Positions 1 to 64,000 of a stretch of DNA of 64,000 nt are shown piece by piece. Position 1 is the first letter of the stretch. Each line of letters begins with the position of its first letter. Origin of the DNA: Bifidobacterium [indicum] DSM 20214 = LMG 11587 (GTDB lineage Bacteria > Actinomycetota > Actinomycetes > Actinomycetales > Bifidobacteriaceae); contig NZ_CP006018.1 in assembly GCF_000706765.1 (NCBI RefSeq), positions 1,302,001-1,366,000 on the forward strand, read 5' to 3'. The position numbers and the translations under genes are program-made. The notes under the pieces are model-generated. The model had not been told where the DNA came from, did not search any database, and saw nothing but the letters and a program-made list of their open reading frames with translations.

Positions 1-865
1 GGACTCAATCATGGTCAGGGTCCGATAGAGGTCCCGAGGCCCCAACGGTGTCTGCACCATGACCACGGCGCAGAGGCTGGGGCCACGCCCGGCACCCGGA
101 TGGACGGAAGAGTACAAAGGCGATATCCCGACTACCTGACTACCCGGGACCCCGTCCAAGGATGCCAGGGCCACATACATGGCCTGCTTGGAGTTCTCAT
201 CGACGCACTCCATGGCAACAACCGCCTGATGCATCTGAACGGGACCTTCAGCCTCGGACGTATCCATTTGCGGCTCGGACGGCCACCTGCCATCCGTGTC
301 ATCCACATCCGCGCCTGAGCCGATTCGCATATGGTCTTCATCCGCATAGTGCCGGTTCCGCGCCTCGTCATGATGTCTGGCGAGCCCCACGCCCAAGGCC
401 GGATGAGAGGCGGAACGTGCCTGCGTCTGGCGGGCCTCCCCGCTTCCTGGCTCCACCGGGGCAGCCCCATGCTCCTGGGCTGAAACCAGGGAGGCCAGGG
501 TGGCCTGACCATCCCCTTCAGCAGCCCTTTCGATGGTCACGGTCACCTGAAAGTCCGCCTCGGTCTGATCATCGGCGCCTAGACGGGTTACCGATACCCT
601 GGTCCGCCTGACCTGATGCGAGAGAAGGATGGCATCAGCCACTCTCGTGGTCAGGGCCTCAAGAAGATCCGTGGAGTCATGCTCAATCAGGGAGATAATC
701 CTATTGACCACCTGGACATAATCCACGGTTGCGGTCGCATCATCAAACCTGCCGGCCTCGCTCAAATCAAGGAAAAGCGTGGCCATCGACCTGGTAGGTG
801 TAATCGTGTCCATCAGGAGGACTCAGGGGCTTGGCCCTGAGTCCGCTCAGTTGAATCGAATCCAT
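1..865 (-). pseudogene. folB-folK: Fused dihydroneopterin aldolase / HPPK (FolB-FolK), frameshifted near N-terminus and cut by the window edge
   Basis: This gene would make the two consecutive folate enzymes FolB (dihydroneopterin aldolase) and FolK (6-hydroxymethyl-7,8-dihydropterin pyrophosphokinase) as one chain. The ATG at 865 has a good ribosome site (GAGGGG about 9 nt upstream) and begins MDSIQLSGLRA, a typical FolB start, but that frame stops at 767-769. The rest of FolB (ATLFLDLSEAGRFDD...TVDYVQVVNRI) lies in another frame, open from about 786 to the window edge and running on into FolK (QAVVAM...VVGISPLYSS). About one base must be gained or lost near 782-786, and the HGVLPEE-type catalytic segment of FolB is also missing. 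An in-frame ATG at 813 could start a shortened protein, but no ribosome site precedes it. A sequencing error is possible. FolK continues beyond base 1. Confidence 0.65.
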
Positions 866-955
866 GCGTCAGCCCCTCTCAGCGGCACAGCAATCCCCAC
901 ACCCCATCACGACCAGGGCGACAGGCCACACAGCGCTTGTGGCGCCGAAAACCCA

Positions 956-3124
956 CTACCCCTGTGCGGGGGTGGTATTCGATGCCGGACCGGACGGGGA
1001 GGTCGTGCCGGTCACACTCCGCTCAAGCTCTTTGGGGATCTCCACCGGTGGCAGTTCGGAATCGGGCCGATTCACATCGGAGAGCCAAAGCTCCCGCTCA
1101 GGCGCTTTTCTCAGATTGGCGAAGATTGCAGCCAGCTCATCCTTGTTCAGGGTTTCCTTGACCAGGAGCTGACGGACCAGCTCATCCAGCACATCCCTGT
1201 TCCTGCTGATGATCTGCCAGGCCTCAGTGTGGGCGGTCTCGACCAGGTCGAGGACCTCCCTGTCTATGACTTCGGCAGTCTGCTCCGAGTAGGCCCGGGG
1301 CTTCAGGGCGTCAAGACCGGAATCCTGATCGCTTCCATCAGCCCACTTGATGGCACCCAGTTTGGATGAGAACCCATACTCGACCACCATCTGACGGGCG
1401 ATGCTGGTGGCTTTCTCAATGTCGTTGGAGGCTCCGGTGGTCGGGTCGTGGAAGACAACCTCCTCGGCCACACGGCCACCCATGGCGTAGGCCATCTGGT
1501 CCAGGAGTTCGTTGCGAGACTGGGAGTAACGGTCCTGGGTGGGCATGACGGCCGTGTAGCCCAAAGCACGGCCACGAGGAAGGATGGTGACCTTGGTGAC
1601 CGGATCGGTGTGGTGAAGGGCGGCGGCAACCATGGCGTGACCACCTTCGTGGTAGGCCGTATTGCGCATTTCCTCCAGGGCCATCCCCTTGGTACGACGT
1701 CGGGGACCGCTGAGCACACGGTCGATGGCCTCGTCGATGGCCCGGTTGTCGATCAGCTGCGCATCCGAGCGGGCCGTCAGGAGCGCGGCCTCATTCAGAA
1801 CATTCGCCAAGTCCGCACCGGTGAATCCGGGGGTGCGGACCGCAACGGTGTGCAGGTCGACATCCGGCACGAACGGCTTCCCCTTGGCATGAACCCTGAG
1901 GATGGCCTCACGCCCCTCCAGGTCAGGTGCCTCAACGGCCACCTGACGGTCGAAACGACCGGGACGCAGCAGGGCCGAATCCAGAATGTCGGGTCGGTTG
2001 GTGGCGGCGATGATGATCAGATTCGTATCGTTGTCGAAACCATCCATCTCGACCAGAAGCTGGTTCAGGGTCTGCTCACGCTCATCATGACCACCGCTCA
2101 TGCCGGAGCCGCGCTTGCCACCCACGGCATCGATTTCGTCAATGAAGATGATGGCCGGTGCGTTCTTCTTGGCCTCGTCGAAGAGATCACGGACCCTCGA
2201 TGCACCCAGACCGACGAACATCTCGACGAAGTCAGAACCTGCCATGGAGTAGAAGGGAACGCTGGCCTCACCGGCTATGGCCCGGGCCAGAAGGGTCTTA
2301 CCGGTTCCAGGAGGGCCATAGAGCAGGACACCGCGAGGTATGCGGGCACCCAGCGCCTTGTACTTCGAGGGGTCCTTGAGGAAGTCCTTGATCTCCTCGA
2401 CCTCCTGTACAGCGGCCTCCTCGCCGGCCACATCGGCGAACTTCGTCTTCGGGGTCTGCCCGTCATTAAGCCGGGCCGAGTTCTTCTTGCCCCCCATGCC
2501 GAACATGTTGCCCCCGGCTGCCGAGGACATCCTGGAAAGCAGGAACCAGAACACACCAAGGATGATCAACATGGGCAGAACCGAGGAAATCAACAGGCTC
2601 ATCATGCTGGTCTGGGGAACAACCGAGTTGTAGCCCTCGCTCAGGTTGGCCTTTTCGACGGCCTTGACCACCTGGGGACCCTGGTCGAACACGTAGTAGA
2701 ACTGAACGTCCTTGCCGAAATTCTTGTTTGTCTTCTTCCCCTGGAAGCCCTCGACGTCCTTGGTGAAATCGTCGTTGAGCTTGAGCTCGACCACCTGCAT
2801 CTTCTCGGTTATCTCAGCGGATTTGACCGCCCCGCTCCTCTGGTTACCGGCCAGAAGCTCCAGACCATCCTTGGTGTCGATGGTCTGAGGGCCGTTCTGG
2901 CTGCTGAAGAAGCCGAAGATGCCCATCATGATCAGTACGGCCAGTACCGCCCAGAGCCAGGGAGAACGCCAGAAGGACCGGTTCGAGTCCGGCCCTTTCC
3001 CGTCTCCCCCGTTTTGGTTGAAGTTGAAGAAGGGGTTGTTGCCCTTGTCTGGGCCATTTCCCCCATTTCGGTTGCCGCCGTTGTTCCTGGGCGGACCCTG
3101 CTGTGGTCCCTGCGAGTAGCTCAT
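956..3124 (-). CDS. ftsH: ATP-dependent zinc metalloprotease FtsH
   Basis: Membrane-bound AAA+ protease that removes misassembled membrane proteins and some regulators. The 722 residues are close to the usual size plus an extended N-terminus. In order they show an Asn/Gly-rich cytosolic N-terminus, a first membrane segment (about 53-70), an extracytoplasmic part, a second membrane segment (about 180-200), Walker A (GPPGTGKT), Walker B ([12 protein letters not shown]), the second region of homology (RPGRFDRQV) and the zinc site HEGGH in the C-terminal peptidase domain. The tail is Ser/Thr/Pro-rich and of low complexity. Its ATG overlaps the hpt stop as ATGA, so the two are translationally coupled. 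Only 90 bp separate its stop from folB-folK, with no folE or folP between. Confidence 0.97.
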
Positions 3125-3708
3125 GCGCTTTCCCCCTGGTTCTGTTCCTGCGTCAGATACTCGTCCGATTTGAGCACGGCGATCGAGTCAAGATTACGGT
3201 ATTGCTCGTCATAATCAAGACCGAAGCCGACTACGAACTCATCGGGAATGGTGTATCCGGGATACTTGACGTCCACTTCGACCTCATGCCTGACGGTCTT
3301 GTCGAGCAGGGCGAAGACCTCTACGGATGCGGCCCCACGGGATTTCAGCTCGTTCACCAGCCAGTGCAGGGTGTATCCGGAGTCGATGATGTCCTCGACG
3401 ATCAGAATATGCCGGCCGCGTACATCGCACCCCAGATCCATCCGCACCGTAATGTCACCGTTCGAAACCGTGGTCTTCTGACCGGGATAGCTGGAGATGC
3501 TCATGAACTCGATCTGGACCGGGATGGTAACGGCCTGGGAGATGGCTGCCAGGGTATTGAAAGCCCCCTTGAGCACGGCCACCATCATCAGGTCCTTGCC
3601 CTGATAATCCTTGCTGATACGGACGGCCGTCTTCTGAATCAGGTCCTCTATCTGTTGCTTGGATACCAACTCATGATCAATGTGGGATTCAATATCAGCG
3701 ATTCGCAT
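3121..3708 (-). CDS. hpt: Hypoxanthine phosphoribosyltransferase
   Basis: Purine salvage enzyme that joins hypoxanthine or guanine to PRPP, giving IMP or GMP in the cytosol. The 195-residue product has the PRPP-binding motif [14 protein letters not shown] and the family's VAVLKGAF and [15 protein letters not shown] segments. The frame stays open far upstream, but that extension runs through tilS in another frame. The ATG at 3708 (MRIADIES) follows GGAG and gives the normal length. The gene overlaps the end of tilS by 14 nt and its stop overlaps the ftsH start, so tilS-hpt-ftsH look co-transcribed, an arrangement common in Gram-positive bacteria. Confidence 0.95.
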
Positions 3709-4804
3709 GGACTCCATCATTGCATATGAGAATGACTTGACACTTACGAAAAGCTGAATACGAACTGGGAAAAACAGGCCCCTGCTGGCCGTGCCAATCC
3801 GAAGCCAGGGCATCCAACGATTCAACCTGTTGGGAGCTCGCCGGGACTCCCAGATTCGACAGAAGGTGGGCCAGGAACCGTAAGCGAAGGGCCGAATCCC
3901 GGGTGGAAAGGCTGCGGGCATCCAGACGAGCCAGAATCCCCTGGTCGGCGTCATCGGGTTCGGGGGGCATGACCACCTGGTCGGCCAGAGCATCCGCCTG
4001 CCGGTCCAGATATTCGGCATCCCGCCTGGCAAGGTCCGCCCCTTGGGTCAGACGACGGACCATGTCGCGACCGGCGAACCGGCTCAGCCCAGGCAGGAGG
4101 TCATGCCGCACCCGCGAGCGCAGGGGAAGGTCCGCAGGAAGGGGCTGGTCGTCAGGGAACCCGTCGCCGTTGGTGGGGTCATCCCACCAGGAGAGCCCCT
4201 GCTGCCGGCATATCTCCGTCGTCTCCTGCCGGGTAAGTCCCAGGAAGGGGCGCAGATAGTCGAGCCCGTCCCGTTTCATCCGATGGTTCATGCCGGTGAT
4301 GGCATCCAGACCTTGGGACCTGATAAGCCCGATGAGCACGGTCTCGGCCTGGTCATCCATCGTGTGGGCCAAAAGGACGGCTGAGGCGTTGACGCGTCCG
4401 GCTTCTTCCCCTATGGCCTCATACCTGGCCTCACGGGCATCGGCCTCCAGACCTGCACTGGTGCGGCGCACTTGGACAGACCTAACCAGAACAGGGTCCA
4501 GACCCAGCTTCCGGCAGTTCGCTGCGGCTTCGAGGCTGACTCGATCGGACCCCTCGGAGAGCCCATGATCAATCAGGATCGCCCCGCATCGCAGACCCAA
4601 CATGGCCGAGACCGTAGCAGCAACCGATGCCAGAGCCATGGAGTCCCGCCCGCCGGAGCAGGCAACAAGTACGAGCGGCGCATCGGGGTCGGGCAGATGG
4701 CTGCCGTGTCGGGTGAACCTATCGCCCTGCCTGCCCAGCCCGGCATCCTCAAGACTGGAGCGGAGGGCTCCCACAGCCTTCTTCATCTGAGCGGAATACA
4801 CCAC
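3695..4804 (-). CDS. tilS: tRNA(Ile)-lysidine synthase
   Basis: Adds lysine to C34 of tRNA-Ile(CAU), so that the tRNA reads AUA and is charged with isoleucine. The 369-residue product carries the N-type ATP pyrophosphatase P-loop SGGRDS at about residues 50-55 and the LAHTMDDQAETVLIGLIR segment of the family. The C-terminal half is short and diverged, as in many actinobacterial TilS. The start is a GTG at 4804 preceded by AGGAGG; an internal ATG at 4786 is possible. It lies 31 nt downstream of the PBP4-type gene, so all may share a transcript. Confidence 0.93.
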   Translation of the reverse strand: MVYSAQMKKAVGALRSSLEDAGLGRQGDRFTRHGSHLPDPDAPLVLVACSGGRDSMALASVAATVSAMLGLRCGAILIDHGLSEGSDRVSLEAAANCRKLGLDPVLVRSVQVRRTSAGLEADAREARYEAIGEEAGRVNASAVLLAHTMDDQAETVLIGLIRSQGLDAITGMNHRMKRDGLDYLRPFLGLTRQETTEICRQQGLSWWDDPTNGDGFPDDQPLPADLPLRSRVRHDLLPGLSRFAGRDMVRRLTQGADLARRDAEYLDRQADALADQVVMPPEPDDADQGILARLDARSLSTRDSALRLRFLAHLLSNLGVPASSQQVESLDALASDWHGQQGPVFPSSYSAFRKCQVILICNDGVHANR

Positions 4805-4835
4805 GATGCACCATCCCTCCTCGGCGTACGCACGG

Positions 4836-6293
4836 TTACAAACGGTCCAGGGAGGTGACCAGCCGATCCACGGCCTGCCGGGCGGCAGCCATATCCTCCG
4901 GGTTGTTGACGATGACGGCGAAGACCAGACTCCCGCCGGATCTTCGGGAAACGTTGCCCGTCATGGATGTGACCTGATCCAGGGTGCCGGTCTTGACCCT
5001 GACCAGACCGTCTGCGAGATCATTCACTTTCCTCTCCGCTGCGGTTCCAGTCAACCCAACGACTGAGAGTCCTTTGGCAACGGGGGTGATTCCCTTGGAT
5101 TCAAGGGCAAGCTCCTGTATCTGAACCAGGGTGTTCACACTCAGCTCGGATCCGGGGGCCAGTCCGGAGCAATCGGCCATGACCAGCCCACCTGTATTCA
5201 CTCCAAGGTGGTCAAGCGCCTCTGTAACGGCCTTTACGGCTCCACCAGGGCTGTTCTCCTTGCCCAGTTTGGCTGCGGTCAGTCGGCCGAAGAGCTCTGC
5301 CAGCGTGTTGTCTGATGTTCTGAGCATCAGAGCCATGATTTCGCTGAGACGAGCTGACTGAACACTGGCGATGACCGACCCTTGTCCGGATTCGGCCTGA
5401 TTGGGCTGATCCGGATTATCGACCTTTATACCGTTGCCTGCCAGGACCCTGGCAAAGACCTTGGTGGCCTCTGCCGCCGGATCGACAACCCTGGGCAGAT
5501 ATACACCGCCTGCATCCGGATCGGTACCTTGTTGGATGCCGGTCCAGTCACGGGCCTGGTCGATGGCCATGGAAGTGGGATGCTGGAAGTAAACACCGTC
5601 GGGATTGTTTTCCTGGATTCCTTCGGGTTCCCCTTCCTCACCGAAGAGACTGTCGTCATAGGCCACCCACACCCGGCTGACACCGGCTTTACGCAGGGCT
5701 CCAGCCGTCTTCGCGGCCAGGCTGGACAGACCTGCACGGCCGTTGACATGAGCGGGATCATTGTTGCCTGTCCCCAGCAGCATATCGCCATGTCCTTTGA
5801 GCACCAGCACGGCGTGGTCGCCCGAGACCTCTCTGAGCTGCACATCGGTGGTCAGGCAGGATGACATATCCAGTTCGGAGGCGGCTGCGGCGGCCGTCAG
5901 GGTCTTCATGGTCGAAGCGGGCTGCCGCACCACCTGGGCAGACTCTTCAATGACCGGCCTCCCATCCGCCTGGTGGACGACCAAGGAGTAGTCATGCCCC
6001 AACCCAGGACTGGTGGTGAACTCTTCTACCAGCTGCCGGGCCACGGCTTGGTCAACAGGACCACCGGCACCGTCATCCCCCAGGTCATCTGCGGGTGTAC
6101 GGATGGATCTGGCCGGCGATATGGTTCTGGTTCTGGATGTTTCCAGGGTCAAGGGACCTGGCAGGAGGTCCATGACGTCCGCAACTGCATACCCACCGAT
6201 CAGGATCACCGACATCAGGATGGACAGGGCCACTCTCCACCGCCGCGCCACCAGCGACCCTCGGGTCTGCACCACTTGGTGTCTACCATCCAA
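4836..6293 (-). CDS. dacB: PBP4-type D-alanyl-D-alanine carboxypeptidase/endopeptidase
   Basis: Penicillin-binding peptidase of family S13 that trims or cleaves peptidoglycan stem peptides outside the membrane. A single N-terminal membrane segment (about residues 20-40) anchors it. The active-site triad is complete: S127-T-M-K130, S327-D-N and K434-T-G. The 485 residues match the family. The start is a TTG at 6293 with AGGAG seven bases upstream; no ATG fits as well. It is the first of the tightly spaced dacB-tilS-hpt-ftsH series. Confidence 0.93.
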   Translation of the reverse strand: MDGRHQVVQTRGSLVARRWRVALSILMSVILIGGYAVADVMDLLPGPLTLETSRTRTISPARSIRTPADDLGDDGAGGPVDQAVARQLVEEFTTSPGLGHDYSLVVHQADGRPVIEESAQVVRQPASTMKTLTAAAAASELDMSSCLTTDVQLREVSGDHAVLVLKGHGDMLLGTGNNDPAHVNGRAGLSSLAAKTAGALRKAGVSRVWVAYDDSLFGEEGEPEGIQENNPDGVYFQHPTSMAIDQARDWTGIQQGTDPDAGGVYLPRVVDPAAEATKVFARVLAGNGIKVDNPDQPNQAESGQGSVIASVQSARLSEIMALMLRTSDNTLAELFGRLTAAKLGKENSPGGAVKAVTEALDHLGVNTGGLVMADCSGLAPGSELSVNTLVQIQELALESKGITPVAKGLSVVGLTGTAAERKVNDLADGLVRVKTGTLDQVTSMTGNVSRRSGGSLVFAVIVNNPEDMAAARQAVDRLVTSLDRL

Positions 6294-6401
6294 TTGAACA
6301 CTCCTGCGAGGAAGACCCCCACCCCGGGGGAACGGGTATGAACATCAGACAGCCTAGTCCACCCCGGCCCCGGCCCTCACGCCCGGGTCTCCGTGGAGAG
6401 C

Positions 6402-7628
6402 CTATTTCCCGCTGTGCTCGATGGGTTTCCACCCAGGGTTGGCGAAGATGGCCTGGAAGGAGATGGGCAGGTAGCTCAACATGAAGATTGGGAAACTCAG
6501 GCAGTATGCGAAGAGCTCCTTGTTGGAGGCGCCGATCTTGTCACGCTCAGCCAGGACGGTGATGGCAGCCAGACCCATCAATGCAAGAATGCCCAGGAGC
6601 GCAGAAGCCACCCAATCAACCAGTTCCGTTATCTGACTCGCCCAGGTCACAAAGCCGAGGGCGGGGAACAGGACGCCGAAGACGCAACGGATGACGGCAA
6701 GAACGGTCAAGGGGCAGATCAGTATGGTCAGATCGACTGCCGAAAAGTCACGTTCCCTGAAAGCACGACTTATCAGGGCAGGCCCGTAGTAGCGGAAGAC
6801 CTGGAGGAAGCCCTTGCTCCACCGCAACCGCTGTCGCCAGCTCTGCTTGAAGGTTACGGGTTGCTCGTCATAGAGGATTGCGGTGCCGCAATACCCGATC
6901 CTGTCACCGTGGAGAACGGAATCCATGGTGAACTCCAGATCCTCGGTCAGAAGGTGGAATTTCCAACCATTGTTGCGCTCCATGACCTCCCTGGAGAACA
7001 TGAATCCTGTACCGCCCACGTGGCAGCTGGACCCGAAGACCATCCTGGAGGAATTGAGGAAGCGCGATTCCCTGATGAACCACAGGGCCGACCCCGAGGA
7101 AACCCAGTTGTCGGAAAAGTTGACGGAGTTGCGATAACTGGTCAGGATACGGAACCCGGACTGGAAGGCCTTGTTCATCTCTTCGATGTAGTGACAGTCA
7201 AGCCGGTTGTCGGCATCGAAGACGAAGAAGGCGTCATACTGCTTTGAGTACCCCTGGCTGATGATGTTGTCAAGAAGATAGGAGAGGGCGTACCCCTTGC
7301 CTATCCGTTCGGAGTCTTGCCGCTCGACCACGTGGCAGCCCTTGGACCGGGCCAGCCCGGCCGTATCATCGGTGCAGTTGTCGGCCACCAGCCAGATGTC
7401 GACCATACTGCTGGGATAGGTTTGAGACTGGATGGAGTCGATCAGCGTCCCGACCACACCCTCCTCGTTACGGGCCGAAATCAGGACCGCGAAACGTTTG
7501 TCATAAGGGGCCTTGGGGAAGACTACAGGCTTGGACACGAATGAGGTCACGATGCAGATGGCCTGATAGATCACACCGACCGACCCCAGAATCATCATGA
7601 GGATGTCAAGCACCTTCAAAAAGGCCAT
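6402..7628 (-). CDS. Membrane-bound glycosyltransferase, family GT2
   Basis: Processive-type GT2 enzyme, probably moving sugar from a nucleotide sugar onto a cell-surface polymer. The 408-residue product has an N-terminal membrane helix, a GT-A domain (VLISARNEEGVV, the DxD-like FDADN, TEDLEF) and the acceptor motif QRLRWSKG, then several C-terminal membrane helices. QxxRW with flanking helices is typical of hyaluronan, cellulose and poly-GlcNAc synthase relatives. I chose the ATG at 7628, with AAGGAG eight bases upstream and a TGATG overlap with the AI-2E permease, over an in-frame GTG at 7637 that lies too close to that site. The product sugar is not predictable here. Confidence 0.85.
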   Translation of the reverse strand: MAFLKVLDILMMILGSVGVIYQAICIVTSFVSKPVVFPKAPYDKRFAVLISARNEEGVVGTLIDSIQSQTYPSSMVDIWLVADNCTDDTAGLARSKGCHVVERQDSERIGKGYALSYLLDNIISQGYSKQYDAFFVFDADNRLDCHYIEEMNKAFQSGFRILTSYRNSVNFSDNWVSSGSALWFIRESRFLNSSRMVFGSSCHVGGTGFMFSREVMERNNGWKFHLLTEDLEFTMDSVLHGDRIGYCGTAILYDEQPVTFKQSWRQRLRWSKGFLQVFRYYGPALISRAFRERDFSAVDLTILICPLTVLAVIRCVFGVLFPALGFVTWASQITELVDWVASALLGILALMGLAAITVLAERDKIGASNKELFAYCLSFPIFMLSYLPISFQAIFANPGWKPIEHSGK

Positions 7629-9097
7629 CAGCGCCACTCCTTACGCGGATTAGCCTCCTGGGAGGATTGCGCAGGGCTTCCGGATTCAGTGTTTCCCTGC
7701 CCTGCCTCACCACCCTCGGTCCCCTTGAGCGGACTCTTGCCCTTGGCCTGGGCCTTGTCGGACTTGGGAATGGCAACGGTCCGTGACTCGTCAAGGTCCT
7801 CCGCCGTCGGCGGCCGATAAAGCTGTTCCGCAATCCTGGAAACAGGATCCTGAACGCTCACCCGGGCACTGCTCCCCTTGGCCGACCGGGCACCTACGTG
7901 ATTGGTGACCGGTTGGACCACGTGCTCGTTGAAGGCCTCGACGCTCTCGACCACCTTGGACTTTCCTACCGGCTTGGGATCCTGCATCAGCGGAGAATCA
8001 ATCAGCTCATAGTGTTTGATGGAAGCGTTGAAAATCGCCTGGAAGCTGGCGGCAAGAGGCAGAGCCAGGAAGGCCCCGAGAGCTCCGAAGACAGCGCCGA
8101 ATGCCAGGACGGAAAGGAAGGCCACGGCCGGATTCAGGTCCATAGTCCGCTCCGATATCTTCGGCGCCAGGATAAGGTTCTCTATCTGCTGGTAGATGAT
8201 GATGTAGACAAGGACAGCCACGGCGATCAGGAGCCCCTTGCTCCCCCAGGCCACCACAATCGGTATGGCACCTCCGATATAGGTGCCGATGGTGGGAACG
8301 AACTGGGAAACAAGACCGCAGAACAGGGCCAGCGGCAACCAGTAGGGCACCTTGAGGGCGACCAGGAAGACCGACATGCAGGCTGCCGAGATCAGGGCCA
8401 GGATGGTCCTGCTGAAGAGGAAGCTGGAAATCTGGTCCTGGGCGATGGTCCACACGAAGAGGAAACGCCGCTGGCTGTTGGGCCCCAGCCACTGGCAGAG
8501 GCTCCTGCGCAGTTTCGGACCGGCGGCGGAAATGTAGTAGGTGACCAGAAGGACGGTCATCATGTTGATGATGACCCCGAAGAAGCCCACGGTCGTATTC
8601 ACGGCCTGCCCGGCGAAGTCGGTCACCCAGGAGGATTGGATGTTCTTGGCTATCTCACCCCCCAGATCCTGCATGGGAGGCATGCGCCACTGGGTGTACT
8701 TCCCCATGAAATCTACTATCTGGTCATAAAAGGCCGGAGCCCCATTGACCATGCCGATCAGCTGCTTGACGAAAAGGTTGCCGAACAACCCCATCAGGAT
8801 GATGACAACGACAATCAACCCGATCAGGGTGACGGCCGACGCCGCACCTCGCTTCCAACCGTGCCGGACCAGGTTGACCACCAGGGGTTCCATGGCCAGG
8901 GCGACGAAGACCGAGATAATCACGTCCAGCACCAGGAATTCAAGCTTCCACCAGGATGAATAGGCGAACCAAGCCAGGAACACCGCGATGACCACATAGA
9001 AGAGGGCCCGACCGAACCACTCCGGTGGTCTGCGAGGGTCACCCTTGGGCGGGAAGACAGTCGCAAAATCGAACAGCTGCTTTTTATCGTTCGCCAT
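7628..9097 (-). CDS. AI-2E family transporter (PerM-like permease)
   Basis: Polytopic membrane protein of the AI-2E transporter family, whose substrates are mostly unknown despite the name. The 489-residue product has about eight membrane helices, the long amphipathic middle part typical of the family, and the conserved stretch VSQFVPTIGTYIGG. After the last helix comes a cytosolic tail of about 125 charged, low-complexity residues. The frame is open much further upstream but that part is unrelated, so I place the start at the ATG at 9097, after GGAG; an ATG at 9106 is an alternative. Its stop overlaps the start of the glycosyltransferase gene, and a second glycosyltransferase is divergent, so export of a surface carbohydrate is a possible shared role. 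Confidence 0.87.
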   Translation of the reverse strand: MANDKKQLFDFATVFPPKGDPRRPPEWFGRALFYVVIAVFLAWFAYSSWWKLEFLVLDVIISVFVALAMEPLVVNLVRHGWKRGAASAVTLIGLIVVVIILMGLFGNLFVKQLIGMVNGAPAFYDQIVDFMGKYTQWRMPPMQDLGGEIAKNIQSSWVTDFAGQAVNTTVGFFGVIINMMTVLLVTYYISAAGPKLRRSLCQWLGPNSQRRFLFVWTIAQDQISSFLFSRTILALISAACMSVFLVALKVPYWLPLALFCGLVSQFVPTIGTYIGGAIPIVVAWGSKGLLIAVAVLVYIIIYQQIENLILAPKISERTMDLNPAVAFLSVLAFGAVFGALGAFLALPLAASFQAIFNASIKHYELIDSPLMQDPKPVGKSKVVESVEAFNEHVVQPVTNHVGARSAKGSSARVSVQDPVSRIAEQLYRPPTAEDLDESRTVAIPKSDKAQAKGKSPLKGTEGGEAGQGNTESGSPAQSSQEANPRKEWR

Positions 9098-9214
9098 GGT
9101 CTCCATTATCCCAATCATGCTGACATGATTCGACCCCTGGGAAAGAGCCCTCGGGAATCCGTCCGGCCTGCCGATTTTCTGCCGGTGTATCCCGTGACAC
9201 GTATCCTGTAAACC

Positions 9215-10105
9215 ATGTTGACCGTTTCCATAGTCATTCCTGCCTGGAACGAGGAGGATCGCATAGGTGATTGCCTCGTCAATGCCACCAGGCAAAGTCA
9301 GGCCCCGCTCGAGGTTCTGGTCGTGGACAACAAATCCACCGACCGCACAGCGGCCATCGTCCAGGACTTCATCGACCGCAATCCCGACCAGCATGTGGAA
9401 CTTCTCCATCAGGACAAGGACCAGGGATTGATTCCCAGCCGGAACTACGGGCTGGACAGGGCCAAGGGCGACATTCTCGGCCGAATCGATGCCGACTGCA
9501 TGCTGAGACCGAACTGGGTCGAGGTGGTCAGCCGTACTTTCACCGAGGACCCGGACGCCATGGGGGCCACCGGCCCTGTCGCATACTACGACATGCCCGG
9601 AAAGAACATCGGCCTTAAGGGCGACGACACCATACGTAAGGCCATCTATCGTGCCGACGATGGCCAGTACCTGCTGTATGGCTCCAACATGGCACTTCGC
9701 GCCACGGCATGGAAGGCCATTCGCAACGAGGTCTGCAGAGACAAGGCCGATATTCTGCACGAGGATGTCGATGTCTCCCTCCACCTGATCGACCAGGGAT
9801 TCAAAACCGTCTACTGTAAGGACATGAACGCAGGCATATCGGCCCGCAGGATGGATACCTCCTTCACCTCCTTCCGCCACTACATGCAGCGGTTCAAGAA
9901 CACCTTCGACGCCCACCCCCAGCACACTCGCGAACAGAAGCCGGAACACACGCTTTACGCCCTCTATCCGATTCTGCGGGCCTTCTACCCCGTTTACCAG
10001 AAGTACCTGGAATCAGCTGACATCAACCCGGCGGAACGGGTATGGATCAGCGAGCAGATGGAGCTCTTCCACCGCCATGAGCAGGAGATGGATCAGGAAG
10101 ACTGA
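9215..10105 (+). CDS. Glycosyltransferase family 2
   Basis: Soluble GT2 glycosyltransferase of 296 residues with a standard GT-A fold. It shows the N-terminal VSIVIPAWNEEDRIGDCL, nucleotide-sugar contact VVDNKSTDRT, the DxD-type metal site RIDADC and the acceptor region ILHEDVDVSLHL. The C-terminus lacks membrane helices, unlike its neighbour at 6402-7628. It is divergent from the AI-2E permease gene by 117 bp. There is no strong ribosome site before the ATG. Acceptor and sugar are unknown. Confidence 0.85.
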   Translation: MLTVSIVIPAWNEEDRIGDCLVNATRQSQAPLEVLVVDNKSTDRTAAIVQDFIDRNPDQHVELLHQDKDQGLIPSRNYGLDRAKGDILGRIDADCMLRPNWVEVVSRTFTEDPDAMGATGPVAYYDMPGKNIGLKGDDTIRKAIYRADDGQYLLYGSNMALRATAWKAIRNEVCRDKADILHEDVDVSLHLIDQGFKTVYCKDMNAGISARRMDTSFTSFRHYMQRFKNTFDAHPQHTREQKPEHTLYALYPILRAFYPVYQKYLESADINPAERVWISEQMELFHRHEQEMDQED

Positions 10106-10203
10106 TCAAGCCGTCTTCCATGCCCCCCTATACAGCCTCTCTCCCCCGACACGGCACACCAGGCTTGCCTGGTCCGGGGGAGCCAGGTATTATAGGCACG
10201 TTC

Positions 10204-10278
10204 GCCCCCGTCGTCTAACGGTTAGGACACCAGACTTTCAATCTGACAACGAGAGTTCGACTCTCTCCGGGGGTACCA
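10204..10278 (+). tRNA. tRNA-Glu (anticodon UUC)
   Basis: A 75-nt cloverleaf. The acceptor GCCCCCG pairs with CGGGGGT, the T arm holds GTTCGAC, the anticodon loop CTTTCAA gives UUC, and the 3' CCA is encoded at 10276-10278. The bases from 10279 to 10470, up to the GTPase gene stop, are somewhat AT-richer and I see no gene or clear terminator in them. Confidence 0.97.
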
Positions 10279-10470
10279 GAGAAAAGGCCGGAAAATGGCG
10301 GAATTCAACCGCTAATCAGAAGTTGGCAGACTGCACTCAAATAACGCGAATCAAGCTGTTTCAGGCTATTCCGAGCCAACCTAGTACACACTTGTTCCAC
10401 TATTGGTCACGGCATAACCCATGCCTGGAGAACACCCGATCCGCACTTTCCAAAACGGGGACTCCGGGAT

Positions 10471-12444
10471 TCAGATATACGCACCGCCGGGAAGATGCAT
10501 GAAATCCTCCACTCTGTTCCATTTGACCGTATACCCGGCCCCGTGGGCGCAGAAGACCGAGTCAGGGGTGCTCTCCAGATCGGATTCAGGGTCATAACCG
10601 ATGGAATCCACCACTGCGTCCTGGTCCTGGCAGGGTCGATAACCGTTGAAGACGCAAGTCAGATGTCCACAGCCATGGCTGTAGGCACTGACCTCCGTGG
10701 CGTAATCGCGCATCTGCGATACCGGCGCGTCCCCCTCCAGTTCGACAGTATCGCCGTCCGTCTGCGGCTCCGCGAAGTTCCCCTTCATCCGGTAGATATC
10801 CGACATGGCCCTACCCAGATTCGACTGGGGGATGGTGAGCCTGAAATGGTACCAAGGCTCCAGCAGGATATTGCGCGCCTTCATCAGCCCCTGTCGGACG
10901 GCCCGATAGGTGGCCTGGCGGAAATCGCCACCCTCCGTGTGCTTGATGTGCCCGCGGCCGTCCAACAGGGTGATGCGCATATCGGTAATGGGCGCTCCCG
11001 TCAGTACCCCCAAGTGCTCCTTCTCGGCCAAGTGGGTCATGATGAGTCGTTGCCAGTTCCCGTCCAGGCGGTCGAGGCTGCAGTCCGAGGCGAAACTGAG
11101 ACCACTCCCCGGCTCCGTGGGTTCCAGGAGCAGGTGGACCTCGGCATAGTGTCGGAGGGGCTCGAAATGCCCGACCCCTTCAATCGGAGCCGCGATTGTC
11201 TCCCTGTACAGGATCCCGCCCTGACTGAAGGAGACCTGTATACCGAACCGTCGATCCAGTTCCTCCTGTATCACTTCCAACTGAACCTGTCCCATGAGGC
11301 GCAGATGAATCTCCCTGAGCCGTTCCTGCCAGACCACGTGCAGGAAGGGATCTTCATCCTCCAAGACGCGCAATGCCTTCAACACCGGGTGCGGGTCCAA
11401 CCCCTCAGTCACCACAGCATAGGTAAGCACCGGTTCCAGAACCGGCGTCTGGTCCTTCCTCTCACACCCGAGACCCTGCCCAGGTCGGGTCAGATCCAGG
11501 CCGGTTGCCGCCACGACACCGCCTGCCCGGGCACAGTCCGTCAAGGTATAGGTGGACCCGGAATAGACTCGGAGCTGATCAACCGTCTCGTTGGTCCCCG
11601 TACAGTCGGCCTTCCCGGAATCCCCGGTGGATCTGCCCACCTCCGTATCCAAAGAGGATTTGACCGGCAGGTCACCACCAGTCACCTTAAGCCAGGACAA
11701 TCTGGCGCCCTTGTCGTCATGCGATATCTTGAAGACCCTGGCACCGAACTCCGTACCGTACACGGGCGATAGGGTGTACCGCTCCAGTCCTTCAAGAAGG
11801 GCATCCACCCCATCCAGCCGAAGGGCGGATCCGAAGAAACAGGGAAAGAGACGGCGATCAGCCACCAATCTTGCCAGACTCTCATCCGCAATACATCCGG
11901 ACTTGAGGTATTCATCCATGACGCCCTCGTCGAGCAGGGCCACATCCTCCGCGTCGTTGCAATCAAGTCCTCGACTCAAATCAAAGCAGCCCGGAGACCA
12001 ACGATGCCTGCATGCATCGAGAATGCGGGTGGCATCGGCACCTACTGCATCGAGTTTGTTGACGAAGATGAAGGTGGGTACCCCATATCGTGCCAGAAGT
12101 CGCCAAAGCGTGTCGGCATATCCCTCCAACCCGGAGGTGGCGTCGATAACGAGAAGGGCATAGTCCAACACCGATAAGGTCCGTTCCATCTCGGCGGCGA
12201 AATCCACATGGCCGGGTGTATCGACAAGGGTCAGATCCACATCTCGATAGGTCAGCTGGGCCGGCTTGGAGAAGATGGTGATACCACGCCGCCGCTCCAG
12301 ATCCGAGGTGTCCAGATAGGCATCGCCATGATCGACCCTGCCCAGACGGCGAATCCGCCCTCCCTGATACAGCATGGCCTCTGAGAGCGTGGTCTTGCCG
12401 GCATCGACATGGGCCAGCATCCCCACCACTATCCTCTTGACCAT
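10471..12444 (-). CDS. Tet(M)/Tet(W)-type ribosomal protection GTPase homologue
   Basis: Translational GTPase of the EF-G-like ribosomal protection group. Family members release tetracycline from the ribosome or act in related ways. The 657-residue chain matches the Tet(M/O/W) length, with G1 AHVDAGKTT, a switch part ERRRGITI, G3 DTPGHVDF and G4 NKLD, then EF-G-like domains III-V. The segment LFPCFFGSALRLDGVDALLEGL matches the SA(K/L)..G motif region of Tet proteins. The sequence is visibly diverged from Tet(W), the common mobile bifidobacterial determinant. No mobile element flanks it and its base composition looks native, so it may be an intrinsic member with another role. The ATG at 12444 follows GGGAGG. 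Confidence 0.85.
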   Translation of the reverse strand: MVKRIVVGMLAHVDAGKTTLSEAMLYQGGRIRRLGRVDHGDAYLDTSDLERRRGITIFSKPAQLTYRDVDLTLVDTPGHVDFAAEMERTLSVLDYALLVIDATSGLEGYADTLWRLLARYGVPTFIFVNKLDAVGADATRILDACRHRWSPGCFDLSRGLDCNDAEDVALLDEGVMDEYLKSGCIADESLARLVADRRLFPCFFGSALRLDGVDALLEGLERYTLSPVYGTEFGARVFKISHDDKGARLSWLKVTGGDLPVKSSLDTEVGRSTGDSGKADCTGTNETVDQLRVYSGSTYTLTDCARAGGVVAATGLDLTRPGQGLGCERKDQTPVLEPVLTYAVVTEGLDPHPVLKALRVLEDEDPFLHVVWQERLREIHLRLMGQVQLEVIQEELDRRFGIQVSFSQGGILYRETIAAPIEGVGHFEPLRHYAEVHLLLEPTEPGSGLSFASDCSLDRLDGNWQRLIMTHLAEKEHLGVLTGAPITDMRITLLDGRGHIKHTEGGDFRQATYRAVRQGLMKARNILLEPWYHFRLTIPQSNLGRAMSDIYRMKGNFAEPQTDGDTVELEGDAPVSQMRDYATEVSAYSHGCGHLTCVFNGYRPCQDQDAVVDSIGYDPESDLESTPDSVFCAHGAGYTVKWNRVEDFMHLPGGAYI

Positions 12445-12594
12445 CGCGGGCCTCCCTCACTCCCCCAGACAGAAACGACCAGGCACATACCCGCCCTCCC
12501 GGGAACCTCCTCGACAAGTTTCGCGATCGACCGATGGCACCCGCCGCCTTCCGCGCGCTTCGGAGGATTCAAGCGAGATATCCTTCGGGCCGGG

Positions 12595-13410
12595 TCACCG
12601 TACGGGAGAGACCTGATACGTCAGATCATGGATGACCCGACCTGCTTCGATGCCTTTCCGCTCGAAGTTGGTCACGATTCTGCCGTCGAACCGATCAGAC
12701 TCCATAAAGGCAGCATGAGGCAGGGTCTCGGCCTGGTCTGCCGTTCCCTTGCCGACATGCTGGGTGGGCAGACTTATCTGCAGATTGCCCAGGTTTCTGA
12801 ATCGCGGATTCGCGTCCATCACCTCGTGCACATGCAGCGCATAATCCTCGATGTCGGTCGCTATCCTCCAGACCCCTCCAGGTTCCAGGCAATCCGCCAG
12901 GTCATCGGCCAGAGCCGGTTGCACCAGACGACGCTTGTGATGCTTCATCTTGGGCCAGGGGTCGGGGAAGAAGGTCCAGACTTCGGTGATCAGCCCGGAT
13001 TCCATTCGGGCCAGGAGGTCCGGGGCGTTGACCTGGGCAAGACGCAGATTATCCAGATCGGATTTTCCTGCCATCAGCATGGTATGGGCCAAACCTGGCT
13101 GATAGACCTCCAGGGCCAGATAATTCCAATCTGGGTGCTCCCGGGCCGAAGCAACAACATTCTCCCCCTGACCGGATCCGATTTCCACAATCAGCGGGGC
13201 CTTCCTGCCCCAGATCGATTCGACCGTTGCGGAATCAAAGCGGAAACCCTCACCTACCGCCAGCGAACCCTCTGCCTGGCCCAGGTCGAGAAGATAACGG
13301 GAGGAATACTCAGACCAGGCCCTCGCCAGTCGGTCGTTGAGTTTCTCGGACCGCCTCACATAAGAGACGATGGACCGCCGGCCGGCATTGCTCTGTGTTT
13401 CTGTGCTCAT
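12595..13410 (-). CDS. trmB: tRNA (guanine-N7-)-methyltransferase
   Basis: SAM-dependent enzyme that methylates G46 in the variable loop of tRNAs. The 271-residue product contains the SAM site [10 protein letters not shown] and the TrmB motif [18 protein letters not shown]. The C-terminal part carries [11 protein letters not shown], matching the substrate-contact segment. The ATG at 13410 has AGGAG upstream; the longer open frame reaching back to 13632 runs into the divergent galE region and is not credible. It is divergent from galE, with 142 bp between. Confidence 0.95.
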
Positions 13411-13552
13411 CACATCTCCTATATATCCTAGAACGTGCATGAACATGGGCATGGCATGAATATGTGCCCGTGATATACTCAATATGTAACAAAAGATAAC
13501 ACAATATTGCAAAACCGAACAAGCCTCCGGGCCGGTTATCGACAGGAAAGGC

Positions 13553-14569
13553 ATGCGCATGTCAGTTATGGTTACAGGTGGATGTGGGTACATCGGTGCC
13601 CATGTGGTCCACGCCCTGCAGGAAGCCGGCACGGAGGTCGTCGTGGTCGACGACCTGAGCTACGGCAAACCCACCCGCATCGGCAATGCCCGTCTTTACG
13701 GAGCAGACGTAGCCGCACCCGGAGCCGATGAGCGCCTGATCGAAATCATCAGGGAGAACGGGGTCGACTCGGTCATCCACTTCGCCGCCCGCAAACAGGT
13801 CGGAGAATCGATGGAAAAGCCCATCTGGTACTACCGACAGAATTTGAACGGCATGATCAACGTCCTGGCAGCCATGGCCAAGACGGACGCCAAGAAGCTG
13901 GTCTTCTCAAGCTCGGCCGCCACCTACGGCGAGCCCCCTGTCGACGTGGTGCCCGAGGACGTTCAGCCCATGCTCCCGATCAACCCCTACGGGCAGACCA
14001 AACTCGTTGGCGAGTGGATGGCCCGGTCCTGCGAAAAACCTCATGGCATCCGTTTCTGCGCCCTGCGCTATTTCAACGTAGCCGGCTGCGGACCCGTGGA
14101 ACTCGAAGATCCCGCCATCCTCAACCTCATTCCCATGCTCTTCGATAGGCTCAAGCAGGGCAAGGCGCCGGCCATCTTCGGCGACGACTACCCCACCCCC
14201 GATGGCACCTGCGTACGCGACTACATCCACGTTTCCGACCTGGCCGATGCCCACATCGCAGCCCTGGGATACCTGAACCAGGATGAACGCAAGTACGACG
14301 CCTTCAATGTCGGAACCGGAGAGGGCACCTCGGTCCGCCAAATCGTCGACGAGGTCAAGAAGGTCACCGGTCTCCCCTTCACCGAGGCCGTCAAACCGCG
14401 CCGCGCGGGCGACCCGCCACACCTCATCGGCGACCCCTCCCGCATCAATACGGAAATGGGCTGGCATGCCAAGTACAACGTGCACGACATCGTCGAGTCC
14501 GCATGGGAGGCATGGCAGGCCAATCCAGACCACCACATCGACGTGGCCACCTGGAACCAGACCGACTGA
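13553..14569 (+). CDS. galE: UDP-glucose 4-epimerase
   Basis: Interconverts UDP-glucose and UDP-galactose in the Leloir pathway, central to galactose use in bifidobacteria. The 338 residues are an extended short-chain dehydrogenase fold with the NAD site [12 protein letters not shown], the catalytic S-S-A plus YxxxK ([13 protein letters not shown]), and substrate contacts RYFNVAGC and [11 protein letters not shown]. It closely resembles the bifidobacterial GalE I remember. Two ATGs, 13553 and 13559, lie close to AGGAAAGG; the second gives the usual MSVMVTGG start. Confidence 0.97.
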
Positions 14570-14655
14570 TACGGCGATTCCATCAACGACGCGCCGGGGG
14601 CTTGCAATCCCTCGGCCGTCATGTAGACTTTTCTCTTGGCTGTTCACGCAGCCAC

Positions 14656-14729
14656 GGCTCCGTAGCTCAGTTGGTTAGAGCGCCGCCCTGTCACGGCGGA
14701 GGTCACCGGTTCAAGTCCGGCCGGAGTCG
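14656..14729 (+). tRNA. tRNA-Asp (anticodon GUC)
   Basis: A 74-nt cloverleaf with acceptor GGCTCCG pairing to CGGAGTC, D loop AGCTCAGTTGGTTAGA, anticodon loop CTGTCAC (GUC), T arm GGTTCAAGT and discriminator G. CCA is not encoded. It is followed after 47 nt by tRNA-Phe, so both are probably one transcript. Confidence 0.97.
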
Positions 14730-14776
14730 CTCTGAATGGTCTGGCCCGGTTCGTCCGGGTCTTTTCGACTGTTCAT

Positions 14777-14852
14777 GGCTCTGTAGCTCAGTTGGTAGAG
14801 CGAGCGACTGAAAATCGCTAGGTCAACGGTTCGATCCCGCTCGGAGCCACCA
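14777..14852 (+). tRNA. tRNA-Phe (anticodon GAA)
   Basis: A 76-nt cloverleaf with acceptor GGCTCTG pairing to CGGAGCC, anticodon loop CTGAAAA (GAA), T arm GGTTCGATC and an encoded CCA at 14850-14852. It is immediately followed by an intrinsic terminator. Confidence 0.97.
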
Positions 14853-14856
14853 GCAC

Positions 14857-14889
14857 AAATCCCTCTCCCCTTGCGGTAAGAGGGATTTT
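14857..14889 (+). terminator. Rho-independent terminator after the tRNA-Asp/tRNA-Phe pair
   Basis: The stem AAATCCCTCT / AGAGGGATTT (14857-14866 with 14879-14888) encloses a 12-nt loop and ends in TTTT. It lies 4 nt after the tRNA-Phe CCA. Confidence 0.88.
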
Positions 14890-15050
14890 CCATATCTTGC
14901 CGAGGCGACCATCGCTTAGGCGAGGCGGTCCAATAGACAATGGTGTCCGAGGCAGATTTGCCCCGACCACCACCACAATCAGCAACCCCAGGCGTATCCT
15001 GCAGAGGCAACAATGGGCGCAACTACAGAAGTGTTGCAGCCCCTCCTCAT

Positions 15051-15593
15051 TCAGAGCCGCTCAACCACCCAATCGACAATGTAAGGAGCCGTGTGCTCAA
15101 TCTGGTCGATGGCCACTTCGAATTCACGGGAGCCGCCGTACCAGGGGTCGACCAGATCAATCCTGCTCTCCTGCCCGGGTGCCGGCTTGGGCAGATCCGG
15201 ATCGAAGCTTCTGTACAGGTGGACGGCCTGACGTTTTTCCGCCGGAAGAAGACGAAGCAGGGATCTCATATGCTCAGCGGTCATGGGCAGAAGCAGATCC
15301 GACTCGTCAGCCTCCTCCCGGCTGATGCGATGGGCGAAGTGATCGGCAGGCACCTCGTACCCCCGATCACGCAGGACCTTCTGGGCACGGCGGTCTATGG
15401 GGTTGCCGAACTCCTCGTCGCTGACCCCACTGGATTGGACCACGACCCTATCGCTCTCAAACCCCCGATCAGCAAAGAACTTCCGGAGGATGATTTCCGC
15501 CATGGGCGAGCGGCAGATGTTGCCGGTGCAGACCGTCATGACCGTATATGGCCCCGACTCGCGAGTGCCTTCCTTCTTGCCTGTGCCCATCAT
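15051..15593 (-). CDS. Low-molecular-weight protein-tyrosine phosphatase
   Basis: Cytosolic phosphatase of the LMW-PTP/arsenate reductase-like family. The 180-residue product has the P-loop CTGNICRSPMAE near the N-terminus and the general-acid motif DPWYGG near the C-terminus, so the catalytic set is complete. Such enzymes often act on tyrosine kinases that control exopolysaccharide synthesis, though no such kinase is in this window. Its ATG overlaps the folA stop (ATGATG), so it is the last gene of thyA-folA-phosphatase. Confidence 0.9.
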   Translation of the reverse strand: MMGTGKKEGTRESGPYTVMTVCTGNICRSPMAEIILRKFFADRGFESDRVVVQSSGVSDEEFGNPIDRRAQKVLRDRGYEVPADHFAHRISREEADESDLLLPMTAEHMRSLLRLLPAEKRQAVHLYRSFDPDLPKPAPGQESRIDLVDPWYGGSREFEVAIDQIEHTAPYIVDWVVERL

Positions 15594-16261
15594 CGCACCT
15601 TCTCATATGTCGTGAAACGATACCGTCCAATCCTGGAGCGCTGTTCGGAATCGGCCGGGACCTGCCATTCCCCCTGCTCGGCCACCCGCCAGAACCGCTT
15701 CTGGACCAAATCATCCATGTCGGGCATGAAGGTATCGGCGGGGACCTCAAGGTCCAGGTCTGTCACAAAGGCACGGTCGGCCAGGGAGAAGAAGTGCTCG
15801 AAGAGTTTGGCCCCACCGATGATCCAGATCTCCCCCCGGTCCATCCCGTCCGCAGGTATGGTCTCCTGCCGGGCCAGATCCAGGGCATCCTCTGCGGCCG
15901 AAACCACCGTGGCACCCGGTGCCCGGTACCGGGGATCGGTCGTGACGACGATGTTGTCCCGGTTGGGCAACGGCTTGGACCCCATGGACTCCCAGGTCCT
16001 ACGCCCCATGACCACGGGGTGGGATATGGTCAGCTCCTTGAAGTGCCGCATATCCTCACTGAGATGCCAGGGCATCCCATTCTGATTTCCTATGGCACCA
16101 GGCCGTCCATCCATGGACCTCGCCTGTGCCCAGATCAGATTGACGGACGAAGGACGTTCGATGTCACCTTCCAGATCCTGCCAATCCTCACCACCTAAAA
16201 GCCCGGCCTGCCCGGGCTCGGGTTCGTGATAGCCGCTACGGCTACTACTGTCATGCTCCAT
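15590..16261 (-). CDS. folA: Dihydrofolate reductase
   Basis: Reduces dihydrofolate to tetrahydrofolate with NADPH, regenerating the cofactor that ThyA oxidises. The 223 residues include an N-terminal extension of about 37 residues before the core, which starts VNLIWAQARSMDGRPGAIGNQNGMPWHLSEDM. The substrate Asp lies in the WHLSEDM segment, and NADPH contacts are VVMGRRTWES and WIIGGAKLFEHF. The start at 16261 has AGGAG about 12 bases away, so a later start is possible, but no good ATG precedes the core. It lies 88 nt downstream of thyA, the usual pairing. It is intact although folB-folK in this window looks broken. Confidence 0.95.
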   Translation of the reverse strand: MEHDSSSRSGYHEPEPGQAGLLGGEDWQDLEGDIERPSSVNLIWAQARSMDGRPGAIGNQNGMPWHLSEDMRHFKELTISHPVVMGRRTWESMGSKPLPNRDNIVVTTDPRYRAPGATVVSAAEDALDLARQETIPADGMDRGEIWIIGGAKLFEHFFSLADRAFVTDLDLEVPADTFMPDMDDLVQKRFWRVAEQGEWQVPADSEQRSRIGRYRFTTYEKVR

Positions 16262-16349
16262 CTGTTGCGTTCACTCCTCGTGAAGAGTTGGATATACGAG
16301 TCCATGATAATCGCCTGCACTGACGGCGCAAGCTTATCCGGGCATACTC

Positions 16350-17222
16350 TCAGACGGCCACCGGGGCTTTGATGGCCGGATGGCTCTGGTAGTCGACCAG
16401 TTCGAAGTCCTCATACTGGTATTCGAAAATCGAAGGAGTCTTCCGGATCCGCATCCCAGGATAGGGGTAGGGCGCACGGGAGAGTTGCTCCAGGACCTGA
16501 TCGATATGGTTGTCGTAAACGTGGCAGTCCCCACCGGTCCATACAAACTCCCCGGGTTCAAGGCCGGCCTGCTGGGCCATCATCATGGTGAGAAGCGAGT
16601 ACGAGGCAATGTTGAACGGAACGCCCAGGAACATGTCACAGGAGCGCTGGTACAGCTGGCAGCTCAGGCGACCGTCTGCCACATAGAACTGGAAGAGGGC
16701 ATGGCAGGGCGGTAGGGCCATCTGATCGATTTCGGCGGGATTCCAAGCGCTGACAATCATCCGACGGGAGTCGGGATGGGTCTTGATAAGGTCGATGACC
16801 TTCTGAATCTGGTCGATGGTCCGGTTGGGGTCATCCGGGGTCGGCGCGGGCCAGCTGCGCCACTGCACCCCGTATACAGGGCCCAGATCGCCAGTCTCCG
16901 GGTCCGCCCATTCGTCCCAGATGTGCACGTTGTGCTCCTGAAGCCAGCGCACGTTCTGCGACCCCTTGAGGAACCAAAGCAATTCGTAGGCAATGCCGCG
17001 GAAGTAGACCTTCTTGGTCGTCAGCAGGGGGAAGGAGGAGAGGTCGAACCTCATCTGCTGACCGAAGAGGGAGATCGTACCCGTCCCGGTCCTGTCCGAT
17101 TTGAGGTTGCCCTCCATGAGTATCCTGCGGACCAGATCCTCATAGGGCATGGGGATATCGGTCTGTGGGCGTTCCGGAATCCTGGAACGAATTTCCTGCA
17201 ACTGTTCTTGGGACAAAACCAT
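16350..17222 (-). CDS. thyA: Thymidylate synthase (ThyA type)
   Basis: Makes dTMP from dUMP, using methylene-tetrahydrofolate as carbon donor and reductant. The 290-residue product has the catalytic cysteine in [13 protein letters not shown], the dUMP/folate contacts [16 protein letters not shown] and HVYDNHIDQ, and the N-terminal DRTGTGT loop. The ATG at 17222 (MVLSQEQLQ) gives the standard length; upstream in-frame codons give an Arg-rich extension unlike the family. The 279 bp upstream to the OsmC gene hold no other gene. Confidence 0.97.
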
Positions 17223-17501
17223 GGTAGCCAGTCTACCAAGCCGTATCCTCCCCAGGAGCTGAATCTCTGGACTGGAGCGGGAGGACTCCTCCCGCAGTCC
17301 CAACCGCGGACGTCGGTCATTGCCCCTCCCCCGGATCGACGCCTCATCCTCTGCCTGCTGCCTTCCTGCACCACCTCTACGCCGGTGACAAAGAATAACG
17401 GCCAATGTGGTCGGTTAGGGTAGATTGAAGAAAACGGGACCGACGGCAGGTGCCGACGGCGACCGGTGCCCCTTTATGGGATACCCGACCAAGGAGGAAA
17501 C

Positions 17502-17915
17502 ATGGGAAAGAGACTGTGGGTGGAACGCAACAAGGATGGTTCCTGGGACGCTTATTCGGATGAGGGCGCCCACATCAAGTTCGGCAAGGGTAAGGGGCAG
17601 TTCAACCCCGGCGACCTGATGAAAATCGCCTTGGCCGGCTGTGGGGCCCTGTCCAGCCAGTTCGCCATTGAGAACTCACTTGGCGAGGGTAAGGGCGCCA
17701 GGATAGTCGTCGACGGGACCTATGACCCTGATGACGACGCCTATCTGAACTTCACAGAGCAGGTGGACGTGGATGCCACCGATGCCCATCTGAGCCAGGA
17801 GGATGCCGACAAGCTCGAGGAGCGGATCCGTCGTCACATTGCCAAGGCCTGCACGGTCGAGCACACCTATGAGCATGAGACCCCGGTCAGGCTGTCCGTC
17901 AAGGTTCGTCACTGA
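17502..17915 (+). CDS. OsmC family peroxiredoxin-like protein
   Basis: Small OsmC/Ohr-fold protein of 137 residues, a family that reduces organic hydroperoxides with paired cysteines. One candidate cysteine lies in ALAGCGALSSQ and the other in KACTVEHTYEH, matching the usual spacing of the OsmC subgroup. The ATG at 17502 follows AAGGAGG. It ends in a strong terminator facing the universal stress gene. Detoxification of peroxides would suit an oxygen-exposed host niche, but this is inference. Confidence 0.87.
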   Translation: MGKRLWVERNKDGSWDAYSDEGAHIKFGKGKGQFNPGDLMKIALAGCGALSSQFAIENSLGEGKGARIVVDGTYDPDDDAYLNFTEQVDVDATDAHLSQEDADKLEERIRRHIAKACTVEHTYEHETPVRLSVKVRH

Positions 17916-17954
17916 CACCGGACGAGGTCTGCGCAAGTCAACTCGCATACAAGG

Positions 17955-17995
17955 AAGACCCTCTGGGAGGAACTCCAGCCCAGAGGGTCTTTCTT
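17955..17995 (+). terminator. Rho-independent terminator after osmC-like gene
   Basis: The 13-bp stem AAGACCCTCTGGG / CCCAGAGGGTCTT (17955-17967 with 17979-17991) is followed by TTCTT. It sits between convergent genes and may also stop minus-strand transcription. Confidence 0.9.
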
Positions 17996-18092
17996 GTATC
18001 TGAATCCTGCCCGGCAATCATAAAGTCAGCCGACGTACCACCGTCTAGGCTCAATTCCTTACGCGAATGTCAGGAGATCAGGTCTTTCGCCC

Positions 18093-19148
18093 TTACTTCC
18101 GGCGTTCCGGGTCAATCGTGGACTCGATATCGGCCAGCTGCTCAGGTTTCGCCGTATCGACGGAGACCTGTTCCACTCCGGTTATCTGATCGATGTCCTT
18201 CGTTTCGACAATCAGACCACCCTCTGCGGCGGCCTTGAGCCCGGACTCCTCGGCCTCCACGTACTTACGGGGAACCACATAGACCGGGCTCACGGCATGC
18301 TGCAGCAGGCCCTGGCTCGTTGACCCCAGCAGGAGACCGGTGAAGCCTCCGCGACCTCGGGATCCGACAACCACCACATCATGGGTCTTGCTGGCCTGGG
18401 TAAGGGCCTCGACAGCCGAACCAGGCACCACACTCTTGGTCACGTGAAGATTGGGGTAGGTCTTCAGCAGAGGGGCGATACGGGTGTTCAAATCGTCCAT
18501 GTACGATTCCATGACGCTTTGCTCCTCCGCCGATCCGGTACCCGTCAGGCCCGAGATGTTGGGAACGGCCGACATGACGTTCAGCTCAGCCCCCCAGCTG
18601 TCGGCAAACCCGGCAGCAATCTGCAGGGCCTTCAGTCCCCACTTCGATTCGTCCGATCCGACTGCCACGCTCCTGATTTGATTGTTCAGGTGCATCAGGT
18701 TCCCATCATCGTCGGTATAGGGCACGACCACAATCGGGCAGTAGGCGTAGGCAGGCAGACTTGAACTGGTGGTACCCAACAGACGCTCGGCCAGTCCACC
18801 CTTGCCCCTGTTTCCTATGACTATCAGCTTGTAGTTACGGCTGAGCTCGACAAAGACCGAGGAGGGGTCGCCGGTGACAATCAGTGTCGCCGCGCTGACA
18901 CCCTGGTCATCAGCGATGGCCTTGGCCTTGGAGAGGATCTCCTGAGCATCATTGTGGGCGGCCACATCATCGCCCATGGTGGTATAGGTGGCATCGAATG
19001 AAACCGCTGCATAGCTTGGCAGGGAGTATGCGCATACGATTTGCAAAGTCAGACCTGCATGCTTGGCGAAATTGGCAGCCCACCAGGCAGCCTTGTAACT
19101 CGCATCCGAACCGTCGACACCTACCAGAACAGCCTTATCGTTGCTCAT
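18093..19148 (-). CDS. Tandem universal stress protein (two UspA domains)
   Basis: Two fused UspA domains in 351 residues, roughly 1-145 and 158-300, then a tail of about 50 residues. Each domain opens with a V-x-VD-x-S-type strand (AVLVGVDGSDAS; SVAVGSDESKWG) and ends with an ATP-loop pattern (VIGNRGKGGLAERLLGTTSS; VVGSRGRGGFTGLLLGSTSQ), so both probably bind ATP. Tandem Usp proteins are frequent in Actinobacteria and accumulate under stress or low oxygen. The ATG at 19148 follows GGAGG. No partner gene is evident. Confidence 0.93.
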   Translation of the reverse strand: MSNDKAVLVGVDGSDASYKAAWWAANFAKHAGLTLQIVCAYSLPSYAAVSFDATYTTMGDDVAAHNDAQEILSKAKAIADDQGVSAATLIVTGDPSSVFVELSRNYKLIVIGNRGKGGLAERLLGTTSSSLPAYAYCPIVVVPYTDDDGNLMHLNNQIRSVAVGSDESKWGLKALQIAAGFADSWGAELNVMSAVPNISGLTGTGSAEEQSVMESYMDDLNTRIAPLLKTYPNLHVTKSVVPGSAVEALTQASKTHDVVVVGSRGRGGFTGLLLGSTSQGLLQHAVSPVYVVPRKYVEAEESGLKAAAEGGLIVETKDIDQITGVEQVSVDTAKPEQLADIESTIDPERRK

Positions 19149-19355
19149 GAGACGACCTCCTTGTGCTCAAAGGCGATACTGCAACCCGGTATCGCTCTAC
19201 TGTCAGAATAGCTCACTCGCGTTCCACAAATAAGTCGGCGGACGGGGAACACGCCCAAGGACAAAACGCCTTCCATGACCTGCGTCTGCCGCGACAGGGA
19301 TTCCAGCACTCATGCCAACTGCCGCAACCGGCCCGCAGAAACCTGACCTGCACAC

Positions 19356-19383
19356 AAAAAGCGCCCCCAAAAGGGGGGCGCTT
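19356..19383 (-). terminator. Rho-independent terminator of the NlpC/P60 gene
   Basis: Read on the minus strand, the stem AAGCGCCCCCC / GGGGGCGCTT with loop TTTT is followed by TTTTT, about 50 nt past the stop at 19433. Confidence 0.9.
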
Positions 19384-19432
19384 GGCAAGTCCTATTCCAG
19401 TCGGCCTTTTTGCTTAACCGACCTCGGTAACG

Positions 19433-20164
19433 TCAGACCAGTCTCCTGTATTCGAAAGACCGGTAGGGAGCCTGTACCTTGACGGTCTGGCCCGGAGCGG
19501 GGGCATGAATCATGTATCCGTTACCCACATAGATGGCTACGTGCCCGGGAGCAACCATCAGGTCACCGGGGGCAGGAGTGCTGACCGGCGTGCCGAATCC
19601 GGCCTGAGCATCGGCATTGTGCGGAAGCGCGATTCCGAAGTGGGCAAAAACGTACTTGGTGAATCCTGAGCAGTCGAATCCGCTCGGGGTCTCACCACCA
19701 AAGACATAAGGGACACCCTGGAACTGCATGGCGTAGCTAACGACATCCTGACCGGTCCCGGTCACCGGGGCATCATCAACGGCAATCTGCTGAGTAGCCC
19801 GCTGACTGGAGCGGCTGGCAACTCCGGACTGACTCCTTGTCTGGGCGTTCTGAGCGGCCTGGGCAGCCTGAGCAGCGCGGGCCGCCTGACGGGCCTCGGC
19901 ATCCTTTTCCGCCTGGGACTTGGTCACAGGAACATCCAGGGATTCAATGCCACCCCAGTTGGAGTCCTTTTCGACCGTAGTCGAAATCGACTCATCAAGA
20001 AGGTTTGCCTTCACCCTGTTATGAGGTGTGAAAGATCGTGACGAGGCAACAGCAGAATCCGCACTACCAGCGGCATTAGCCACAGCAGGGATACCTGCAA
20101 GCAAGGAACCGCACAGGGCTGCTGTCACAAGACGAGTCACTTTTTTGTGTAAGTTATTCATCAA
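19433..20164 (-). CDS. Secreted NlpC/P60 peptidoglycan endopeptidase
   Basis: Cell-wall hydrolase expected to cleave stem peptides. The 243 residues start with a signal peptide (MNNLHKKVTRLVTAALCGSLLAG..., cleavage near ANA-AG at about 32). A linker contains an Ala/Gln-rich, probably coiled stretch (about 85-115). The C-terminal NlpC/P60 domain has catalytic C165 (FDCSGF), H208 (GHVAIYV) and H220 (MIHAP). It lies 141 bp downstream of the CHAP gene in the same direction, so two wall hydrolases are paired. Its own terminator follows. Confidence 0.93.
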   Translation of the reverse strand: MMNNLHKKVTRLVTAALCGSLLAGIPAVANAAGSADSAVASSRSFTPHNRVKANLLDESISTTVEKDSNWGGIESLDVPVTKSQAEKDAEARQAARAAQAAQAAQNAQTRSQSGVASRSSQRATQQIAVDDAPVTGTGQDVVSYAMQFQGVPYVFGGETPSGFDCSGFTKYVFAHFGIALPHNADAQAGFGTPVSTPAPGDLMVAPGHVAIYVGNGYMIHAPAPGQTVKVQAPYRSFEYRRLV

Positions 20165-20305
20165 TTACAATCCTAACACAACAACTGATGACTGTTCAAT
20201 CCTCAGGTGCATCCGATACGAAATGAGCGAACGCACCGAGGTGGCGGGAAGCCCGGCACAGTGATGAACTCCCGAACAGACCGCCCGGGAATTCAGGGAT
20301 TGCGC

Positions 20306-21208
20306 TCAGTAGTGGATGTACTGCAGCGCGTGAACATTGGTCAGGGTGCGGGAATAGGTCTTGCCGTTCATGACGGCACCGCACTCCGAAGTAACTATCG
20401 AACCATCGGGGTTGATCTTCTCGACGATTGCCACATGACCATAGGTCATGTCGGACCCTTCCTGACCCGGCTGGAAGACGATCACATCGCCGACATTGCG
20501 GGGGGTGTTGTCGACCCAGTACCCCAGCGCCCTGGCCGAATTAGCCCAGTTCATGCCATTGCCCAGGTGGGAACCGACAGGCAGGCCCAGCTGATGACGG
20601 CGAACATAGGCCCACCACGTGCACTGGCTGAACTCGTAAGCGTTGCCTCTCTCACCAGTGGCATGGTTCGGGTTGAACCCCTCGGGAATCGCGTCCCGGT
20701 TCTCGTCCATCAGGTTGGCGACAACCGGATTCTCAGCCAGAGACTTGGACATCTGGCTAGCATCAAGATCACTATCACCGAGCTGCCAGGAACCCTCATT
20801 CGTCTGGGACTCGGTGGGAAGACTCTGACGGGTCTCCGAACGGGAAACGGTGGTGCTGCCATAGACGGTCGAATCCAGGGACCCGGCCGGAGTGGCCAGA
20901 TAGCTCCCGGTACTGCTGGCCATGGGGGAAACCCCATCATTCCTGTTCTGCGAGAAAGTCAGAGAAGAAGCTGCGGCACCGACCAGAACGGTCAGGGCCG
21001 AACCGGTCACAAGGTGTGCGCGACGTGCCTCGGCCTTGGCGGCCAGGCGAATGGAGCGACGTGTAGGAGGGGCCACCTCATTAAGTTTCGCAACCAGGGC
21101 ATCATCGGCATCCATGCCATCCTGTTGGGTGGAGCTCGAAGGAGGGGACACTAATCTGCCTATACGTGCGCCTTTCCTGGCCGGAGCCCTGTGCGCAGCA
21201 TGCTTCAT
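20306..21208 (-). CDS. Secreted or membrane-anchored CHAP-domain peptidoglycan hydrolase
   Basis: The 300-residue protein has a basic cytosolic N-terminus (about 65 residues), one hydrophobic segment (HLVTGSALTVLVGAAASSL), a Ser/Thr-rich linker and a C-terminal CHAP domain. Catalytic C196 lies in SQCTWWAYVRR and H258 in YGHVAIVEK. CHAP enzymes are amidases or endopeptidases for peptidoglycan. The long N-terminus before the membrane segment is unusual for a simple signal peptide and suggests an anchored enzyme. A consensus promoter and a structured leader of about 170 nt precede it. Confidence 0.9.
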   Translation of the reverse strand: MKHAAHRAPARKGARIGRLVSPPSSSTQQDGMDADDALVAKLNEVAPPTRRSIRLAAKAEARRAHLVTGSALTVLVGAAASSLTFSQNRNDGVSPMASSTGSYLATPAGSLDSTVYGSTTVSRSETRQSLPTESQTNEGSWQLGDSDLDASQMSKSLAENPVVANLMDENRDAIPEGFNPNHATGERGNAYEFSQCTWWAYVRRHQLGLPVGSHLGNGMNWANSARALGYWVDNTPRNVGDVIVFQPGQEGSDMTYGHVAIVEKINPDGSIVTSECGAVMNGKTYSRTLTNVHALQYIHY

Positions 21209-21380
21209 ATATCAATCACTCCTATTGCGTTCCAACACGACTATCGTGTCGTACCACTCTAAAACTTCACAGGTGAACACCTTAAACCAAACCACTACGT
21301 TCGACAACTGTGATCGGTTGTCCATACTGGCGTACTCAACCCACTCCCTGTACGCCACCCAACTTGAGCAACCGCATGTT
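21209..21380 (-). promoter_or_regulatory. Structured 5' leader of the CHAP hydrolase gene
   Basis: About 170 nt lie between the likely transcription start and the ATG at 21208. They can fold into at least three hairpins: 21329-21335 with 21350-21356 (GGCGTAC/GTACGCC), 21303-21308 with 21317-21322 (GACAAC/GTTGTC) and 21235-21240 with 21244-21249 (ACACGA/TCGTGT), the last just before the ribosome site AGGAG. No match to a known riboswitch was recognised. Confidence 0.5.
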
Positions 21381-21387
21381 CATAAGG

Positions 21388-21416
21388 ATTATACGGACTG
21401 GCGAGAAGTTGGTCAA
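21388..21416 (-). promoter_or_regulatory. Consensus sigma-70 type promoter of the CHAP gene
   Basis: On the minus strand TTGACC (21416-21411), a 17-bp spacer and a perfect TATAAT (21393-21388). It is among the best matches to the housekeeping consensus in the window and lies between manA and the CHAP gene. Confidence 0.75.
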
Positions 21417-21500
21417 TTGTGGCCAGCGACATTCAATTACGGCGTGTTTATCCGGGCGTGTCGGCCTTTCTATCCACCGAAAGCGAACTGGTGCCGCTAC

Positions 21501-22904
21501 TCAGACAGGGGTCGCGGCCAGGAGGAAGGAGCCGTTCTCCGTCGCCGTTCCAGTCTCCTGGACGGTAGATTGCGGCATGGTGACGACAACCCGCCCGTCC
21601 TCCGACGGGATGAAGACGGCCTGACCCTGCTTCAAGGTAACGGAGCTGTACTCGGTCGAACACTGGATCGCCCCCTCGGTACAGAGGAGGATGCGTGGAC
21701 CCTTGCGGGGAATCATGAGCCGGCGCGGCCCCAGCTTCTCGATCAGGTCACCGTACCGCTGGTTCAGTCTTGCCATCAGGGGCCAGGCCGCCTCACCCGC
21801 TGACACATTCCCATATACCAGCATGTACTCGCTGATCTTGGGTTTGTAGGTCACCATGTTGTGCATGATCAGGGTGGCGATCATGGAGCTGGACGGGTCG
21901 ATAGGGGCGTTGGGCTGGCAATCCAGACTGCGCAACAGGTTGGGGATGTCGCGGTGCTTGGGGGTCATGCCGGCACGGAGCACGTTGTCGGAGTTGGTCA
22001 TGATCTCAGCCGCCGTACCGTGGATATATGCATGAGGGGTGCCCGCAGGAATATAAACGGACTCACCCTCCTCCAGACAGACCGGGTTGAGCATCAGCAG
22101 ACACAGGACCGACGGGTCTCCCGGGAAGGCTTGTGCGGCCTGGAGTGCGTTGTCCATGACGGCATGGGCCTTACGCCCCTTGACCTTCTGGCTGGCCGAC
22201 TCAAGGGCGGCACCAAGCGCGGCGGATGACTCCTCCGGAGCCGTGATGGCGGTATGGAAGGCCCGAAAGACTCGTCGCCTGGAGTCCGGCCATATCAGCG
22301 AGGAGACGGGCATCATGGCATCGGCCTGGGCGAACTGGGCCGGGGGAACCCCCATGTGGAAGGTCCGCGCAGTCAGGGCCTCTGCCATCAATCGGGCCAG
22401 CGGGTGGTCGACCGCGCGCAAGAGGGTCAGTTGGAAAGCCACCGGCGAGAAACCTACAGAGGCCGTGAAGGGCTCCAACGCCACCACCATCTCGTTCTTG
22501 GCCAGGGTGTCTTTGAAAGAACGGTCAGGCGCCTCCCGGGGTATGCCGGCGGCGTTCTCCCGGTTGAATCCTGCCCGGGCTTCGAAATCCAAGGGGTGAA
22601 CCTGGAGGGATAGGGGTATCCGGGCGGATATTACCTTGAAGAGGTAGGGCAGGGTCGGGCCGAAGAGCCGCGAATCCTGCTCGCCCAGCATGGTCATGGG
22701 ATCGCGCCGGATGGCATCGGTCAGGGGAACCGTGTCCCCACCGGAAAGAGTCAGGGCCGACGGGGATTCAGCGTGGCCACTGAACCACATCTCTGCCAGG
22801 GGTTCGGAGCTGCCGCCACCCTCCTGACCAAGGTGGAACATCTGCTGCAGTCGGTCATAGGACCCCCAGGCGTAATGCTTCTCCACGGCTCGGATCGGAA
22901 ACAC
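21501..22904 (-). CDS. manA: Mannose-6-phosphate isomerase, class I
   Basis: Zinc enzyme that interconverts mannose-6-phosphate and fructose-6-phosphate, feeding mannose into central metabolism or supplying GDP-mannose. The 467 residues show the type I features YAWGSYDRLQQMF, the EMWFSGH segment, QVHPLD with zinc-ligand Gln/His, and a PAGTPHAYIHG segment. The start is a GTG at 22904 (VFPIRAVEKHYAWG) after AAAGGGG; no earlier ATG fits. It stands alone and is divergent from the DUF2530 gene. Confidence 0.93.
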   Translation of the reverse strand: MFPIRAVEKHYAWGSYDRLQQMFHLGQEGGGSSEPLAEMWFSGHAESPSALTLSGGDTVPLTDAIRRDPMTMLGEQDSRLFGPTLPYLFKVISARIPLSLQVHPLDFEARAGFNRENAAGIPREAPDRSFKDTLAKNEMVVALEPFTASVGFSPVAFQLTLLRAVDHPLARLMAEALTARTFHMGVPPAQFAQADAMMPVSSLIWPDSRRRVFRAFHTAITAPEESSAALGAALESASQKVKGRKAHAVMDNALQAAQAFPGDPSVLCLLMLNPVCLEEGESVYIPAGTPHAYIHGTAAEIMTNSDNVLRAGMTPKHRDIPNLLRSLDCQPNAPIDPSSSMIATLIMHNMVTYKPKISEYMLVYGNVSAGEAAWPLMARLNQRYGDLIEKLGPRRLMIPRKGPRILLCTEGAIQCSTEYSSVTLKQGQAVFIPSEDGRVVVTMPQSTVQETGTATENGSFLLAATPV

Positions 22905-23061
22905 ACAAGCCCCTTTCTGAAGAAGTCATTGCACAGATCGGGCACAAGGCCCCCGCCAATCACGTCATGATATGACAGGACTCGGTTTCGGAGCAAGATT
23001 GACAAAGACGCGGGTGTTACCTACATGGCCCGATGTCGAGAAATCGGATACAGTGGTAACC

Positions 23062-23316
23062 ATGAAGCTTGCCCCAATTTTCGACCCGGATGTACGCAGA
23101 CCCTCCCCCAAGCCGGTCCAGGTCGACCTGCGCAAGATCTTCCTTTTCGGAACAGTGGTGTGGACCCTGGTCCTGGCCGTCATGGCAGTCCTCAAACTGA
23201 TCGGATTCGAAACCACGAAGCCGTTGATTGTCTGCCTTTCCGGTGTGGGAGTCGGCATACTCCTGATTGTCTGGGAGCATTTCAATCGTTGGGATTATCG
23301 CCGGTTGGCCGAGTAA
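23062..23316 (+). CDS. DUF2530 family small membrane protein
   Basis: An 84-residue protein with a short cytosolic N-terminus (KLAPIFDPDVRRPSPKPVQVD) and two membrane helices (about 25-46 and 52-72). It resembles the actinobacterial DUF2530 family, of unknown function. I chose the ATG at 23062; the open frame reaches back to 22972. Its 3' end overlaps the convergent sensor-kinase gene by 35 nt. Confidence 0.75.
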   Translation: MKLAPIFDPDVRRPSPKPVQVDLRKIFLFGTVVWTLVLAVMAVLKLIGFETTKPLIVCLSGVGVGILLIVWEHFNRWDYRRLAE

Positions 23317-24571
23317 CGTCCTCTTCGTTGCCTTCCCCGGCCAGGGGCAGGATCAGGCTGAAGGTACTCCCCTGTCCTGGCGCACTCCATAGCGTCACGG
23401 AGCCATGATGGGTCAGGGCTACATGCTTGACAATGGACAATCCCAGCCCGATACCGATGGCTGTCTGCTTATTCTGATTGTCGGCACGATAGAACCGCTC
23501 GAATATCCGGCCCTGGTCGGCCTTGTCTATGCCCCTGCCGCGGTCGATGACCCTGATGATCGCGAAGCGCCCGTCCTTGGACGGCTGCGCCACCAGGGAG
23601 ACCGTCGAGCCCTCCGGTGAATAGGAGATGGCGTTTTCGACCAGTTTGGCCAGGGCCACCCTGATCTGCTGCCCGTCGCCATGGATGGTCAGGGGTCTGT
23701 CACACCGCCACTGCAACCTGACATCGGCCAGGTCCGCGCTATCCCGCTCATCGCGAACCACTTCCTCGATTTCCCCGGCCACATCCAGGGTGTTCTCCTT
23801 GCTGGGTTTGATTCGCTCCTGAGCACGAATCAGGAGGAGCAGGTCTTTGAGTACGTGCCCCAGGTAGGCGCTGTACCGCTGCACGGAGGAGGCATCCTTT
23901 GAGACGCTGCGCAGGTGACTACGGAGGAGGTCGGGGTCGTCACCCTCCAGATCTGAGGTGGTCTTGAGCTGTGCGGCCAGCCCCTCCAGGGCCTGGACCG
24001 GCTTGAGCAACTGCCGCGAGACATTGGTCATGAAGGCATCCCTGGTCCGCGCAAACCTGACCGACTCACTCACATCGTCAATGAGGACCACGACCAGGGA
24101 GTCGTTTACTCGTCCCAGGGTGACCTTGAGCCAGTTGGTCCTGGATACGGCCCGGGCGCGGACGATGTCTTCTTCATCCCCATCTTCCGGCAACCCCTCA
24201 TCCGATGCACCGGTACCCTGAGGATTCTTATCATCCTGGTCCGTTCCGATCGAGGCCACGGTATCGACGGCGAATTCCGTAGGCGTCCTTGTCGTCAGCG
24301 ACAGGCTCCGACGCCCACCGGACCGGCGAACCTGCGCGATTGCGTCAAGGATTCGCTGGTCGCATATCTCGTCGTTCCCGACGATGCCGAGCCTGTAGGC
24401 ATCAGGACTGGATCTGACCACCTCGTCGTCCCCATCGACCACCACAGTGGCTGCCGGAATCAGGGAAAGCAGGGCCTCGGTCGAATCGTCCAGGTCCTCT
24501 TCTTCCTCCTGATCGTCATCCTCCTCATGGTCTCCCAGGAAGCTGCACAGACGTGCCATGATCGATGCCAT
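23282..24571 (-). CDS. SenX3-like sensor kinase homologue lacking the phosphoacceptor histidine
   Basis: Related to SenX3/PhoR-type phosphate sensors. The 429 residues have an acidic stretch (about 15-30), a PAS-like part, a dimerisation helix pair and a C-terminal HATPase domain. The ATPase domain looks complete: N-box LVENAISYSPEG, DRGRGI, FERFYRAD and GIGLGLSIVKH. The H-box, normally VSHELKTP, reads VSRQLLKP, so the phosphoacceptor is Arg186 (codon CGG at 24016-24014). No membrane helix is seen, whereas SenX3 has two, and no response regulator gene is adjacent. It is divergent from phoU, the usual neighbour. It may be a pseudokinase that still binds ATP or a phosphate-signalling partner. 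Confidence 0.85.
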   Translation of the reverse strand: MASIMARLCSFLGDHEEDDDQEEEEDLDDSTEALLSLIPAATVVVDGDDEVVRSSPDAYRLGIVGNDEICDQRILDAIAQVRRSGGRRSLSLTTRTPTEFAVDTVASIGTDQDDKNPQGTGASDEGLPEDGDEEDIVRARAVSRTNWLKVTLGRVNDSLVVVLIDDVSESVRFARTRDAFMTNVSRQLLKPVQALEGLAAQLKTTSDLEGDDPDLLRSHLRSVSKDASSVQRYSAYLGHVLKDLLLLIRAQERIKPSKENTLDVAGEIEEVVRDERDSADLADVRLQWRCDRPLTIHGDGQQIRVALAKLVENAISYSPEGSTVSLVAQPSKDGRFAIIRVIDRGRGIDKADQGRIFERFYRADNQNKQTAIGIGLGLSIVKHVALTHHGSVTLWSAPGQGSTFSLILPLAGEGNEEDVTRPTGDNPND

Positions 24572-24771
24572 ATGCCGACTCCCTCCGGTCTCTCTGCACC
24601 GACGGTGGACGTCGTGTCGTGGACCGATTGCCATTGATCGTTTCGGCACCATTCTCGCATACCCGATTCCGATTCAGCACACCCACCCGCCGCTTGCTCC
24701 GGACTTTTCCTTGCCGCCCCGGTCGCATAGACTGGAACCATACCGTTGACCAAGGCCGAAAGGGAACAGAC

Positions 24772-25449
24772 ATGCGAGTGATCTTCAACGAGGAACTGGG
24801 GCTGGTTGCCGACGACCTCGACCGTATGGCTCTGAGTGTCCGCGATGCCATCAAGAAGGCCGGTCGTTCCATGCTGAAGTGCGACGTCGAGACCGCCCAG
24901 GAAGTCATCGACGGCGATGCCGACATCGACCGCCTCCACGCCAGTATCATCGACCAGTGCATCAGGCTACTGGCCAAGCAGAGTCCTGTGGCCACCGACT
25001 TGCGTGTAGTGGTCTCCACGCTGAGTCTTTCGGCGACCTTCGAGCGCATGGGTGACCTGGCACGGCATATCGCCGAGACCGCCCGCCGGTCCTACCCCGA
25101 CCCCACCCTGCCCGAAGAGGTCGTCCCCCTCTTCCAGCAGATGCAGGAGTTCCTGGACGTCCTGGCCGACCGCCTGGTCGATATGCTCTCCGACAGGGAC
25201 ACGACCATTGCCGAGCGGATCATCATCAACGACGACAAAATGGACAAACTCCACCAAAAGACGTTTGAATATGCGCTTTCCGACGATTGGAGGGGGTCCA
25301 GGCAACAGTTGATCGATATGGTCCTGGTGGCCCGCTTCATGGAGCGCCTTGGCGACCACGGCGTCTCGGCCGCCCGCCGCGTGGTCTACATCGTATCGGG
25401 ATTCGATCCGTCAAAGGACCCCAGGGACCTGGACTCCGACCTGGACTGA
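24772..25449 (+). CDS. phoU: Phosphate uptake regulatory protein PhoU
   Basis: A 225-residue all-helical protein with two PhoU repeats. The metal-binding motif of the first repeat is seen as FERMGDLARHI and that of the second as MERLGDHGVSAAR. PhoU normally restrains phosphate uptake by linking the Pst transporter to the sensor kinase. The ATG at 24772 follows AAAGGGA. It is divergent from the kinase-like gene that lacks its histidine; no pst genes are in the window. Confidence 0.94.
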   Translation: MRVIFNEELGLVADDLDRMALSVRDAIKKAGRSMLKCDVETAQEVIDGDADIDRLHASIIDQCIRLLAKQSPVATDLRVVVSTLSLSATFERMGDLARHIAETARRSYPDPTLPEEVVPLFQQMQEFLDVLADRLVDMLSDRDTTIAERIIINDDKMDKLHQKTFEYALSDDWRGSRQQLIDMVLVARFMERLGDHGVSAARRVVYIVSGFDPSKDPRDLDSDLD

Positions 25450-25539
25450 CCCCTCCCCCGCATCTGGCGTAGCCGACATTGGAAGGGGCCGCCTTTCCAT
25501 ACGCTCCCTGAGCGGAGTAAAACAATCGATGCATGAATC

Positions 25540-25573
25540 AGAGCTGTCCGGCACCCTGGTGTCGGACAGCTCT
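25540..25573. terminator. Strong hairpin between phoU and the sugar permease gene
   Basis: The 11-bp stem AGAGCTGTCCG / CGGACAGCTCT (25540-25550 with 25563-25573) continues inside as CACC/GGTG. It lies between convergent genes. No clear U-tract follows on either strand, so it is only a probable two-way terminator. Confidence 0.6.
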
Positions 25574-25607
25574 ACTGATAAAAAGGACCACCGGTCAAAC
25601 CATCCGG

Positions 25608-26510
25608 CTACTTGACGGAGCCGCGAACCACACCGGAGATGACCCACCGCTGGGAGAAGATATAGACAAGCAGCAGTGGCGCCATGGCCATCAGATAGGA
25701 AGCAAATGCCACGGTGTAGTTGGTGTTGTACTGACCCTGGAAGACGTACTGGGCCAGCGGCAGGGTTCTTGCGCTAGGGTCCGTCAGCACCACCAAGGGC
25801 ATGATGAAGTCGTTCCATGCCCAGACACAGGTCAGGATGCCCACCGTAGCGTTCATCGGCATCAGGAGGGGGAAAATGATCTGCCTGAAGACCCGCCAGG
25901 TAGAGGCGCCATCAACCCGGGCGGCCTCCTCCAGCTCCATGGGAATGGAGTGCAGATAGGTCGTGTAGAGGAAGATGTTCATCGAGAACCCATACAGGGT
26001 ATAGAGCACAATCAGTCCGGCCTGATTGTCCAACCCGAGCAGACCCGTCTCTTTCACGACCGGCAACATGACGATCGGGAAGGGGATGAACATGGCTGCC
26101 AGGAAGTAGTAGTAGACGATCTTGAAGAACGGCCTGTGCATGTTTCTTGCCAGAGCATAGGCCAATACGGAACTGGTCAGCAGGGTCAGAACCACAGAGC
26201 AAACCGTTATCAGTGCCGTGTTCAGCAGGGCGCTGGGGAAGTTGGTCCGCTCCCAGGCCTCGGCGAAATTGCTCCAGTGCACCGGGTTCGGCCACTCGAA
26301 GCCGGTTCCCTGGGCCAACTGTTCAGGGCTCTTCAGGGCAATGGCAACAGCGAAATAAAGCGGCACCAGAACGGTCAGGGAGCAAACGGCAACCAGGGCC
26401 GTCAACCACCAATTGACACCGTGGAGGCGCCTGCCGAAGCTTCTTCCGGTATGAGGCGACGCATCGGTCGACTGTGCCGGGGCTGAGTTCATAACTTGAC
26501 TGGCGGTCAT
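25608..26510 (-). CDS. Carbohydrate ABC transporter permease (MalG-like)
   Basis: Inner-membrane subunit of a CUT1-type sugar importer. The 300-residue product has six membrane helices and the ATPase-docking EAA loop near EAARVDGASTWRVFRQIIFPLL. An N-terminal stretch of about 30 polar residues precedes the first helix. It follows the partner permease gene by 5 nt; AAGGAGG lies before the ATG. No ATPase subunit is encoded nearby, so a shared MsiK-type ATPase elsewhere is probable, as is usual in Actinobacteria. Confidence 0.92.
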   Translation of the reverse strand: MTASQVMNSAPAQSTDASPHTGRSFGRRLHGVNWWLTALVAVCSLTVLVPLYFAVAIALKSPEQLAQGTGFEWPNPVHWSNFAEAWERTNFPSALLNTALITVCSVVLTLLTSSVLAYALARNMHRPFFKIVYYYFLAAMFIPFPIVMLPVVKETGLLGLDNQAGLIVLYTLYGFSMNIFLYTTYLHSIPMELEEAARVDGASTWRVFRQIIFPLLMPMNATVGILTCVWAWNDFIMPLVVLTDPSARTLPLAQYVFQGQYNTNYTVAFASYLMAMAPLLLVYIFSQRWVISGVVRGSVK

Positions 26511-26515
26511 GGCTC

Positions 26516-27424
26516 TTAATCCTCCTTCGGATTAAGGTAACGGAGCTGGATAAAGGAGAGGGCCGTGATAATAAGGAAGAGAATCGCGGCATCGGCGGAC
26601 TGGTAGGCGAATTCCCCTCCCGTGAACCCTCCCTGGTATATCTGCAAAGTCACGGACTCGGTGGCCATGCCAGGCCCTCCATCGGTCAGGGCGACTATCT
26701 GGTCGAAGGCCTGCATGAAGTTCTTGATGTTGAGCACCACGTTGATGGTCACGTACCCCATGATCAGGGGCAGGGTGATGGACTTGAAGGCCTTGAACCC
26801 CGTGGCCCCATCAAGCGAGGCGGCCTCATACAGGTCCTCGGGTATGGTCTGCAGACCCGCCAGATAGATGATGATGGCGAAAGCACAGGCCTGCCAGACC
26901 GTCACGATGACGATGGGAATCCAGGCCCAGTGCTCGTTGGTCAGGATGTTGTCCCTGAGCAGGGGAATCGAAGAGAATATCCTCGGCACCGACTTGGAGA
27001 AGAAGAACTGGAAGACATAGCCGATGATGAGCATGGACAGGACGTAGGGTATGAAGAATATCCCCCTGAAGAAGTTCCTGGCCTTGATTTTGGCATTCAA
27101 GGCCAGGGCGACCGCCAGGGAAATGACATTGGTCAGTATCGTGGCCACCAAGGAGAAGAATATGGTGAACAGGTAGGAGTGCATAACCCTGTCGTCCCCG
27201 AAGAGGTTGATGTAGTTCGAGAACCCTACCATGCGCCACTTGCCGTAGCCGGCATAGTTCGTGAAGCTGAAGAAGATGCCGGCCAGCATGGGGATGGTGT
27301 GGAAGATGGCGAACAGAATGACAAAGGGCCAGACCATCCAATAATAGGTTGCCTCCGCCAGTTTGCGGCGCTTGCGCCTCATCGTACCCCCGCCCACTGC
27401 GGGTCGAGCCTGTGTCATAGTCAT
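26516..27424 (-). CDS. Carbohydrate ABC transporter permease (MalF/UgpA-like)
   Basis: Second membrane subunit of the same importer, 302 residues, six helices, with the EAA loop at YEAASLDGATGFKAFKSITLPL. The ATG at 27424 (MTMTQARP) follows GGAGG and lies 14 nt after the stop of the binding-protein gene. The order binding protein - permease - permease is that of a CUT1 operon. Confidence 0.92.
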   Translation of the reverse strand: MTMTQARPAVGGGTMRRKRRKLAEATYYWMVWPFVILFAIFHTIPMLAGIFFSFTNYAGYGKWRMVGFSNYINLFGDDRVMHSYLFTIFFSLVATILTNVISLAVALALNAKIKARNFFRGIFFIPYVLSMLIIGYVFQFFFSKSVPRIFSSIPLLRDNILTNEHWAWIPIVIVTVWQACAFAIIIYLAGLQTIPEDLYEAASLDGATGFKAFKSITLPLIMGYVTINVVLNIKNFMQAFDQIVALTDGGPGMATESVTLQIYQGGFTGGEFAYQSADAAILFLIITALSFIQLRYLNPKED

Positions 27425-27438
27425 GGGATTGCCTCCGC

Positions 27439-28713
27439 TCACTCGATGGTCCTGGCCGCGACCTTGCCCCACTCCTTGTCGAGTGTGGACAGGGCCGAAT
27501 CAAGGTCGCCATCCAGCATGGCCTTGTTCAGAATGGGGTTGTAACTGATGCTTGAGGGTATCTGATGATCCGCATACCCCTTGATCCTGCCGGAATCGAT
27601 CCAGTACTGCGCCGGTTTCAGGGTAGGGACCTCATCGACCGGAATGGACGAGAGGGAGGGGATGAGCTGCTGGGACTTGACGAATCTGCGCTGCACCTCA
27701 TCGGAGAAGAGATAGTCGATGAAGGCCATTGATTCCTTCTCATGCTTGGGATCGGCACCCATGGTGATGGCCACATCCCCTCCCGAGACCAGGATGGCAT
27801 CCCTGGCGTCGTCCGTCGGATAGGGGAAAAAGCCTATATGTATCTTGGGGTTGATCTGCGTGACCGGGGCCATGGACCAGTTCCCGGCCAGGAGCATGGC
27901 CCCCTCGCCCCTGGCGAAGGCCGAGTTGCCGTCCTCGTATGTCATGGTTCTGACATCATTGGTCGAGTGCTGGTATATCCAATGGAGTCGTTCCAACAGA
28001 GGCTTGAAGTTCTTTTCGAAGGAGACGGGTGAATCCGGTCCCACACTCCTGCCCTCGTCACGCATCTTGTCCCAGAACCCGTCATTGTCGTAATAAGGTG
28101 CCAGGCCGTCGAAGGGCGTGGAAACACGGTTGGGGTCGCCAAGGGTGCCGATGAAGGGAGCCACTCCGTTGGCCTCCAGCACGGTCACGGCATTTTCAAG
28201 GTCCTTCCAGGTACGTGGTTCCTCAATGCCGTAGCGTTTGAAAATATCGATGTTGTAGGTGATGCCGCAGACGTTGCCTGCGTAGGGAAGCATATTGATC
28301 TGCCCACCGTCGCGCCCCAGCCCGTTAATCACAGACTGCATGGCCGGCCGCACCCGTGGGGCGATCGAAGTCTTGCTGAAATCATAGAAGACGCCGGCCT
28401 TGGCCATCTTACCCATGCTTCCATTTGGGTTCAGAGCTATGACATCGGGGGTGCGGTCCTTGACCAGGAGGGCCCTCAGAGCCGTATCTGCGGATGAGAC
28501 CTGATTCTGCACCACCTTGATATTCGGGTGCGACTTCTCGAAATCGGCGATGATTCTGGAGTAGTCCTCCACTGCTTCAGGCTTGGTCTGGAAAAAGCTC
28601 AGGGTTGTCACTTCGCCCCCTCCCGAGCCGGCACACGCAGACAGGGGTGCCAGAACCACCACGGCAAGCCCCACGGTAATGGCACGCATCAGCTTGTTCT
28701 CTTTTATCTTCAT
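27439..28713 (-). CDS. Extracellular sugar-binding lipoprotein of an ABC transporter
   Basis: Family 1 solute-binding protein that captures an oligosaccharide outside the cell. The 424 residues start with a lipoprotein signal; the lipobox LSAC places the lipid-modified residue at C27. The mature part resembles MalE/UgpB-type binders (TTLSFFQTKPEAVEDYSRIIADFEK; GEGAMLLAGNWSMA). The frame is open upstream, but MKIKENKLMR at 28713 starts the signal peptide. It is the first gene of the operon, with an operator-like site over its promoter. The ligand is unknown; the linked glycosidase may act on it. Confidence 0.92.
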   Translation of the reverse strand: MKIKENKLMRAITVGLAVVVLAPLSACAGSGGGEVTTLSFFQTKPEAVEDYSRIIADFEKSHPNIKVVQNQVSSADTALRALLVKDRTPDVIALNPNGSMGKMAKAGVFYDFSKTSIAPRVRPAMQSVINGLGRDGGQINMLPYAGNVCGITYNIDIFKRYGIEEPRTWKDLENAVTVLEANGVAPFIGTLGDPNRVSTPFDGLAPYYDNDGFWDKMRDEGRSVGPDSPVSFEKNFKPLLERLHWIYQHSTNDVRTMTYEDGNSAFARGEGAMLLAGNWSMAPVTQINPKIHIGFFPYPTDDARDAILVSGGDVAITMGADPKHEKESMAFIDYLFSDEVQRRFVKSQQLIPSLSSIPVDEVPTLKPAQYWIDSGRIKGYADHQIPSSISYNPILNKAMLDGDLDSALSTLDKEWGKVAARTIE

Positions 28714-28825
28714 TGACAGTTCTCCTCTGCCCGTCCGAACCGGCCTGGATTGATGCCGAAGTTCGACTTGCGATTGCAACCCATCGGGATGGTGAACACC
28801 TGAACCGCCATTGGCACCCCGATTG

Positions 28826-28863
28826 TTGATGTAAACGTTAGCACCCGCTTCTGCGATTGGCAA
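28826..28863 (-). promoter_or_regulatory. Promoter of the sugar ABC operon with overlapping LacI-type operator
   Basis: On the minus strand TTGCCA (28863-28858), a 17-bp spacer and TAACGT (28840-28835). The -10 hexamer overlaps the near-palindrome GCTAACGTTTACATC (28842-28828), which shares the core TGTAWACGTTA with two other sites at this locus. Binding of the LacI protein here would block transcription. Confidence 0.6.
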
Positions 28864-28973
28864 GCACATCAGAGCCTTATAAGGTCGTCACGATGGAATG
28901 GCTTAAAATCAGCGCTCTACCAAAACTCGCGCTACGGGGAAAGAGATGAGCGCTGACTAAAAACCAGGCATTC

Positions 28974-28988
28974 TATGTATACGTATCC
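28974..28988. promoter_or_regulatory. LacI-type operator upstream of lacI
   Basis: TATGTATACGTATCC contains the perfect palindrome ATACGTAT with central CG, as in many LacI-family operators. It lies 71 bp before the regulator start and suits autoregulation. The whole 345-bp gap 28714-29058 holds this site and the opposite promoter but no gene. Confidence 0.55.
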
Positions 28989-29058
28989 ACTCACATAGCT
29001 CCCCATGATAGTATTCCCTTGGTATTGCAAGCCTGAGCGGGGGAATGGAGGGGGCATC

Positions 29059-30072
29059 GTGGGAGCATCCATACAGGACGTGGCCGAACGGGCCGGGGTC
29101 TCCATAGCCACAGTCTCCCGGACCTTCACCCTCCCCGACAAGGTGCTTCCGGAAACCAGGAAGAAGGTCCTCGAAGCCGCCCGGGAACTTGACTACACCA
29201 TATCCAGATCCGCATCGGCCCTGAAATCGGGGAAGTCATCACGAATCGCTTTCCTGACAGGCGGGGAGTTGGACTCCTGGTACGACTCCCACGTCCTGGC
29301 GGGACTGAACTCCATCCTCCATGACGAGGGGTACGACATACCCCTCTATGCCGTATCCGATGTTCAGGAGCGTCACGCCTTCTTCTCCGACATGTCCATC
29401 AAACGCAACGCTGATGCCGTCATGGTCGTGTCCTTCCAGATATCCCACACTGAAGCGGACAAACTGGCAACGACCGGCATCCCCCTATTGGGAATCAACA
29501 CCGAGCCGATTCCGGAGTTCTCTGCAACGGTCGGCATTGACGAGACCAGCAGCATGGAACTGGTTGTCAACCACCTGTTCAACCAGGGACACCGCAGCAT
29601 TGCCTACGTATGCCTGGACCCGGATACCGAGTCCTTCAAGTGGAACGGCCGTGCTCGACTCCAGGCTTTTCTTTCCTCGTGTTCCAAGCTCGGCGACCAG
29701 GTGGAACCCACAGTCATCCATGCGCCCAAGGACGAGACGCGGGCGGATTACGCCCTTTCCCAGCTGTCCAGGATGAATCGACCCCCCACGGCCGTAATCT
29801 GCATGAACGACGAATACGCCCTCCCACTCATATTCTGCATGCAACGCTCAGGCTGGATGGTGCCCCGGGACATGTCGGTGGTCGGATTCGACGATTCGAC
29901 CTATGCTCGCGAGATCGGGCTGACCACCATTCACCAGGACCCCTACGAAATGGGACGGTCAGCGGCCACTACCCTCCTTGGACTGCTCGCTGGTCAGGAG
30001 CCCTCCGAGAGCGTACGGATCCAACCCTCCTTCCTGGCTGTCCGCAGCACCACGGCACCCCCGGAACACTGA
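29059..30072 (+). CDS. LacI-family transcriptional regulator
   Basis: Sugar-responsive repressor, 337 residues. The N-terminal helix-turn-helix reads ASIQDVAERAGVSIATVSRTF with hinge YTISRSASALKSGKS, followed by a periplasmic-binding-protein-like effector domain (SVVGFDDSTYAREIGLTTIHQD). The start is a GTG at 29059 with GGAGGGG upstream, placing the HTH at residue 3-4 as is normal; an ATG at 29005 would add an unlikely leader. It is divergent from the ABC operon and upstream of the glycosidase. Three related operators suggest it governs all three units. Confidence 0.93.
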   Translation: MGASIQDVAERAGVSIATVSRTFTLPDKVLPETRKKVLEAARELDYTISRSASALKSGKSSRIAFLTGGELDSWYDSHVLAGLNSILHDEGYDIPLYAVSDVQERHAFFSDMSIKRNADAVMVVSFQISHTEADKLATTGIPLLGINTEPIPEFSATVGIDETSSMELVVNHLFNQGHRSIAYVCLDPDTESFKWNGRARLQAFLSSCSKLGDQVEPTVIHAPKDETRADYALSQLSRMNRPPTAVICMNDEYALPLIFCMQRSGWMVPRDMSVVGFDDSTYAREIGLTTIHQDPYEMGRSAATTLLGLLAGQEPSESVRIQPSFLAVRSTTAPPEH

Positions 30073-30099
30073 CAGGTATCCGTCAGGTCATCCCGACGT

Positions 30100-30127
30100 T
30101 TGATTTTATCGATGTATACGTTATCAT
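30100..30127 (+). promoter_or_regulatory. Promoter of the glycosidase gene with LacI-type operator in the spacer
   Basis: TTGATT (30100-30105), 16 bp, then TATCAT (30122-30127). The sequence GATGTATACGTTATC (30111-30125) lies between and over these hexamers and matches the operator before the ABC operon. Confidence 0.6.
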
Positions 30128-30240
30128 TGGCTGAGGAAAGCAGGAATCCGCAATGAGGGGACTCCTGGAACGTGTGCCGGCCAAGGATCGATGCCCGGCG
30201 CGATACGGACTTTCCACACTCTTGCTGGAAGGAGCAATTG

Positions 30241-32505
30241 ATGCCGGTTCCAACCCCGGAAACCCAGGAAACCACCGCCGATATCTCTCTGATGGGATAC
30301 GACCGGAAAGGGGCGGCACGAAACAGGACCAGCCTCTTCGCCGCAGCCGGTCTCGAATGGCCCGACGGTATGGTCATGGAGTGCGACCTGGGCAGGTTCA
30401 CCGACTACCCCTTCAGCGTGGATGTGTCCAACAACCGACTCCTGGCCGCCCTGGACAGGAGCGGTCAGGTCAGAAGAGCCGTTACCGCGGTCGGACTCGA
30501 TGACGTACGAGGCAAGACCATTCCCGGTGTCTACGTATATAAGAAAATGGCATTCTGCCAGGGACACATGGGGTTGCAGGTCTCCTGCCATGGCCGCAGG
30601 AGCCAGTCCCCCGCACTCTCCTTCATTGATGACCTCATTCCCGTTTTCGACGCAAGCATCGACGGCCTTCACAGTCGGACCACGGTCTTCGTGCCGCAGC
30701 AGGGCGGGCGGCGGCCCCTGAGCATGATCCAGCTGTGCAGGCTGACCAACAAGGGCAGTGGGCCGGTGGACGTGGACCTGTCCACCCTCACCTCCGTTCA
30801 AGGAAAGGACGGAACGGCTCCCCTCCCCCTGTCGGTCAATCTCCTGGACGACCACCCGAAGAGCCAGGACCGTATCGACCGGGATGCCTCAAAACCTGAC
30901 ATACCCCTTCAAGGAACCGGAAGGATCCATCTGGAAGCAGGTGAGAGCCAGGACGTGGCTGCCGTCCTCGATTTCTCCGAAGACCGGAGGAATCTAACCA
31001 CGTATGCAAGCGTCCAAGACTGCCGGAAGGCCCTTGAAGAGACCCTGACCGTCCGGCGCAACCACCTGGGAAGGATGACCATTCCCGAGGATCCCTGGTA
31101 CGGCGAACTTGTGACCCGCTCAGCCGAACTGGCCCGGCAGAGTCTCCTGCTCCTTGACGACGGGCGGGCTGCCGGCTCGTTCTGGGGATCCAACGCCAAC
31201 CCGCTCCCGGATGTGTGGACCCGCGACTTCGGATATTGCGCCATGGGGCTGGTCGACAGCAATCCAGACCTGGCCAACCCGATGATTGAGTTCCTGGCCC
31301 AATACGGCATACCAGAGCAGGCCTGGGAACGCGAGGCCAGAATGCATCCGGATGCCAGCGGATTCGAACACTCTCTGGGTAACTCTTGCCTGGCCGTCAT
31401 CCTGGCCTCGATGCTGACGCACCGGCACGGGGCAAAGGCCCTCCAAGTCAACCAAGCGGTGTTCTCCGACTACGTGCGCAGACTCGCCTCGGACCTGATT
31501 GCAAAGCGACCAGCACCCGGACGCCTTTATGAGACTCTGTATATCTCGGATGGACCCTCTCGCGGCGACTACCACACCGGATCCAACATACTGGCCTGGA
31601 AGGCGGCCAAAGCCATGGCCGAGGACTTCACCGACCTCCTGGACGAAGACCAGGCTGAGCAGTTGGACGACATAGCGGACCAACTTCGCCGGTCACTGAA
31701 CGACGAGTGTGTCCAAACCATCGACGGCATGCCCATGTACGTGGAAGGAGCCAACGAGGATGGAACCATCATCGGTGTCCATGATGGGGAGGAGAGCGAC
31801 CTGACCCTGGCATCGGTCTATGGGTTCGCCAGCCGCGACGACGAACGAATCCGCAATCACGCCATCTGGGCCCACAGCACCAGCGACCCCTACTACGCCC
31901 CAGTTACCGGAGGAATCGACTTCTGGGACTTCGATGACAGCAATGGAATCACCTATCCCGGTCACATCCATGGCCTCTGCCGGGCGAACACCCGGGAGGA
32001 GCTCAATCGGAGCCTGCTCGAACTGCGCAAGACCACCGACCTGGACGGCTCATTCTGGTGGTGGCCCTTTGAACATGCCGAGCAGGACCCGACCCGAGTC
32101 AAGCGCGGTCTGGGCAAGTGCGGTTGGTGCGCCGGCGAATTCGTCAGCTTCTTCCTCCACGACATCATGGGCATCGAGCGCGACCAGGATACCCGCAGCA
32201 TCAAGGTGGCCCCCTATACGCCATGGGGGAGCTTCACCTGGGAGGGGTTGGCCTTCTGCGGGGGGACAATCGACTTCGGACAGGATGGGAACACCCTCCA
32301 TTTCACCAACCGGACCGACGAAACCCTCCATGTCAGCCTTCAGATCGCCATGCAACCAAACACCATGCTGGAAGATGTGACGCTGAATGGCGAGAGCAGA
32401 CGATACCAGGCCAGCGTGCTCCACCTGCATGACGGGTCCGCCGTCAGAGTGGAAGAGAAAGTCGCCCCCGGGACAAGCATCAACCTGCAGATCAGGACCA
32501 GATAA
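30241..32505 (+). CDS. Glycosidase of the (alpha/alpha)6 six-hairpin type, family not recognised
   Basis: A 754-residue cytosolic protein without signal peptide. The N-terminal third looks like a beta-sandwich; the rest looks like an (alpha/alpha)6 barrel, as in glucoamylase or debranching-type glycosidases. Candidate active-site parts are WTRDF at about 324-328, DYHTGSN near 442, DFWDFDDSNG near 560 and SFWWWPFEH near 603. A short beta domain ends the chain. I cannot place it in a numbered GH family with confidence. The ATG at 30241 follows AAGGAG. The locus (LacI, CUT1 importer, operator in its promoter) says it processes an imported oligosaccharide inside the cell. Confidence 0.7.
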   Translation: MPVPTPETQETTADISLMGYDRKGAARNRTSLFAAAGLEWPDGMVMECDLGRFTDYPFSVDVSNNRLLAALDRSGQVRRAVTAVGLDDVRGKTIPGVYVYKKMAFCQGHMGLQVSCHGRRSQSPALSFIDDLIPVFDASIDGLHSRTTVFVPQQGGRRPLSMIQLCRLTNKGSGPVDVDLSTLTSVQGKDGTAPLPLSVNLLDDHPKSQDRIDRDASKPDIPLQGTGRIHLEAGESQDVAAVLDFSEDRRNLTTYASVQDCRKALEETLTVRRNHLGRMTIPEDPWYGELVTRSAELARQSLLLLDDGRAAGSFWGSNANPLPDVWTRDFGYCAMGLVDSNPDLANPMIEFLAQYGIPEQAWEREARMHPDASGFEHSLGNSCLAVILASMLTHRHGAKALQVNQAVFSDYVRRLASDLIAKRPAPGRLYETLYISDGPSRGDYHTGSNILAWKAAKAMAEDFTDLLDEDQAEQLDDIADQLRRSLNDECVQTIDGMPMYVEGANEDGTIIGVHDGEESDLTLASVYGFASRDDERIRNHAIWAHSTSDPYYAPVTGGIDFWDFDDSNGITYPGHIHGLCRANTREELNRSLLELRKTTDLDGSFWWWPFEHAEQDPTRVKRGLGKCGWCAGEFVSFFLHDIMGIERDQDTRSIKVAPYTPWGSFTWEGLAFCGGTIDFGQDGNTLHFTNRTDETLHVSLQIAMQPNTMLEDVTLNGESRRYQASVLHLHDGSAVRVEEKVAPGTSINLQIRTR

Positions 32506-32545
32506 TCACCGGGCATCGGGAAGACACCAGACTCGCCCGGTATAT

Positions 32546-32584
32546 AAAAGGTGGTGCCCCCTCATTGAGGGGGCACCACCTTTT
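32546..32584. terminator. Bidirectional terminator, perfect 18-bp stem
   Basis: AAAAGGTGGTGCCCCCTC (32546-32563) pairs perfectly with 32567-32584 around the loop ATT. It has four A on one side and four T on the other, so it can stop transcription of both the glycosidase gene and the convergent gpm. Confidence 0.93.
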
Positions 32585-32629
32585 ATGTGGACTGGTGATA
32601 CCAGGCCGGACTGAATTACCGACTCAGAA

Positions 32630-33370
32630 TCACTTCTGGCCCTGGGCGGCGACGGCAGCGGCACCGGCGGCGGCCGCCTCCGGGTCCAGATACTCACCAC
32701 GGGGCTTGATGGGCTTGAAGTTCTCATCCAGCTCGTAGAGCAGGGGGATGGCCGTGGGGATGTTCACCTTGGCAATCTCTTCCTCGGTCAGGTTGTCAAG
32801 CATCTTGACGATGGCCCGCAACGAGTTGCCGTGGGCGGCAATCATGACGGTCTTGCCGGTCTTGAGCTCGGGAACGATATCGCTCTCCCAATACGGGGTG
32901 ACGCGCGTGACCACGTTGGCCAGAGCCTCTGCACGAGGCACGGGATCGCCTGCGTAACGGGAATCATGCGACTGGGAGTACTTGTCGTCCGGATCGATCT
33001 CGGGCGGAGGGGTGGCATAGGAGCGACGCCAGAGCATGAACTTCTCATCGCCGTACTCTTCGCGAATCTCGCTCTTGTCCTTACCCTGCAGGGCTCCGTA
33101 ATGACGCTCGTTCAGCCTCCAGTCGCGCTTGACGGGAATCCAGAGACGGTCCGCCTCATCCAGGGCGATGTTAGCGGTGTTGATGGCGCGACGCAGGAGG
33201 GAGGTGAAGACGATATCAGGCAGAACACCCTTGTCCTTGAGGAGCTTGCCGCCCTTCTTGGCTTCAGCCTCACCCTGCTCGGTCAGCGGGACATCCACCC
33301 AACCGGTGAACTGATTGGTTTTGTTCCATGCGCTCTGGCCATGCCGGAGCAGTACTAGTTTGTAAGTCAT
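32630..33370 (-). CDS. gpmA: 2,3-bisphosphoglycerate-dependent phosphoglycerate mutase
   Basis: Glycolytic enzyme interconverting 3- and 2-phosphoglycerate. The 246 residues carry the phosphohistidine motif [10 protein letters not shown] (H10), the substrate loop [30 protein letters not shown] and the second histidine motif AHGNSLRAI. The C-terminus ends in an Ala-rich tail ([16 protein letters not shown]). The ATG at 33370 is chosen; an upstream TTG adds only two residues. Confidence 0.96.
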
Positions 33371-33678
33371 ATACAAGAGTCTAAGACTTGAGTGGGACTC
33401 CCGACCAGGTTTATCTCAACCTGCTCCCCTTCCTGAAACAAGCGGAGGGGATTACCGAGGTTCTCCCGAGTACACGGCATATCGCGGGAGAATGAGACAT
33501 CTCATCAGAGGGCCTATCGGCCGGGCGATATCCCGAAATCGCCCGGCCCCAGTGGTTGAGTGTCGCCGCAGTCGACCATCCAAATCAGTGCGGCGCCAAC
33601 AAGACGGGCGGAGCACTGCAACGCAACCTGTCACAGAGCTACCGACGGTTCAAAGACCTACCACTCGTCGGCTGAGAG
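33371..33678. other. Intergenic gap with one hairpin
   Basis: No gene is evident in these 308 bp between gpm and menA. An 11-bp inverted repeat GGCCGGGCGAT / ATCGCCCGGCC (33519-33529 with 33538-33548) is the only strong structure. It has no T-run; it could terminate menA transcripts or belong to the gpm leader. Confidence 0.6.
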
Positions 33679-34662
33679 TCACACCAGTTCCAGAAGAAGC
33701 CCGACAGTCCAGCACAGAGCCGACACCAAGGTTCCCTTGCCTGCCAGCACAGAGGCCTTGGACTGATGCCCCTTGGCGAACTTCATGCAAATGAGGAGGA
33801 GGAAGGCCGCGATGGGGATGACGATGATGACAGCCGGGACGGAAACCGTGCCGAAGGTCCAGGAAATCGTGACGAACTGGACCAGGGAAATCAGAATGCT
33901 GATTGCATAGACCAGATAGAGGGAAATACGCGCCATCCTCTTTCCCACCAGGACCGCATACGTGTGTTTGCCGGCCTCCCGGTCCGAGTCGATGTCGCGA
34001 TAGTTATTGACCATGAGCAGGCCCACGGAGTTCAGCCCGCAGACACAGGCAGCCAGGATTCCGGTCAGGTCCACGGACCCGATGATGAAGTACTCGGTAC
34101 CCAGGGTTGCCACCAGCCCGAAGAAGATGAAGACACTGAGCTCACCCAGGCCATGGTATCCGTACGGGTGCTTGCCGCCGACATAGAACCATCCGGCAGC
34201 CAGACAGCAGATGCCCACCAGAATCATCCACCAATGACCGGTGATGGCCATGACAGCCAGCCCCATGACACAGGTAATTCCAGCAGCGATCAGGGTGGCT
34301 CGAAGGACCTTCCGGGGATCCACCCCTGCTGCGACCAGGCGTTGGGGCTTCCCTGAGACCGCCTCGGCAGCCCCGCGATTCTCGTCGGTTCCGCGTATGC
34401 CATCCGAATAGTCATTGGAGAAGTTCGCGGCAATCTGCATGGACAGGGCCAGGAAGACGAGCAGGACGAAGACCACTGCAATCCTGCCGGGAGTGGCCTG
34501 AATCAGATTGGGATCGGGAGGGGTGACCGAACAGCCACTGTTGCACTGCTCCTGAAGGCGGGCCCGGACCACCAGAGCGGCGGCCATGCCCACACAGACA
34601 GGCGCCACCGAGGCAGGAAGGGTCTTGGGCCTCATACCGTTAATCCACAATCTTGTATTCAT
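33679..34662 (-). CDS. menA: 1,4-dihydroxy-2-naphthoate polyprenyltransferase (UbiA family)
   Basis: Membrane enzyme that attaches the isoprenoid tail to the naphthoquinone ring in menaquinone synthesis. The 327 residues contain about eight helices, the prenyl-diphosphate Mg-binding motif in ANFSNDYSDGIRGTDEN and the second Asp-rich motif VNNYRDIDSDREAGKHT. The N-terminal RPKTLPASVAPV is typical of MenA. Menaquinone is not needed by strictly fermentative bifidobacteria, so it hints at residual respiration or redox use; no other men genes are here. Confidence 0.93.
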   Translation of the reverse strand: MNTRLWINGMRPKTLPASVAPVCVGMAAALVVRARLQEQCNSGCSVTPPDPNLIQATPGRIAVVFVLLVFLALSMQIAANFSNDYSDGIRGTDENRGAAEAVSGKPQRLVAAGVDPRKVLRATLIAAGITCVMGLAVMAITGHWWMILVGICCLAAGWFYVGGKHPYGYHGLGELSVFIFFGLVATLGTEYFIIGSVDLTGILAACVCGLNSVGLLMVNNYRDIDSDREAGKHTYAVLVGKRMARISLYLVYAISILISLVQFVTISWTFGTVSVPAVIIVIPIAAFLLLICMKFAKGHQSKASVLAGKGTLVSALCWTVGLLLELV

Positions 34663-34736
34663 CGCAACTCCTCATGCATTGGCAATTGCCACAAACCTGG
34701 CCCAGCTGTATCCGCCGGTCGCGCCGGTGGGACGAA

Positions 34737-36395
34737 TCAAGCCAGGGGCTTGACCAGGGGGAAGGTGATGGTCTCCCGGATGGAGGCACCGGTCAGAGCA
34801 ATCAGAAGCCGATCGATACCCATGCCCATACCCCCGGCCGGCGGCATACCGACACCCAGAGCCTCCAGGAAGTCCTCGTCGATATCCATGGCCTCCACAT
34901 CGCCCTGGCTCGCCATCTTGGCCTGCTCTACGAAGCGCTGACGCTGGACCACCGGATCGTTCAGCTCGGAATATCCGGTCGCCAATTCGAACCCGCGCAC
35001 GTAGAGGTCCCACTTCTCCACGACGCCCTTCTTGGTTCGGTGGGCCTTGACCAGAGGGGAGGTCTCTACGGGGAAGTCCCGCACGAAGGTGGGCTCGTAC
35101 AGCTTGTCCTGCCAGAAGTGCTCCCAGAGATGCTCGACCAGCTTGCCGTGGTTTTCGGCCGGCTCCTCCTCCAGGCCCAGCTTGTCGGCGATGGCCCGCA
35201 GGTGATCCTTGCCTGTCTCCGGGGTGATTTCCTCACCCAAGGATTCAGACAGGGACTCGTACATGCTGATCTGTTTCCATTCGCCACCGAAGTCGTACTT
35301 CTGCCCGTCGAGCAGGGTGACCTCCATGGAGCCGAAGGCGTCCTTGGCGGCGTTCTGTATCAGTTCCTTGGTCAGATCACCGATGGTGTCGTAGGTGCCA
35401 TAGGCCTGATATGCCTCAAGCATGGTGAACTCCGGGGCGTGGGTGCCGTCGGCACCCTCGTTGCGGAAATCACGGTTAATTTCGAAGACCCGCTCAATGC
35501 CTCCGACCAGGCAACGCTTGAGGAAGAGTTCAGGGGCGATGCGCAGGAAGAGATCGATATCGAAGGCGTTCATGTGGGTGGTGAAGGGTCGCGCCGCCGC
35601 TCCCCCATGGACGGTCTGCAGCATGGGGGTCTCCACCTCCATGAAGTCATGCCCGTCGAAGGTGCGACGCAGGGAGGAGACGGCCGCCGAACGGTGCCTG
35701 ACCATATCGCGCGCCTTTTCATCGGCGATCATGGCCAGGTAGGGCTTGCGGGTACGCTGCTCTTCGGTCAGGTCCTTGTGGAGGGCCGGCATGGGCCGCA
35801 ATGCCTTGGCGGCGATATCCCATTCGGTGGCGAAGACCGAGAGTTCACCGGTCTTGGACGACACCACCCTGCCGCGCAGGTACAGGTGGTCGCCCAGGTC
35901 GACCAGCTGCTTGAACCGCTTCAGGGAATCGGCACCTATCTCCCTCTTGGAGACCATGCCCTGAATACGGGTACCGTCGCCCGAGGAGAGCTGAACGAAG
36001 CAGAGACCACCGCCGTTGCGGAGGAAGAGAACGCGCCCGGCGATGCCGACCACGTCCTCGGTCTCCTGGCCGGGTTCAAGCTTGCCTTCATAACGGTCCC
36101 GAACCTGGTTGATGGTCTCCGTCACATCAAGATGAACCGGATATGGCTCAAGGCCATCCTTGAGCATCTGCGCACGCTTGGCCACACGGATCTGCACCTG
36201 CTCGGGATGCGCCTGGGGACCGAATTCCTTGTTGCTGGAGTCTATGGCCTCTTCGGGGCTGGCTCCGGATTCAACCCGGGCAGCGATGGCGTTGTCCTGA
36301 TCCAGCAGCATCTGGGCACGCTGGATGGTATTCATGCCCTCTTCGCCGGGCTCCTGGTCCTGTGGTCTTTCAGTGGTTTCGCTAGTCTCACTCAT
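34737..36395 (-). CDS. lysS: Lysyl-tRNA synthetase, class II
   Basis: Charges tRNA-Lys. The 552 residues have an N-terminal extension (about 50 polar residues), the OB-fold anticodon domain (VVGIAGRVLFLRNGGGLCFVQL) and the class II core with motif 2 FEINRDFRNEGADGTHAPEFTMLE and motif 3 GMGMGIDRLLIAL. The start is the ATG at 36395 (MSETSETTE). The stop lies 74 nt upstream of the menA start in the same direction. Confidence 0.96.
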   Translation of the reverse strand: MSETSETTERPQDQEPGEEGMNTIQRAQMLLDQDNAIAARVESGASPEEAIDSSNKEFGPQAHPEQVQIRVAKRAQMLKDGLEPYPVHLDVTETINQVRDRYEGKLEPGQETEDVVGIAGRVLFLRNGGGLCFVQLSSGDGTRIQGMVSKREIGADSLKRFKQLVDLGDHLYLRGRVVSSKTGELSVFATEWDIAAKALRPMPALHKDLTEEQRTRKPYLAMIADEKARDMVRHRSAAVSSLRRTFDGHDFMEVETPMLQTVHGGAAARPFTTHMNAFDIDLFLRIAPELFLKRCLVGGIERVFEINRDFRNEGADGTHAPEFTMLEAYQAYGTYDTIGDLTKELIQNAAKDAFGSMEVTLLDGQKYDFGGEWKQISMYESLSESLGEEITPETGKDHLRAIADKLGLEEEPAENHGKLVEHLWEHFWQDKLYEPTFVRDFPVETSPLVKAHRTKKGVVEKWDLYVRGFELATGYSELNDPVVQRQRFVEQAKMASQGDVEAMDIDEDFLEALGVGMPPAGGMGMGIDRLLIALTGASIRETITFPLVKPLA

Positions 36396-36503
36396 AACCC
36401 AACAGTGTACGCAAAAGCCGATACACGGCACCTATAGATGAGCCCCAACCGCCACGCCGAATGGTCTTGTACCACCCCACCGTGTAAAATCAAGGACTTG
36501 TCA

Positions 36504-36577
<74 letters not shown>

Positions 36578-36584
36578 CGGACAC

Positions 36585-36623
36585 ACGCAAGGGCAGACGG
36601 TTATCGTCTGCCCTTGCGTTTTA
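36585..36623 (+). terminator. Rho-independent terminator of tRNA-Pro
   Basis: A perfect 15-bp stem ACGCAAGGGCAGACG (36585-36599) with 36605-36619, 5-nt loop, then TTTAT. It starts 7 nt after the tRNA. From 36624 to 36829 I see nothing further. Confidence 0.93.
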
Positions 36624-36829
36624 TTTGCCCTGATGCGTCTATCCGTAATCGCAACCGGACGTTCCTCTGCACGTAATCACTTCCATCACCGATGCAGACA
36701 AGACCACGGCAACGGTGTGACCAAATCAACGTCCGTTTCCCGCGTTCAGTCATGCTAGCGGCTTTAGAATGGGAACACTGCTCTACGTACCGCCAGGTTC
36801 GCAGTGTCATCAAAGGCGAGGGAGGCCAC

Positions 36830-38899
36830 ATGGTCGACGACAGGCAGGCCGACAATCATCAGGGGGAAGACTCCGCAGTACACATGCAGACTGACGGGGA
36901 ATTTGACAGCCAGGCGTTCCTGGACGGTCTGGATGCCATCTTCCAGGCAGGCAAGGCCAAGGACGATGCCGAACCTTACCTCCAGCAGGCCCTGGTGGAT
37001 GCCGAAAATGCCGGAGACGACGCAGGACTCCTGACCGTACTCAACGAGACCATGGGCTTCTACCGCTCCCAGGGACGGCACAAGGAGAACATGTGGATTA
37101 TTCAGCGGGCCATCGAGCTGGCCACACGGATGCGGATCGAAGGCTCCGAGGCCTGGACCACCACACTGATCAATGCAGCCACCGGCCTGCGCGCAGCCAA
37201 ACAGTATGGCCAGGCAGAGGACCTCTACCAGCAGGCCCTGTCCTCGGCCGCAAAAACCCTGAAGCCCAACGATAGGCGACTGGCGGCCCTGCACAACAAC
37301 CTCTCCATGCTCTACAGCGAGACCGGGCGGTTCGACCAGGCCGAGCAGGAACTACGCCAGGCGATGACCATATTGAAGGACTCAAGCCCCGATCCCTCAG
37401 CAGACCTGGATCTGGCATCAACCAACACCAATTTGGCTCTCCTGCTCCTCCAGGAGGGTACGGACGGCAAGCACGAGGATAAACGCGAGGCAATCGTTCA
37501 GGATGCCACGAACCACGCCGTCAAAGCCCTGGAAATCTACCGGCAAGGTCATCTGGAGGAGAGCGCCCACTATGCCTCGGCGCTGGCTGGATACGCCCAG
37601 GTCAGATTCTTCGCCGGCCGGTTCGACCAGGCAGTACAGGCCTATCGTCAATCCCTGGCAATCATCGAGTCCAGGTACGGCAAAGGCAGCGACTACTACA
37701 CCATCACCAGTCAGAACCTAGAGCAGGCAGAAGAGGCAGCCAAGGAGGCCAGACAGGATCCCGATGCCGTCGAAGCCTCCCTCCCCACTGCCACACGTCC
37801 GTTGGCAAATGGAAGGAATACCGGCACCGACAACGATTCAGTTACCGGATACAATCTGGATTCCTACAAGACTTCGACCACACCTGACATCAGTGGTCTG
37901 GCCCTGTCAAAGGCATACTGGGAGCAAGTCGGCAAACCCATGATTCAGGAAAGGTACCCCCGATATTTCAGTCGTATGGCTGTGGGACTGATGGGGCATG
38001 GGTCGGACTGTTACGGTTTTGACGATGCCGTCTCCAGGGACCATGATTTCGGACCCGGGTTCTGCATCTGGCTGACGGAGGAGGACTACCAGGCCATTGG
38101 CGAGGATCTGGAAGCCGACTACCTGGCCCTCCCCCAGGACTTCATGGGCTTCCATCCCCGTACCGACAGTGTCCGGGCCAAGGGGGCCAACAGGAGGGTC
38201 GGCGTTTTTGAAATCGGCGACTTCTTCGAATCCCTGACCGGGTACAGGCAGGCGCCTCCCGAGGATCATCCTCACGAGTGGCTCCTCCTGGACGAGCCGA
38301 CCTTGGCCGCCGCCACGAACGGGAAGATCTTCGCCGACCCCCTGGGCAGGATGCTCTCAGTCCGGCAGGGTTTCAAGAACATGCCGGATGACGTGCGTTT
38401 CAGCCTCATATCGCGCCGCCTGGGCATGATATCCCAGGCGGGTCAGTACAACCTTCCCAGGTCCCTGGCACGTGGGGATGGGGCGGCGGCGATGCTCTCC
38501 ATCAACGAATTCGTTCGGGCCACCGCCTCCCTGGTCTTCCTGGTCAACAACCCCCTGACCGTCGGTTACCTCCCCTACTACAAGTGGCAGTTCGCGGCCC
38601 TGCGTCGTCTCAGCAGACTCATGGCCGCCCGACTGGGAGAGGTCACCCAGGAACTGGAGGACGTTCTCAGGCTCGCCTCGGCCGCCTGCTACGGCGGAGC
38701 CGGATTCGGCGAGGGTGGCAAGGGGGCAGGCCCTGCCGCCAAGCAGGTACAGGAGAAGATAGAGGGCATCTGCGCTCGGATCGTCCATGAACTGCAGGCC
38801 GAGGGGCTCACGAACAGTCAGGAGACCTTCCTGGAATGGCAGCGCCCCTATATCGAGGCACATATCCATGGCACCGACCCGGTCCTGCACAGCATCTAA
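36830..38899 (+). CDS. TPR-repeat protein with C-terminal DUF4037 domain
   Basis: A 689-residue cytosolic protein of unknown function. The first half (about 25-320) is a tetratricopeptide array (repeats such as YGQAEDLYQQALSSA, GRFDQAEQELRQAMTIL and GRFDQAVQAYRQSLAII). The second half starts with GLALSKAYWEQVGKPMI and contains the nucleotidyltransferase-like DUF4037 pattern GHGSDCYGFDDAVSRDHDFGPG (G-S plus D-H-D). This suggests a nucleotide-binding minimal nucleotidyltransferase fold, but no activity is known to me. The ATG at 36830 follows GGGAGG. DUF4125 follows after 49 nt, so the two are probably one operon. Confidence 0.85.
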   Translation: MVDDRQADNHQGEDSAVHMQTDGEFDSQAFLDGLDAIFQAGKAKDDAEPYLQQALVDAENAGDDAGLLTVLNETMGFYRSQGRHKENMWIIQRAIELATRMRIEGSEAWTTTLINAATGLRAAKQYGQAEDLYQQALSSAAKTLKPNDRRLAALHNNLSMLYSETGRFDQAEQELRQAMTILKDSSPDPSADLDLASTNTNLALLLLQEGTDGKHEDKREAIVQDATNHAVKALEIYRQGHLEESAHYASALAGYAQVRFFAGRFDQAVQAYRQSLAIIESRYGKGSDYYTITSQNLEQAEEAAKEARQDPDAVEASLPTATRPLANGRNTGTDNDSVTGYNLDSYKTSTTPDISGLALSKAYWEQVGKPMIQERYPRYFSRMAVGLMGHGSDCYGFDDAVSRDHDFGPGFCIWLTEEDYQAIGEDLEADYLALPQDFMGFHPRTDSVRAKGANRRVGVFEIGDFFESLTGYRQAPPEDHPHEWLLLDEPTLAAATNGKIFADPLGRMLSVRQGFKNMPDDVRFSLISRRLGMISQAGQYNLPRSLARGDGAAAMLSINEFVRATASLVFLVNNPLTVGYLPYYKWQFAALRRLSRLMAARLGEVTQELEDVLRLASAACYGGAGFGEGGKGAGPAAKQVQEKIEGICARIVHELQAEGLTNSQETFLEWQRPYIEAHIHGTDPVLHSI

Positions 38900-38948
38900 G
38901 GGACCCGCGAAGGGCAGCAAAACGGGGCGAATCCGGAAAGGACGTCGA

Positions 38949-39593
38949 ATGACAAGCGAAGACGACGAACAAGACCAGCGGGATGACCAATCCCTGCGGG
39001 AGGATATCGTCAGGCACGAGTGGGCTCAGTTCCAAGGTGTCAACAACGAGGGCGGCCCTGCAAACTGCCAGGGGAACTGGCCGATTTTCCACCAGATGAG
39101 ACTGAGCCAGTTCATGACCTGGCCGGCCGACCTCCTATCCAGCTATGGCGACGATCTGAACCAGGCCGATGCCACGGGGCGCAACCTCCTGACCGAGAAG
39201 TACGGAAGGATGATGGAGTCCACGGTCCCCGACCAGTACCGGCGCGACATCGCCCCCTACCTGCCGAAACTGGGCATCGAGCGTCAGACCCGACAGGAGG
39301 CCATCATCGACCAGCAGGTGGCCTGGGCCAAGGAATTCCGCGAGCGCTACCCCAGACTTGGCAGGGAGATGAGGGTGCTCAGAACCAGCCAGGACACCCC
39401 TGATTCCACCTCGTTCGAAACCTACCTCCGAGGGGAGTTGAGCACCTATTCAGCCAGGACCCTGGGCCTGTATGAGCGGATGATTGCCGACATGGTCTCC
39501 CAAGGGCGAAATCTGACGGCGGAGACAATCCTGTTCACAGTCAAGCAGAACGGGTTCAACAGCCTGGATGAGGCTGAGCGGGCGCAGTCCTAG
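38949..39593 (+). CDS. DUF4125 family protein
   Basis: A 214-residue soluble protein of unknown function. It matches the DUF4125 pattern I remember from bifidobacteria and lactobacilli: REDIVRHEWAQFQGVNNEGG near the start, then CQGNWPIFHQMRLSQFMTW. It is rich in Arg, Glu and aromatic residues and is probably helical. The ATG at 38949 lies after GGAAAGGACG. It regularly accompanies a DUF4037 gene, as it does here, which suggests a shared process. Confidence 0.82.
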   Translation: MTSEDDEQDQRDDQSLREDIVRHEWAQFQGVNNEGGPANCQGNWPIFHQMRLSQFMTWPADLLSSYGDDLNQADATGRNLLTEKYGRMMESTVPDQYRRDIAPYLPKLGIERQTRQEAIIDQQVAWAKEFRERYPRLGREMRVLRTSQDTPDSTSFETYLRGELSTYSARTLGLYERMIADMVSQGRNLTAETILFTVKQNGFNSLDEAERAQS

Positions 39594-39620
39594 GCAGGGC
39601 GAGACCTCCTCGCACCATGT

Positions 39621-41267
39621 ATGGGTCAGGGACTCGCTAAAGTTGGTCCAGTGCGAATCGGAAAACGCTTGATGGTCCTGGCGGCCACATACATCATCAT
39701 CCTGGTGGCCTTTGTCCAGCTGGGTTCGGCCATGAACACGAACTGGCAGGTGGAACGGTACCAGGACCATATCAAGGTCGACACCAGGAAGACGGCCATC
39801 GCCTCCACAAAAGGGCCGACCACCCCTGAAGGCACATATAAGGTACGGGAGAGCCAAATCCAAATCGAGCTGGCTCCTGGACATGCCATCGATGCCATCG
39901 TGCGCCAACCCGTGGGGGCCCCCGGCCCCAGACCGGCCTGCCTCTTCATCCACGGGGCGGGAACCGGCAAGGCTTCCGAGGTATACGGAGATCTTGCCTC
40001 AGCCATGGCCTCGGCAGGCATCACCACCCTGGTACCCGACAAGCGCATGGACACGTACTCCACCCTGCACAGGAACTACGAGGCCATGTCGCGAGATTAC
40101 GACAAGTCCTTCGAGAAGCTGAGGTCCTGGCCCGGAGTCAACCCGGCCATGGTCGGCATATACGCCGAATCCGAGGGCACATGGATTTCAAGCATCATGA
40201 CCGCCCTCCGACATGACGTGGCCTACACCATCCTGACCTCCGCCCCCGTCTATCCGGGGCGCCAGCAGATGCCCATGGCCGCAACCTCATATCTCGATCT
40301 GATCAAGGCCCCGTCGGGCATCAAGAAGGTCATACCGAAACTCCTGGGGATGGACTTCTCATCCCTGGGTCTCGAATATGCCGACTTTGCATCCCTCCCC
40401 TATCTTGACCACATCACCCAGCCGACCCTGGTCAACTACGGTACCGAGGATGTCTCCATGCCGGTGGAACAGGGGGCCAGGGAAATCATGCGCCGCGCCC
40501 GGGATGCCGGCAACCGAAACGTGACCGTCCGGTATTACCCCACCAACCATCAAATCAGAACCGGATCGCGCCTGGCCAAGGATGGGCTCCCGCTGGAGTC
40601 CCATTACACGCACGACCTGGAGGATTGGATCAACGGGGTTGCCGAGGGCACCGGAGCCGACCAGTGGGCAACACCCATGATTGCCGGAAGCAGCCCCAAT
40701 CAGCTCTTTGCCGCACCCCAGAAGACCAGCCCTGGGCTCCTGCGCTCGCTGAACACACTCCTGATACTGATGGTGGGCGGACCCGTCCTTCTCCTGCTTG
40801 CGCTCCTGTCTTCCTGCGGGACGGCCCTGGCAGCCTGGGTCAGGAAGCGGAAATTGCAGCGCAACCCGGAGGGGACTCGGGCCGGAACGACCGGATACGG
40901 TAGTGGGATCGCCGCCAGACTATGCGGCCTGGGCCTGGGATCACTGGTGGTTATGGGGCTCTTGGTCTGGTATGCACTGCGGGTGGTGCGCCACGCCCTG
41001 ACCCTCGAACCCCTGTCGTCGGCGGCCGTGGCCGGATGGACCGGGCTCAGGTGCCTGGCCCTGGTCCTGCCCCTGGTCCTGGCCTCGTTGATTACACGGG
41101 CCGTGACCAGAATCTCTTCGCATCATCAGGAGGAGGGGACGGAAGTGCCGCCCCGTGGAATCCACCTGGCCGCAGGCTGGGGACACTGGCTCACCCTGGT
41201 CCTGACCGTGATCGGATCCATCATGATTCTCGCCACCCTGGCCTTCTGGGGGCTGTTCAGCTTCTGA
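39621..41267 (+). CDS. Membrane-anchored alpha/beta hydrolase
   Basis: A 548-residue protein with an N-terminal membrane helix (about 18-38), an outward alpha/beta-hydrolase domain (about 60-340) and three or four C-terminal helices (about 373-540). The oxyanion region is LFIHGAGTGKASEVYG. The nucleophile elbow reads Y-A-E-S-E-G, an A-x-S-x-G variant of G-x-S-x-G. The likely catalytic acid is in NYGTEDVSMP and the histidine in YPTNHQI. It could be a peptidase- or esterase-like enzyme; the substrate is unknown. The start is uncertain because no good ribosome site precedes 39621. Its end overlaps the convergent gene by 11 nt. Confidence 0.78.
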   Translation: MGQGLAKVGPVRIGKRLMVLAATYIIILVAFVQLGSAMNTNWQVERYQDHIKVDTRKTAIASTKGPTTPEGTYKVRESQIQIELAPGHAIDAIVRQPVGAPGPRPACLFIHGAGTGKASEVYGDLASAMASAGITTLVPDKRMDTYSTLHRNYEAMSRDYDKSFEKLRSWPGVNPAMVGIYAESEGTWISSIMTALRHDVAYTILTSAPVYPGRQQMPMAATSYLDLIKAPSGIKKVIPKLLGMDFSSLGLEYADFASLPYLDHITQPTLVNYGTEDVSMPVEQGAREIMRRARDAGNRNVTVRYYPTNHQIRTGSRLAKDGLPLESHYTHDLEDWINGVAEGTGADQWATPMIAGSSPNQLFAAPQKTSPGLLRSLNTLLILMVGGPVLLLLALLSSCGTALAAWVRKRKLQRNPEGTRAGTTGYGSGIAARLCGLGLGSLVVMGLLVWYALRVVRHALTLEPLSSAAVAGWTGLRCLALVLPLVLASLITRAVTRISSHHQEEGTEVPPRGIHLAAGWGHWLTLVLTVIGSIMILATLAFWGLFSF

Positions 41268-41943
41268 CCGTGGGCCCGGTATCTGACCGATTGACCGCCG
41301 AAGCGTCCTTCTCGCTCACCTGTGACGATTGGTCCTCATGGAATTCGGCTGTTCCTCGCAGGTCCTTGGAATCTCGATGCCTCCTGTACACTCCAGACAT
41401 CCAGTACATGATGGCAATGACCACCAGAAGGCAGCCGATGACCGCAAAGAAGACAGGGAAGATGACCGACCAGTTGAGGACCTCTGTCATCTTCTGCCCG
41501 TAGTGGAGGTAAATCAGGCCCAGGATAAGGAAAACAAGGGCGAAGAGCGAAATGACGCACCCCAGAACGATGGTCGGGGTGCTTGCCCCGGTTGGTCGTA
41601 TCGGTTCAGGGTCGGGCTGTCTGGGGGCCCGGTACATGGGAGCGGAGTTGGGCTGGAAGGGAGCCTTCTGAGGGCCCGACCCCGGTGCCGTTGCCCCGGT
41701 CATGTTTGTTTCATCCATACGTAGCGTATCGGTATCCGACCCACCCTTATCGGCGGCATCAACGGGTGCACCGCTTCCAAGATGCGCCTCGGCACCCCTT
41801 GCGGTTTCACCCATCTCAGCCGTATTCAGCTCGGATGGGTCTGTGCCCGTCGATTCCATCTCAGTGGTTTCCGGCCCGGTTGGCTTCACTTCCTCCGCAC
41901 CCATTTCGTTCTTACCCCTCTCGGAATCGGTCCGCTCACTCAT
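41257..41943 (-). CDS. Two-helix membrane protein with disordered N-terminus
   Basis: A 228-residue protein of unknown function. The first 125 residues are Glu/Thr/Pro-rich and low-complexity, followed by two membrane helices (TIVLGCVISLFALVFLILGL and WSVIFPVFFAVIGCLLVVIA) and a charged tail. The ATG at 41943 overlaps the end of the PspC/LiaF-like gene, so both belong to one envelope-stress operon. Confidence 0.7.
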   Translation of the reverse strand: MSERTDSERGKNEMGAEEVKPTGPETTEMESTGTDPSELNTAEMGETARGAEAHLGSGAPVDAADKGGSDTDTLRMDETNMTGATAPGSGPQKAPFQPNSAPMYRAPRQPDPEPIRPTGASTPTIVLGCVISLFALVFLILGLIYLHYGQKMTEVLNWSVIFPVFFAVIGCLLVVIAIMYWMSGVYRRHRDSKDLRGTAEFHEDQSSQVSEKDASAVNRSDTGPTVRS

Positions 41944-43765
41944 CGTCCTCATCCCCCTGATCCGTGTACCAATCTTCATCGTCGTCGTGGTACCTGTTCC
42001 GGTGGTTGTCGTTGTTAACCGTCTTCCTCTCAGGCAGGGTGGCGGTACCCCTTGTAGTGACCTCGAGGTGGCCTCCGATGTCCGGCCGAAGCATGATATT
42101 CAACTCCGGATTGTCCGGCATGTGCTTTTCGTCGCCCTGATCGAAATTACTCCAATACCAAGGCACCAGACCGTTCTCTTTCCGGTCCTGTATCTGCTGC
42201 TTCCACCAGTCCCTGTTCATCAGTAGGCGCGGCTCGACATCGGGTCCGTAGTTGAGGAGATCGTCGCCCGGATGCGCAAAGGAATACGTGCAACCTTGGG
42301 GCAGGATGACCTCAATATCGGCGAATAAGGCAGCAAGACGGATTTCACCGGTCGGACAGCCTGAGGTTGAAATGTCCGAGTCGGTCATCTCGACCTGATG
42401 GGTGCCATTGTTCTTTTCAAAGTCGGTCAGGTCAATGACCGCCTTGCCCCGGTGGTCGACATCACCCTTCAGGAGAATTCCGGACCTGTACCTCTCCATC
42501 TCCTCTCTGGTCGACCCCATTTTCCTACCACTCTCACCCACGCGGATCGTGTGGTAGGTATCCAGGTTGGAGCGAATGGCGTATTCCGCATTACCGACCC
42601 CTATGCTGATGCAACTCAAAACCAAAACCACCAAGGCCGAAATAATCGCAATCGGGGTCAGCCCTCCGGAACGCCGCCCGATGCATCCAAGGACCAGGAT
42701 GGTGATTCCCAACACCAGGGTCACAGCAGCAGCCCAGACCAGCGCCATCCGTATGGTATCGGGGAGGCCGCGGTATGGATTGACGGCAGCTATCCAGACG
42801 ACTCCGCCAGAGACCAGTATCAGCCCCAGCATCAGGCTGACCAACCCCGGGCCTGCGGGTTTCCGACGCAGCCTGCGCACACGGGGCCGAGGCTCCGGCG
42901 ACAGACCTGTATAGGCCGGAGCCGGAGCACTCGCAGAGGGGTAAGAAGCCGCACGAACGCCTGGGGAAGCGGGTCCGCCACCGGTACCGGACTGATGCTG
43001 GTCCGGACCAACTCCGGTGGAATGGGGTTGCCACGCGGCCTGAGGCTGCTGTCCGCCCTGCCAACCGGGAACGCCGGAACCCAAGGCGTAGGGGCCGGGG
43101 TTCTGAATCCCCTGACCACGAGGGTCGGGGCCACTACCACTTGAGGCACCCGCACCCGGGTTGAAACCGCCGGAACCATTGCCACCATAACCGTAAGGAC
43201 CTGCTCCGTATGGCCCCTGTGCACCATATGGCCCGGGAGCATATGGGCCAGGACCTGCCGGAGAGGGACCGAGCGGTCCTGAGCCATACCCAGGAGCGGC
43301 GTTTGGACCTCCGTCGGGGCCAGCGTTGCCGGCAAAATACCGTAAGGCCTCCTGCCTGCTCCATCTGATGAGGCAATACAGCAGGAGTCCCGCAATAAGG
43401 AAGGAAGCCACTCCGATTCCCAAGGCCCCTGCAGCCAAGAGCCAGCAGATGATGATGCCGACCATGGAACCCTGCCACTGCCCGTCACGTATGTCCTCGG
43501 CGATGATGGCTCCGTAACTGTCAGGGAACACGAACCAGGCGAACCCATAGAAGGCTGCACCAGCCCCGAACAGGAATATGCAGAGAATCATCACGGCCCT
43601 GACCAGGGCCACGTTCCAGCCCATACGCCGGGCGATGGCACCACAGACCCCACCAATCCACCTGTCATCCGGACGCACCAGGTAGGATTCCCGGCTCATC
43701 CGGAACAGCTTATCGCTCAGCCTTTCATCGGGCTGCCCGTTACGATTGTTTTGATATCCGCTCAT
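41936..43765 (-). CDS. PspC-domain membrane protein with LiaF-like C-terminus
   Basis: A 609-residue envelope protein. The N-terminal PspC domain (about 30-100) has the motif DDRWIGGVCGAIARRMGW and membrane helices. Next are a further helix, a long Gly/Pro/Tyr-rich low-complexity region (about 160-310), more membrane helices and a C-terminal domain with the pattern IRLAALFADIEVILPQGCTY. That pattern resembles LiaF-type proteins that restrain antibiotic-response kinases. The ATG at 43765 (MSGYQNNRNG) starts the protein. It is divergent from a kinase that also starts with PspC, so the two may sense envelope stress together. Confidence 0.8.
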   Translation of the reverse strand: MSGYQNNRNGQPDERLSDKLFRMSRESYLVRPDDRWIGGVCGAIARRMGWNVALVRAVMILCIFLFGAGAAFYGFAWFVFPDSYGAIIAEDIRDGQWQGSMVGIIICWLLAAGALGIGVASFLIAGLLLYCLIRWSRQEALRYFAGNAGPDGGPNAAPGYGSGPLGPSPAGPGPYAPGPYGAQGPYGAGPYGYGGNGSGGFNPGAGASSGSGPDPRGQGIQNPGPYALGSGVPGWQGGQQPQAAWQPHSTGVGPDQHQSGTGGGPASPGVRAASYPSASAPAPAYTGLSPEPRPRVRRLRRKPAGPGLVSLMLGLILVSGGVVWIAAVNPYRGLPDTIRMALVWAAAVTLVLGITILVLGCIGRRSGGLTPIAIISALVVLVLSCISIGVGNAEYAIRSNLDTYHTIRVGESGRKMGSTREEMERYRSGILLKGDVDHRGKAVIDLTDFEKNNGTHQVEMTDSDISTSGCPTGEIRLAALFADIEVILPQGCTYSFAHPGDDLLNYGPDVEPRLLMNRDWWKQQIQDRKENGLVPWYWSNFDQGDEKHMPDNPELNIMLRPDIGGHLEVTTRGTATLPERKTVNNDNHRNRYHDDDEDWYTDQGDEDDE

Positions 43766-43878
43766 ACTTGTATTACAGCAGAAAGAAGTCTGCCCGGGCA
43801 TAGGGAAACACCCTGATTCGACCCTGAAAAACCCTGAAACCTCCCCCCTGATTACTCCCGACGGTAAATAATGGAAGC

Positions 43879-45258
43879 ATGAACTCGACACAGAGGAACT
43901 TCCAAGGTCGGTTTGGTTCGCAACAGAATCCTGAAGACCGGCAGGGGGTGCCGCCCCAGCAGGTATACCAATGGCAGGAACGCCCTTATCCGGAACAGTT
44001 CCCGGCCCCCATCCATCCTGCAAGGCTTCCTCTGATGCGCCCCCAAGACGGACGTATGGTCTGCGGTGTCTGCAAAGGAATCAGTCTTCATCTCGGCATC
44101 AAGGTGGGATGGGTGCGCATCGTCGCCCTCCTCCTGGCTCTGACTATTGTGGGCGCCATCCCGTATGTCTTTCTCTGGCTGACACTTCCCTCCGGAGACC
44201 CGGTTGCCGCAGCAATGGCCCCTCCCCAAAGTCAGTCCCCGCTCTCTCGGGGCAACACAACCTCCACTCCGGGGCAACACCCCGAAGAAAGGCAGCACAC
44301 TGTCCTGGGCCGGCTCTTCGGCAACACCTCCAAGCCGAAACTGATAGCAGGCCTGGGCATCATCCTTCTGCTTCTGGCCCTTTTCATGCTCATCGGCAAC
44401 GTGAGACCCGCGGTCGTCATACCGGCTCTCCTCTTCCTGACCGGCATCGGCCTCTCCTGGATCCAAACCGGGGACTCCGGTCTCCGCATCCCCCTCCTAC
44501 TGACCAGCCTGGGCCTCATACTCGCTTCGGTCATCACCTTCCTCCTTTCCACCCTCCCGCTCAACCGGGCGCTGACCATGATGTCGATGGCAGCCATACT
44601 CCTGTTGGGAATCACGGCCGTCGCCGTACCCTGGATCGGCTCCCTGATCCACCAACTCAGCAGGGAGAGCGCTTTGAAGGAACGCGAGGAGGAACGCGCC
44701 GACATGACCGCCCACCTGCATGACGGGGTATTGCAGACCCTGGCACTCATCCAGCTCCATGCCGACAATCCCCAGACCGTCTTCACCCTGGCCAGGTCCC
44801 AGGAACGCGACCTGCGCAACTGGCTCTACCAGGACCGGACCCCCTCGGAGCGGTCGGTAGGGACCGGCATCCGCGACATAGCCGCCGAGATCGAGGATTC
44901 GTTTGGAAGGCCAATCGAGGTGGTCACCGTCGGCGATGCCATGCCCTGCGCCCAGACGGACGCCCTTCTCGATGCCTCACGCCAGGCCCTGGTCAATGCG
45001 GTGACCCACGGGGGCGAACCCATATCGGTATACTGCGAGGCCGGGCACAGCAAGGTCGAGTTGTTCGTGCGAGACCACGGTTCCGGCTTCGACATGGACA
45101 AGGTGCCACCGGACCGTCTGGGCATCAGGCAGTCCATCGTGGGGCGTATCAAGCGACAGGGCGGTACGGTCGAGATAGTTTCACGACCTGGCTGGGGCAC
45201 AGAGGTGAGGATGCACATGCCTCTTTCGACAGCCAGCCAGCAGGCGGGCAAACAGTAA
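43879..45258 (+). CDS. NarL-type sensor histidine kinase with N-terminal PspC domain
   Basis: Membrane sensor kinase of 459 residues. A PspC domain (about 50-110; DGRMVCGVCKGISLHLGI) is followed by four further helices (about 150-265). The HisKA_3 dimerisation motif is EEERADMTAHLHDGVLQ with phosphoacceptor H281, and the ATPase domain ends with FVRDHGSGFDM and DRLGIRQSIVGRIKRQGG. This architecture (PspC plus kinase) is widespread in Actinobacteria. The response regulator follows after 7 nt. The divergent PspC/LiaF-like protein is probably its modulator or target. Confidence 0.92.
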   Translation: MNSTQRNFQGRFGSQQNPEDRQGVPPQQVYQWQERPYPEQFPAPIHPARLPLMRPQDGRMVCGVCKGISLHLGIKVGWVRIVALLLALTIVGAIPYVFLWLTLPSGDPVAAAMAPPQSQSPLSRGNTTSTPGQHPEERQHTVLGRLFGNTSKPKLIAGLGIILLLLALFMLIGNVRPAVVIPALLFLTGIGLSWIQTGDSGLRIPLLLTSLGLILASVITFLLSTLPLNRALTMMSMAAILLLGITAVAVPWIGSLIHQLSRESALKEREEERADMTAHLHDGVLQTLALIQLHADNPQTVFTLARSQERDLRNWLYQDRTPSERSVGTGIRDIAAEIEDSFGRPIEVVTVGDAMPCAQTDALLDASRQALVNAVTHGGEPISVYCEAGHSKVELFVRDHGSGFDMDKVPPDRLGIRQSIVGRIKRQGGTVEIVSRPGWGTEVRMHMPLSTASQQAGKQ

Positions 45259-45265
45259 GAGACCA

Positions 45266-46075
45266 ATGGAGGCCGAGACCTCCGACAGACGACGGAATGA
45301 TAGGATTCTGCTTGTGGAAAACCATGATTTGACCGCAAAGAACGGCGGTCGGAGGACAGTCGGGGACGGTCCGGATCCGGGCATTGATGCCTCCGCCGGC
45401 AGGCCGGATGACACTCAGTCAATACGTGTCGCCGTTGTTGACGACCATGAGATGTTCCGCACCGGCGTCATCGCCACGCTCCAACCCCACTTCATCATTG
45501 TCGGGCAGGCCCCGGATGTGGAATCATCCATTCTCATGGTGCGGGAGACCCAGCCGGATGTTGTCCTCCTCGACGTTCACGTACCGGGCGGGCAGGGTGG
45601 CGGAGGCGCTGAAATCCTGACCAGGTCCCACCCCCTTTCGCCGAACTCCGTCTTCCTGGCCCTGTCCGTTTCCGACTCGCCCAAGGACGTCGGTTCGGTC
45701 ATCAGGGCCGGTGCTCAGGGGTATGTGACCAAGACCATCTCCTCCAACGATCTGATTTCAGCCATCCGCCAGGTTCACGAAGGGTATGCGGTCTTCTCAC
45801 CCAAACTGGCGGGATTCGTCCTCTCGGCCTTCCAGGACGACGAGACCACAGAGACCGGCCTACCCGCCCAGGACGATGAACTGGACAGACTCTCCTCCCG
45901 GGAGCAGGAGGTCATGCGCCTGATTGCTCGCGGATACACCTACCGGGAGGTGGCCTCCGAACTCTTCATCTCGGTCAAGACGGTGGAGACCCACGTTTCC
46001 AGCGTGCTGCGCAAACTCCAGCTCTCCAACCGGAGCGAGCTCACGCGTTGGGCGGCTGACCGCCGCATCGTCTGA
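45266..46075 (+). CDS. LuxR/NarL-family response regulator
   Basis: Partner of the PspC-kinase, 269 residues. The receiver domain starts at about residue 52 (IRVAVVDDHEMFRTG) with phosphoacceptor D103 in VVLLDVHVPGG. The C-terminal LuxR HTH reads LSSREQEVMRLIARGYTYREVASELFISVKTVETHV. About 50 extra polar residues precede the receiver domain, so the true start may be internal. The targets probably include the divergent pspC operon, which is inference. Confidence 0.9.
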   Translation: MEAETSDRRRNDRILLVENHDLTAKNGGRRTVGDGPDPGIDASAGRPDDTQSIRVAVVDDHEMFRTGVIATLQPHFIIVGQAPDVESSILMVRETQPDVVLLDVHVPGGQGGGGAEILTRSHPLSPNSVFLALSVSDSPKDVGSVIRAGAQGYVTKTISSNDLISAIRQVHEGYAVFSPKLAGFVLSAFQDDETTETGLPAQDDELDRLSSREQEVMRLIARGYTYREVASELFISVKTVETHVSSVLRKLQLSNRSELTRWAADRRIV

Positions 46076-46162
46076 TGCAGGACAGGCATTCGGGCGCCTA
46101 CCGATAAGACGCATCTGCCTGCTGTATGCGTACGTTGAGATCCCTGGATCAAAGTCAGGAAG

Positions 46163-46822
46163 TCATGACAGTTTCAGTATTTCCTCACGAAGATGGTCTG
46201 CGCCTTTGAAGAGGATGCTCCTTATTCCGCAGGACTCGGCGGCTTCCACCTGATCTGGTGAGTCACCGATGAAAACCGCCTGGGTGGGAGATATACCAAA
46301 CCGGCGCAGGGCAAGCTGGAAGAACAGAGAATCAGGCATTTGCACATGCTCTTCAGCGGATATAAGGGCGCCATCCAGGAGGCCGAGCGTCTCCAGTTTC
46401 CGTTCAGCCAACCTGGCATGGGACCGTGTGGTATTGGACAGTCCCCACAAGGTGAAGCCCTGATCGTGAAGGCCATCAAGCAGCTCGTCCATGCCGGGTT
46501 GCATTCCCGTGATCGTCAGGGCGAATCGCTCCAGGTAGAGGCGGAATACCCAGGCCACGGCAGGCCCATGGGTGCTCTCGTAATCGGTCAGGGCACGCTC
46601 CTCGTCCCAGCCCAGATTCATCAGGGTCCGGTAACGCCAGATTCCCCACTCGTCGCAAGGATCAAGGACCATGTCGATGACACCCTGAGGATACTGCCCT
46701 GCCAGCGCTTTGCGGGGGTTCCAATCGACCAGCACCCCTCGTGCGGAAAACAGCAGATGACGGATGCGTCCGTCCTCTTCATCCGTTTGAAAACCGCCGA
46801 TTCCCTCTCCCTGCGTACCCAT
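46163..46822 (-). CDS. HAD-superfamily protein with the nucleophile Asp replaced
   Basis: A 219-residue HAD-like protein close to the FDxGGVLxDWNP group of phosphatases and dehalogenases. Motif II (GLSNTT) and motif IV (FIGDSPDQVEAAESCG) are present. Motif I, normally FDLGGVLIDWNP, reads FSARGVLVDWNP, so the nucleophile is Ser26 (codon TCC at 46747-46745) and the next key position is Arg28. Such a protein cannot form the usual aspartyl-phosphate. It may be a non-catalytic relative or a decaying gene. The ATG at 46822 is used. Confidence 0.8.
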   Translation of the reverse strand: MGTQGEGIGGFQTDEEDGRIRHLLFSARGVLVDWNPRKALAGQYPQGVIDMVLDPCDEWGIWRYRTLMNLGWDEERALTDYESTHGPAVAWVFRLYLERFALTITGMQPGMDELLDGLHDQGFTLWGLSNTTRSHARLAERKLETLGLLDGALISAEEHVQMPDSLFFQLALRRFGISPTQAVFIGDSPDQVEAAESCGIRSILFKGADHLREEILKLS

Positions 46823-47013
46823 GGTCCATATGGTAACCAGGCTGAACTACAAGTCGCTCCTCCAATGCCCCACCCCGACCTGGGCAGGCGAGGAAACAAC
46901 CGGCGGGTATACTGCCAGATGTACACAAGTGAACAGGCGGACCGCGCAATGGAGCGGAAACCGGGTCTGCATAACCGGGACACGGAGCCCCGCCCATATG
47001 CCTAAGGACAGAA

Positions 47014-47625
47014 ATGAAACAGCTTTTCCTGACTTCATCGTTCGCCGAAGTAGCCGACAAGGTTGAAGACGCTGCCGGAGATTCCCTGAAAGGACGGACC
47101 GTCGCCTTCATTGCTACGGCCAACCTGCCAGAGGAATCCGATTGGTACGTACGGGATGCCCGTAAGGCCTTTGCCGACCTAGGATGCCGGATTGACGAGC
47201 TGGAAATATCGACCGCCGACCAGGACACCATCAGGAAGAGCCTGGAAGAGGATGAGCTGATTTACCTGTCAGGAGGCAATACCTTCTTTCTCCTGCAGGA
47301 ACTGCAGAAGACCGGTGCCGGCGAGCAGATCAAGGACCAGGTCAACCGCGGCAAACTCTACATCGGCGAGTCAGCAGGCTCCGTCGTCACCGGACCGGAC
47401 ATCGCTTACCTGGAGGCCATGGACCCGAGATCGGCAGCCCCGGACCTGACCTCCACCGAGGGACTCAACCTGGTGGATTTCCATCCATTACCCCATTACA
47501 CCGAGGAACCCTTCGCCGAAACCAACTACCAGATCATCGAGCAGTACCGGGATTCCCTCCCCATCGTCGCCATCACCAACAGCCAGGTCATCAGGGTATG
47601 CGACAGGTGCCTGTCCATCCTTTGA
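47014..47625 (+). CDS. Peptidase S51 family (dipeptidase E-like) protein
   Basis: Class-I glutamine-amidotransferase-like fold of the peptidase E group, which cleaves Asp-X dipeptides. The 203-residue product has IYLSGGNTFFLLQEL, the nucleophile elbow GESAGS and the histidine region DFHPLPHY. The C-terminus (ITNSQVIRVCDRCLSIL) is a little shorter than usual but aligns with the last strand. The ATG at 47014 follows AGGACAGAA. Confidence 0.85.
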   Translation: MKQLFLTSSFAEVADKVEDAAGDSLKGRTVAFIATANLPEESDWYVRDARKAFADLGCRIDELEISTADQDTIRKSLEEDELIYLSGGNTFFLLQELQKTGAGEQIKDQVNRGKLYIGESAGSVVTGPDIAYLEAMDPRSAAPDLTSTEGLNLVDFHPLPHYTEEPFAETNYQIIEQYRDSLPIVAITNSQVIRVCDRCLSIL

Positions 47626-47695
47626 ATCGCTTGGTCACCATCTGAAACCCATGCGTAAGCTGTCCTGACGCGGGGATGGGATGAGCGGCGAAGAG

Positions 47696-48193
47696 TCAGT
47701 CGTTGGTGACTTCATCCCCAGGTTTGAACTCCTCCTCCTTACGGCTTACACGCTTCTTCCCGATACGGTAGTAGGCATTGAAGAGGCCGCCGACCGTCAT
47801 CAGCACAACCATGACGATGAGGAGCCAAACTGCCTCGCCGCAGCCAAAGGCCTCCAGGACCTCGTAGGAGGAGGCAATCATCTTCAACCATCCGGCCAGT
47901 GCGACGAAGTACCAGGCAGTGGCCTTATCGATGAAACTGAGCGCCCGATGCCGTTCACTCTTGCTCTTGGTGGCCTCGCGCAGAATCCTGTACCCCCGGG
48001 TACGTTCCTTTTGTATCTTGACCACGGGAACCAACCACCACCAGGGTGATATCATCTTCCATTTCCCGCTTATCTCATCGAAACCCACCAGGAGCTCCTG
48101 GTAGTCGTTCAGCTCCATCAGCCCCTGATACAGGGGGAAGGTGAAAAGGAGCCAGTCACCCAACAGGGAGACGATAGTGACGAAGTAGGTCAT
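47696..48193 (-). CDS. Hypothetical membrane protein
   Basis: A 165-residue protein with an N-terminal helix (about 2-22), a Trp-rich segment (WKMISPWWWLVPVV), a middle basic part and two C-terminal helices, followed by a Lys/Glu-rich tail. No family was recognised. I chose the ATG at 48193 (MTYFVTIVSLLGDW); the longer open frame upstream overlaps tRNA control sequence and is unconvincing. Confidence 0.6.
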   Translation of the reverse strand: MTYFVTIVSLLGDWLLFTFPLYQGLMELNDYQELLVGFDEISGKWKMISPWWWLVPVVKIQKERTRGYRILREATKSKSERHRALSFIDKATAWYFVALAGWLKMIASSYEVLEAFGCGEAVWLLIVMVVLMTVGGLFNAYYRIGKKRVSRKEEEFKPGDEVTND

Positions 48194-48303
48194 GATTCTG
48201 CACCTTTCATATGAACATCGCCGACGCTGCCACGATAGTACCGATACAGGGCCAAGACGCACCGTCCTCGCGCATTTCACGCCCGTCGCCCCATATACAA
48301 AGA

Positions 48304-48327
48304 GGCCCTGGAATCTCTTCCAGGGCC
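48304..48327 (-). terminator. Rho-independent terminator of tRNA-Ser
   Basis: The 10-bp stem GGCCCTGGAA / TTCCAGGGCC with a 4-nt loop lies 7 nt past the tRNA 3' end on the minus strand and is followed by TCTTTGT. Confidence 0.8.
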
Positions 48328-48334
48328 AGCCGTG

Positions 48335-48417
48335 CGGACAGGGCGGGATTCGAACCCGCGGAACTTTCGTTCAACGGTTTTCAAGACCGTCTCTTTCGAC
48401 CGCTCAGACACCTGTCC
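48335..48417 (-). tRNA. tRNA-Ser (anticodon UGA)
   Basis: An 83-nt class II tRNA on the minus strand. Acceptor GGACAGG pairs with CCTGTCC, anticodon loop CTTGAAA gives UGA, a long variable arm (GAACGAAAGTTC-like) is present and the T arm reads GGTTCGAAT. Discriminator is G; CCA is not encoded. It lies just downstream of serS, the synthetase that charges it. Confidence 0.96.
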
Positions 48418-48509
48418 ATGAGCCTGAACCATCAGGCACAACTATCATGATACGACATCCGCTCCATCGACATTCCGCCGAGGGTCGCGGGCCGCACCGC
48501 AAATCTGGC

Positions 48510-49796
48510 TCAGACCTCCCACTTGGTGGGTTCAAGGACCTCCTTGCCACCCATATAGGAGCGCATGGCCTCCGGTACCACTATGGATCCGTCGGCGTTC
48601 TGGTGGTTCTCCAGGATGGCAACCAGCCAGCGAGTCGTGGCAAGCGTGCCGTTCAGGGTGCTGACCGAGCGGGTCGACCCGTCTTCCAGGCGTTCACGCT
48701 CGTTCAGACGGCGGGCCTGGTACTCGGTGCAGTTGGAGGTGGAGGTCAGCTCGCGATAACGGTTCTGAGTAGGCACCCAGGCCTCGCAGTCGAACTTCCT
48801 TGCGGCAGAGGATCCCAAATCGCCCGCCGCCGTATCGATGATGCGATAGGGCACGTCGACCTTCTCCAGCATCTCCTGCTCCATGGCCAGCAGCTGCTGG
48901 TGCTGTTCGCGGGAATCCTCCTGCTTGCAGTAGACGAACATCTCCACCTTGTTGAACTGATGGACACGGATGATGCCCATGGTGTCCTTGCCGGCGGCGC
49001 CTGCCTCACGGCGGTAGCAGCTGGACCATCCGCAGTAACGCAGGGGCCCATCGGACAAATCGAGAATCTCGCCCTCATGCATACCGGCAAGGGCCACCTC
49101 AGAAGTGCCCACCAGGTATTGGTCATCGGGCTCACGCAGACGATATATCTCATCTGCATGCGAATTGAGGAAGCCGGTGCCTGCCATGACCTCGGGGCGG
49201 ACCAGTGTCGGGGTGATGGTCGGGATGAAGCCATGCTCCTGCGCCTGATCCACGGCCATGGTCAGCATGGCGATCTCCATACGGGCCACATCTCCCCGGA
49301 GGAAGTAGAAGCGGGATCCTGAGATCTTGACGCCCCGGCGCATGTCGATTCCGGCCACACCCACACCCAGGTCCAGATGGTTCTTGGGGTCGAAGCCTTC
49401 GGACTTGAAGTTCCGCGGCGTGCCGACCTGCTTGACGACCACGTAATCATCCTCGCCGCCTTCGGGTGCCTCGGGCTCCACGAGATTGCTGAATCGCCAC
49501 AGGAGATTCGTGTATTTGGCCGTAGCCTCATCAGCAGCGGTCTTGTTGCGTCCGACCTGCTCGGCCAGCTTCTTGGTCCCGGCAATCAGCTCCGCCTTGG
49601 AATCACCTGATGCCGAGGCCACCTGTCTGCCCAAGGACTTCTGCTCGGCCCTGGAGGTTTCGTAGGCCTGGAGCGCCGATCTGCGCTGGTCGTCGGCCTT
49701 GAGAACCTCGTCGACGAGTTCCACGGACTCGCCGCGCTTTCGCTGGGATTCCTTAACCACATCGGGATGCTCGCGAATGAACTGGATATCTAGCAT
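48510..49796 (-). CDS. serS: Seryl-tRNA synthetase
   Basis: Class II synthetase, 428 residues, charging tRNA-Ser and tRNA-Sec. An N-terminal coiled-coil arm (about 1-105; QRKRGESVELVDEVLKADDQRR...) reaches the long variable arm of the tRNA. The catalytic core contains motif 2 (CYRREAGAAGKDTMGIIRVHQF) and motif 3 (LNGTLATTRWLVAILENHQ). The ATG at 49796 is used. Confidence 0.97.
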   Translation of the reverse strand: MLDIQFIREHPDVVKESQRKRGESVELVDEVLKADDQRRSALQAYETSRAEQKSLGRQVASASGDSKAELIAGTKKLAEQVGRNKTAADEATAKYTNLLWRFSNLVEPEAPEGGEDDYVVVKQVGTPRNFKSEGFDPKNHLDLGVGVAGIDMRRGVKISGSRFYFLRGDVARMEIAMLTMAVDQAQEHGFIPTITPTLVRPEVMAGTGFLNSHADEIYRLREPDDQYLVGTSEVALAGMHEGEILDLSDGPLRYCGWSSCYRREAGAAGKDTMGIIRVHQFNKVEMFVYCKQEDSREQHQQLLAMEQEMLEKVDVPYRIIDTAAGDLGSSAARKFDCEAWVPTQNRYRELTSTSNCTEYQARRLNERERLEDGSTRSVSTLNGTLATTRWLVAILENHQNADGSIVVPEAMRSYMGGKEVLEPTKWEV

Positions 49797-49881
49797 AGTT
49801 GGATTCTACTTCCGCCAATCGACACGGATGGCTTCGCCGGGGCGCGGTAATCAACGAATCGGACCACCCCGCCTACGGCAC

Positions 49882-50757
49882 CTATTCGCCGAAAACGGTC
49901 TTTCTGAACTCCCTGCCGGCAGGGGTATCGGCCAGACCACCCGCCCCGGTCTCGCGCAGGGATGCAGGCATGGCCTCTCCGATGGATTTCATGGCCGCAA
50001 CCACCTGGTCGGCAGGAATCTTGCTTGTCCCTCCGGAGAGGGCAATGTCGGCGCAAATCAGGGCGTTGGCCGTACCTATGGCGTTCCTCTTGATACAAGG
50101 AACCTCAACGAGTCCGGCCACCGGATCGCAGACCAGGCCGAGGAGGTTGCTCAACGCCATGGCGAATGCCTCGGCACAGGTTGCCGGATCCCCACCTGCG
50201 GCTTCGACCGCGGCAGCCGCGGCCATGGCGGACGCACTCCCGACCTCGGCCTGGCAGCCACCAGTGGCCCCGGCAATCATCGCCTTGTTGGCAGTAACCA
50301 GACCGAAGGCCCCAGCAGTGAACAGACATCTGACCTGCCCCTCCCTGGAAAGGTCAATCCGCTCCCTGAGGGCATTGATGACCCCTGGCAGAGTGCCGGA
50401 GGAACCTGCCGTCGGCGTTGCGCAGATAACCCCCATGGCGGCGTTGACCTCATTGGTGGCCATGGCCGCAACCACCGCCCCGACCATGGTGTCACCGCTC
50501 AAGGTGGTCCGACTTCGCCTATACCTGTCCAGGAGCGCGGCCTCTCCCCCGCTCAGCCCGGTCTTGGAGAAAACGCCCCGGCCCTCCGACCCTTTCTTGG
50601 CGGCGGCCAGCATGACATCCAGATCCTGCGACATCCTCGACCAGACCTGGTCCCGGGTCCGCCCCGATCTGGCGCACTCCTGCTGGATCATCAGCTCGGA
50701 GATGGGTGTCCCTGTCTTCTCTGCAGCGCCGACCAACTCAGCAATCGAACCGAACAT
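49882..50757 (-). CDS. sdaAA: L-serine dehydratase, iron-sulfur dependent, alpha subunit
   Basis: Subunit carrying the 4Fe-4S cluster of the oxygen-sensitive serine deaminase that gives pyruvate and ammonia. In the 291-residue chain the cluster-type cysteines lie in the ICATPTAGSSG, RCLFTAG and VCDPVAGLVEVPC segments. The last is the family signature. It is the second gene of a two-gene operon, 28 nt after the beta subunit. Confidence 0.93.
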   Translation of the reverse strand: MFGSIAELVGAAEKTGTPISELMIQQECARSGRTRDQVWSRMSQDLDVMLAAAKKGSEGRGVFSKTGLSGGEAALLDRYRRSRTTLSGDTMVGAVVAAMATNEVNAAMGVICATPTAGSSGTLPGVINALRERIDLSREGQVRCLFTAGAFGLVTANKAMIAGATGGCQAEVGSASAMAAAAAVEAAGGDPATCAEAFAMALSNLLGLVCDPVAGLVEVPCIKRNAIGTANALICADIALSGGTSKIPADQVVAAMKSIGEAMPASLRETGAGGLADTPAGREFRKTVFGE

Positions 50758-50785
50758 GACACATTCCTTATTTCTCGATTTGAAT

Positions 50786-51466
50786 TCAGTGAAGGTAGAT
50801 CAGCCGCGACGCGAGGACATCGATCTCGTCCTGTTGATCCGCGGAGAGGGGATGCTCCAACTCAAAACCAATCATCCGCCGACCCTCGCCATCAATTTTG
50901 GGATATATGGTCTTCTGCATGACATGGCCGCCCCGGCCCAGCATTGCCTCAACGGTTGAAAGCGCCTTGTCGGAGTCACTCCGGGAATGGTTCTCCTCGA
51001 TGAAGAGCATGGGCAGGAGACCAGAAGGCCTCATGTCATAACCATCCATTCGGATTCGACGGACCTCGATGGTCCCTCCGCCGATGGAACAGGCCCAGAA
51101 GGAGACGACCTTCCCGTCCTTTTCCATATCCAGGACGGCCGTATTGGGATGGTGGATGGGGCTGTCGCCATCCTCCTCGATGAACTCGATATCCACACCC
51201 ATACCGCAGGCGATGGCCAAGGCGTTGGGAACCTTGGGATCATCCGGGGCCAGGCCAAGAAGACCGCTGGCGATGGCGTAATCGGTACCGTGCCCCTTGT
51301 GGGTCCGGGCAAAGGACTCATAGTGATGAATCACGGCCCTGTCGGGTATGCCACCTGCAAGGATATGACCGATTCTCCCGATGGAGACGGCCCCCGCCGT
51401 ATGGGAACTGGAGGGCCCGATCATCACAGGGCCGATGATGTCGAACACACTGCGGTACTTACCCAT
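50786..51466 (-). CDS. sdaAB: L-serine dehydratase, iron-sulfur dependent, beta subunit
   Basis: The 226-residue partner subunit, with the family start SVFDIIGPVMIGPSSSHTAGAVSIGRI and a C-terminal ACT-like part. Two-subunit serine dehydratases are typical of Gram-positive anaerobes. It is divergent from the lipid-kinase gene, with about 200 bp between the two starts. Confidence 0.93.
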   Translation of the reverse strand: MGKYRSVFDIIGPVMIGPSSSHTAGAVSIGRIGHILAGGIPDRAVIHHYESFARTHKGHGTDYAIASGLLGLAPDDPKVPNALAIACGMGVDIEFIEEDGDSPIHHPNTAVLDMEKDGKVVSFWACSIGGGTIEVRRIRMDGYDMRPSGLLPMLFIEENHSRSDSDKALSTVEAMLGRGGHVMQKTIYPKIDGEGRRMIGFELEHPLSADQQDEIDVLASRLIYLH

Positions 51467-51665
51467 TGCTGAGCCCCATCATCACCCTTCAACCATCGTT
51501 TTCTCACCTGCATCGGCAGTCACGCCCGACTTCAAGCGGCACATCACGTCCTTGCATTGTTTACACCCCGAATCATGAATGCGCAAGGTGACAGGCAACG
51601 TAGAGGATTCGTTCATGTCTGGCCGGCTCCCGATGCCTCGCCGCCAGGGACGGCACAATGGAATC

Positions 51666-52754
51666 ATGCCAACTCCAGCAGTCGTCTTCCTGTGCACTCT
51701 GGCAGGACTTGCCATTGTCTTTGCGGCGGTGGCCCTTCTCATGCGCGCTTACAAACAGCGGGAGTTCGCTCGCAGACTGGAGGCCAGGGACGACGACCAG
51801 GTCAGTTACGCCTTCATCATCAACCCCTCCAAACCCCAGGCCGCCGAGACCCGTAAACACATCCAGGCCTACTGCAAGGCCAAACACATCCGTGAGGTTC
51901 GCTTCATTGAGACCCGGCTGGACAGGGATGGAAAGGCATGCGCCCTGATGGCACTTGAACAGGGGGCCCAGGTGGTCGTCGCCGTCGGTGGCGACGGGAC
52001 GGTTCGGACAGTGGCAAGCGCCCTGGCTGGAACCGGGCAGGCCATGGGCATCATTCCCATCGGAACCGGCAACCTCTTCGCTAGGAACATGGGCATTCCC
52101 GTCGGCAATCTGGACGCCGCCCTGACCGTGGCGACCTCACACGGATCCAACCTGGTGGACGTGGGCCGCATGTTCCTCCTGGACGGACAGGACAAGGACC
52201 GCGGACATGCCTTCCTGATCATCGCCGGCATCGGGTTCGACGCACTGATGATCGACGACACGGACCCCAATCTCAAGAAGACCGTGAGCTGGCTGGCCTA
52301 CTTCATCAGTGGAGCTAAGCACCTGTTCGCCCCCAAATACACCGGCGACATATCCATCACCCGCCCCGACCAAGTGACCCAGACCAACACATCAGTGACC
52401 TTCCGCACCTTCATGGCCGGCAACTGCGGCGAGATTCCGGGATTCTCCCTGATGCCCAACGCGTCCTGGGACGACGGAAACCTGGACTTCGAAATCATCG
52501 ACACCTCGGCGGGACTCATAGGCTGGGCCAACCTGTTCGGCGATGTCATGCACCAGACCATCACCCGCAAGGCCAGCAAGTCACCTCTTTCCACCAACTC
52601 GACCATCGTCCAGCTCCAGGGGCCCCGGGCGGAAATCAAACTGGATGACCCTGCCCTGGCACAGGTTGACGGGGACATCCTGGGAGAGACCCGCCACATC
52701 GCCCTTGAGGTGGAGCGTCAGGCCCTGAACGTCCGGGTGCCCCAGACCGACTGA
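51666..52754 (+). CDS. Diacylglycerol/lipid kinase family protein (DAGK catalytic domain)
   Basis: Lipid kinase of the YegS/DgkB group, 362 residues. One N-terminal membrane helix (about 4-24) precedes the catalytic domain, which has FIINPSKP, the nucleotide site VVVAVGGDGTVRTVASALAG and the GTGNLFARNMGIP motif. It probably phosphorylates diacylglycerol or a related lipid at the membrane. The ATG at 51666 starts it; the frame is open from 51579, but the extra part is polar and unlike the family. pgm follows after 52 nt. Confidence 0.88.
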   Translation: MPTPAVVFLCTLAGLAIVFAAVALLMRAYKQREFARRLEARDDDQVSYAFIINPSKPQAAETRKHIQAYCKAKHIREVRFIETRLDRDGKACALMALEQGAQVVVAVGGDGTVRTVASALAGTGQAMGIIPIGTGNLFARNMGIPVGNLDAALTVATSHGSNLVDVGRMFLLDGQDKDRGHAFLIIAGIGFDALMIDDTDPNLKKTVSWLAYFISGAKHLFAPKYTGDISITRPDQVTQTNTSVTFRTFMAGNCGEIPGFSLMPNASWDDGNLDFEIIDTSAGLIGWANLFGDVMHQTITRKASKSPLSTNSTIVQLQGPRAEIKLDDPALAQVDGDILGETRHIALEVERQALNVRVPQTD

Positions 52755-52806
52755 CACCTTCCTCCCTGCCTCCACTCCCCTCGGATAGTTCTCCCATGCC
52801 GGTGGC

Positions 52807-54492
52807 ATGATAGAAGGCATGGCAGCACAGAATGCGGGCATGCCCGCCACACCTGATGATCTGATCAACCTGGACGACCTGATCGGCAAGTACTACGACC
52901 TTGTTCCCGATCCCGGCAACGATGCCCAGAAGGTCTCCTTCGGCACCTCAGGTCATCGCGGGTCGGCCCTGACCACCTCGTTCAACGAGGCTCATATCGT
53001 CGCCATCAGCCAGGCAATTGCCGAACGACGCAAGGCCGAGGGGGTCACCGGCCCCCTCTACCTCGGGCGGGATACCCACGGCCTATCCCTTCCTGCATGG
53101 AAGACCGCAATCGAGGTACTGACAGCCAACGGGGTCCGGGTCCGGATAGACGCCAACGACGACTACACCCCCACCCCCACCGTCTCCCAAGCCATATTGA
53201 CCCACAACCGTGCCACTGACGGAACCCAGCGCTTCACTGGCTCTGACCTGGCGGACGGAATCGTGGTGACCCCCTCACACAACCCGCCCACCGACGGCGG
53301 ATTCAAGTATGACCCGCCCACAGGGGGGCCGGCCCCCGCCGAGACGACCAATGCCATCGCCGCACGAGCCAATGAGCTTCTGGGCGACTACCGGCAGGTA
53401 AGGCGGATTCCCTTCGAGCAGGCCATCGAGTCCGATCTGGTGGAGCGGTTCGACTTCCGCGAGCACTACGTGGCCGACCTGGGCAATGTCATCGACTTCG
53501 ACCTGATTCGCTCCTCGGGCGTACGTCTGGGCATCGACCCGCTCGGCGGTGCATCGGTCAACTACTGGCCCCTGATAAACGAACGGTATGGGCTGAACAT
53601 CGGTGTCGTGAATCCTGAGGTGGACCCAACCTGGCGGTTCATGACCGTCGACCACGACGGAAAGATACGGATGGATCCCAGCTCCCCCTTTGCCATGAAG
53701 GGCCTGGTGAACAGGCTCGAAGCCGGGGCCTGGGATGCTTACGACCTGGTAGGCGGCACAGACCCCGATGCGGACCGTCACGGCATCGTCTGCCCGGGCA
53801 GTGGAGTCATGAATCCCAACCATTACATCGCCGTCTGCGCCGAGTACCTCTTCTCGGGCAACCGGCCCGGATGGCCCGAGGGCGCCGGTATCGGCAAGAC
53901 CCTGGTCTCCTCATCCCTGATCGACCGCGTGGCCGCCTCCATTGGGGCAAGACTGGTCGAGGTGCCCGTGGGCTTCAAGTGGTTCGTTGACCCCCTCTTC
54001 AAGGGTGAGGTCGCCTTCGGCGGCGAGGAGAGCTCCGGCATGAGTTTCCTGCGTCGGGACGGCCGGGTCTGGACGACGGACAAGGACGGACTGATTCCCG
54101 ACCTCCTGGCCGCGGAAATCACGGCGCGGACAGGGAAGAACCCGGCCCAACTCCACCAGGAGCAGGTCGAACGCTTCGGTCAGAGTTGGTATACGCGTGT
54201 CGACACCCCCACCACCCTGGAACAGAAGCAGAAGTTCGCCCGTCTGAACGGCGACGACGTCACCGCTTCGACCCTGGCCGGTGAACCCATCACCGCCAAG
54301 CTGACCGAGGCACCGGGCAACCAGGCAAGGATAGGCGGCATCAAGGTGACCACCAAGGACAATTGGTTCGCCGCCCGCCCCTCCGGCACCGAGAACATCT
54401 ATAAGGTCTACGCCGAGTCCTTCGTCTCCCCCGAGGCCTTGGACCAGGTCCTGGACGAGGCCGGCCAGGTGGTTGACAAGGCCCTGGGCTGA
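52807..54492 (+). CDS. pgm: Phosphoglucomutase, alpha-D-glucose specific
   Basis: Interconverts glucose-1-phosphate and glucose-6-phosphate, linking galactose (galE) and glycogen metabolism with glycolysis. The 561 residues have the substrate loop FGTSGHRGS, the phosphoserine site [11 protein letters not shown] (Ser at about 158), the Mg-binding DPDADRHG and the C-terminal phosphate site [12 protein letters not shown]. The start is either 52807 or the ATG at 52819, which has AGAAGG next to it. Confidence 0.96.
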
Positions 54493-54512
54493 GCCATATA
54501 CGAAATCTCATA

Positions 54513-54547
54513 CCCCCACAACCAAACTGGCTGGTTGCGGGGGTTTT
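54513..54547 (+). terminator. Rho-independent terminator of pgm
   Basis: Stem CCCCC-A-CAACCA (54513-54524) with TGGTTG-C-GGGGG (54532-54543), one mismatch, then TTTT. It lies 20 nt after the pgm stop and just before the RNase HI gene. Confidence 0.88.
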
Positions 54548-54573
54548 CTGACATGCTGTCTAATCTGGAAACC

Positions 54574-55692
54574 ATGACAAACGATAAGACCGTGGTCGTC
54601 TCAACAGACGGCAGCGCCCTGAGCAATCCCAACGGACCCATGGGATGGGCCTGGGCCGACCACCAGGGTGGGGATGCAGACGCAGGAGGGGCCAGCAACG
54701 GCACCAACCAGATCGGCGAGCTCTGCGCCGTGCTCCAGGCCCTGCGTGCCCACCCCGGAAGCGACTCCCTGGTAATTCAGACCGACTCGCAGTACGCCAT
54801 CAACTGCTCCTCCAAGTGGGTGCACGGATGGAAGAAGAAGGGGTGGAAGAACGCCGCAGGCAAGCCGGTCAAGAACCGCCAGCTGATTGAGGCCATCGAC
54901 AAGGAAATCAGGCAACGCCAGGGGTCCGTGACCTTCGTATGGGTCAAGGGCCATGCCGGTGATGCCTTCAACGAAAAGGTCGACTCCCTGGCCCGGGGGT
55001 ACGCCGAATCAGCCAAGAACGGTGGACGCACCGGATGCCTGCCCATCGAGGGGTGGCAGTCGCTCCTATGCTCCGACTACACCCAGGGGCTGCAGGTACC
55101 GGATGAGGTACAGCAGGAGCTGGATGGGGGACCTGCCGTTCTGGATGCCCGGGGACGCAAGCGCAGCGCCACCAGCTCCGACGACCGGCCGCTTCCCGCC
55201 GAGGAGGAAGAGATGGAAGCAACGACCGCAGAAGCAGAAGATTCGTCAATCACAAACACCCAGTCGCAAGCCGAACAGCCGCCTGAAAACGATTCTGACA
55301 TCAATGAACAAGCGGAGCCGGAAGGGCAGGATGATTTAAAACAATCGGCAGATGCAGCACCTGAGGAGCGGAATGACGATGCGTCGGCACAGGCAATGAA
55401 CGCACAGGTCCCTGATTCCCCGGAGAGCACAGAACCAGACATGGCCTGTCCGCCCGAAGAGGACAGGGCCCCATCATCAGCAGAGCCGACGGACACTCCC
55501 CCGACCTCCCGGGGACTGCTGACCGAGGGCGAGGTCGTCATAACCCCGCCTCCCTCGCAGAGCCCCAGTTTCGCTAGACACAGGCTCCACATCACCGGCT
55601 CGATTGAAATCGACGGGTACATAGACCAGGAGGGCAGGGTGGTCATCGACCAGGCCCCCTTCCGCCTGCACGGCATCGAAATCGATGACTGA
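54574..55692 (+). CDS. rnhA: Ribonuclease HI with long acidic C-terminal extension
   Basis: Removes RNA from RNA-DNA hybrids. In the 372-residue chain the RNase H domain fills about the first 150 residues, with acidic catalytic residues in VSTDGS (D12), GELCAV, QTDSQY and GHAGDAFNEKVD. This is followed by about 215 residues not found in the E. coli enzyme. They include a Cys-containing segment (GCLPIEGWQSLLCSDY), a Glu/Asp/Ser/Pro-rich disordered stretch (about 200-330) and a conserved-looking end (LHITGSIEIDGYIDQEGRVVI). The start is the ATG at 54574 (MTNDKTVVVSTDG). Confidence 0.92.
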   Translation: MTNDKTVVVSTDGSALSNPNGPMGWAWADHQGGDADAGGASNGTNQIGELCAVLQALRAHPGSDSLVIQTDSQYAINCSSKWVHGWKKKGWKNAAGKPVKNRQLIEAIDKEIRQRQGSVTFVWVKGHAGDAFNEKVDSLARGYAESAKNGGRTGCLPIEGWQSLLCSDYTQGLQVPDEVQQELDGGPAVLDARGRKRSATSSDDRPLPAEEEEMEATTAEAEDSSITNTQSQAEQPPENDSDINEQAEPEGQDDLKQSADAAPEERNDDASAQAMNAQVPDSPESTEPDMACPPEEDRAPSSAEPTDTPPTSRGLLTEGEVVITPPPSQSPSFARHRLHITGSIEIDGYIDQEGRVVIDQAPFRLHGIEIDD

Positions 55693-55785
55693 CCGCCCGG
55701 CAGCAAGATGACGAACGGGTTCGCGTACTATGGAACCAAGCTTTGTATAGGCCACACCTCGTAATGGGGCTGGATAAGGAGAACA

Positions 55786-56484
55786 ATGGACAAGACCGAA
55801 CAGGACAGGCTGAAGATGGCCGCCGGCATCGAAGCGGCCAAGCTGGTCGAGAACGACATGATCGTCGGCCTGGGCACCGGATCGACGGTGCGATTCTTCG
55901 TCGATGAACTGGGTCGCCGCGTACAGGAGGAGGGGCTGACGTTCACAGGGGTCACCACCTCCCTCCGCACCAAGGAACAGGCCGAGGGGTACGGCATCAA
56001 CATCGTTGACGTGGATGATGTGGACCATATCGACATCACCATCGACGGCGCCGACGAGGTTGACAAGAACTTCGACGGCATCAAGGGTGGCGGCGCCGCA
56101 CTGCTCTGGGAGAAGATCGTCGCCACCAATTCCAGCAAGATCGTTTGGATCGTCGATGAGTCAAAGGTCGTTGACACCATCGGCCGATTCCCCCTGCCCG
56201 TGGAAGTCATCCCCTTCGGCGAGCGCCACGTCCTGGACCGCTTCAAGGAGCGGGGCTACGAACCCGTCCTCCGTCTCGACGACCAGGGCCAGCCGGTACT
56301 GACCGATGAGCACAATCACGTCATCGACCTCCACATGGAGAAGATCGAGCATCCCGAGGATCTGGCCCAGGACCTGATCACCACCGTAGGCGTGGTGGAG
56401 CATGGACTCTTCCTGAACATGGTCGACACCGTCATTGTCGGCGACCCCAACGGCCCACGAGTCATGACGAACTCCAACAAGTAG
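55786..56484 (+). CDS. rpiA: Ribose-5-phosphate isomerase A
   Basis: Interconverts ribose-5-phosphate and ribulose-5-phosphate, used in bifidobacteria with the phosphoketolase shunt. The 232 residues show VGLGTGSTVRFFVDELG, the catalytic region IDGADEVDKNFDGIKGGGAALLWEKIVA and SKVVDTIGRFPLPVEVIPF. The ATG at 55786 follows AAGGAG. Confidence 0.96.
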   Translation: MDKTEQDRLKMAAGIEAAKLVENDMIVGLGTGSTVRFFVDELGRRVQEEGLTFTGVTTSLRTKEQAEGYGINIVDVDDVDHIDITIDGADEVDKNFDGIKGGGAALLWEKIVATNSSKIVWIVDESKVVDTIGRFPLPVEVIPFGERHVLDRFKERGYEPVLRLDDQGQPVLTDEHNHVIDLHMEKIEHPEDLAQDLITTVGVVEHGLFLNMVDTVIVGDPNGPRVMTNSNK

Positions 56485-56500
56485 GCAGCAGAAGAAACAA

Positions 56501-56533
56501 GAAACCCCCGAATCAAACCGATTCGGGGGTTTC
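56501..56533. terminator. Bidirectional terminator between rpiA and the bS22 gene
   Basis: Perfect 14-bp stem GAAACCCCCGAATC (56501-56514) with 56520-56533, 5-nt loop. It follows rpiA by 16 nt and lies 30 nt past the stop of the convergent bS22 gene. Confidence 0.9.
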
Positions 56534-56562
56534 TCCGACCCTGGGGGCCGTAAGTCATAAAG

Positions 56563-56652
56563 CTACTTGCGCTGGTGACGAGTCTTACGCAGCATTTTGC
56601 GGTGCTTCTTCTTGCTCATCCGCTTGCGGCGCTTCTTGATGACAGAACCCAT
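56563..56652 (-). CDS. Small ribosomal subunit protein bS22 (AURKAIP1/COX24 domain)
   Basis: A 29-residue, extremely basic peptide (MGSVIKKRRKRMSKKKHR..., ending RHQRK). It matches the tiny AURKAIP1/COX24-domain protein found in actinobacterial 30S subunits, where it sits near the decoding centre. The ATG at 56652 follows a GGAGG-like sequence (GGATCGGAGGCTCGG). Genes this short are easily missed. It ends 30 nt before a shared hairpin terminator. Confidence 0.9.
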   Translation of the reverse strand: MGSVIKKRRKRMSKKKHRKMLRKTRHQRK

Positions 56653-56720
56653 CCGAGCCTCCGATCCTTATATACCTGGAAGTGTCCAACTTGCCCAATA
56701 GTACACCGCTTGGGCGACTA

Positions 56721-57344
56721 CTAGAGAGGGAATGCCTTGTAAAAGGCTTCCAGGGCCGCCTTGGGCCCCTGAGCCTGGAAGACAACGGTGTCATTCTGCC
56801 ATAGCGCCTGGGCGGTTTTGGCATCCCCGGCGACTTCCCTCTCCACATAGACACCGGTGGCGCCGCCTTCGGCCTTGACCCTGCCGGAAGCAAGCTCCTT
56901 GCCGGTCATCCCGGCCGCAAAGGCGTCGTAGGCCTGTTTGGCATCAGCGGCCTTGGTCCACTGCGCCAGGTGGAGGGTCACCTCCTCGCCGTCCTGACCG
57001 GTGGAATAGACCAGGGTATATTCCTCGACCGGCACCCTGGTCCCCCAGTCCGTGGCGGCTTCGGCCTTGGTACGGGCAAAATCGGAGACCGCATCGGGCA
57101 TGGCCTTGAGCAGCTCACTTGAGTTCTCCGGAAGCGGCACGGCGGCGATCCTGGGACTGGGCTTGGCTGACTGCCCCTGGCTCTGCCCGGCCGTTGCAGT
57201 CGCTCCCGCGTTTGGCCCCTGACCCTTAACGGCCCAATGAGGCCAGACGAATGCGGAGAGAAGGACCAGAACAACCACGGCAGCCAGGGCGATGACCAGC
57301 CTGATACGGCGACGACGAACAGCAGTTGATGGAGTAGTTGGCAT
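56721..57344 (-). CDS. Hypothetical membrane-anchored protein
   Basis: A 207-residue protein with one N-terminal membrane helix (about 15-35), an Ala/Gly/Gln/Ser-rich linker (about 43-62) and an outside domain of about 140 residues (EEYTLVYSTGQDGEEVTLHLAQW...). No family was recognised. It resembles anchored proteins of unknown role common in bifidobacteria. It lies in the same direction as bS22. Confidence 0.65.
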   Translation of the reverse strand: MPTTPSTAVRRRRIRLVIALAAVVVLVLLSAFVWPHWAVKGQGPNAGATATAGQSQGQSAKPSPRIAAVPLPENSSELLKAMPDAVSDFARTKAEAATDWGTRVPVEEYTLVYSTGQDGEEVTLHLAQWTKAADAKQAYDAFAAGMTGKELASGRVKAEGGATGVYVEREVAGDAKTAQALWQNDTVVFQAQGPKAALEAFYKAFPL

Positions 57345-57475
57345 ACCCCTATTCTCTCATAGGCGCGACGCGACCGATGCGAAGAGTCGTTGCAAGCGAT
57401 TCGCCTTTCGATGAACCATCCACCTCCGAGTGAATATGACTACCCCTTGTCGCTCAATTTGGATAGCGTGCTGGT

Positions 57476-58885
57476 ATGGCCAAGACTGGATTGCAATACG
57501 TCTGCACCGACTGCGGATGGACCGGCGCAAAGTGGTTCGGGCGCTGCCCTCAATGCGGGCAGTGGGGAACCGTCGAAGAGTTCCGCGAACCCCGATCCAG
57601 GAGTGCGGAGGGGCCGGGTTCCGCCGCAGGCGGAGGTCACACACGCCCGGCCAAGCCCGGCTCGGAAGAGGCGAAACCCATCACCCGGGTAGGTTCCGAA
57701 GACCCCACCAGGGTACCCACCGGATTCACCGAGTTCGACAGGGTCCTGGGCGGTGGGATCGTGCCCGGGTCGGTCATATTGGTGGCCGGGGAGCCCGGAA
57801 TCGGCAAGTCCACACTTCTCCTGGAAACGGCTGGCCGGGTGGCCGGCAGGAACAATGACGGCACCAAGGTCCTCTATGTATCCGGAGAGGAATCCCAGGC
57901 CCAGGTGCGCATGAGGGCCATCCGTGTCGGGGCCGTCAAGGATTCACTCCTCCTGGCCTCCACAACAGATCTGGCCACGGTGCTGGGGCTTATCGAACAG
58001 GAGAAGCCCGACCTGGTCATCGTCGATTCGGCCCAGACCATCGTTTCCGACAAGGTCGATGGAATCTCGGGAGGGTCGACCCAGGTACGGGAGGTGGCCA
58101 TATCCCTGATCGACATGGCCAAGACCTATGACATTCCCGTCCTCCTGGTGGGTCACGTAACCAAGGATGGGTCCATTGCGGGTCCACGCACCCTGGAGCA
58201 TCTGGTCGATGTGGTCTGCCAGTTCGAGGGCGACTCCCAGACCGCCCTGCGCATGCTGAGAGCGACCAAGAACCGGTTCGGTCCTACCGACGAGGTCGGT
58301 TGCTTCGACATGGGCGAGCAGGGCATCGAAGAGGTGACCGACCCCACCGGCCTCTTCCTTTCGGCCTCCCAGGACCAGGTGGATGGGACCTGTGTCACCT
58401 TCACACTTGACGGACACAGGAGCCTGCCCATCGAGATCCAGGCACTGGTCACAGCCTCCGTCCTGCCGACACCCAGGCGGAACACCAACGGCATCGACAC
58501 CAACCGTCTGTCCATGCTGGCTGCGGTCCTCTACCGGCACGGGCATGTGAACCTGCTTACCAAGGACTTGTACGTGTCCACGATTGCCGGCGGGCTGGCC
58601 AAGGAGCCGGGTTGCGACCTGGCCATCGTCTCGGCCCTGGCCAGCGCCGCCAGCGCCAAGCCCATCGAAAAGACCACCTGCGCCATCGGAGAGATTTCCC
58701 TGACCGGCCAGGTACGGCCGGTGCCCCAACTGAACCATCGGCTGAACGAGGCCGCCCGGTTGGGATTCACCCGTGCCCTGATACCTGTCGCCAGGGGGAA
58801 AAGAACCACCAAGCCCATTCCCGGGTTGGAGGTTGTTGAGGTATCCACCCTGACCGATGCCCTGGATGCCCTGGGGGTCCGCTGA
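57476..58885 (+). CDS. radA: DNA repair protein RadA
   Basis: RecA-like helicase acting at recombination intermediates. The 469 residues have the C4 zinc finger (CTDCGWTGAKWFGRCPQCG), the Walker A GEPGIGKST, the RadA-specific KNRFG (RATKNRFGPTDEVG) and a C-terminal Lon-like domain (ISLTGQVRPVPQLNHRLNEAARLGF). The start is the ATG at 57476, just before the zinc finger, although no strong ribosome site precedes it. Confidence 0.95.
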   Translation: MAKTGLQYVCTDCGWTGAKWFGRCPQCGQWGTVEEFREPRSRSAEGPGSAAGGGHTRPAKPGSEEAKPITRVGSEDPTRVPTGFTEFDRVLGGGIVPGSVILVAGEPGIGKSTLLLETAGRVAGRNNDGTKVLYVSGEESQAQVRMRAIRVGAVKDSLLLASTTDLATVLGLIEQEKPDLVIVDSAQTIVSDKVDGISGGSTQVREVAISLIDMAKTYDIPVLLVGHVTKDGSIAGPRTLEHLVDVVCQFEGDSQTALRMLRATKNRFGPTDEVGCFDMGEQGIEEVTDPTGLFLSASQDQVDGTCVTFTLDGHRSLPIEIQALVTASVLPTPRRNTNGIDTNRLSMLAAVLYRHGHVNLLTKDLYVSTIAGGLAKEPGCDLAIVSALASAASAKPIEKTTCAIGEISLTGQVRPVPQLNHRLNEAARLGFTRALIPVARGKRTTKPIPGLEVVEVSTLTDALDALGVR

Positions 58886-58953
58886 CCACAGCCATACGGG
58901 CCGGTGCCCGAAAGGCTATAAGATGGCAGGAAACCCTAGTCTCAGGAGAGAGC

Positions 58954-60477
58954 ATGCCCATCAATCACGCGCATGGGGAAGTCCCTGACTTCCCCACCTG
59001 GGCGGCAGCCATGTCGCAAACCAGCAACCGGTCACTGGCCGGAGCCAGGCTGGTGCTGCCCGACGACACCATGACCGATTGCCAGCGACAGCGACTGATC
59101 AGCCAGGCCCAGGAGTGGGGAATGGTCGTGCAGGATGTCGACAGTGTGGACGCCACCGCATCCGAGGATTCCGCCCGCCCCCATCCCGCTGACTTCGACC
59201 TGCCATTCGGCCCCACGGAGACCATGGTGGATATGCGTCGGTCCAGCGGGGGCGAGGCCATAGACTGGGCCCAATCCCGGATGCCCATCCTGACCGGGCT
59301 TATGGCAAGGCTCAAGTCCGAAGTGGACTTCGGCTCGGCACGGATCGCCACCTGTCTGATCCTGGAACCCAAGACCGCCGTGCTGCTCAGGGAGCTGAAG
59401 CGTGCAGGGGCCGAGGTGGGTGTCTACTGCGAACCCGGGGCCGTGGACCAGCGTGTCGCCGATCAGCTCAAGCAGGAGGGAATCACCGTATGCGCCGACT
59501 CCTCCTGGGACGACGACCAGGCCAGGCAGGGTGCCCTGGACCTGATGGACAGGATCAACCCCAACCTGATCATCGATGACGGCGCCTCCTTCGCCCGCCT
59601 GGCTCTCCGCGAGCGCCCGCACATGGCTGCGGACCTGATGGGCGTCGCCGAGGAGACCACATCCGGAGTGAGGGCCTTTGCCGCCATGGAAAGGGATGAA
59701 GCCCTGACCTTCCCGGTCATCGCCGTCAACGACAGCCTGATGAAGACGGACTTCGACAACGCCCACGGCACCGGTGAGACCTGCCTGACCACCATGCAAT
59801 CACTCCTGGGGGCACACTGTTTCCAAGGGCAGCGGGTCCTTGTTGTCGGATACGGACCTGTCGGGCGCGGGTTCGCCCTGGGCGCCCGGGCTCTGGGCGC
59901 CCATGTCAGCGTCAGCGACACCGACCCCCGGGCCGCGCTCCGTGCGGTATTTGATGGCTTCCCCTCCCAGGACACCTCGGAGGCCCTGCCCGTGGCCGAT
60001 ATGGTCATCTCGGCCACGGGGGTCACCCACACCATCGACCTGGAAGACATGCAAGCCATGAAATCGGGAGCGGTCCTGGCCGTCATTGGGGGAATCGCCA
60101 ATGAGGTGGCCCTGGACCGAATCCCGAACTGGCTCCCTTCCCAGGTCGATGAGGTCATGACCATCAGTGTCCCGGACGGGCCGGAGCTCACCCTGATCAG
60201 CCAGGGTGATGGGGTCAACTACACGGCAGGGGGCGGCAATCCGATTGAAATCATGGACCTGAGCTTCGCCGTCCAGGTATCCGCCCTGGCCCATCTGATC
60301 AGGCATGGCAGGGAGTTGGATCGGAGGGTCCACCGGCTCCCCGATCAGGTCGACAGGCGCATCGCTTCACTGGCATTGGAGGCCCGCGGCTACCAGGTAC
60401 GCCATCAGGCATCCGAGACCGTCCAGGATTGGAGAACCACCCGTTTTGATGCCCGAAGGGAGAAATCGCAGGCATGA
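58954..60477 (+). CDS. Adenosylhomocysteinase-like NAD-binding hydrolase with changed purine pocket
   Basis: Homologue of S-adenosylhomocysteine hydrolase, 507 residues. The NAD site VVGYGPVGRG (297-306), the EETTSG segment (233-238) and the catalytic NDSLMKTDFDN (259-269, K264 and D268) are kept, so the redox-hydrolysis chemistry is probably intact. The adenine pocket is not. Human H55, T57 and E59 in LHMTVET correspond here to I136, E138 and K140 in LILEPKT. The GHPS segment with the second pocket His reads GGNPIEIMD (427-435). The C-terminal KPDHYRY is absent. The next gene, a deaminase, overlaps by 4 bp. It may act on a deaminated substrate such as S-inosylhomocysteine. The ATG at 58954 follows AGGAGAG. 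Confidence 0.85.
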   Translation: MPINHAHGEVPDFPTWAAAMSQTSNRSLAGARLVLPDDTMTDCQRQRLISQAQEWGMVVQDVDSVDATASEDSARPHPADFDLPFGPTETMVDMRRSSGGEAIDWAQSRMPILTGLMARLKSEVDFGSARIATCLILEPKTAVLLRELKRAGAEVGVYCEPGAVDQRVADQLKQEGITVCADSSWDDDQARQGALDLMDRINPNLIIDDGASFARLALRERPHMAADLMGVAEETTSGVRAFAAMERDEALTFPVIAVNDSLMKTDFDNAHGTGETCLTTMQSLLGAHCFQGQRVLVVGYGPVGRGFALGARALGAHVSVSDTDPRAALRAVFDGFPSQDTSEALPVADMVISATGVTHTIDLEDMQAMKSGAVLAVIGGIANEVALDRIPNWLPSQVDEVMTISVPDGPELTLISQGDGVNYTAGGGNPIEIMDLSFAVQVSALAHLIRHGRELDRRVHRLPDQVDRRIASLALEARGYQVRHQASETVQDWRTTRFDARREKSQA

Positions 60478-61862
60478 AGACAGCATCATCGGCACTGGGC
60501 AACCTGGGGCTGGGAGAAGACCGCTTGGCGGATGTGACCGTATACTCCGCCAAGCTCGTCATCCCCGTCACCGCACCGGTCATCGTCAATGGGGCCGTTG
60601 CGGTAAGCGGCGACAGGGTGGTCCATGTGGGCACACGGGCCTGGGTCCTCCAGGAGCTCAAGGAGGAGGCACCCGGGGGCAAGGTGACCGAACGGTACTG
60701 GGACGGGATTCTCATGCCGGGTCTGGTCAACGCCCACACCCACCTGCAGTACACGGGCATGGCCGAGGTGGGTCAGGGCGAGTACAAGGACTTCCACGCC
60801 TGGGAAGAGGCCTTCAACCTGATTTACGACGATGAGAGCCTGCCCCACGCCTGGCGCTACTGGGCCGTGGAGGGAGCCCGTCAGTGTGTCGAGTCCGGCA
60901 CCACGGCCGCGGCCGATATCGTCACCGACCTGGACGCGGCCGCGGGCATGGTGTCCCAAGGTATGCACGGCATCACCTACTGGGAGGTCATGGGCTGGGG
61001 AAACGAGGACTGGGACGACAGGGGCCGGTACCGCCTCAACCTCGAGCTGCATCGACTGGAGGAGGAGCACGTCCGGCAGTTGGGCATCAGCCCCCATGCC
61101 CCCTACACCCTGGAGGCCGAGCCTTTTGTGGACCTGCCCGACATCGCCAGGCGTCTGAACATGCGGCTCCACATCCATCTGGCTGAAACACCCTTGGAGG
61201 CACGAACGGAGGCCCCTGAATCGGAACGGGCCATATCGTCCGCCATCCGAGGCGACGAGACCTGGACCAGCTATCGAGAATACAAGCGGGAGGGACAGGG
61301 ACTCTCGGCCATCCAGTTCGTGGACCAGCTGGGCTCCCTGGGGCCGGACGTGCACATCGCCCATGGGGTCTGGGCGGATGAGGAGGACCGTCGAACCCTC
61401 CGTCAGCGCCAGGTCTCCGTGGCCCTCTGCCCCAGGTCCAACCGAATCACCAACACCGGCAAGGACGCACCGGTAAGCCGGTACCTCAAGGAGGGAAACG
61501 CCCTCTGCGTGGGTACCGATTCCCTCTCCAGCTCCCCCAGCCTGGACCTTATGGACGAGGCCGCTGCGCTGTACCGGCTGGCACGCCAACAAGGGTACGG
61601 AGGCAGGGACCTCCCCCGCAGACTGATCCACATGCTGACCCTGAACGGGGCCTCCGCCATGGGATTGCATCTGGCAGCCAACCGGATAGGGCAGATCAAC
61701 GCCGGATCACTGGCCGATCTCGCCTTCATGGATATTCCCGTCAGGACGGAAAACGCGGACGCCATCGATCGGACCCTGGAAGAGCTGGTCGCCTCCGGCG
61801 GCGGCCACAACCGAGCCACCCTCATATCCGGCCGGGTGGCCTACAATGCCGGTATCTTCTGA
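60474..61862 (+). CDS. Amidohydrolase of the SAH/MTA or aminofutalosine deaminase group
   Basis: Metal-dependent aminohydrolase of 462 residues. The metal ligands are H88 and H90 (NAHTHLQY), H235 (HIHLAET), H297 (AHGVW) and D349 (GTDSL), with ISPHAPY in between. The set is complete. The group deaminates 5'-substituted adenosines: S-adenosylhomocysteine, methylthioadenosine, 5'-deoxyadenosine or 6-aminodeoxyfutalosine. Sequence such as NAHTHLQYTGM and TDSLSSSPSLD recalls the Streptomyces aminodeoxyfutalosine deaminase group, from memory. ATGA overlap with the SAH-hydrolase-like gene argues for a coupled substrate. No futalosine-pathway genes are in the window. Confidence 0.88.
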   Translation: MKTASSALGNLGLGEDRLADVTVYSAKLVIPVTAPVIVNGAVAVSGDRVVHVGTRAWVLQELKEEAPGGKVTERYWDGILMPGLVNAHTHLQYTGMAEVGQGEYKDFHAWEEAFNLIYDDESLPHAWRYWAVEGARQCVESGTTAAADIVTDLDAAAGMVSQGMHGITYWEVMGWGNEDWDDRGRYRLNLELHRLEEEHVRQLGISPHAPYTLEAEPFVDLPDIARRLNMRLHIHLAETPLEARTEAPESERAISSAIRGDETWTSYREYKREGQGLSAIQFVDQLGSLGPDVHIAHGVWADEEDRRTLRQRQVSVALCPRSNRITNTGKDAPVSRYLKEGNALCVGTDSLSSSPSLDLMDEAAALYRLARQQGYGGRDLPRRLIHMLTLNGASAMGLHLAANRIGQINAGSLADLAFMDIPVRTENADAIDRTLEELVASGGGHNRATLISGRVAYNAGIF

Positions 61863-61888
61863 TTGAACCGAGAAGGACGGAGACCCTT

Positions 61889-62377
61889 ATGAGCTTGGCA
61901 CTACAGGACATGAGTCCCTACGCACGTTCCCTGGTGGACCGCCTGGGACTGGAGCCCCACCCCGAAGGCGGCTGGTATGTGAGTGATTGGCGGAGCACCC
62001 GTATGGACACCGCCAGCGAGAGGCCGCTCTCATCCCTGATTTACTTCCTCCTGGCCCAGGGCGATGCCAGCGCATGGCACAAGGTGGATGCCGACGAAAT
62101 CTGGCTCTGGCACGGACCGGCACCCGTCCATCTGCAACTGGGAGGATACGGCGACTCCCCCGCCCGGGAGCCGGACCAGCTGACCGATATCACGCTGGGA
62201 TCACAGCTGACCGAGGGCGGAGACACCGCAGCCGATGCAACCCCTTGCGGGCACTATCTGGTTCCTGAGGGATGCTGGCAGCGGACTCTCCCGGGCCAGG
62301 GCGATGCGTTGGTTTCCTGCGTGGTCAGCCCCGGCTTCACCTTCGACGGCTTCATCCTTGAGGATTCAACAGACTGA
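61889..62377 (+). CDS. Cupin, DUF985 family
   Basis: A 162-residue single-domain cupin. The family features are PHPEGGWYVSDWRS, SSLIYFLLAQGDASAWHKVDADEIWLWHGPAP and VPEGCWQ. The His/Glu residues in the second stretch could bind a metal. Function is unknown; relatives may epimerise or bind sugars. It is 26 nt after the deaminase gene and likely in the same operon. Its last 26 nt overlap the convergent nucleosidase-like gene. Confidence 0.82.
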   Translation: MSLALQDMSPYARSLVDRLGLEPHPEGGWYVSDWRSTRMDTASERPLSSLIYFLLAQGDASAWHKVDADEIWLWHGPAPVHLQLGGYGDSPAREPDQLTDITLGSQLTEGGDTAADATPCGHYLVPEGCWQRTLPGQGDALVSCVVSPGFTFDGFILEDSTD

Positions 62378-63173
62378 CCGTCTTGAGGGCAACACGCGCG
62401 GCGGCATCGGCGGCCATATCCATATCGGCCTCATGGCTGTTCAGGTCATCATAGGCCTGGCCGCAAGGGTTGCTGATGCCCCGCACACAGAGGAAGGGCA
62501 CCGCACACTTACCGCAGACCTGAGCCGCGGAGGCCTCCTCCATGGCCTCCCCGTCGGCCCGGAACCTGGTGACCAGCTCGTCCAACACCTCAGGAGCGGT
62601 GTTGAAGCGATCGCTGGTCGAGATGTTGCCGACCACAAAATGAGTCTCCTGGCCACTCCTTTCCCCTCCTGGTTCCACTATCGGTGCCGGGCGGGCATCG
62701 CGTCCCCTCCAACGCCCCGATGCGACCAGGTCCCCTACGGATTCAGCCCGCTGGTAGCCCAGTGCCTCGGCCGCTGAAGTGGCGGCTTGGAGAAGGTCCG
62801 AATCAGCCGGGAAGTACTCCAGGTAGGGAGGACACTCGGCGATGATTGCCGTGTTGGTTTCCGCATAATGCTGCTCGGCCCCGATAAGCAGGTCTCCAAT
62901 GGCCAGGTTGGGGTTGATCGATCCTGCGATTCCGCTGAAAATCACCGCCTGCGGATTGAACCGGTCAATCAGGAACTGGGCGCAGGAGGCCGAATTGGCC
63001 ACTCCCATACCACCGACGCAGACCGCCAGATTCATGCCGGCATAGGTTCCGGTCCATACATGGTTCCCAAGCAGGGCAAGCTCCTGCCGCCCCTCCAGTG
63101 CGGCCCTGATTGGGGCCGCTTCCCTGTCCAAGGCGCATTGAATGGTCACGGTGCTGATCTGTTTCCTGTCCAT
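62352..63173 (-). CDS. MTA/SAH nucleosidase-like protein with Asn in place of the catalytic Asp
   Basis: Purine-nucleosidase fold of the Pfs (MTAN) family, 273 residues. The Glu near the N-terminus (ALDREAAPI) and the motifs VCVGGMGVANS, FSGIAGSINPNLAIGD and AMEEASAAQVC, with the ribose-binding Glu, are present. The purine-site motif, normally R-x-I-S-D, reads RGISN, so Asn235 (codon AAC at 62471-62469) replaces the Asp that protonates N7 and binds the 6-amino group. A purine nucleoside phosphorylase rule, Asp for 6-amino and Asn for 6-oxo, predicts a deaminated substrate. I chose the ATG at 63173. It is convergent with the cupin gene. Confidence 0.85.
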   Translation of the reverse strand: MDRKQISTVTIQCALDREAAPIRAALEGRQELALLGNHVWTGTYAGMNLAVCVGGMGVANSASCAQFLIDRFNPQAVIFSGIAGSINPNLAIGDLLIGAEQHYAETNTAIIAECPPYLEYFPADSDLLQAATSAAEALGYQRAESVGDLVASGRWRGRDARPAPIVEPGGERSGQETHFVVGNISTSDRFNTAPEVLDELVTRFRADGEAMEEASAAQVCGKCAVPFLCVRGISNPCGQAYDDLNSHEADMDMAADAAARVALKTVSLLNPQG

Positions 63174-63416
63174 GGTTCGATGGTCGCCGACATGGCCGAC
63201 AAACATTGGTCGCATAGATGAAATCTAGAGGCCCTTATAAGAAAAACTGAAGTGCTATCCTCCATATGGATGTCTGTACGGGCGCGCTCCGGTAGACCTT
63301 TGCCGCTAGTATGGTTCCCGTCCGGACGGTTGAGGAGATTATCGCCGAGACTGGTTGTTGACCGGATCCGATCCCAGTAGCCACCACAGTCATTGTCACT
63401 AAGGAGCAATCCACAC

Positions 63417-64000
63417 ATGACCCTCTTCACCAGGAAGACAACGACCAGGTTCATGGTCGCAGCACTCACCTTCGCCACCCTGATGTCGGGAGCGGCCTGC
63501 GGTTCCGGCTCGTCCTCGGCCAAGGACGACACCAAGTCGGGAGCCATCACCGAAGAGACCATCAATCCCGGTACCCTGACCATCGCCACGGGGGATCCCG
63601 CATACACGCCCTACGTCGAAGACAACGATCCCGAGAGCGGCAAGGGCTATGAGGCCGCCGTCGCCTACGCGGTCGCCGAGAAGATGGGCTTCAGCAAGGA
63701 CAAGGTCAAGTGGACCCGCACCTCCTTCGATGCCGCCATCGCCCCGGGCACCAAGGACTTCGACATGAACATCCAGCAGTTCTCGATCACTTCAGAACGC
63801 AAGAATGCCGTCGATTTCACCCCCAGCTACTACAACTCCACCCAATCCCTGGTTGTCCACAAGGATTCCAAGTACGCCTCGGTGAAGTCCCTGAGCGAGC
63901 TCAAGGACGCCAAGATCGGCGCCATGGTGGGTTCGACCTCATACACTGTGGCACAGGACAAGCTCAAGAAGGACGTCCAGACCTTCAACGACAACGCCAC
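63417..64000 (+). CDS. Amino-acid-type ABC transporter binding lipoprotein (partial)
   Basis: The first 194 residues of a family 3 solute-binding protein that collects polar amino acids outside the cell. The signal peptide ends in a lipobox (SGAAC, lipid-modified C28), followed by a Ser/Gly linker. The mature domain starts GTLTIATGDPAYTPYV and has the family's FDMNIQQFSITSERKNAVDFTPSYY. AAGGAG lies about 11 nt before the ATG at 63417. The 243 bp upstream of it (63174-63416) hold no other gene. The gene runs off the right edge, so its permease partners are not visible. Confidence 0.92.
   Translation, partial: MTLFTRKTTTRFMVAALTFATLMSGAACGSGSSSAKDDTKSGAITEETINPGTLTIATGDPAYTPYVEDNDPESGKGYEAAVAYAVAEKMGFSKDKVKWTRTSFDAAIAPGTKDFDMNIQQFSITSERKNAVDFTPSYYNSTQSLVVHKDSKYASVKSLSELKDAKIGAMVGSTSYTVAQDKLKKDVQTFNDNA

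Follow-up and report, generated by a model that had tools for sequence, protein, structure and literature searches.

A histidine-less SAHH-like protein and its deaminase neighbor in Bifidobacteriaceae: a candidate module for 6-oxopurine thioether nucleosides

The locus near the end of the window (the whole stretch of 64,000 nucleotides analyzed here) raises the question of why a SAH hydrolase (SAHH)-like protein, a deaminase and a nucleosidase, three enzymes that look redundant, should be encoded side by side. An earlier note on this DNA proposed a 6-oxopurine route, in which S-adenosylhomocysteine (SAH) is first deaminated and the resulting S-inosylhomocysteine (SIH) is then split. The open reading frames bear out the layout on which it drew: the SAHH-like and deaminase genes share 4 bp, and the Pfs-like nucleosidase gene lies convergent past a cupin gene, with which it overlaps by 26 bp (Table 1). 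The nucleosidase ORF spans 62352-63215 (-), with homology beginning near 63173, which is the likely start. Two features go beyond that account, namely the loss of histidines from the SAHH active site and an ABC importer starting at 63393, whose permease and ATPase genes lie downstream of the binding lipoprotein beyond the window (7318-8175 and 8172-8945 of locus L129). Rfam matches in the window comprise five tRNAs, and a scan of eight related loci at the gathering score gave zero matches, indicating that no known riboswitch is present at these loci.

Table 1. Features of the locus in the coordinates of the window
Feature	Position	Strand	Basis or remark
SAHH-like NAD protein P0001, 507 aa	58954..60477	+	ORF list, Pfam, NCBIfam; N-terminal extension is family-specific
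I136-x-E138-x-K140 in P0001	59359..59373	+	Base fingerprint ExK present; His55 equivalent replaced by Ile
H271 in P0001	59764..59766	+	Family-specific His; Tyr/Phe in the other SAHHs read
G380 in P0001	60091..60093	+	Place of His301; GHF gate replaced by GGI
N429 in P0001	60238..60240	+	Place of His353
Candidate 5'-substituted-adenosine deaminase P0002, amidohydrolase family, 462 aa	60474..61862	+	Pfam, NCBIfam
Cupin_5 (DUF985) protein P0003	61889..62377	+	PF06172, 1.1e-34
Pfs/MTAN-like nucleosidase P0004, PNP_UDP_1	62352..63173	-	Pfam, NCBIfam; MTAN fold
N249 in P0004, RxxSNxxG segment	62469..62471	-	Place of MTAN Asp197
ABC importer, amino-acid-type: substrate-binding lipoprotein, truncated where the window ends	63393..64000	+	

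Gene linkage and distribution

The SAHH-like/deaminase module is patchily distributed, and just under one third of the Bifidobacteriaceae species sampled (57/189) encode the SAHH-like protein. A scan with two peptide patterns yielded 45 loci, some of them from the same genomes as those sampled separately and two of them from Aeriscardovia aeriphila. At all 45, the SAHH-like and deaminase matches lie on the same strand, 0 to 565 bases apart; this neighborhood and the residue changes fixed over the same loci together indicate an association beyond chance. The Cupin_5 protein is found nearby in 41/45 and the ABC binding protein in 42/45, as against 13/45 for the nucleosidase, and the rumen loci L071 and L072 have the enzyme pair alone. 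Thus, the grouping of three enzymes emphasized in the earlier note is present here but is not the most constant unit.

Within a 61-genome sample, 12 genomes bear the cluster; 10 of these encode LuxS, and every one has a PF01048 protein elsewhere. The set therefore cannot be read simply as the SAH recycling system of the organism. A clean replacement of LuxS/Pfs by the cluster is accordingly rejected. A phylum-wide search with the family profile matched 354 of 396 genomes, with the motif read at seven loci besides the present one. Our literature search for this gene set, weak in that part of it matched genus names alone, found no description in the papers covered, PMC3914940 among them.

The active site of the SAHH-like protein

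Pfam, an AlphaFold model (mean pLDDT 90.0, pTM 0.88) and a fold search concur in assigning this protein the SAHH fold with its NAD-binding Rossmann domain, the nearest folds being those of the inosine-bound P. furiosus SAHH and the T. maritima SAHH. It scores above the NCBIfam adenosylhomocysteinase cut-offs NF004009 (668.1 vs. 485) and NF004005 (338.5 vs. 275) and below TIGR00936 (287 vs. 497.6), scores that give the protein a name and say nothing on the reaction. The HxTxE(Q) adenine fingerprint of canonical SAHH (EC 3.3.1.1) is absent by motif reading; instead, the alignment has I/V-x-E-x-K, with E138 and K140 in place of the Thr and Glu(Gln), and the ExK pair is present in 45/45 loci. SAHHs are known for their conserved catalytic histidines, which we compare using the human numbering (His55, His301 and His353), transferred via alignment. 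The equivalent of His55 is replaced in 45/45 loci (Ile in 28, Val in 17), that of His301 is Gly in 45/45 (Met in the member from genome G307), and that of His353 is Asn in 45/45. According to Koeppl 2024 (PMC10978960), E-x-K separates SIH-preferring from SAH-preferring enzymes, with the ExK enzymes favoring hypoxanthine substrates. Kusakabe 2015 (PMC4647836) describes the His of HxExK and that of the GHF gate as handling water and holding the intermediate in SAHH, and His353 as touching the base via its main chain (see also the SAHH review PMC13406329).

Given the loss of these three histidines, the protein falls outside the definition of a SAH or SIH hydrolase despite its NCBIfam name. That name is doubtful because the residues normally needed for the SAHH reaction are gone, and, judging by sequence, it is probably wrong. 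A metabolic model of B. longum BB-46 (PMC8660834) already enters an adenosylhomocysteinase as EC 3.3.1.1, which may or may not belong to the His-less family.

The residues linked to NAD, the ribose and C4' (D209, E234, T235, K264, D268 and N269) are shared with canonical SAHH and retained in 45/45 loci, Family XIII included (see below). One scan pattern holds D209 and the other runs from the neighbor of K264 to H271, taking in D268 and N269, so selection accounts in part for the fixity of D209, D268, N269 and H271 over these loci. Neither pattern takes in E138, K140 or the places of the three histidines, and 12/12 proteins gathered independently of the scan agree in having ExK and H271 and lacking all three histidines. 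The retention of the NAD, ribose and C4' residues speaks against a catalytically dead protein serving as a sensor or regulatory subunit, with the chemistry left to the deaminase and nucleosidase, which the missing histidines might otherwise suggest and which we regard as improbable.

The earlier identification of this protein as a SIH hydrolase is not supported as proposed, since the His of HxExK and that of the GHF gate are missing throughout the 45 loci. A modified form of it, in which a plain pathway as in Methanocaldococcus converts SIH to inosine and homocysteine with other residues replacing the lost histidines, has in its favor the ExK fingerprint, the deaminase partner and the nearest folds, which are those of SIH-preferring enzymes. 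The family-specific H271 accompanies the histidine losses, and might possibly be a relocated acid/base. With all three histidines absent, we nevertheless consider this form rather unlikely. Compared with the HxExK SIH hydrolases (M. jannaschii SIHH, T. maritima and P. furiosus SAHH; EC 3.13.1.9), the protein shares the fold, the ExK pair and the glycines of the NAD domain, but lacks the three histidines, carries additional sequence at the N terminus and has a DWxxTRF motif in its C-terminal part. A deaminase in the same organism is common to both groups, whereas adjacent or fused genes are seen only on the SAHH-like side.

The deaminase, the nucleosidase and the importer

The deaminase displays the HxH motif, further metal-binding His, catalytic Glu and Asp of the adenosine-type amidohydrolases (H88, H90, H235, H297, E238 and D349). 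In the alignment H88, H90, H208, H235 and E238 are present in 47/47 rows, and H297 and D349 in the 46/46 that cover them. The metal residues are common to the MTA/SAH and 5'-deoxyadenosine deaminases (TM0936, DadD), and a Trp occupies the place of TM0936 W75, whereas R136 of TM0936 is not retained in a pairwise alignment. The protein reaches no cut-off among the 25 NCBIfam families listed, remaining far below those for MTA/SAH deaminase and DadD (NF012037, 65.3 vs. 779; NF005557, 110.7 vs. 522). Used as a single query at 1e-15 against four actinobacterial genomes it gave no match, a result that, lacking a positive control, counts neither for nor against a link to the SCO5662 type.

The nucleosidase shares the PNP_UDP_1 family and fold (AlphaFold model, mean pLDDT 85.9) and the catalytic Glu positions E32 and E226 with both futalosine hydrolase (MqnB) and MTAN/Pfs, and is set apart from MTAN by an Asn in place of Asp197, found in 13/13 readable rows. 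MTAN has its catalytic Glu residues at Glu12 and Glu174, and its Asp197 acts at adenine N7. The RxxSNxxG segment is common to three futalosine hydrolases from two actinobacterial genomes; RALSD is found instead in the Pfs of the same genome and in five other bifidobacterial Pfs proteins, a sixth (L099) having given no alignment row. E138/K140 and N249 thus agree with the earlier claim that the purine-handling enzymes depart from their textbook forms at the base-recognition residues. By these sequence features, the three proteins probably fit 6-oxopurine (inosine-type) substrates.

The nucleosidase segment might also point to a role for both the deaminase and the nucleosidase in menaquinone synthesis of the aminofutalosine type, and the aminofutalosine deaminase model does align as a single stretch with deaminase residues 29-428. 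Both proteins, however, score below the respective curated cut-offs (nucleosidase, futalosine hydrolase model TIGR03664, 76.9 vs. 124.7 bits; deaminase, NF006269, 104.9 vs. 320 bits), and no SAHH-like partner is known in that pathway, making this use highly improbable. The nucleosidase barely exceeds the MTAN cut-off TIGR01704 (74.9 vs. 73.8) and is below NF004079 (116.7 vs. 169).

The amino-acid-type importer adjoins the enzyme pair in three lineages, with identities of 48/55/60% in Family XIII and 44/43/44% in G307. Its binding protein has Arg136 in 47/47 rows, while the Asp taken as the amino-group ligand is Asp in only 24/47. The importer is also kept without the enzymes in four genus mates. 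A search of the literature for SAH uptake found no paper.

Relatives in other lineages and the proposed pathway

In a Clostridiales Family XIII genome the SAHH-like protein and deaminase are fused in frame as one 1036-aa ORF with the same residue changes, the SAHH-like part narrowly exceeding one NCBIfam adenosylhomocysteinase cut-off (276.9 vs. 275). The fusion fits channeling better than a relic, again arguing against a dead enzyme. Downstream on this strand come BioB and a protein nearest to the methylthio-alkane reductase MarD (9FMG, 260 bits vs. about 90 for NifD; on these reductases, see PMC12552129). This gene row is a sulfur-salvage setting; the fusion and its sulfur-gene neighbors come from a single metagenome-assembled genome. 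In G307, the gene row also holds a His-bearing HxExK enzyme immediately next to the His-less protein, which would make the latter redundant as a second SIH hydrolase. In the class of G307, 50/66 genomes match, the His-less G307 protein scoring 531 bits and the others at most 337, and 29 further loci read all have His at the three places.

BioB makes 5'-deoxyadenosine, and its presence lends some weight to a set for 5'-deoxyadenosine/MTA by-products, in which the SAHH-like protein would oxidize 5'-deoxyinosine or methylthioinosine at C3' with loss of the base, the 5' substituent (methyl or methylthio) would sit in a hydrophobic I136/G380 pocket, and the importer would be a separate amino-acid transporter. 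The replacements beside C5' are indeed hydrophobic, the 5'-deoxyadenosine deaminase family is among the deaminase's better, albeit far sub-threshold, NCBIfam matches, and the importer occurs alone in some genomes. The repeated linkage to an amino-acid-type importer in three lineages is left unexplained, and we deem this alternative unlikely.

The gene set is apparently suited to deaminating a sulfur-type nucleoside and then dismantling the resulting inosine form. Specifically, with roughly even confidence, we posit a module for the uptake and breakdown via the inosine form of an amino-acid-bearing 5'-thioether nucleoside (SAH or a close relative). We favor this because of the invariant ExK pair and the hypoxanthine preference described for ExK enzymes (PMC10978960), the nucleosidase motif shared with futalosine hydrolases, the constant and in Family XIII fused deaminase, the importer with its invariant Arg136 adjoining the pair in three lineages, and the retained NAD, ribose and C4' residues together with the sulfur-salvage setting of Family XIII. 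Against it count the LuxS and second PF01048 proteins that make a SAH route look redundant, the scarcity of the nucleosidase, the variable binding-protein Asp, importers without the enzymes and enzyme pairs alone (L071, L072), the adenosylhomocysteinase or MTAN cut-offs passed by the SAHH-like protein, its Family XIII counterpart and the nucleosidase, and the dependence of the Family XIII evidence on one metagenome-assembled genome. The 6-oxopurine route of the earlier note is probably correct on the strength of ExK, the futalosine-hydrolase-type Asn and the deaminase neighbor.

Building on the observed gene content, linkage, residue states and folds, the predicted substrate, direction of transport and all of the chemistry would be as follows. 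The compound would enter via the ABC importer, and the amidohydrolase would strip N6 to give a 5'-substituted inosine such as SIH. E138 and K140 of the SAHH-like protein would hold the hypoxanthine, bound NAD would oxidize C3', and D209 would take the C4' proton, whereupon the 5' thiol (homocysteine) would leave. Without His55 and His301, the residues that position water at C5', the normal hydration may either be lost, so that the product is lyase-like, or be re-wired through other residues such as H271. Where a nucleosidase is present, it would free hypoxanthine from the 6-oxo nucleoside, leaving the sugar product to the cupin.

More tentatively, the SAHH-like protein might be the first described member of a His-less SAHH class, acting on imported 6-oxopurine thioether nucleosides as a lyase that depends on NAD, in which 3'-oxidation, C4' deprotonation and homocysteine loss would proceed without water addition and a 4',5'-didehydro or 4-keto sugar would pass to the nucleosidase and cupin. 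Such a lyase would constitute a fourth way of recycling SAH besides SAHH, Pfs/LuxS and SIHH, with no autoinducer-2 made. The interest of the protein lies in its SIH-type base pocket without the conserved catalytic histidines, kept with the same partners in three lineages; if the module reading is true, a 6-oxopurine route that has gone unnoticed serves these bacteria for importing or recycling sulfur nucleosides, and the family offers a natural experiment on which SAHH residues serve which half-reaction. The Cupin_5 protein, whose nearest PDB chains (1znp, 1yud, 3m3i and 3loi) carry no function name, may possibly handle a sugar step.

The gene set and the residues of its SAHH-like protein

The four genes that the earlier note singled out lie where it placed them, as the ORF coordinates confirm, including the overlap of the first two.

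Coordinates of the gene set within the window
Gene	Position	Strand	Pfam match and remarks
SAHH-like gene (P0001)	58954-60477	+	AdoHcyase and AdoHcyase_NAD
Deaminase gene	60474-61862	+	Amidohydro_1; 4-bp overlap with SAHH-like gene
Cupin_5 gene	61889-62377	+	Cupin_5; follows deaminase gene
Pfs-like nucleosidase gene (P0004)	ORF 62352-63215, likely start 63173	- (convergent)	PNP_UDP_1

The window covers positions 1302001-1366000 of the host genome, a single contig of 1,734,546 bases that codes for one AdoHcyase-matching protein, one LuxS and two PF01048 proteins, P0004 among them. NCBIfam labels P0001 adenosylhomocysteinase, with two cut-offs passed and one failed, and P0004 is narrowly over the cut-off of one MTAN model. 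The AlphaFold model of P0001 (mean pLDDT 90.0) finds SAHHs as its structural matches, the top one being the inosine-bound P. furiosus enzyme.

According to the account of SAHH drawn on here (Kusakabe 2015, PMC4647836), His55 is the general base for water, Asp131 the proton donor at C4′, and His301 holds the intermediate, while Lys186 and Thr157 act at O3′ and Glu156 and Asp190 at O2′; His353 contacts the base through its main chain, and its side chain is hence of lesser weight. The P0001 equivalents by alignment are I136 (His55), D209 (Asp131), G380 (His301), K264 (Lys186), T235 (Thr157), E234 (Glu156), D268 (Asp190) and N429 (His353). Across the 45 loci recovered from genome contigs by a pattern scan, the His55 place is Ile in 28 and Val in 17, and the His301 and His353 places are always Gly and Asn. 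D209, E234, T235, K264, D268, N269 and an additional histidine new in these proteins (H271) are likewise present in 45/45, the counts for D209, K264, D268, N269 and H271 being partly by selection as the scan patterns include them; the same residue states recur in 12 proteins found independently of the scan. This pattern thus indicates that the SAHH-like protein keeps the redox and ribose-holding machinery and has lost the water-handling residues. What stands out in the set is a concrete oddity open to testing: an SAHH lacking the catalytic histidines, fixed beside a deaminase. Two further motifs are conserved in the family: the one near the N terminus (P0001 residues 20-30) reads TNRSLAG, or TNRSIAG in the fused protein of Clostridiales Family XIII, and the C-terminal one (residues 493-498) reads DWxxTRF.

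Base recognition and candidate substrates

SAH is favored by HxTxE(Q) enzymes and S-inosylhomocysteine (SIH) by HxExK enzymes, T. maritima SAHH being placed in the latter group, in the account of Koeppl 2024 (PMC10978960). P0001 reads I136-L-E138-P-K140, of which E and K are of the SIH type and are retained in 45/45 scan loci each. P0004 has N249 at the MTAN Asp197 place, in the segment RGISNPCG; three futalosine hydrolases from two actinobacterial genomes, found with TIGR03664, show RTISNPIG, RTVSNAVG and RAVSNPVG there, while RALSD is read in this genome's own Pfs and in five more from bifidobacteria (a sixth locus picked yielded no row). In Foldseek the P0004 model falls among MTANs, with 1z5o, the E. 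coli Asp197Asn mutant with 5′-methylthioadenosine, at rank 4. In the deaminase, H88, H90, H208, H235 and E238 are conserved in 47/47 rows, and H297 and D349 in the 46/46 covering them. Together, these residue states fit 6-oxopurine handling by all three proteins, as the earlier note proposed, a reading well supported at the sequence level, and the SAHH-like protein likely acts on SIH. We refuse 'SIH hydrolase' as a family name, as a feature that defines such enzymes is missing.

The importer's binding protein belongs to the polar-amino-acid class, in which we presume an Arg at the substrate carboxylate and an Asp at the amino group; the Arg is present in 47/47, the Asp in only 24/47. With moderate confidence, we favor SAH or a near relative as the substrate. 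LuxS is found in 10/12 cluster genomes and a PF01048 gene outside the cluster in 12/12, so ordinary SAH recycling is probably present in them, which counts against reading the set as an SAH route; the NCBIfam results for P0001 and P0004 given above are likewise counter-evidence.

Distribution and linkage

The SAHH-like protein is found at E <1e-100 in 12/61 sampled family genomes (own included) and matches at 1e-50 or better in 57/189 family genomes. The 45 loci, from a single scan that may pass over distant members, comprise 44 labelled as Bifidobacteriaceae members or uncultured actinobacteria and one from Clostridiales Family XIII. By tblastn at 1e-20, all 45 carry the SAHH-like and deaminase genes on one strand; the binding protein is nearby in 42, the cupin and the permease in 41 each, the ATPase in 40 and the nucleosidase in 13, three loci (L064, L065, L066) being contigs <6 kb. 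L071 and L072 have only the pair in 17.4 and 12.5 kb, respectively, and in L042, L044 and L046 the cupin is 5′ of the pair.

Among genomes that lack the SAHH-like gene, four of which have only weak matches to it (E 2e-4 to 9e-4), 20 regions were taken: the surroundings of radA in 19 cases and those of the nucleosidase in G002. Four genus mates (L131-L134) have radA, the importer and ribF without the enzymes, radA directly precedes ribF in five regions (L135, L136, L137, L140, L149), and G002 (L146) keeps the nucleosidase and importer. The importer's presence without the enzymes thus implies some purpose independent of them. In genus mate L130, only Cupin_5 is kept (3730-4200, after radA), probably as a remnant of a lost cluster. 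The remaining nine radA regions show no cluster genes in the stretch taken, bar a weak ATPase match in L139.

Relatives outside the bifidobacteria and a second His-less class

In the Family XIII locus (L082), the pair is fused into a single 1036-aa ORF with the same importer directly after. Another actinobacterial genome, G307, has the row binding protein, permease, ATPase, His-bearing HxExK SAHH, His-less SAHH-like protein and deaminase; in this His-less protein the His55, His301 and His353 places are taken by Val, Met and Asn, and residue 275 is Gln. A midpoint-rooted FastTree tree groups the His-less proteins of G307 and Family XIII with the bifidobacterial ones, apart from His-bearing SAHHs. 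The two adjoining G307 SAHHs (L121:8108-9889) offer a natural pair for comparing two chemistries.

Directly 3′ of the Family XIII fusion and importer, and on the same strand, lie BioB (325.1 bits vs. a cut-off of 225) and a nitrogenase-like pair (L082:7663-11575). The first member of the pair matches 9FMG and 9D9U at ~260 bits (vs. ~90 for nitrogenase alpha chains) and is nearest MarD of methylthio-alkane reductase, the enzyme that 9FMG represents (PMC12552129). These neighbors, from one metagenome-assembled genome, suggest a sulfur-salvage setting.

A second His-less SAHH class occurs in actinobacterial family f19 (L086-L091; L122, L125). Of the six proteins read, five have Pro and one Ala at the His55 place, and at His301 five have Gly and one Ala; ExK is present and His353 retained. 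No ECF transporter neighbor was seen beside the SAHH in L123 and L124; in L125, and in L122 from the L087 genome, it adjoins an ECF transporter whose S component is a Pfam QueT match.
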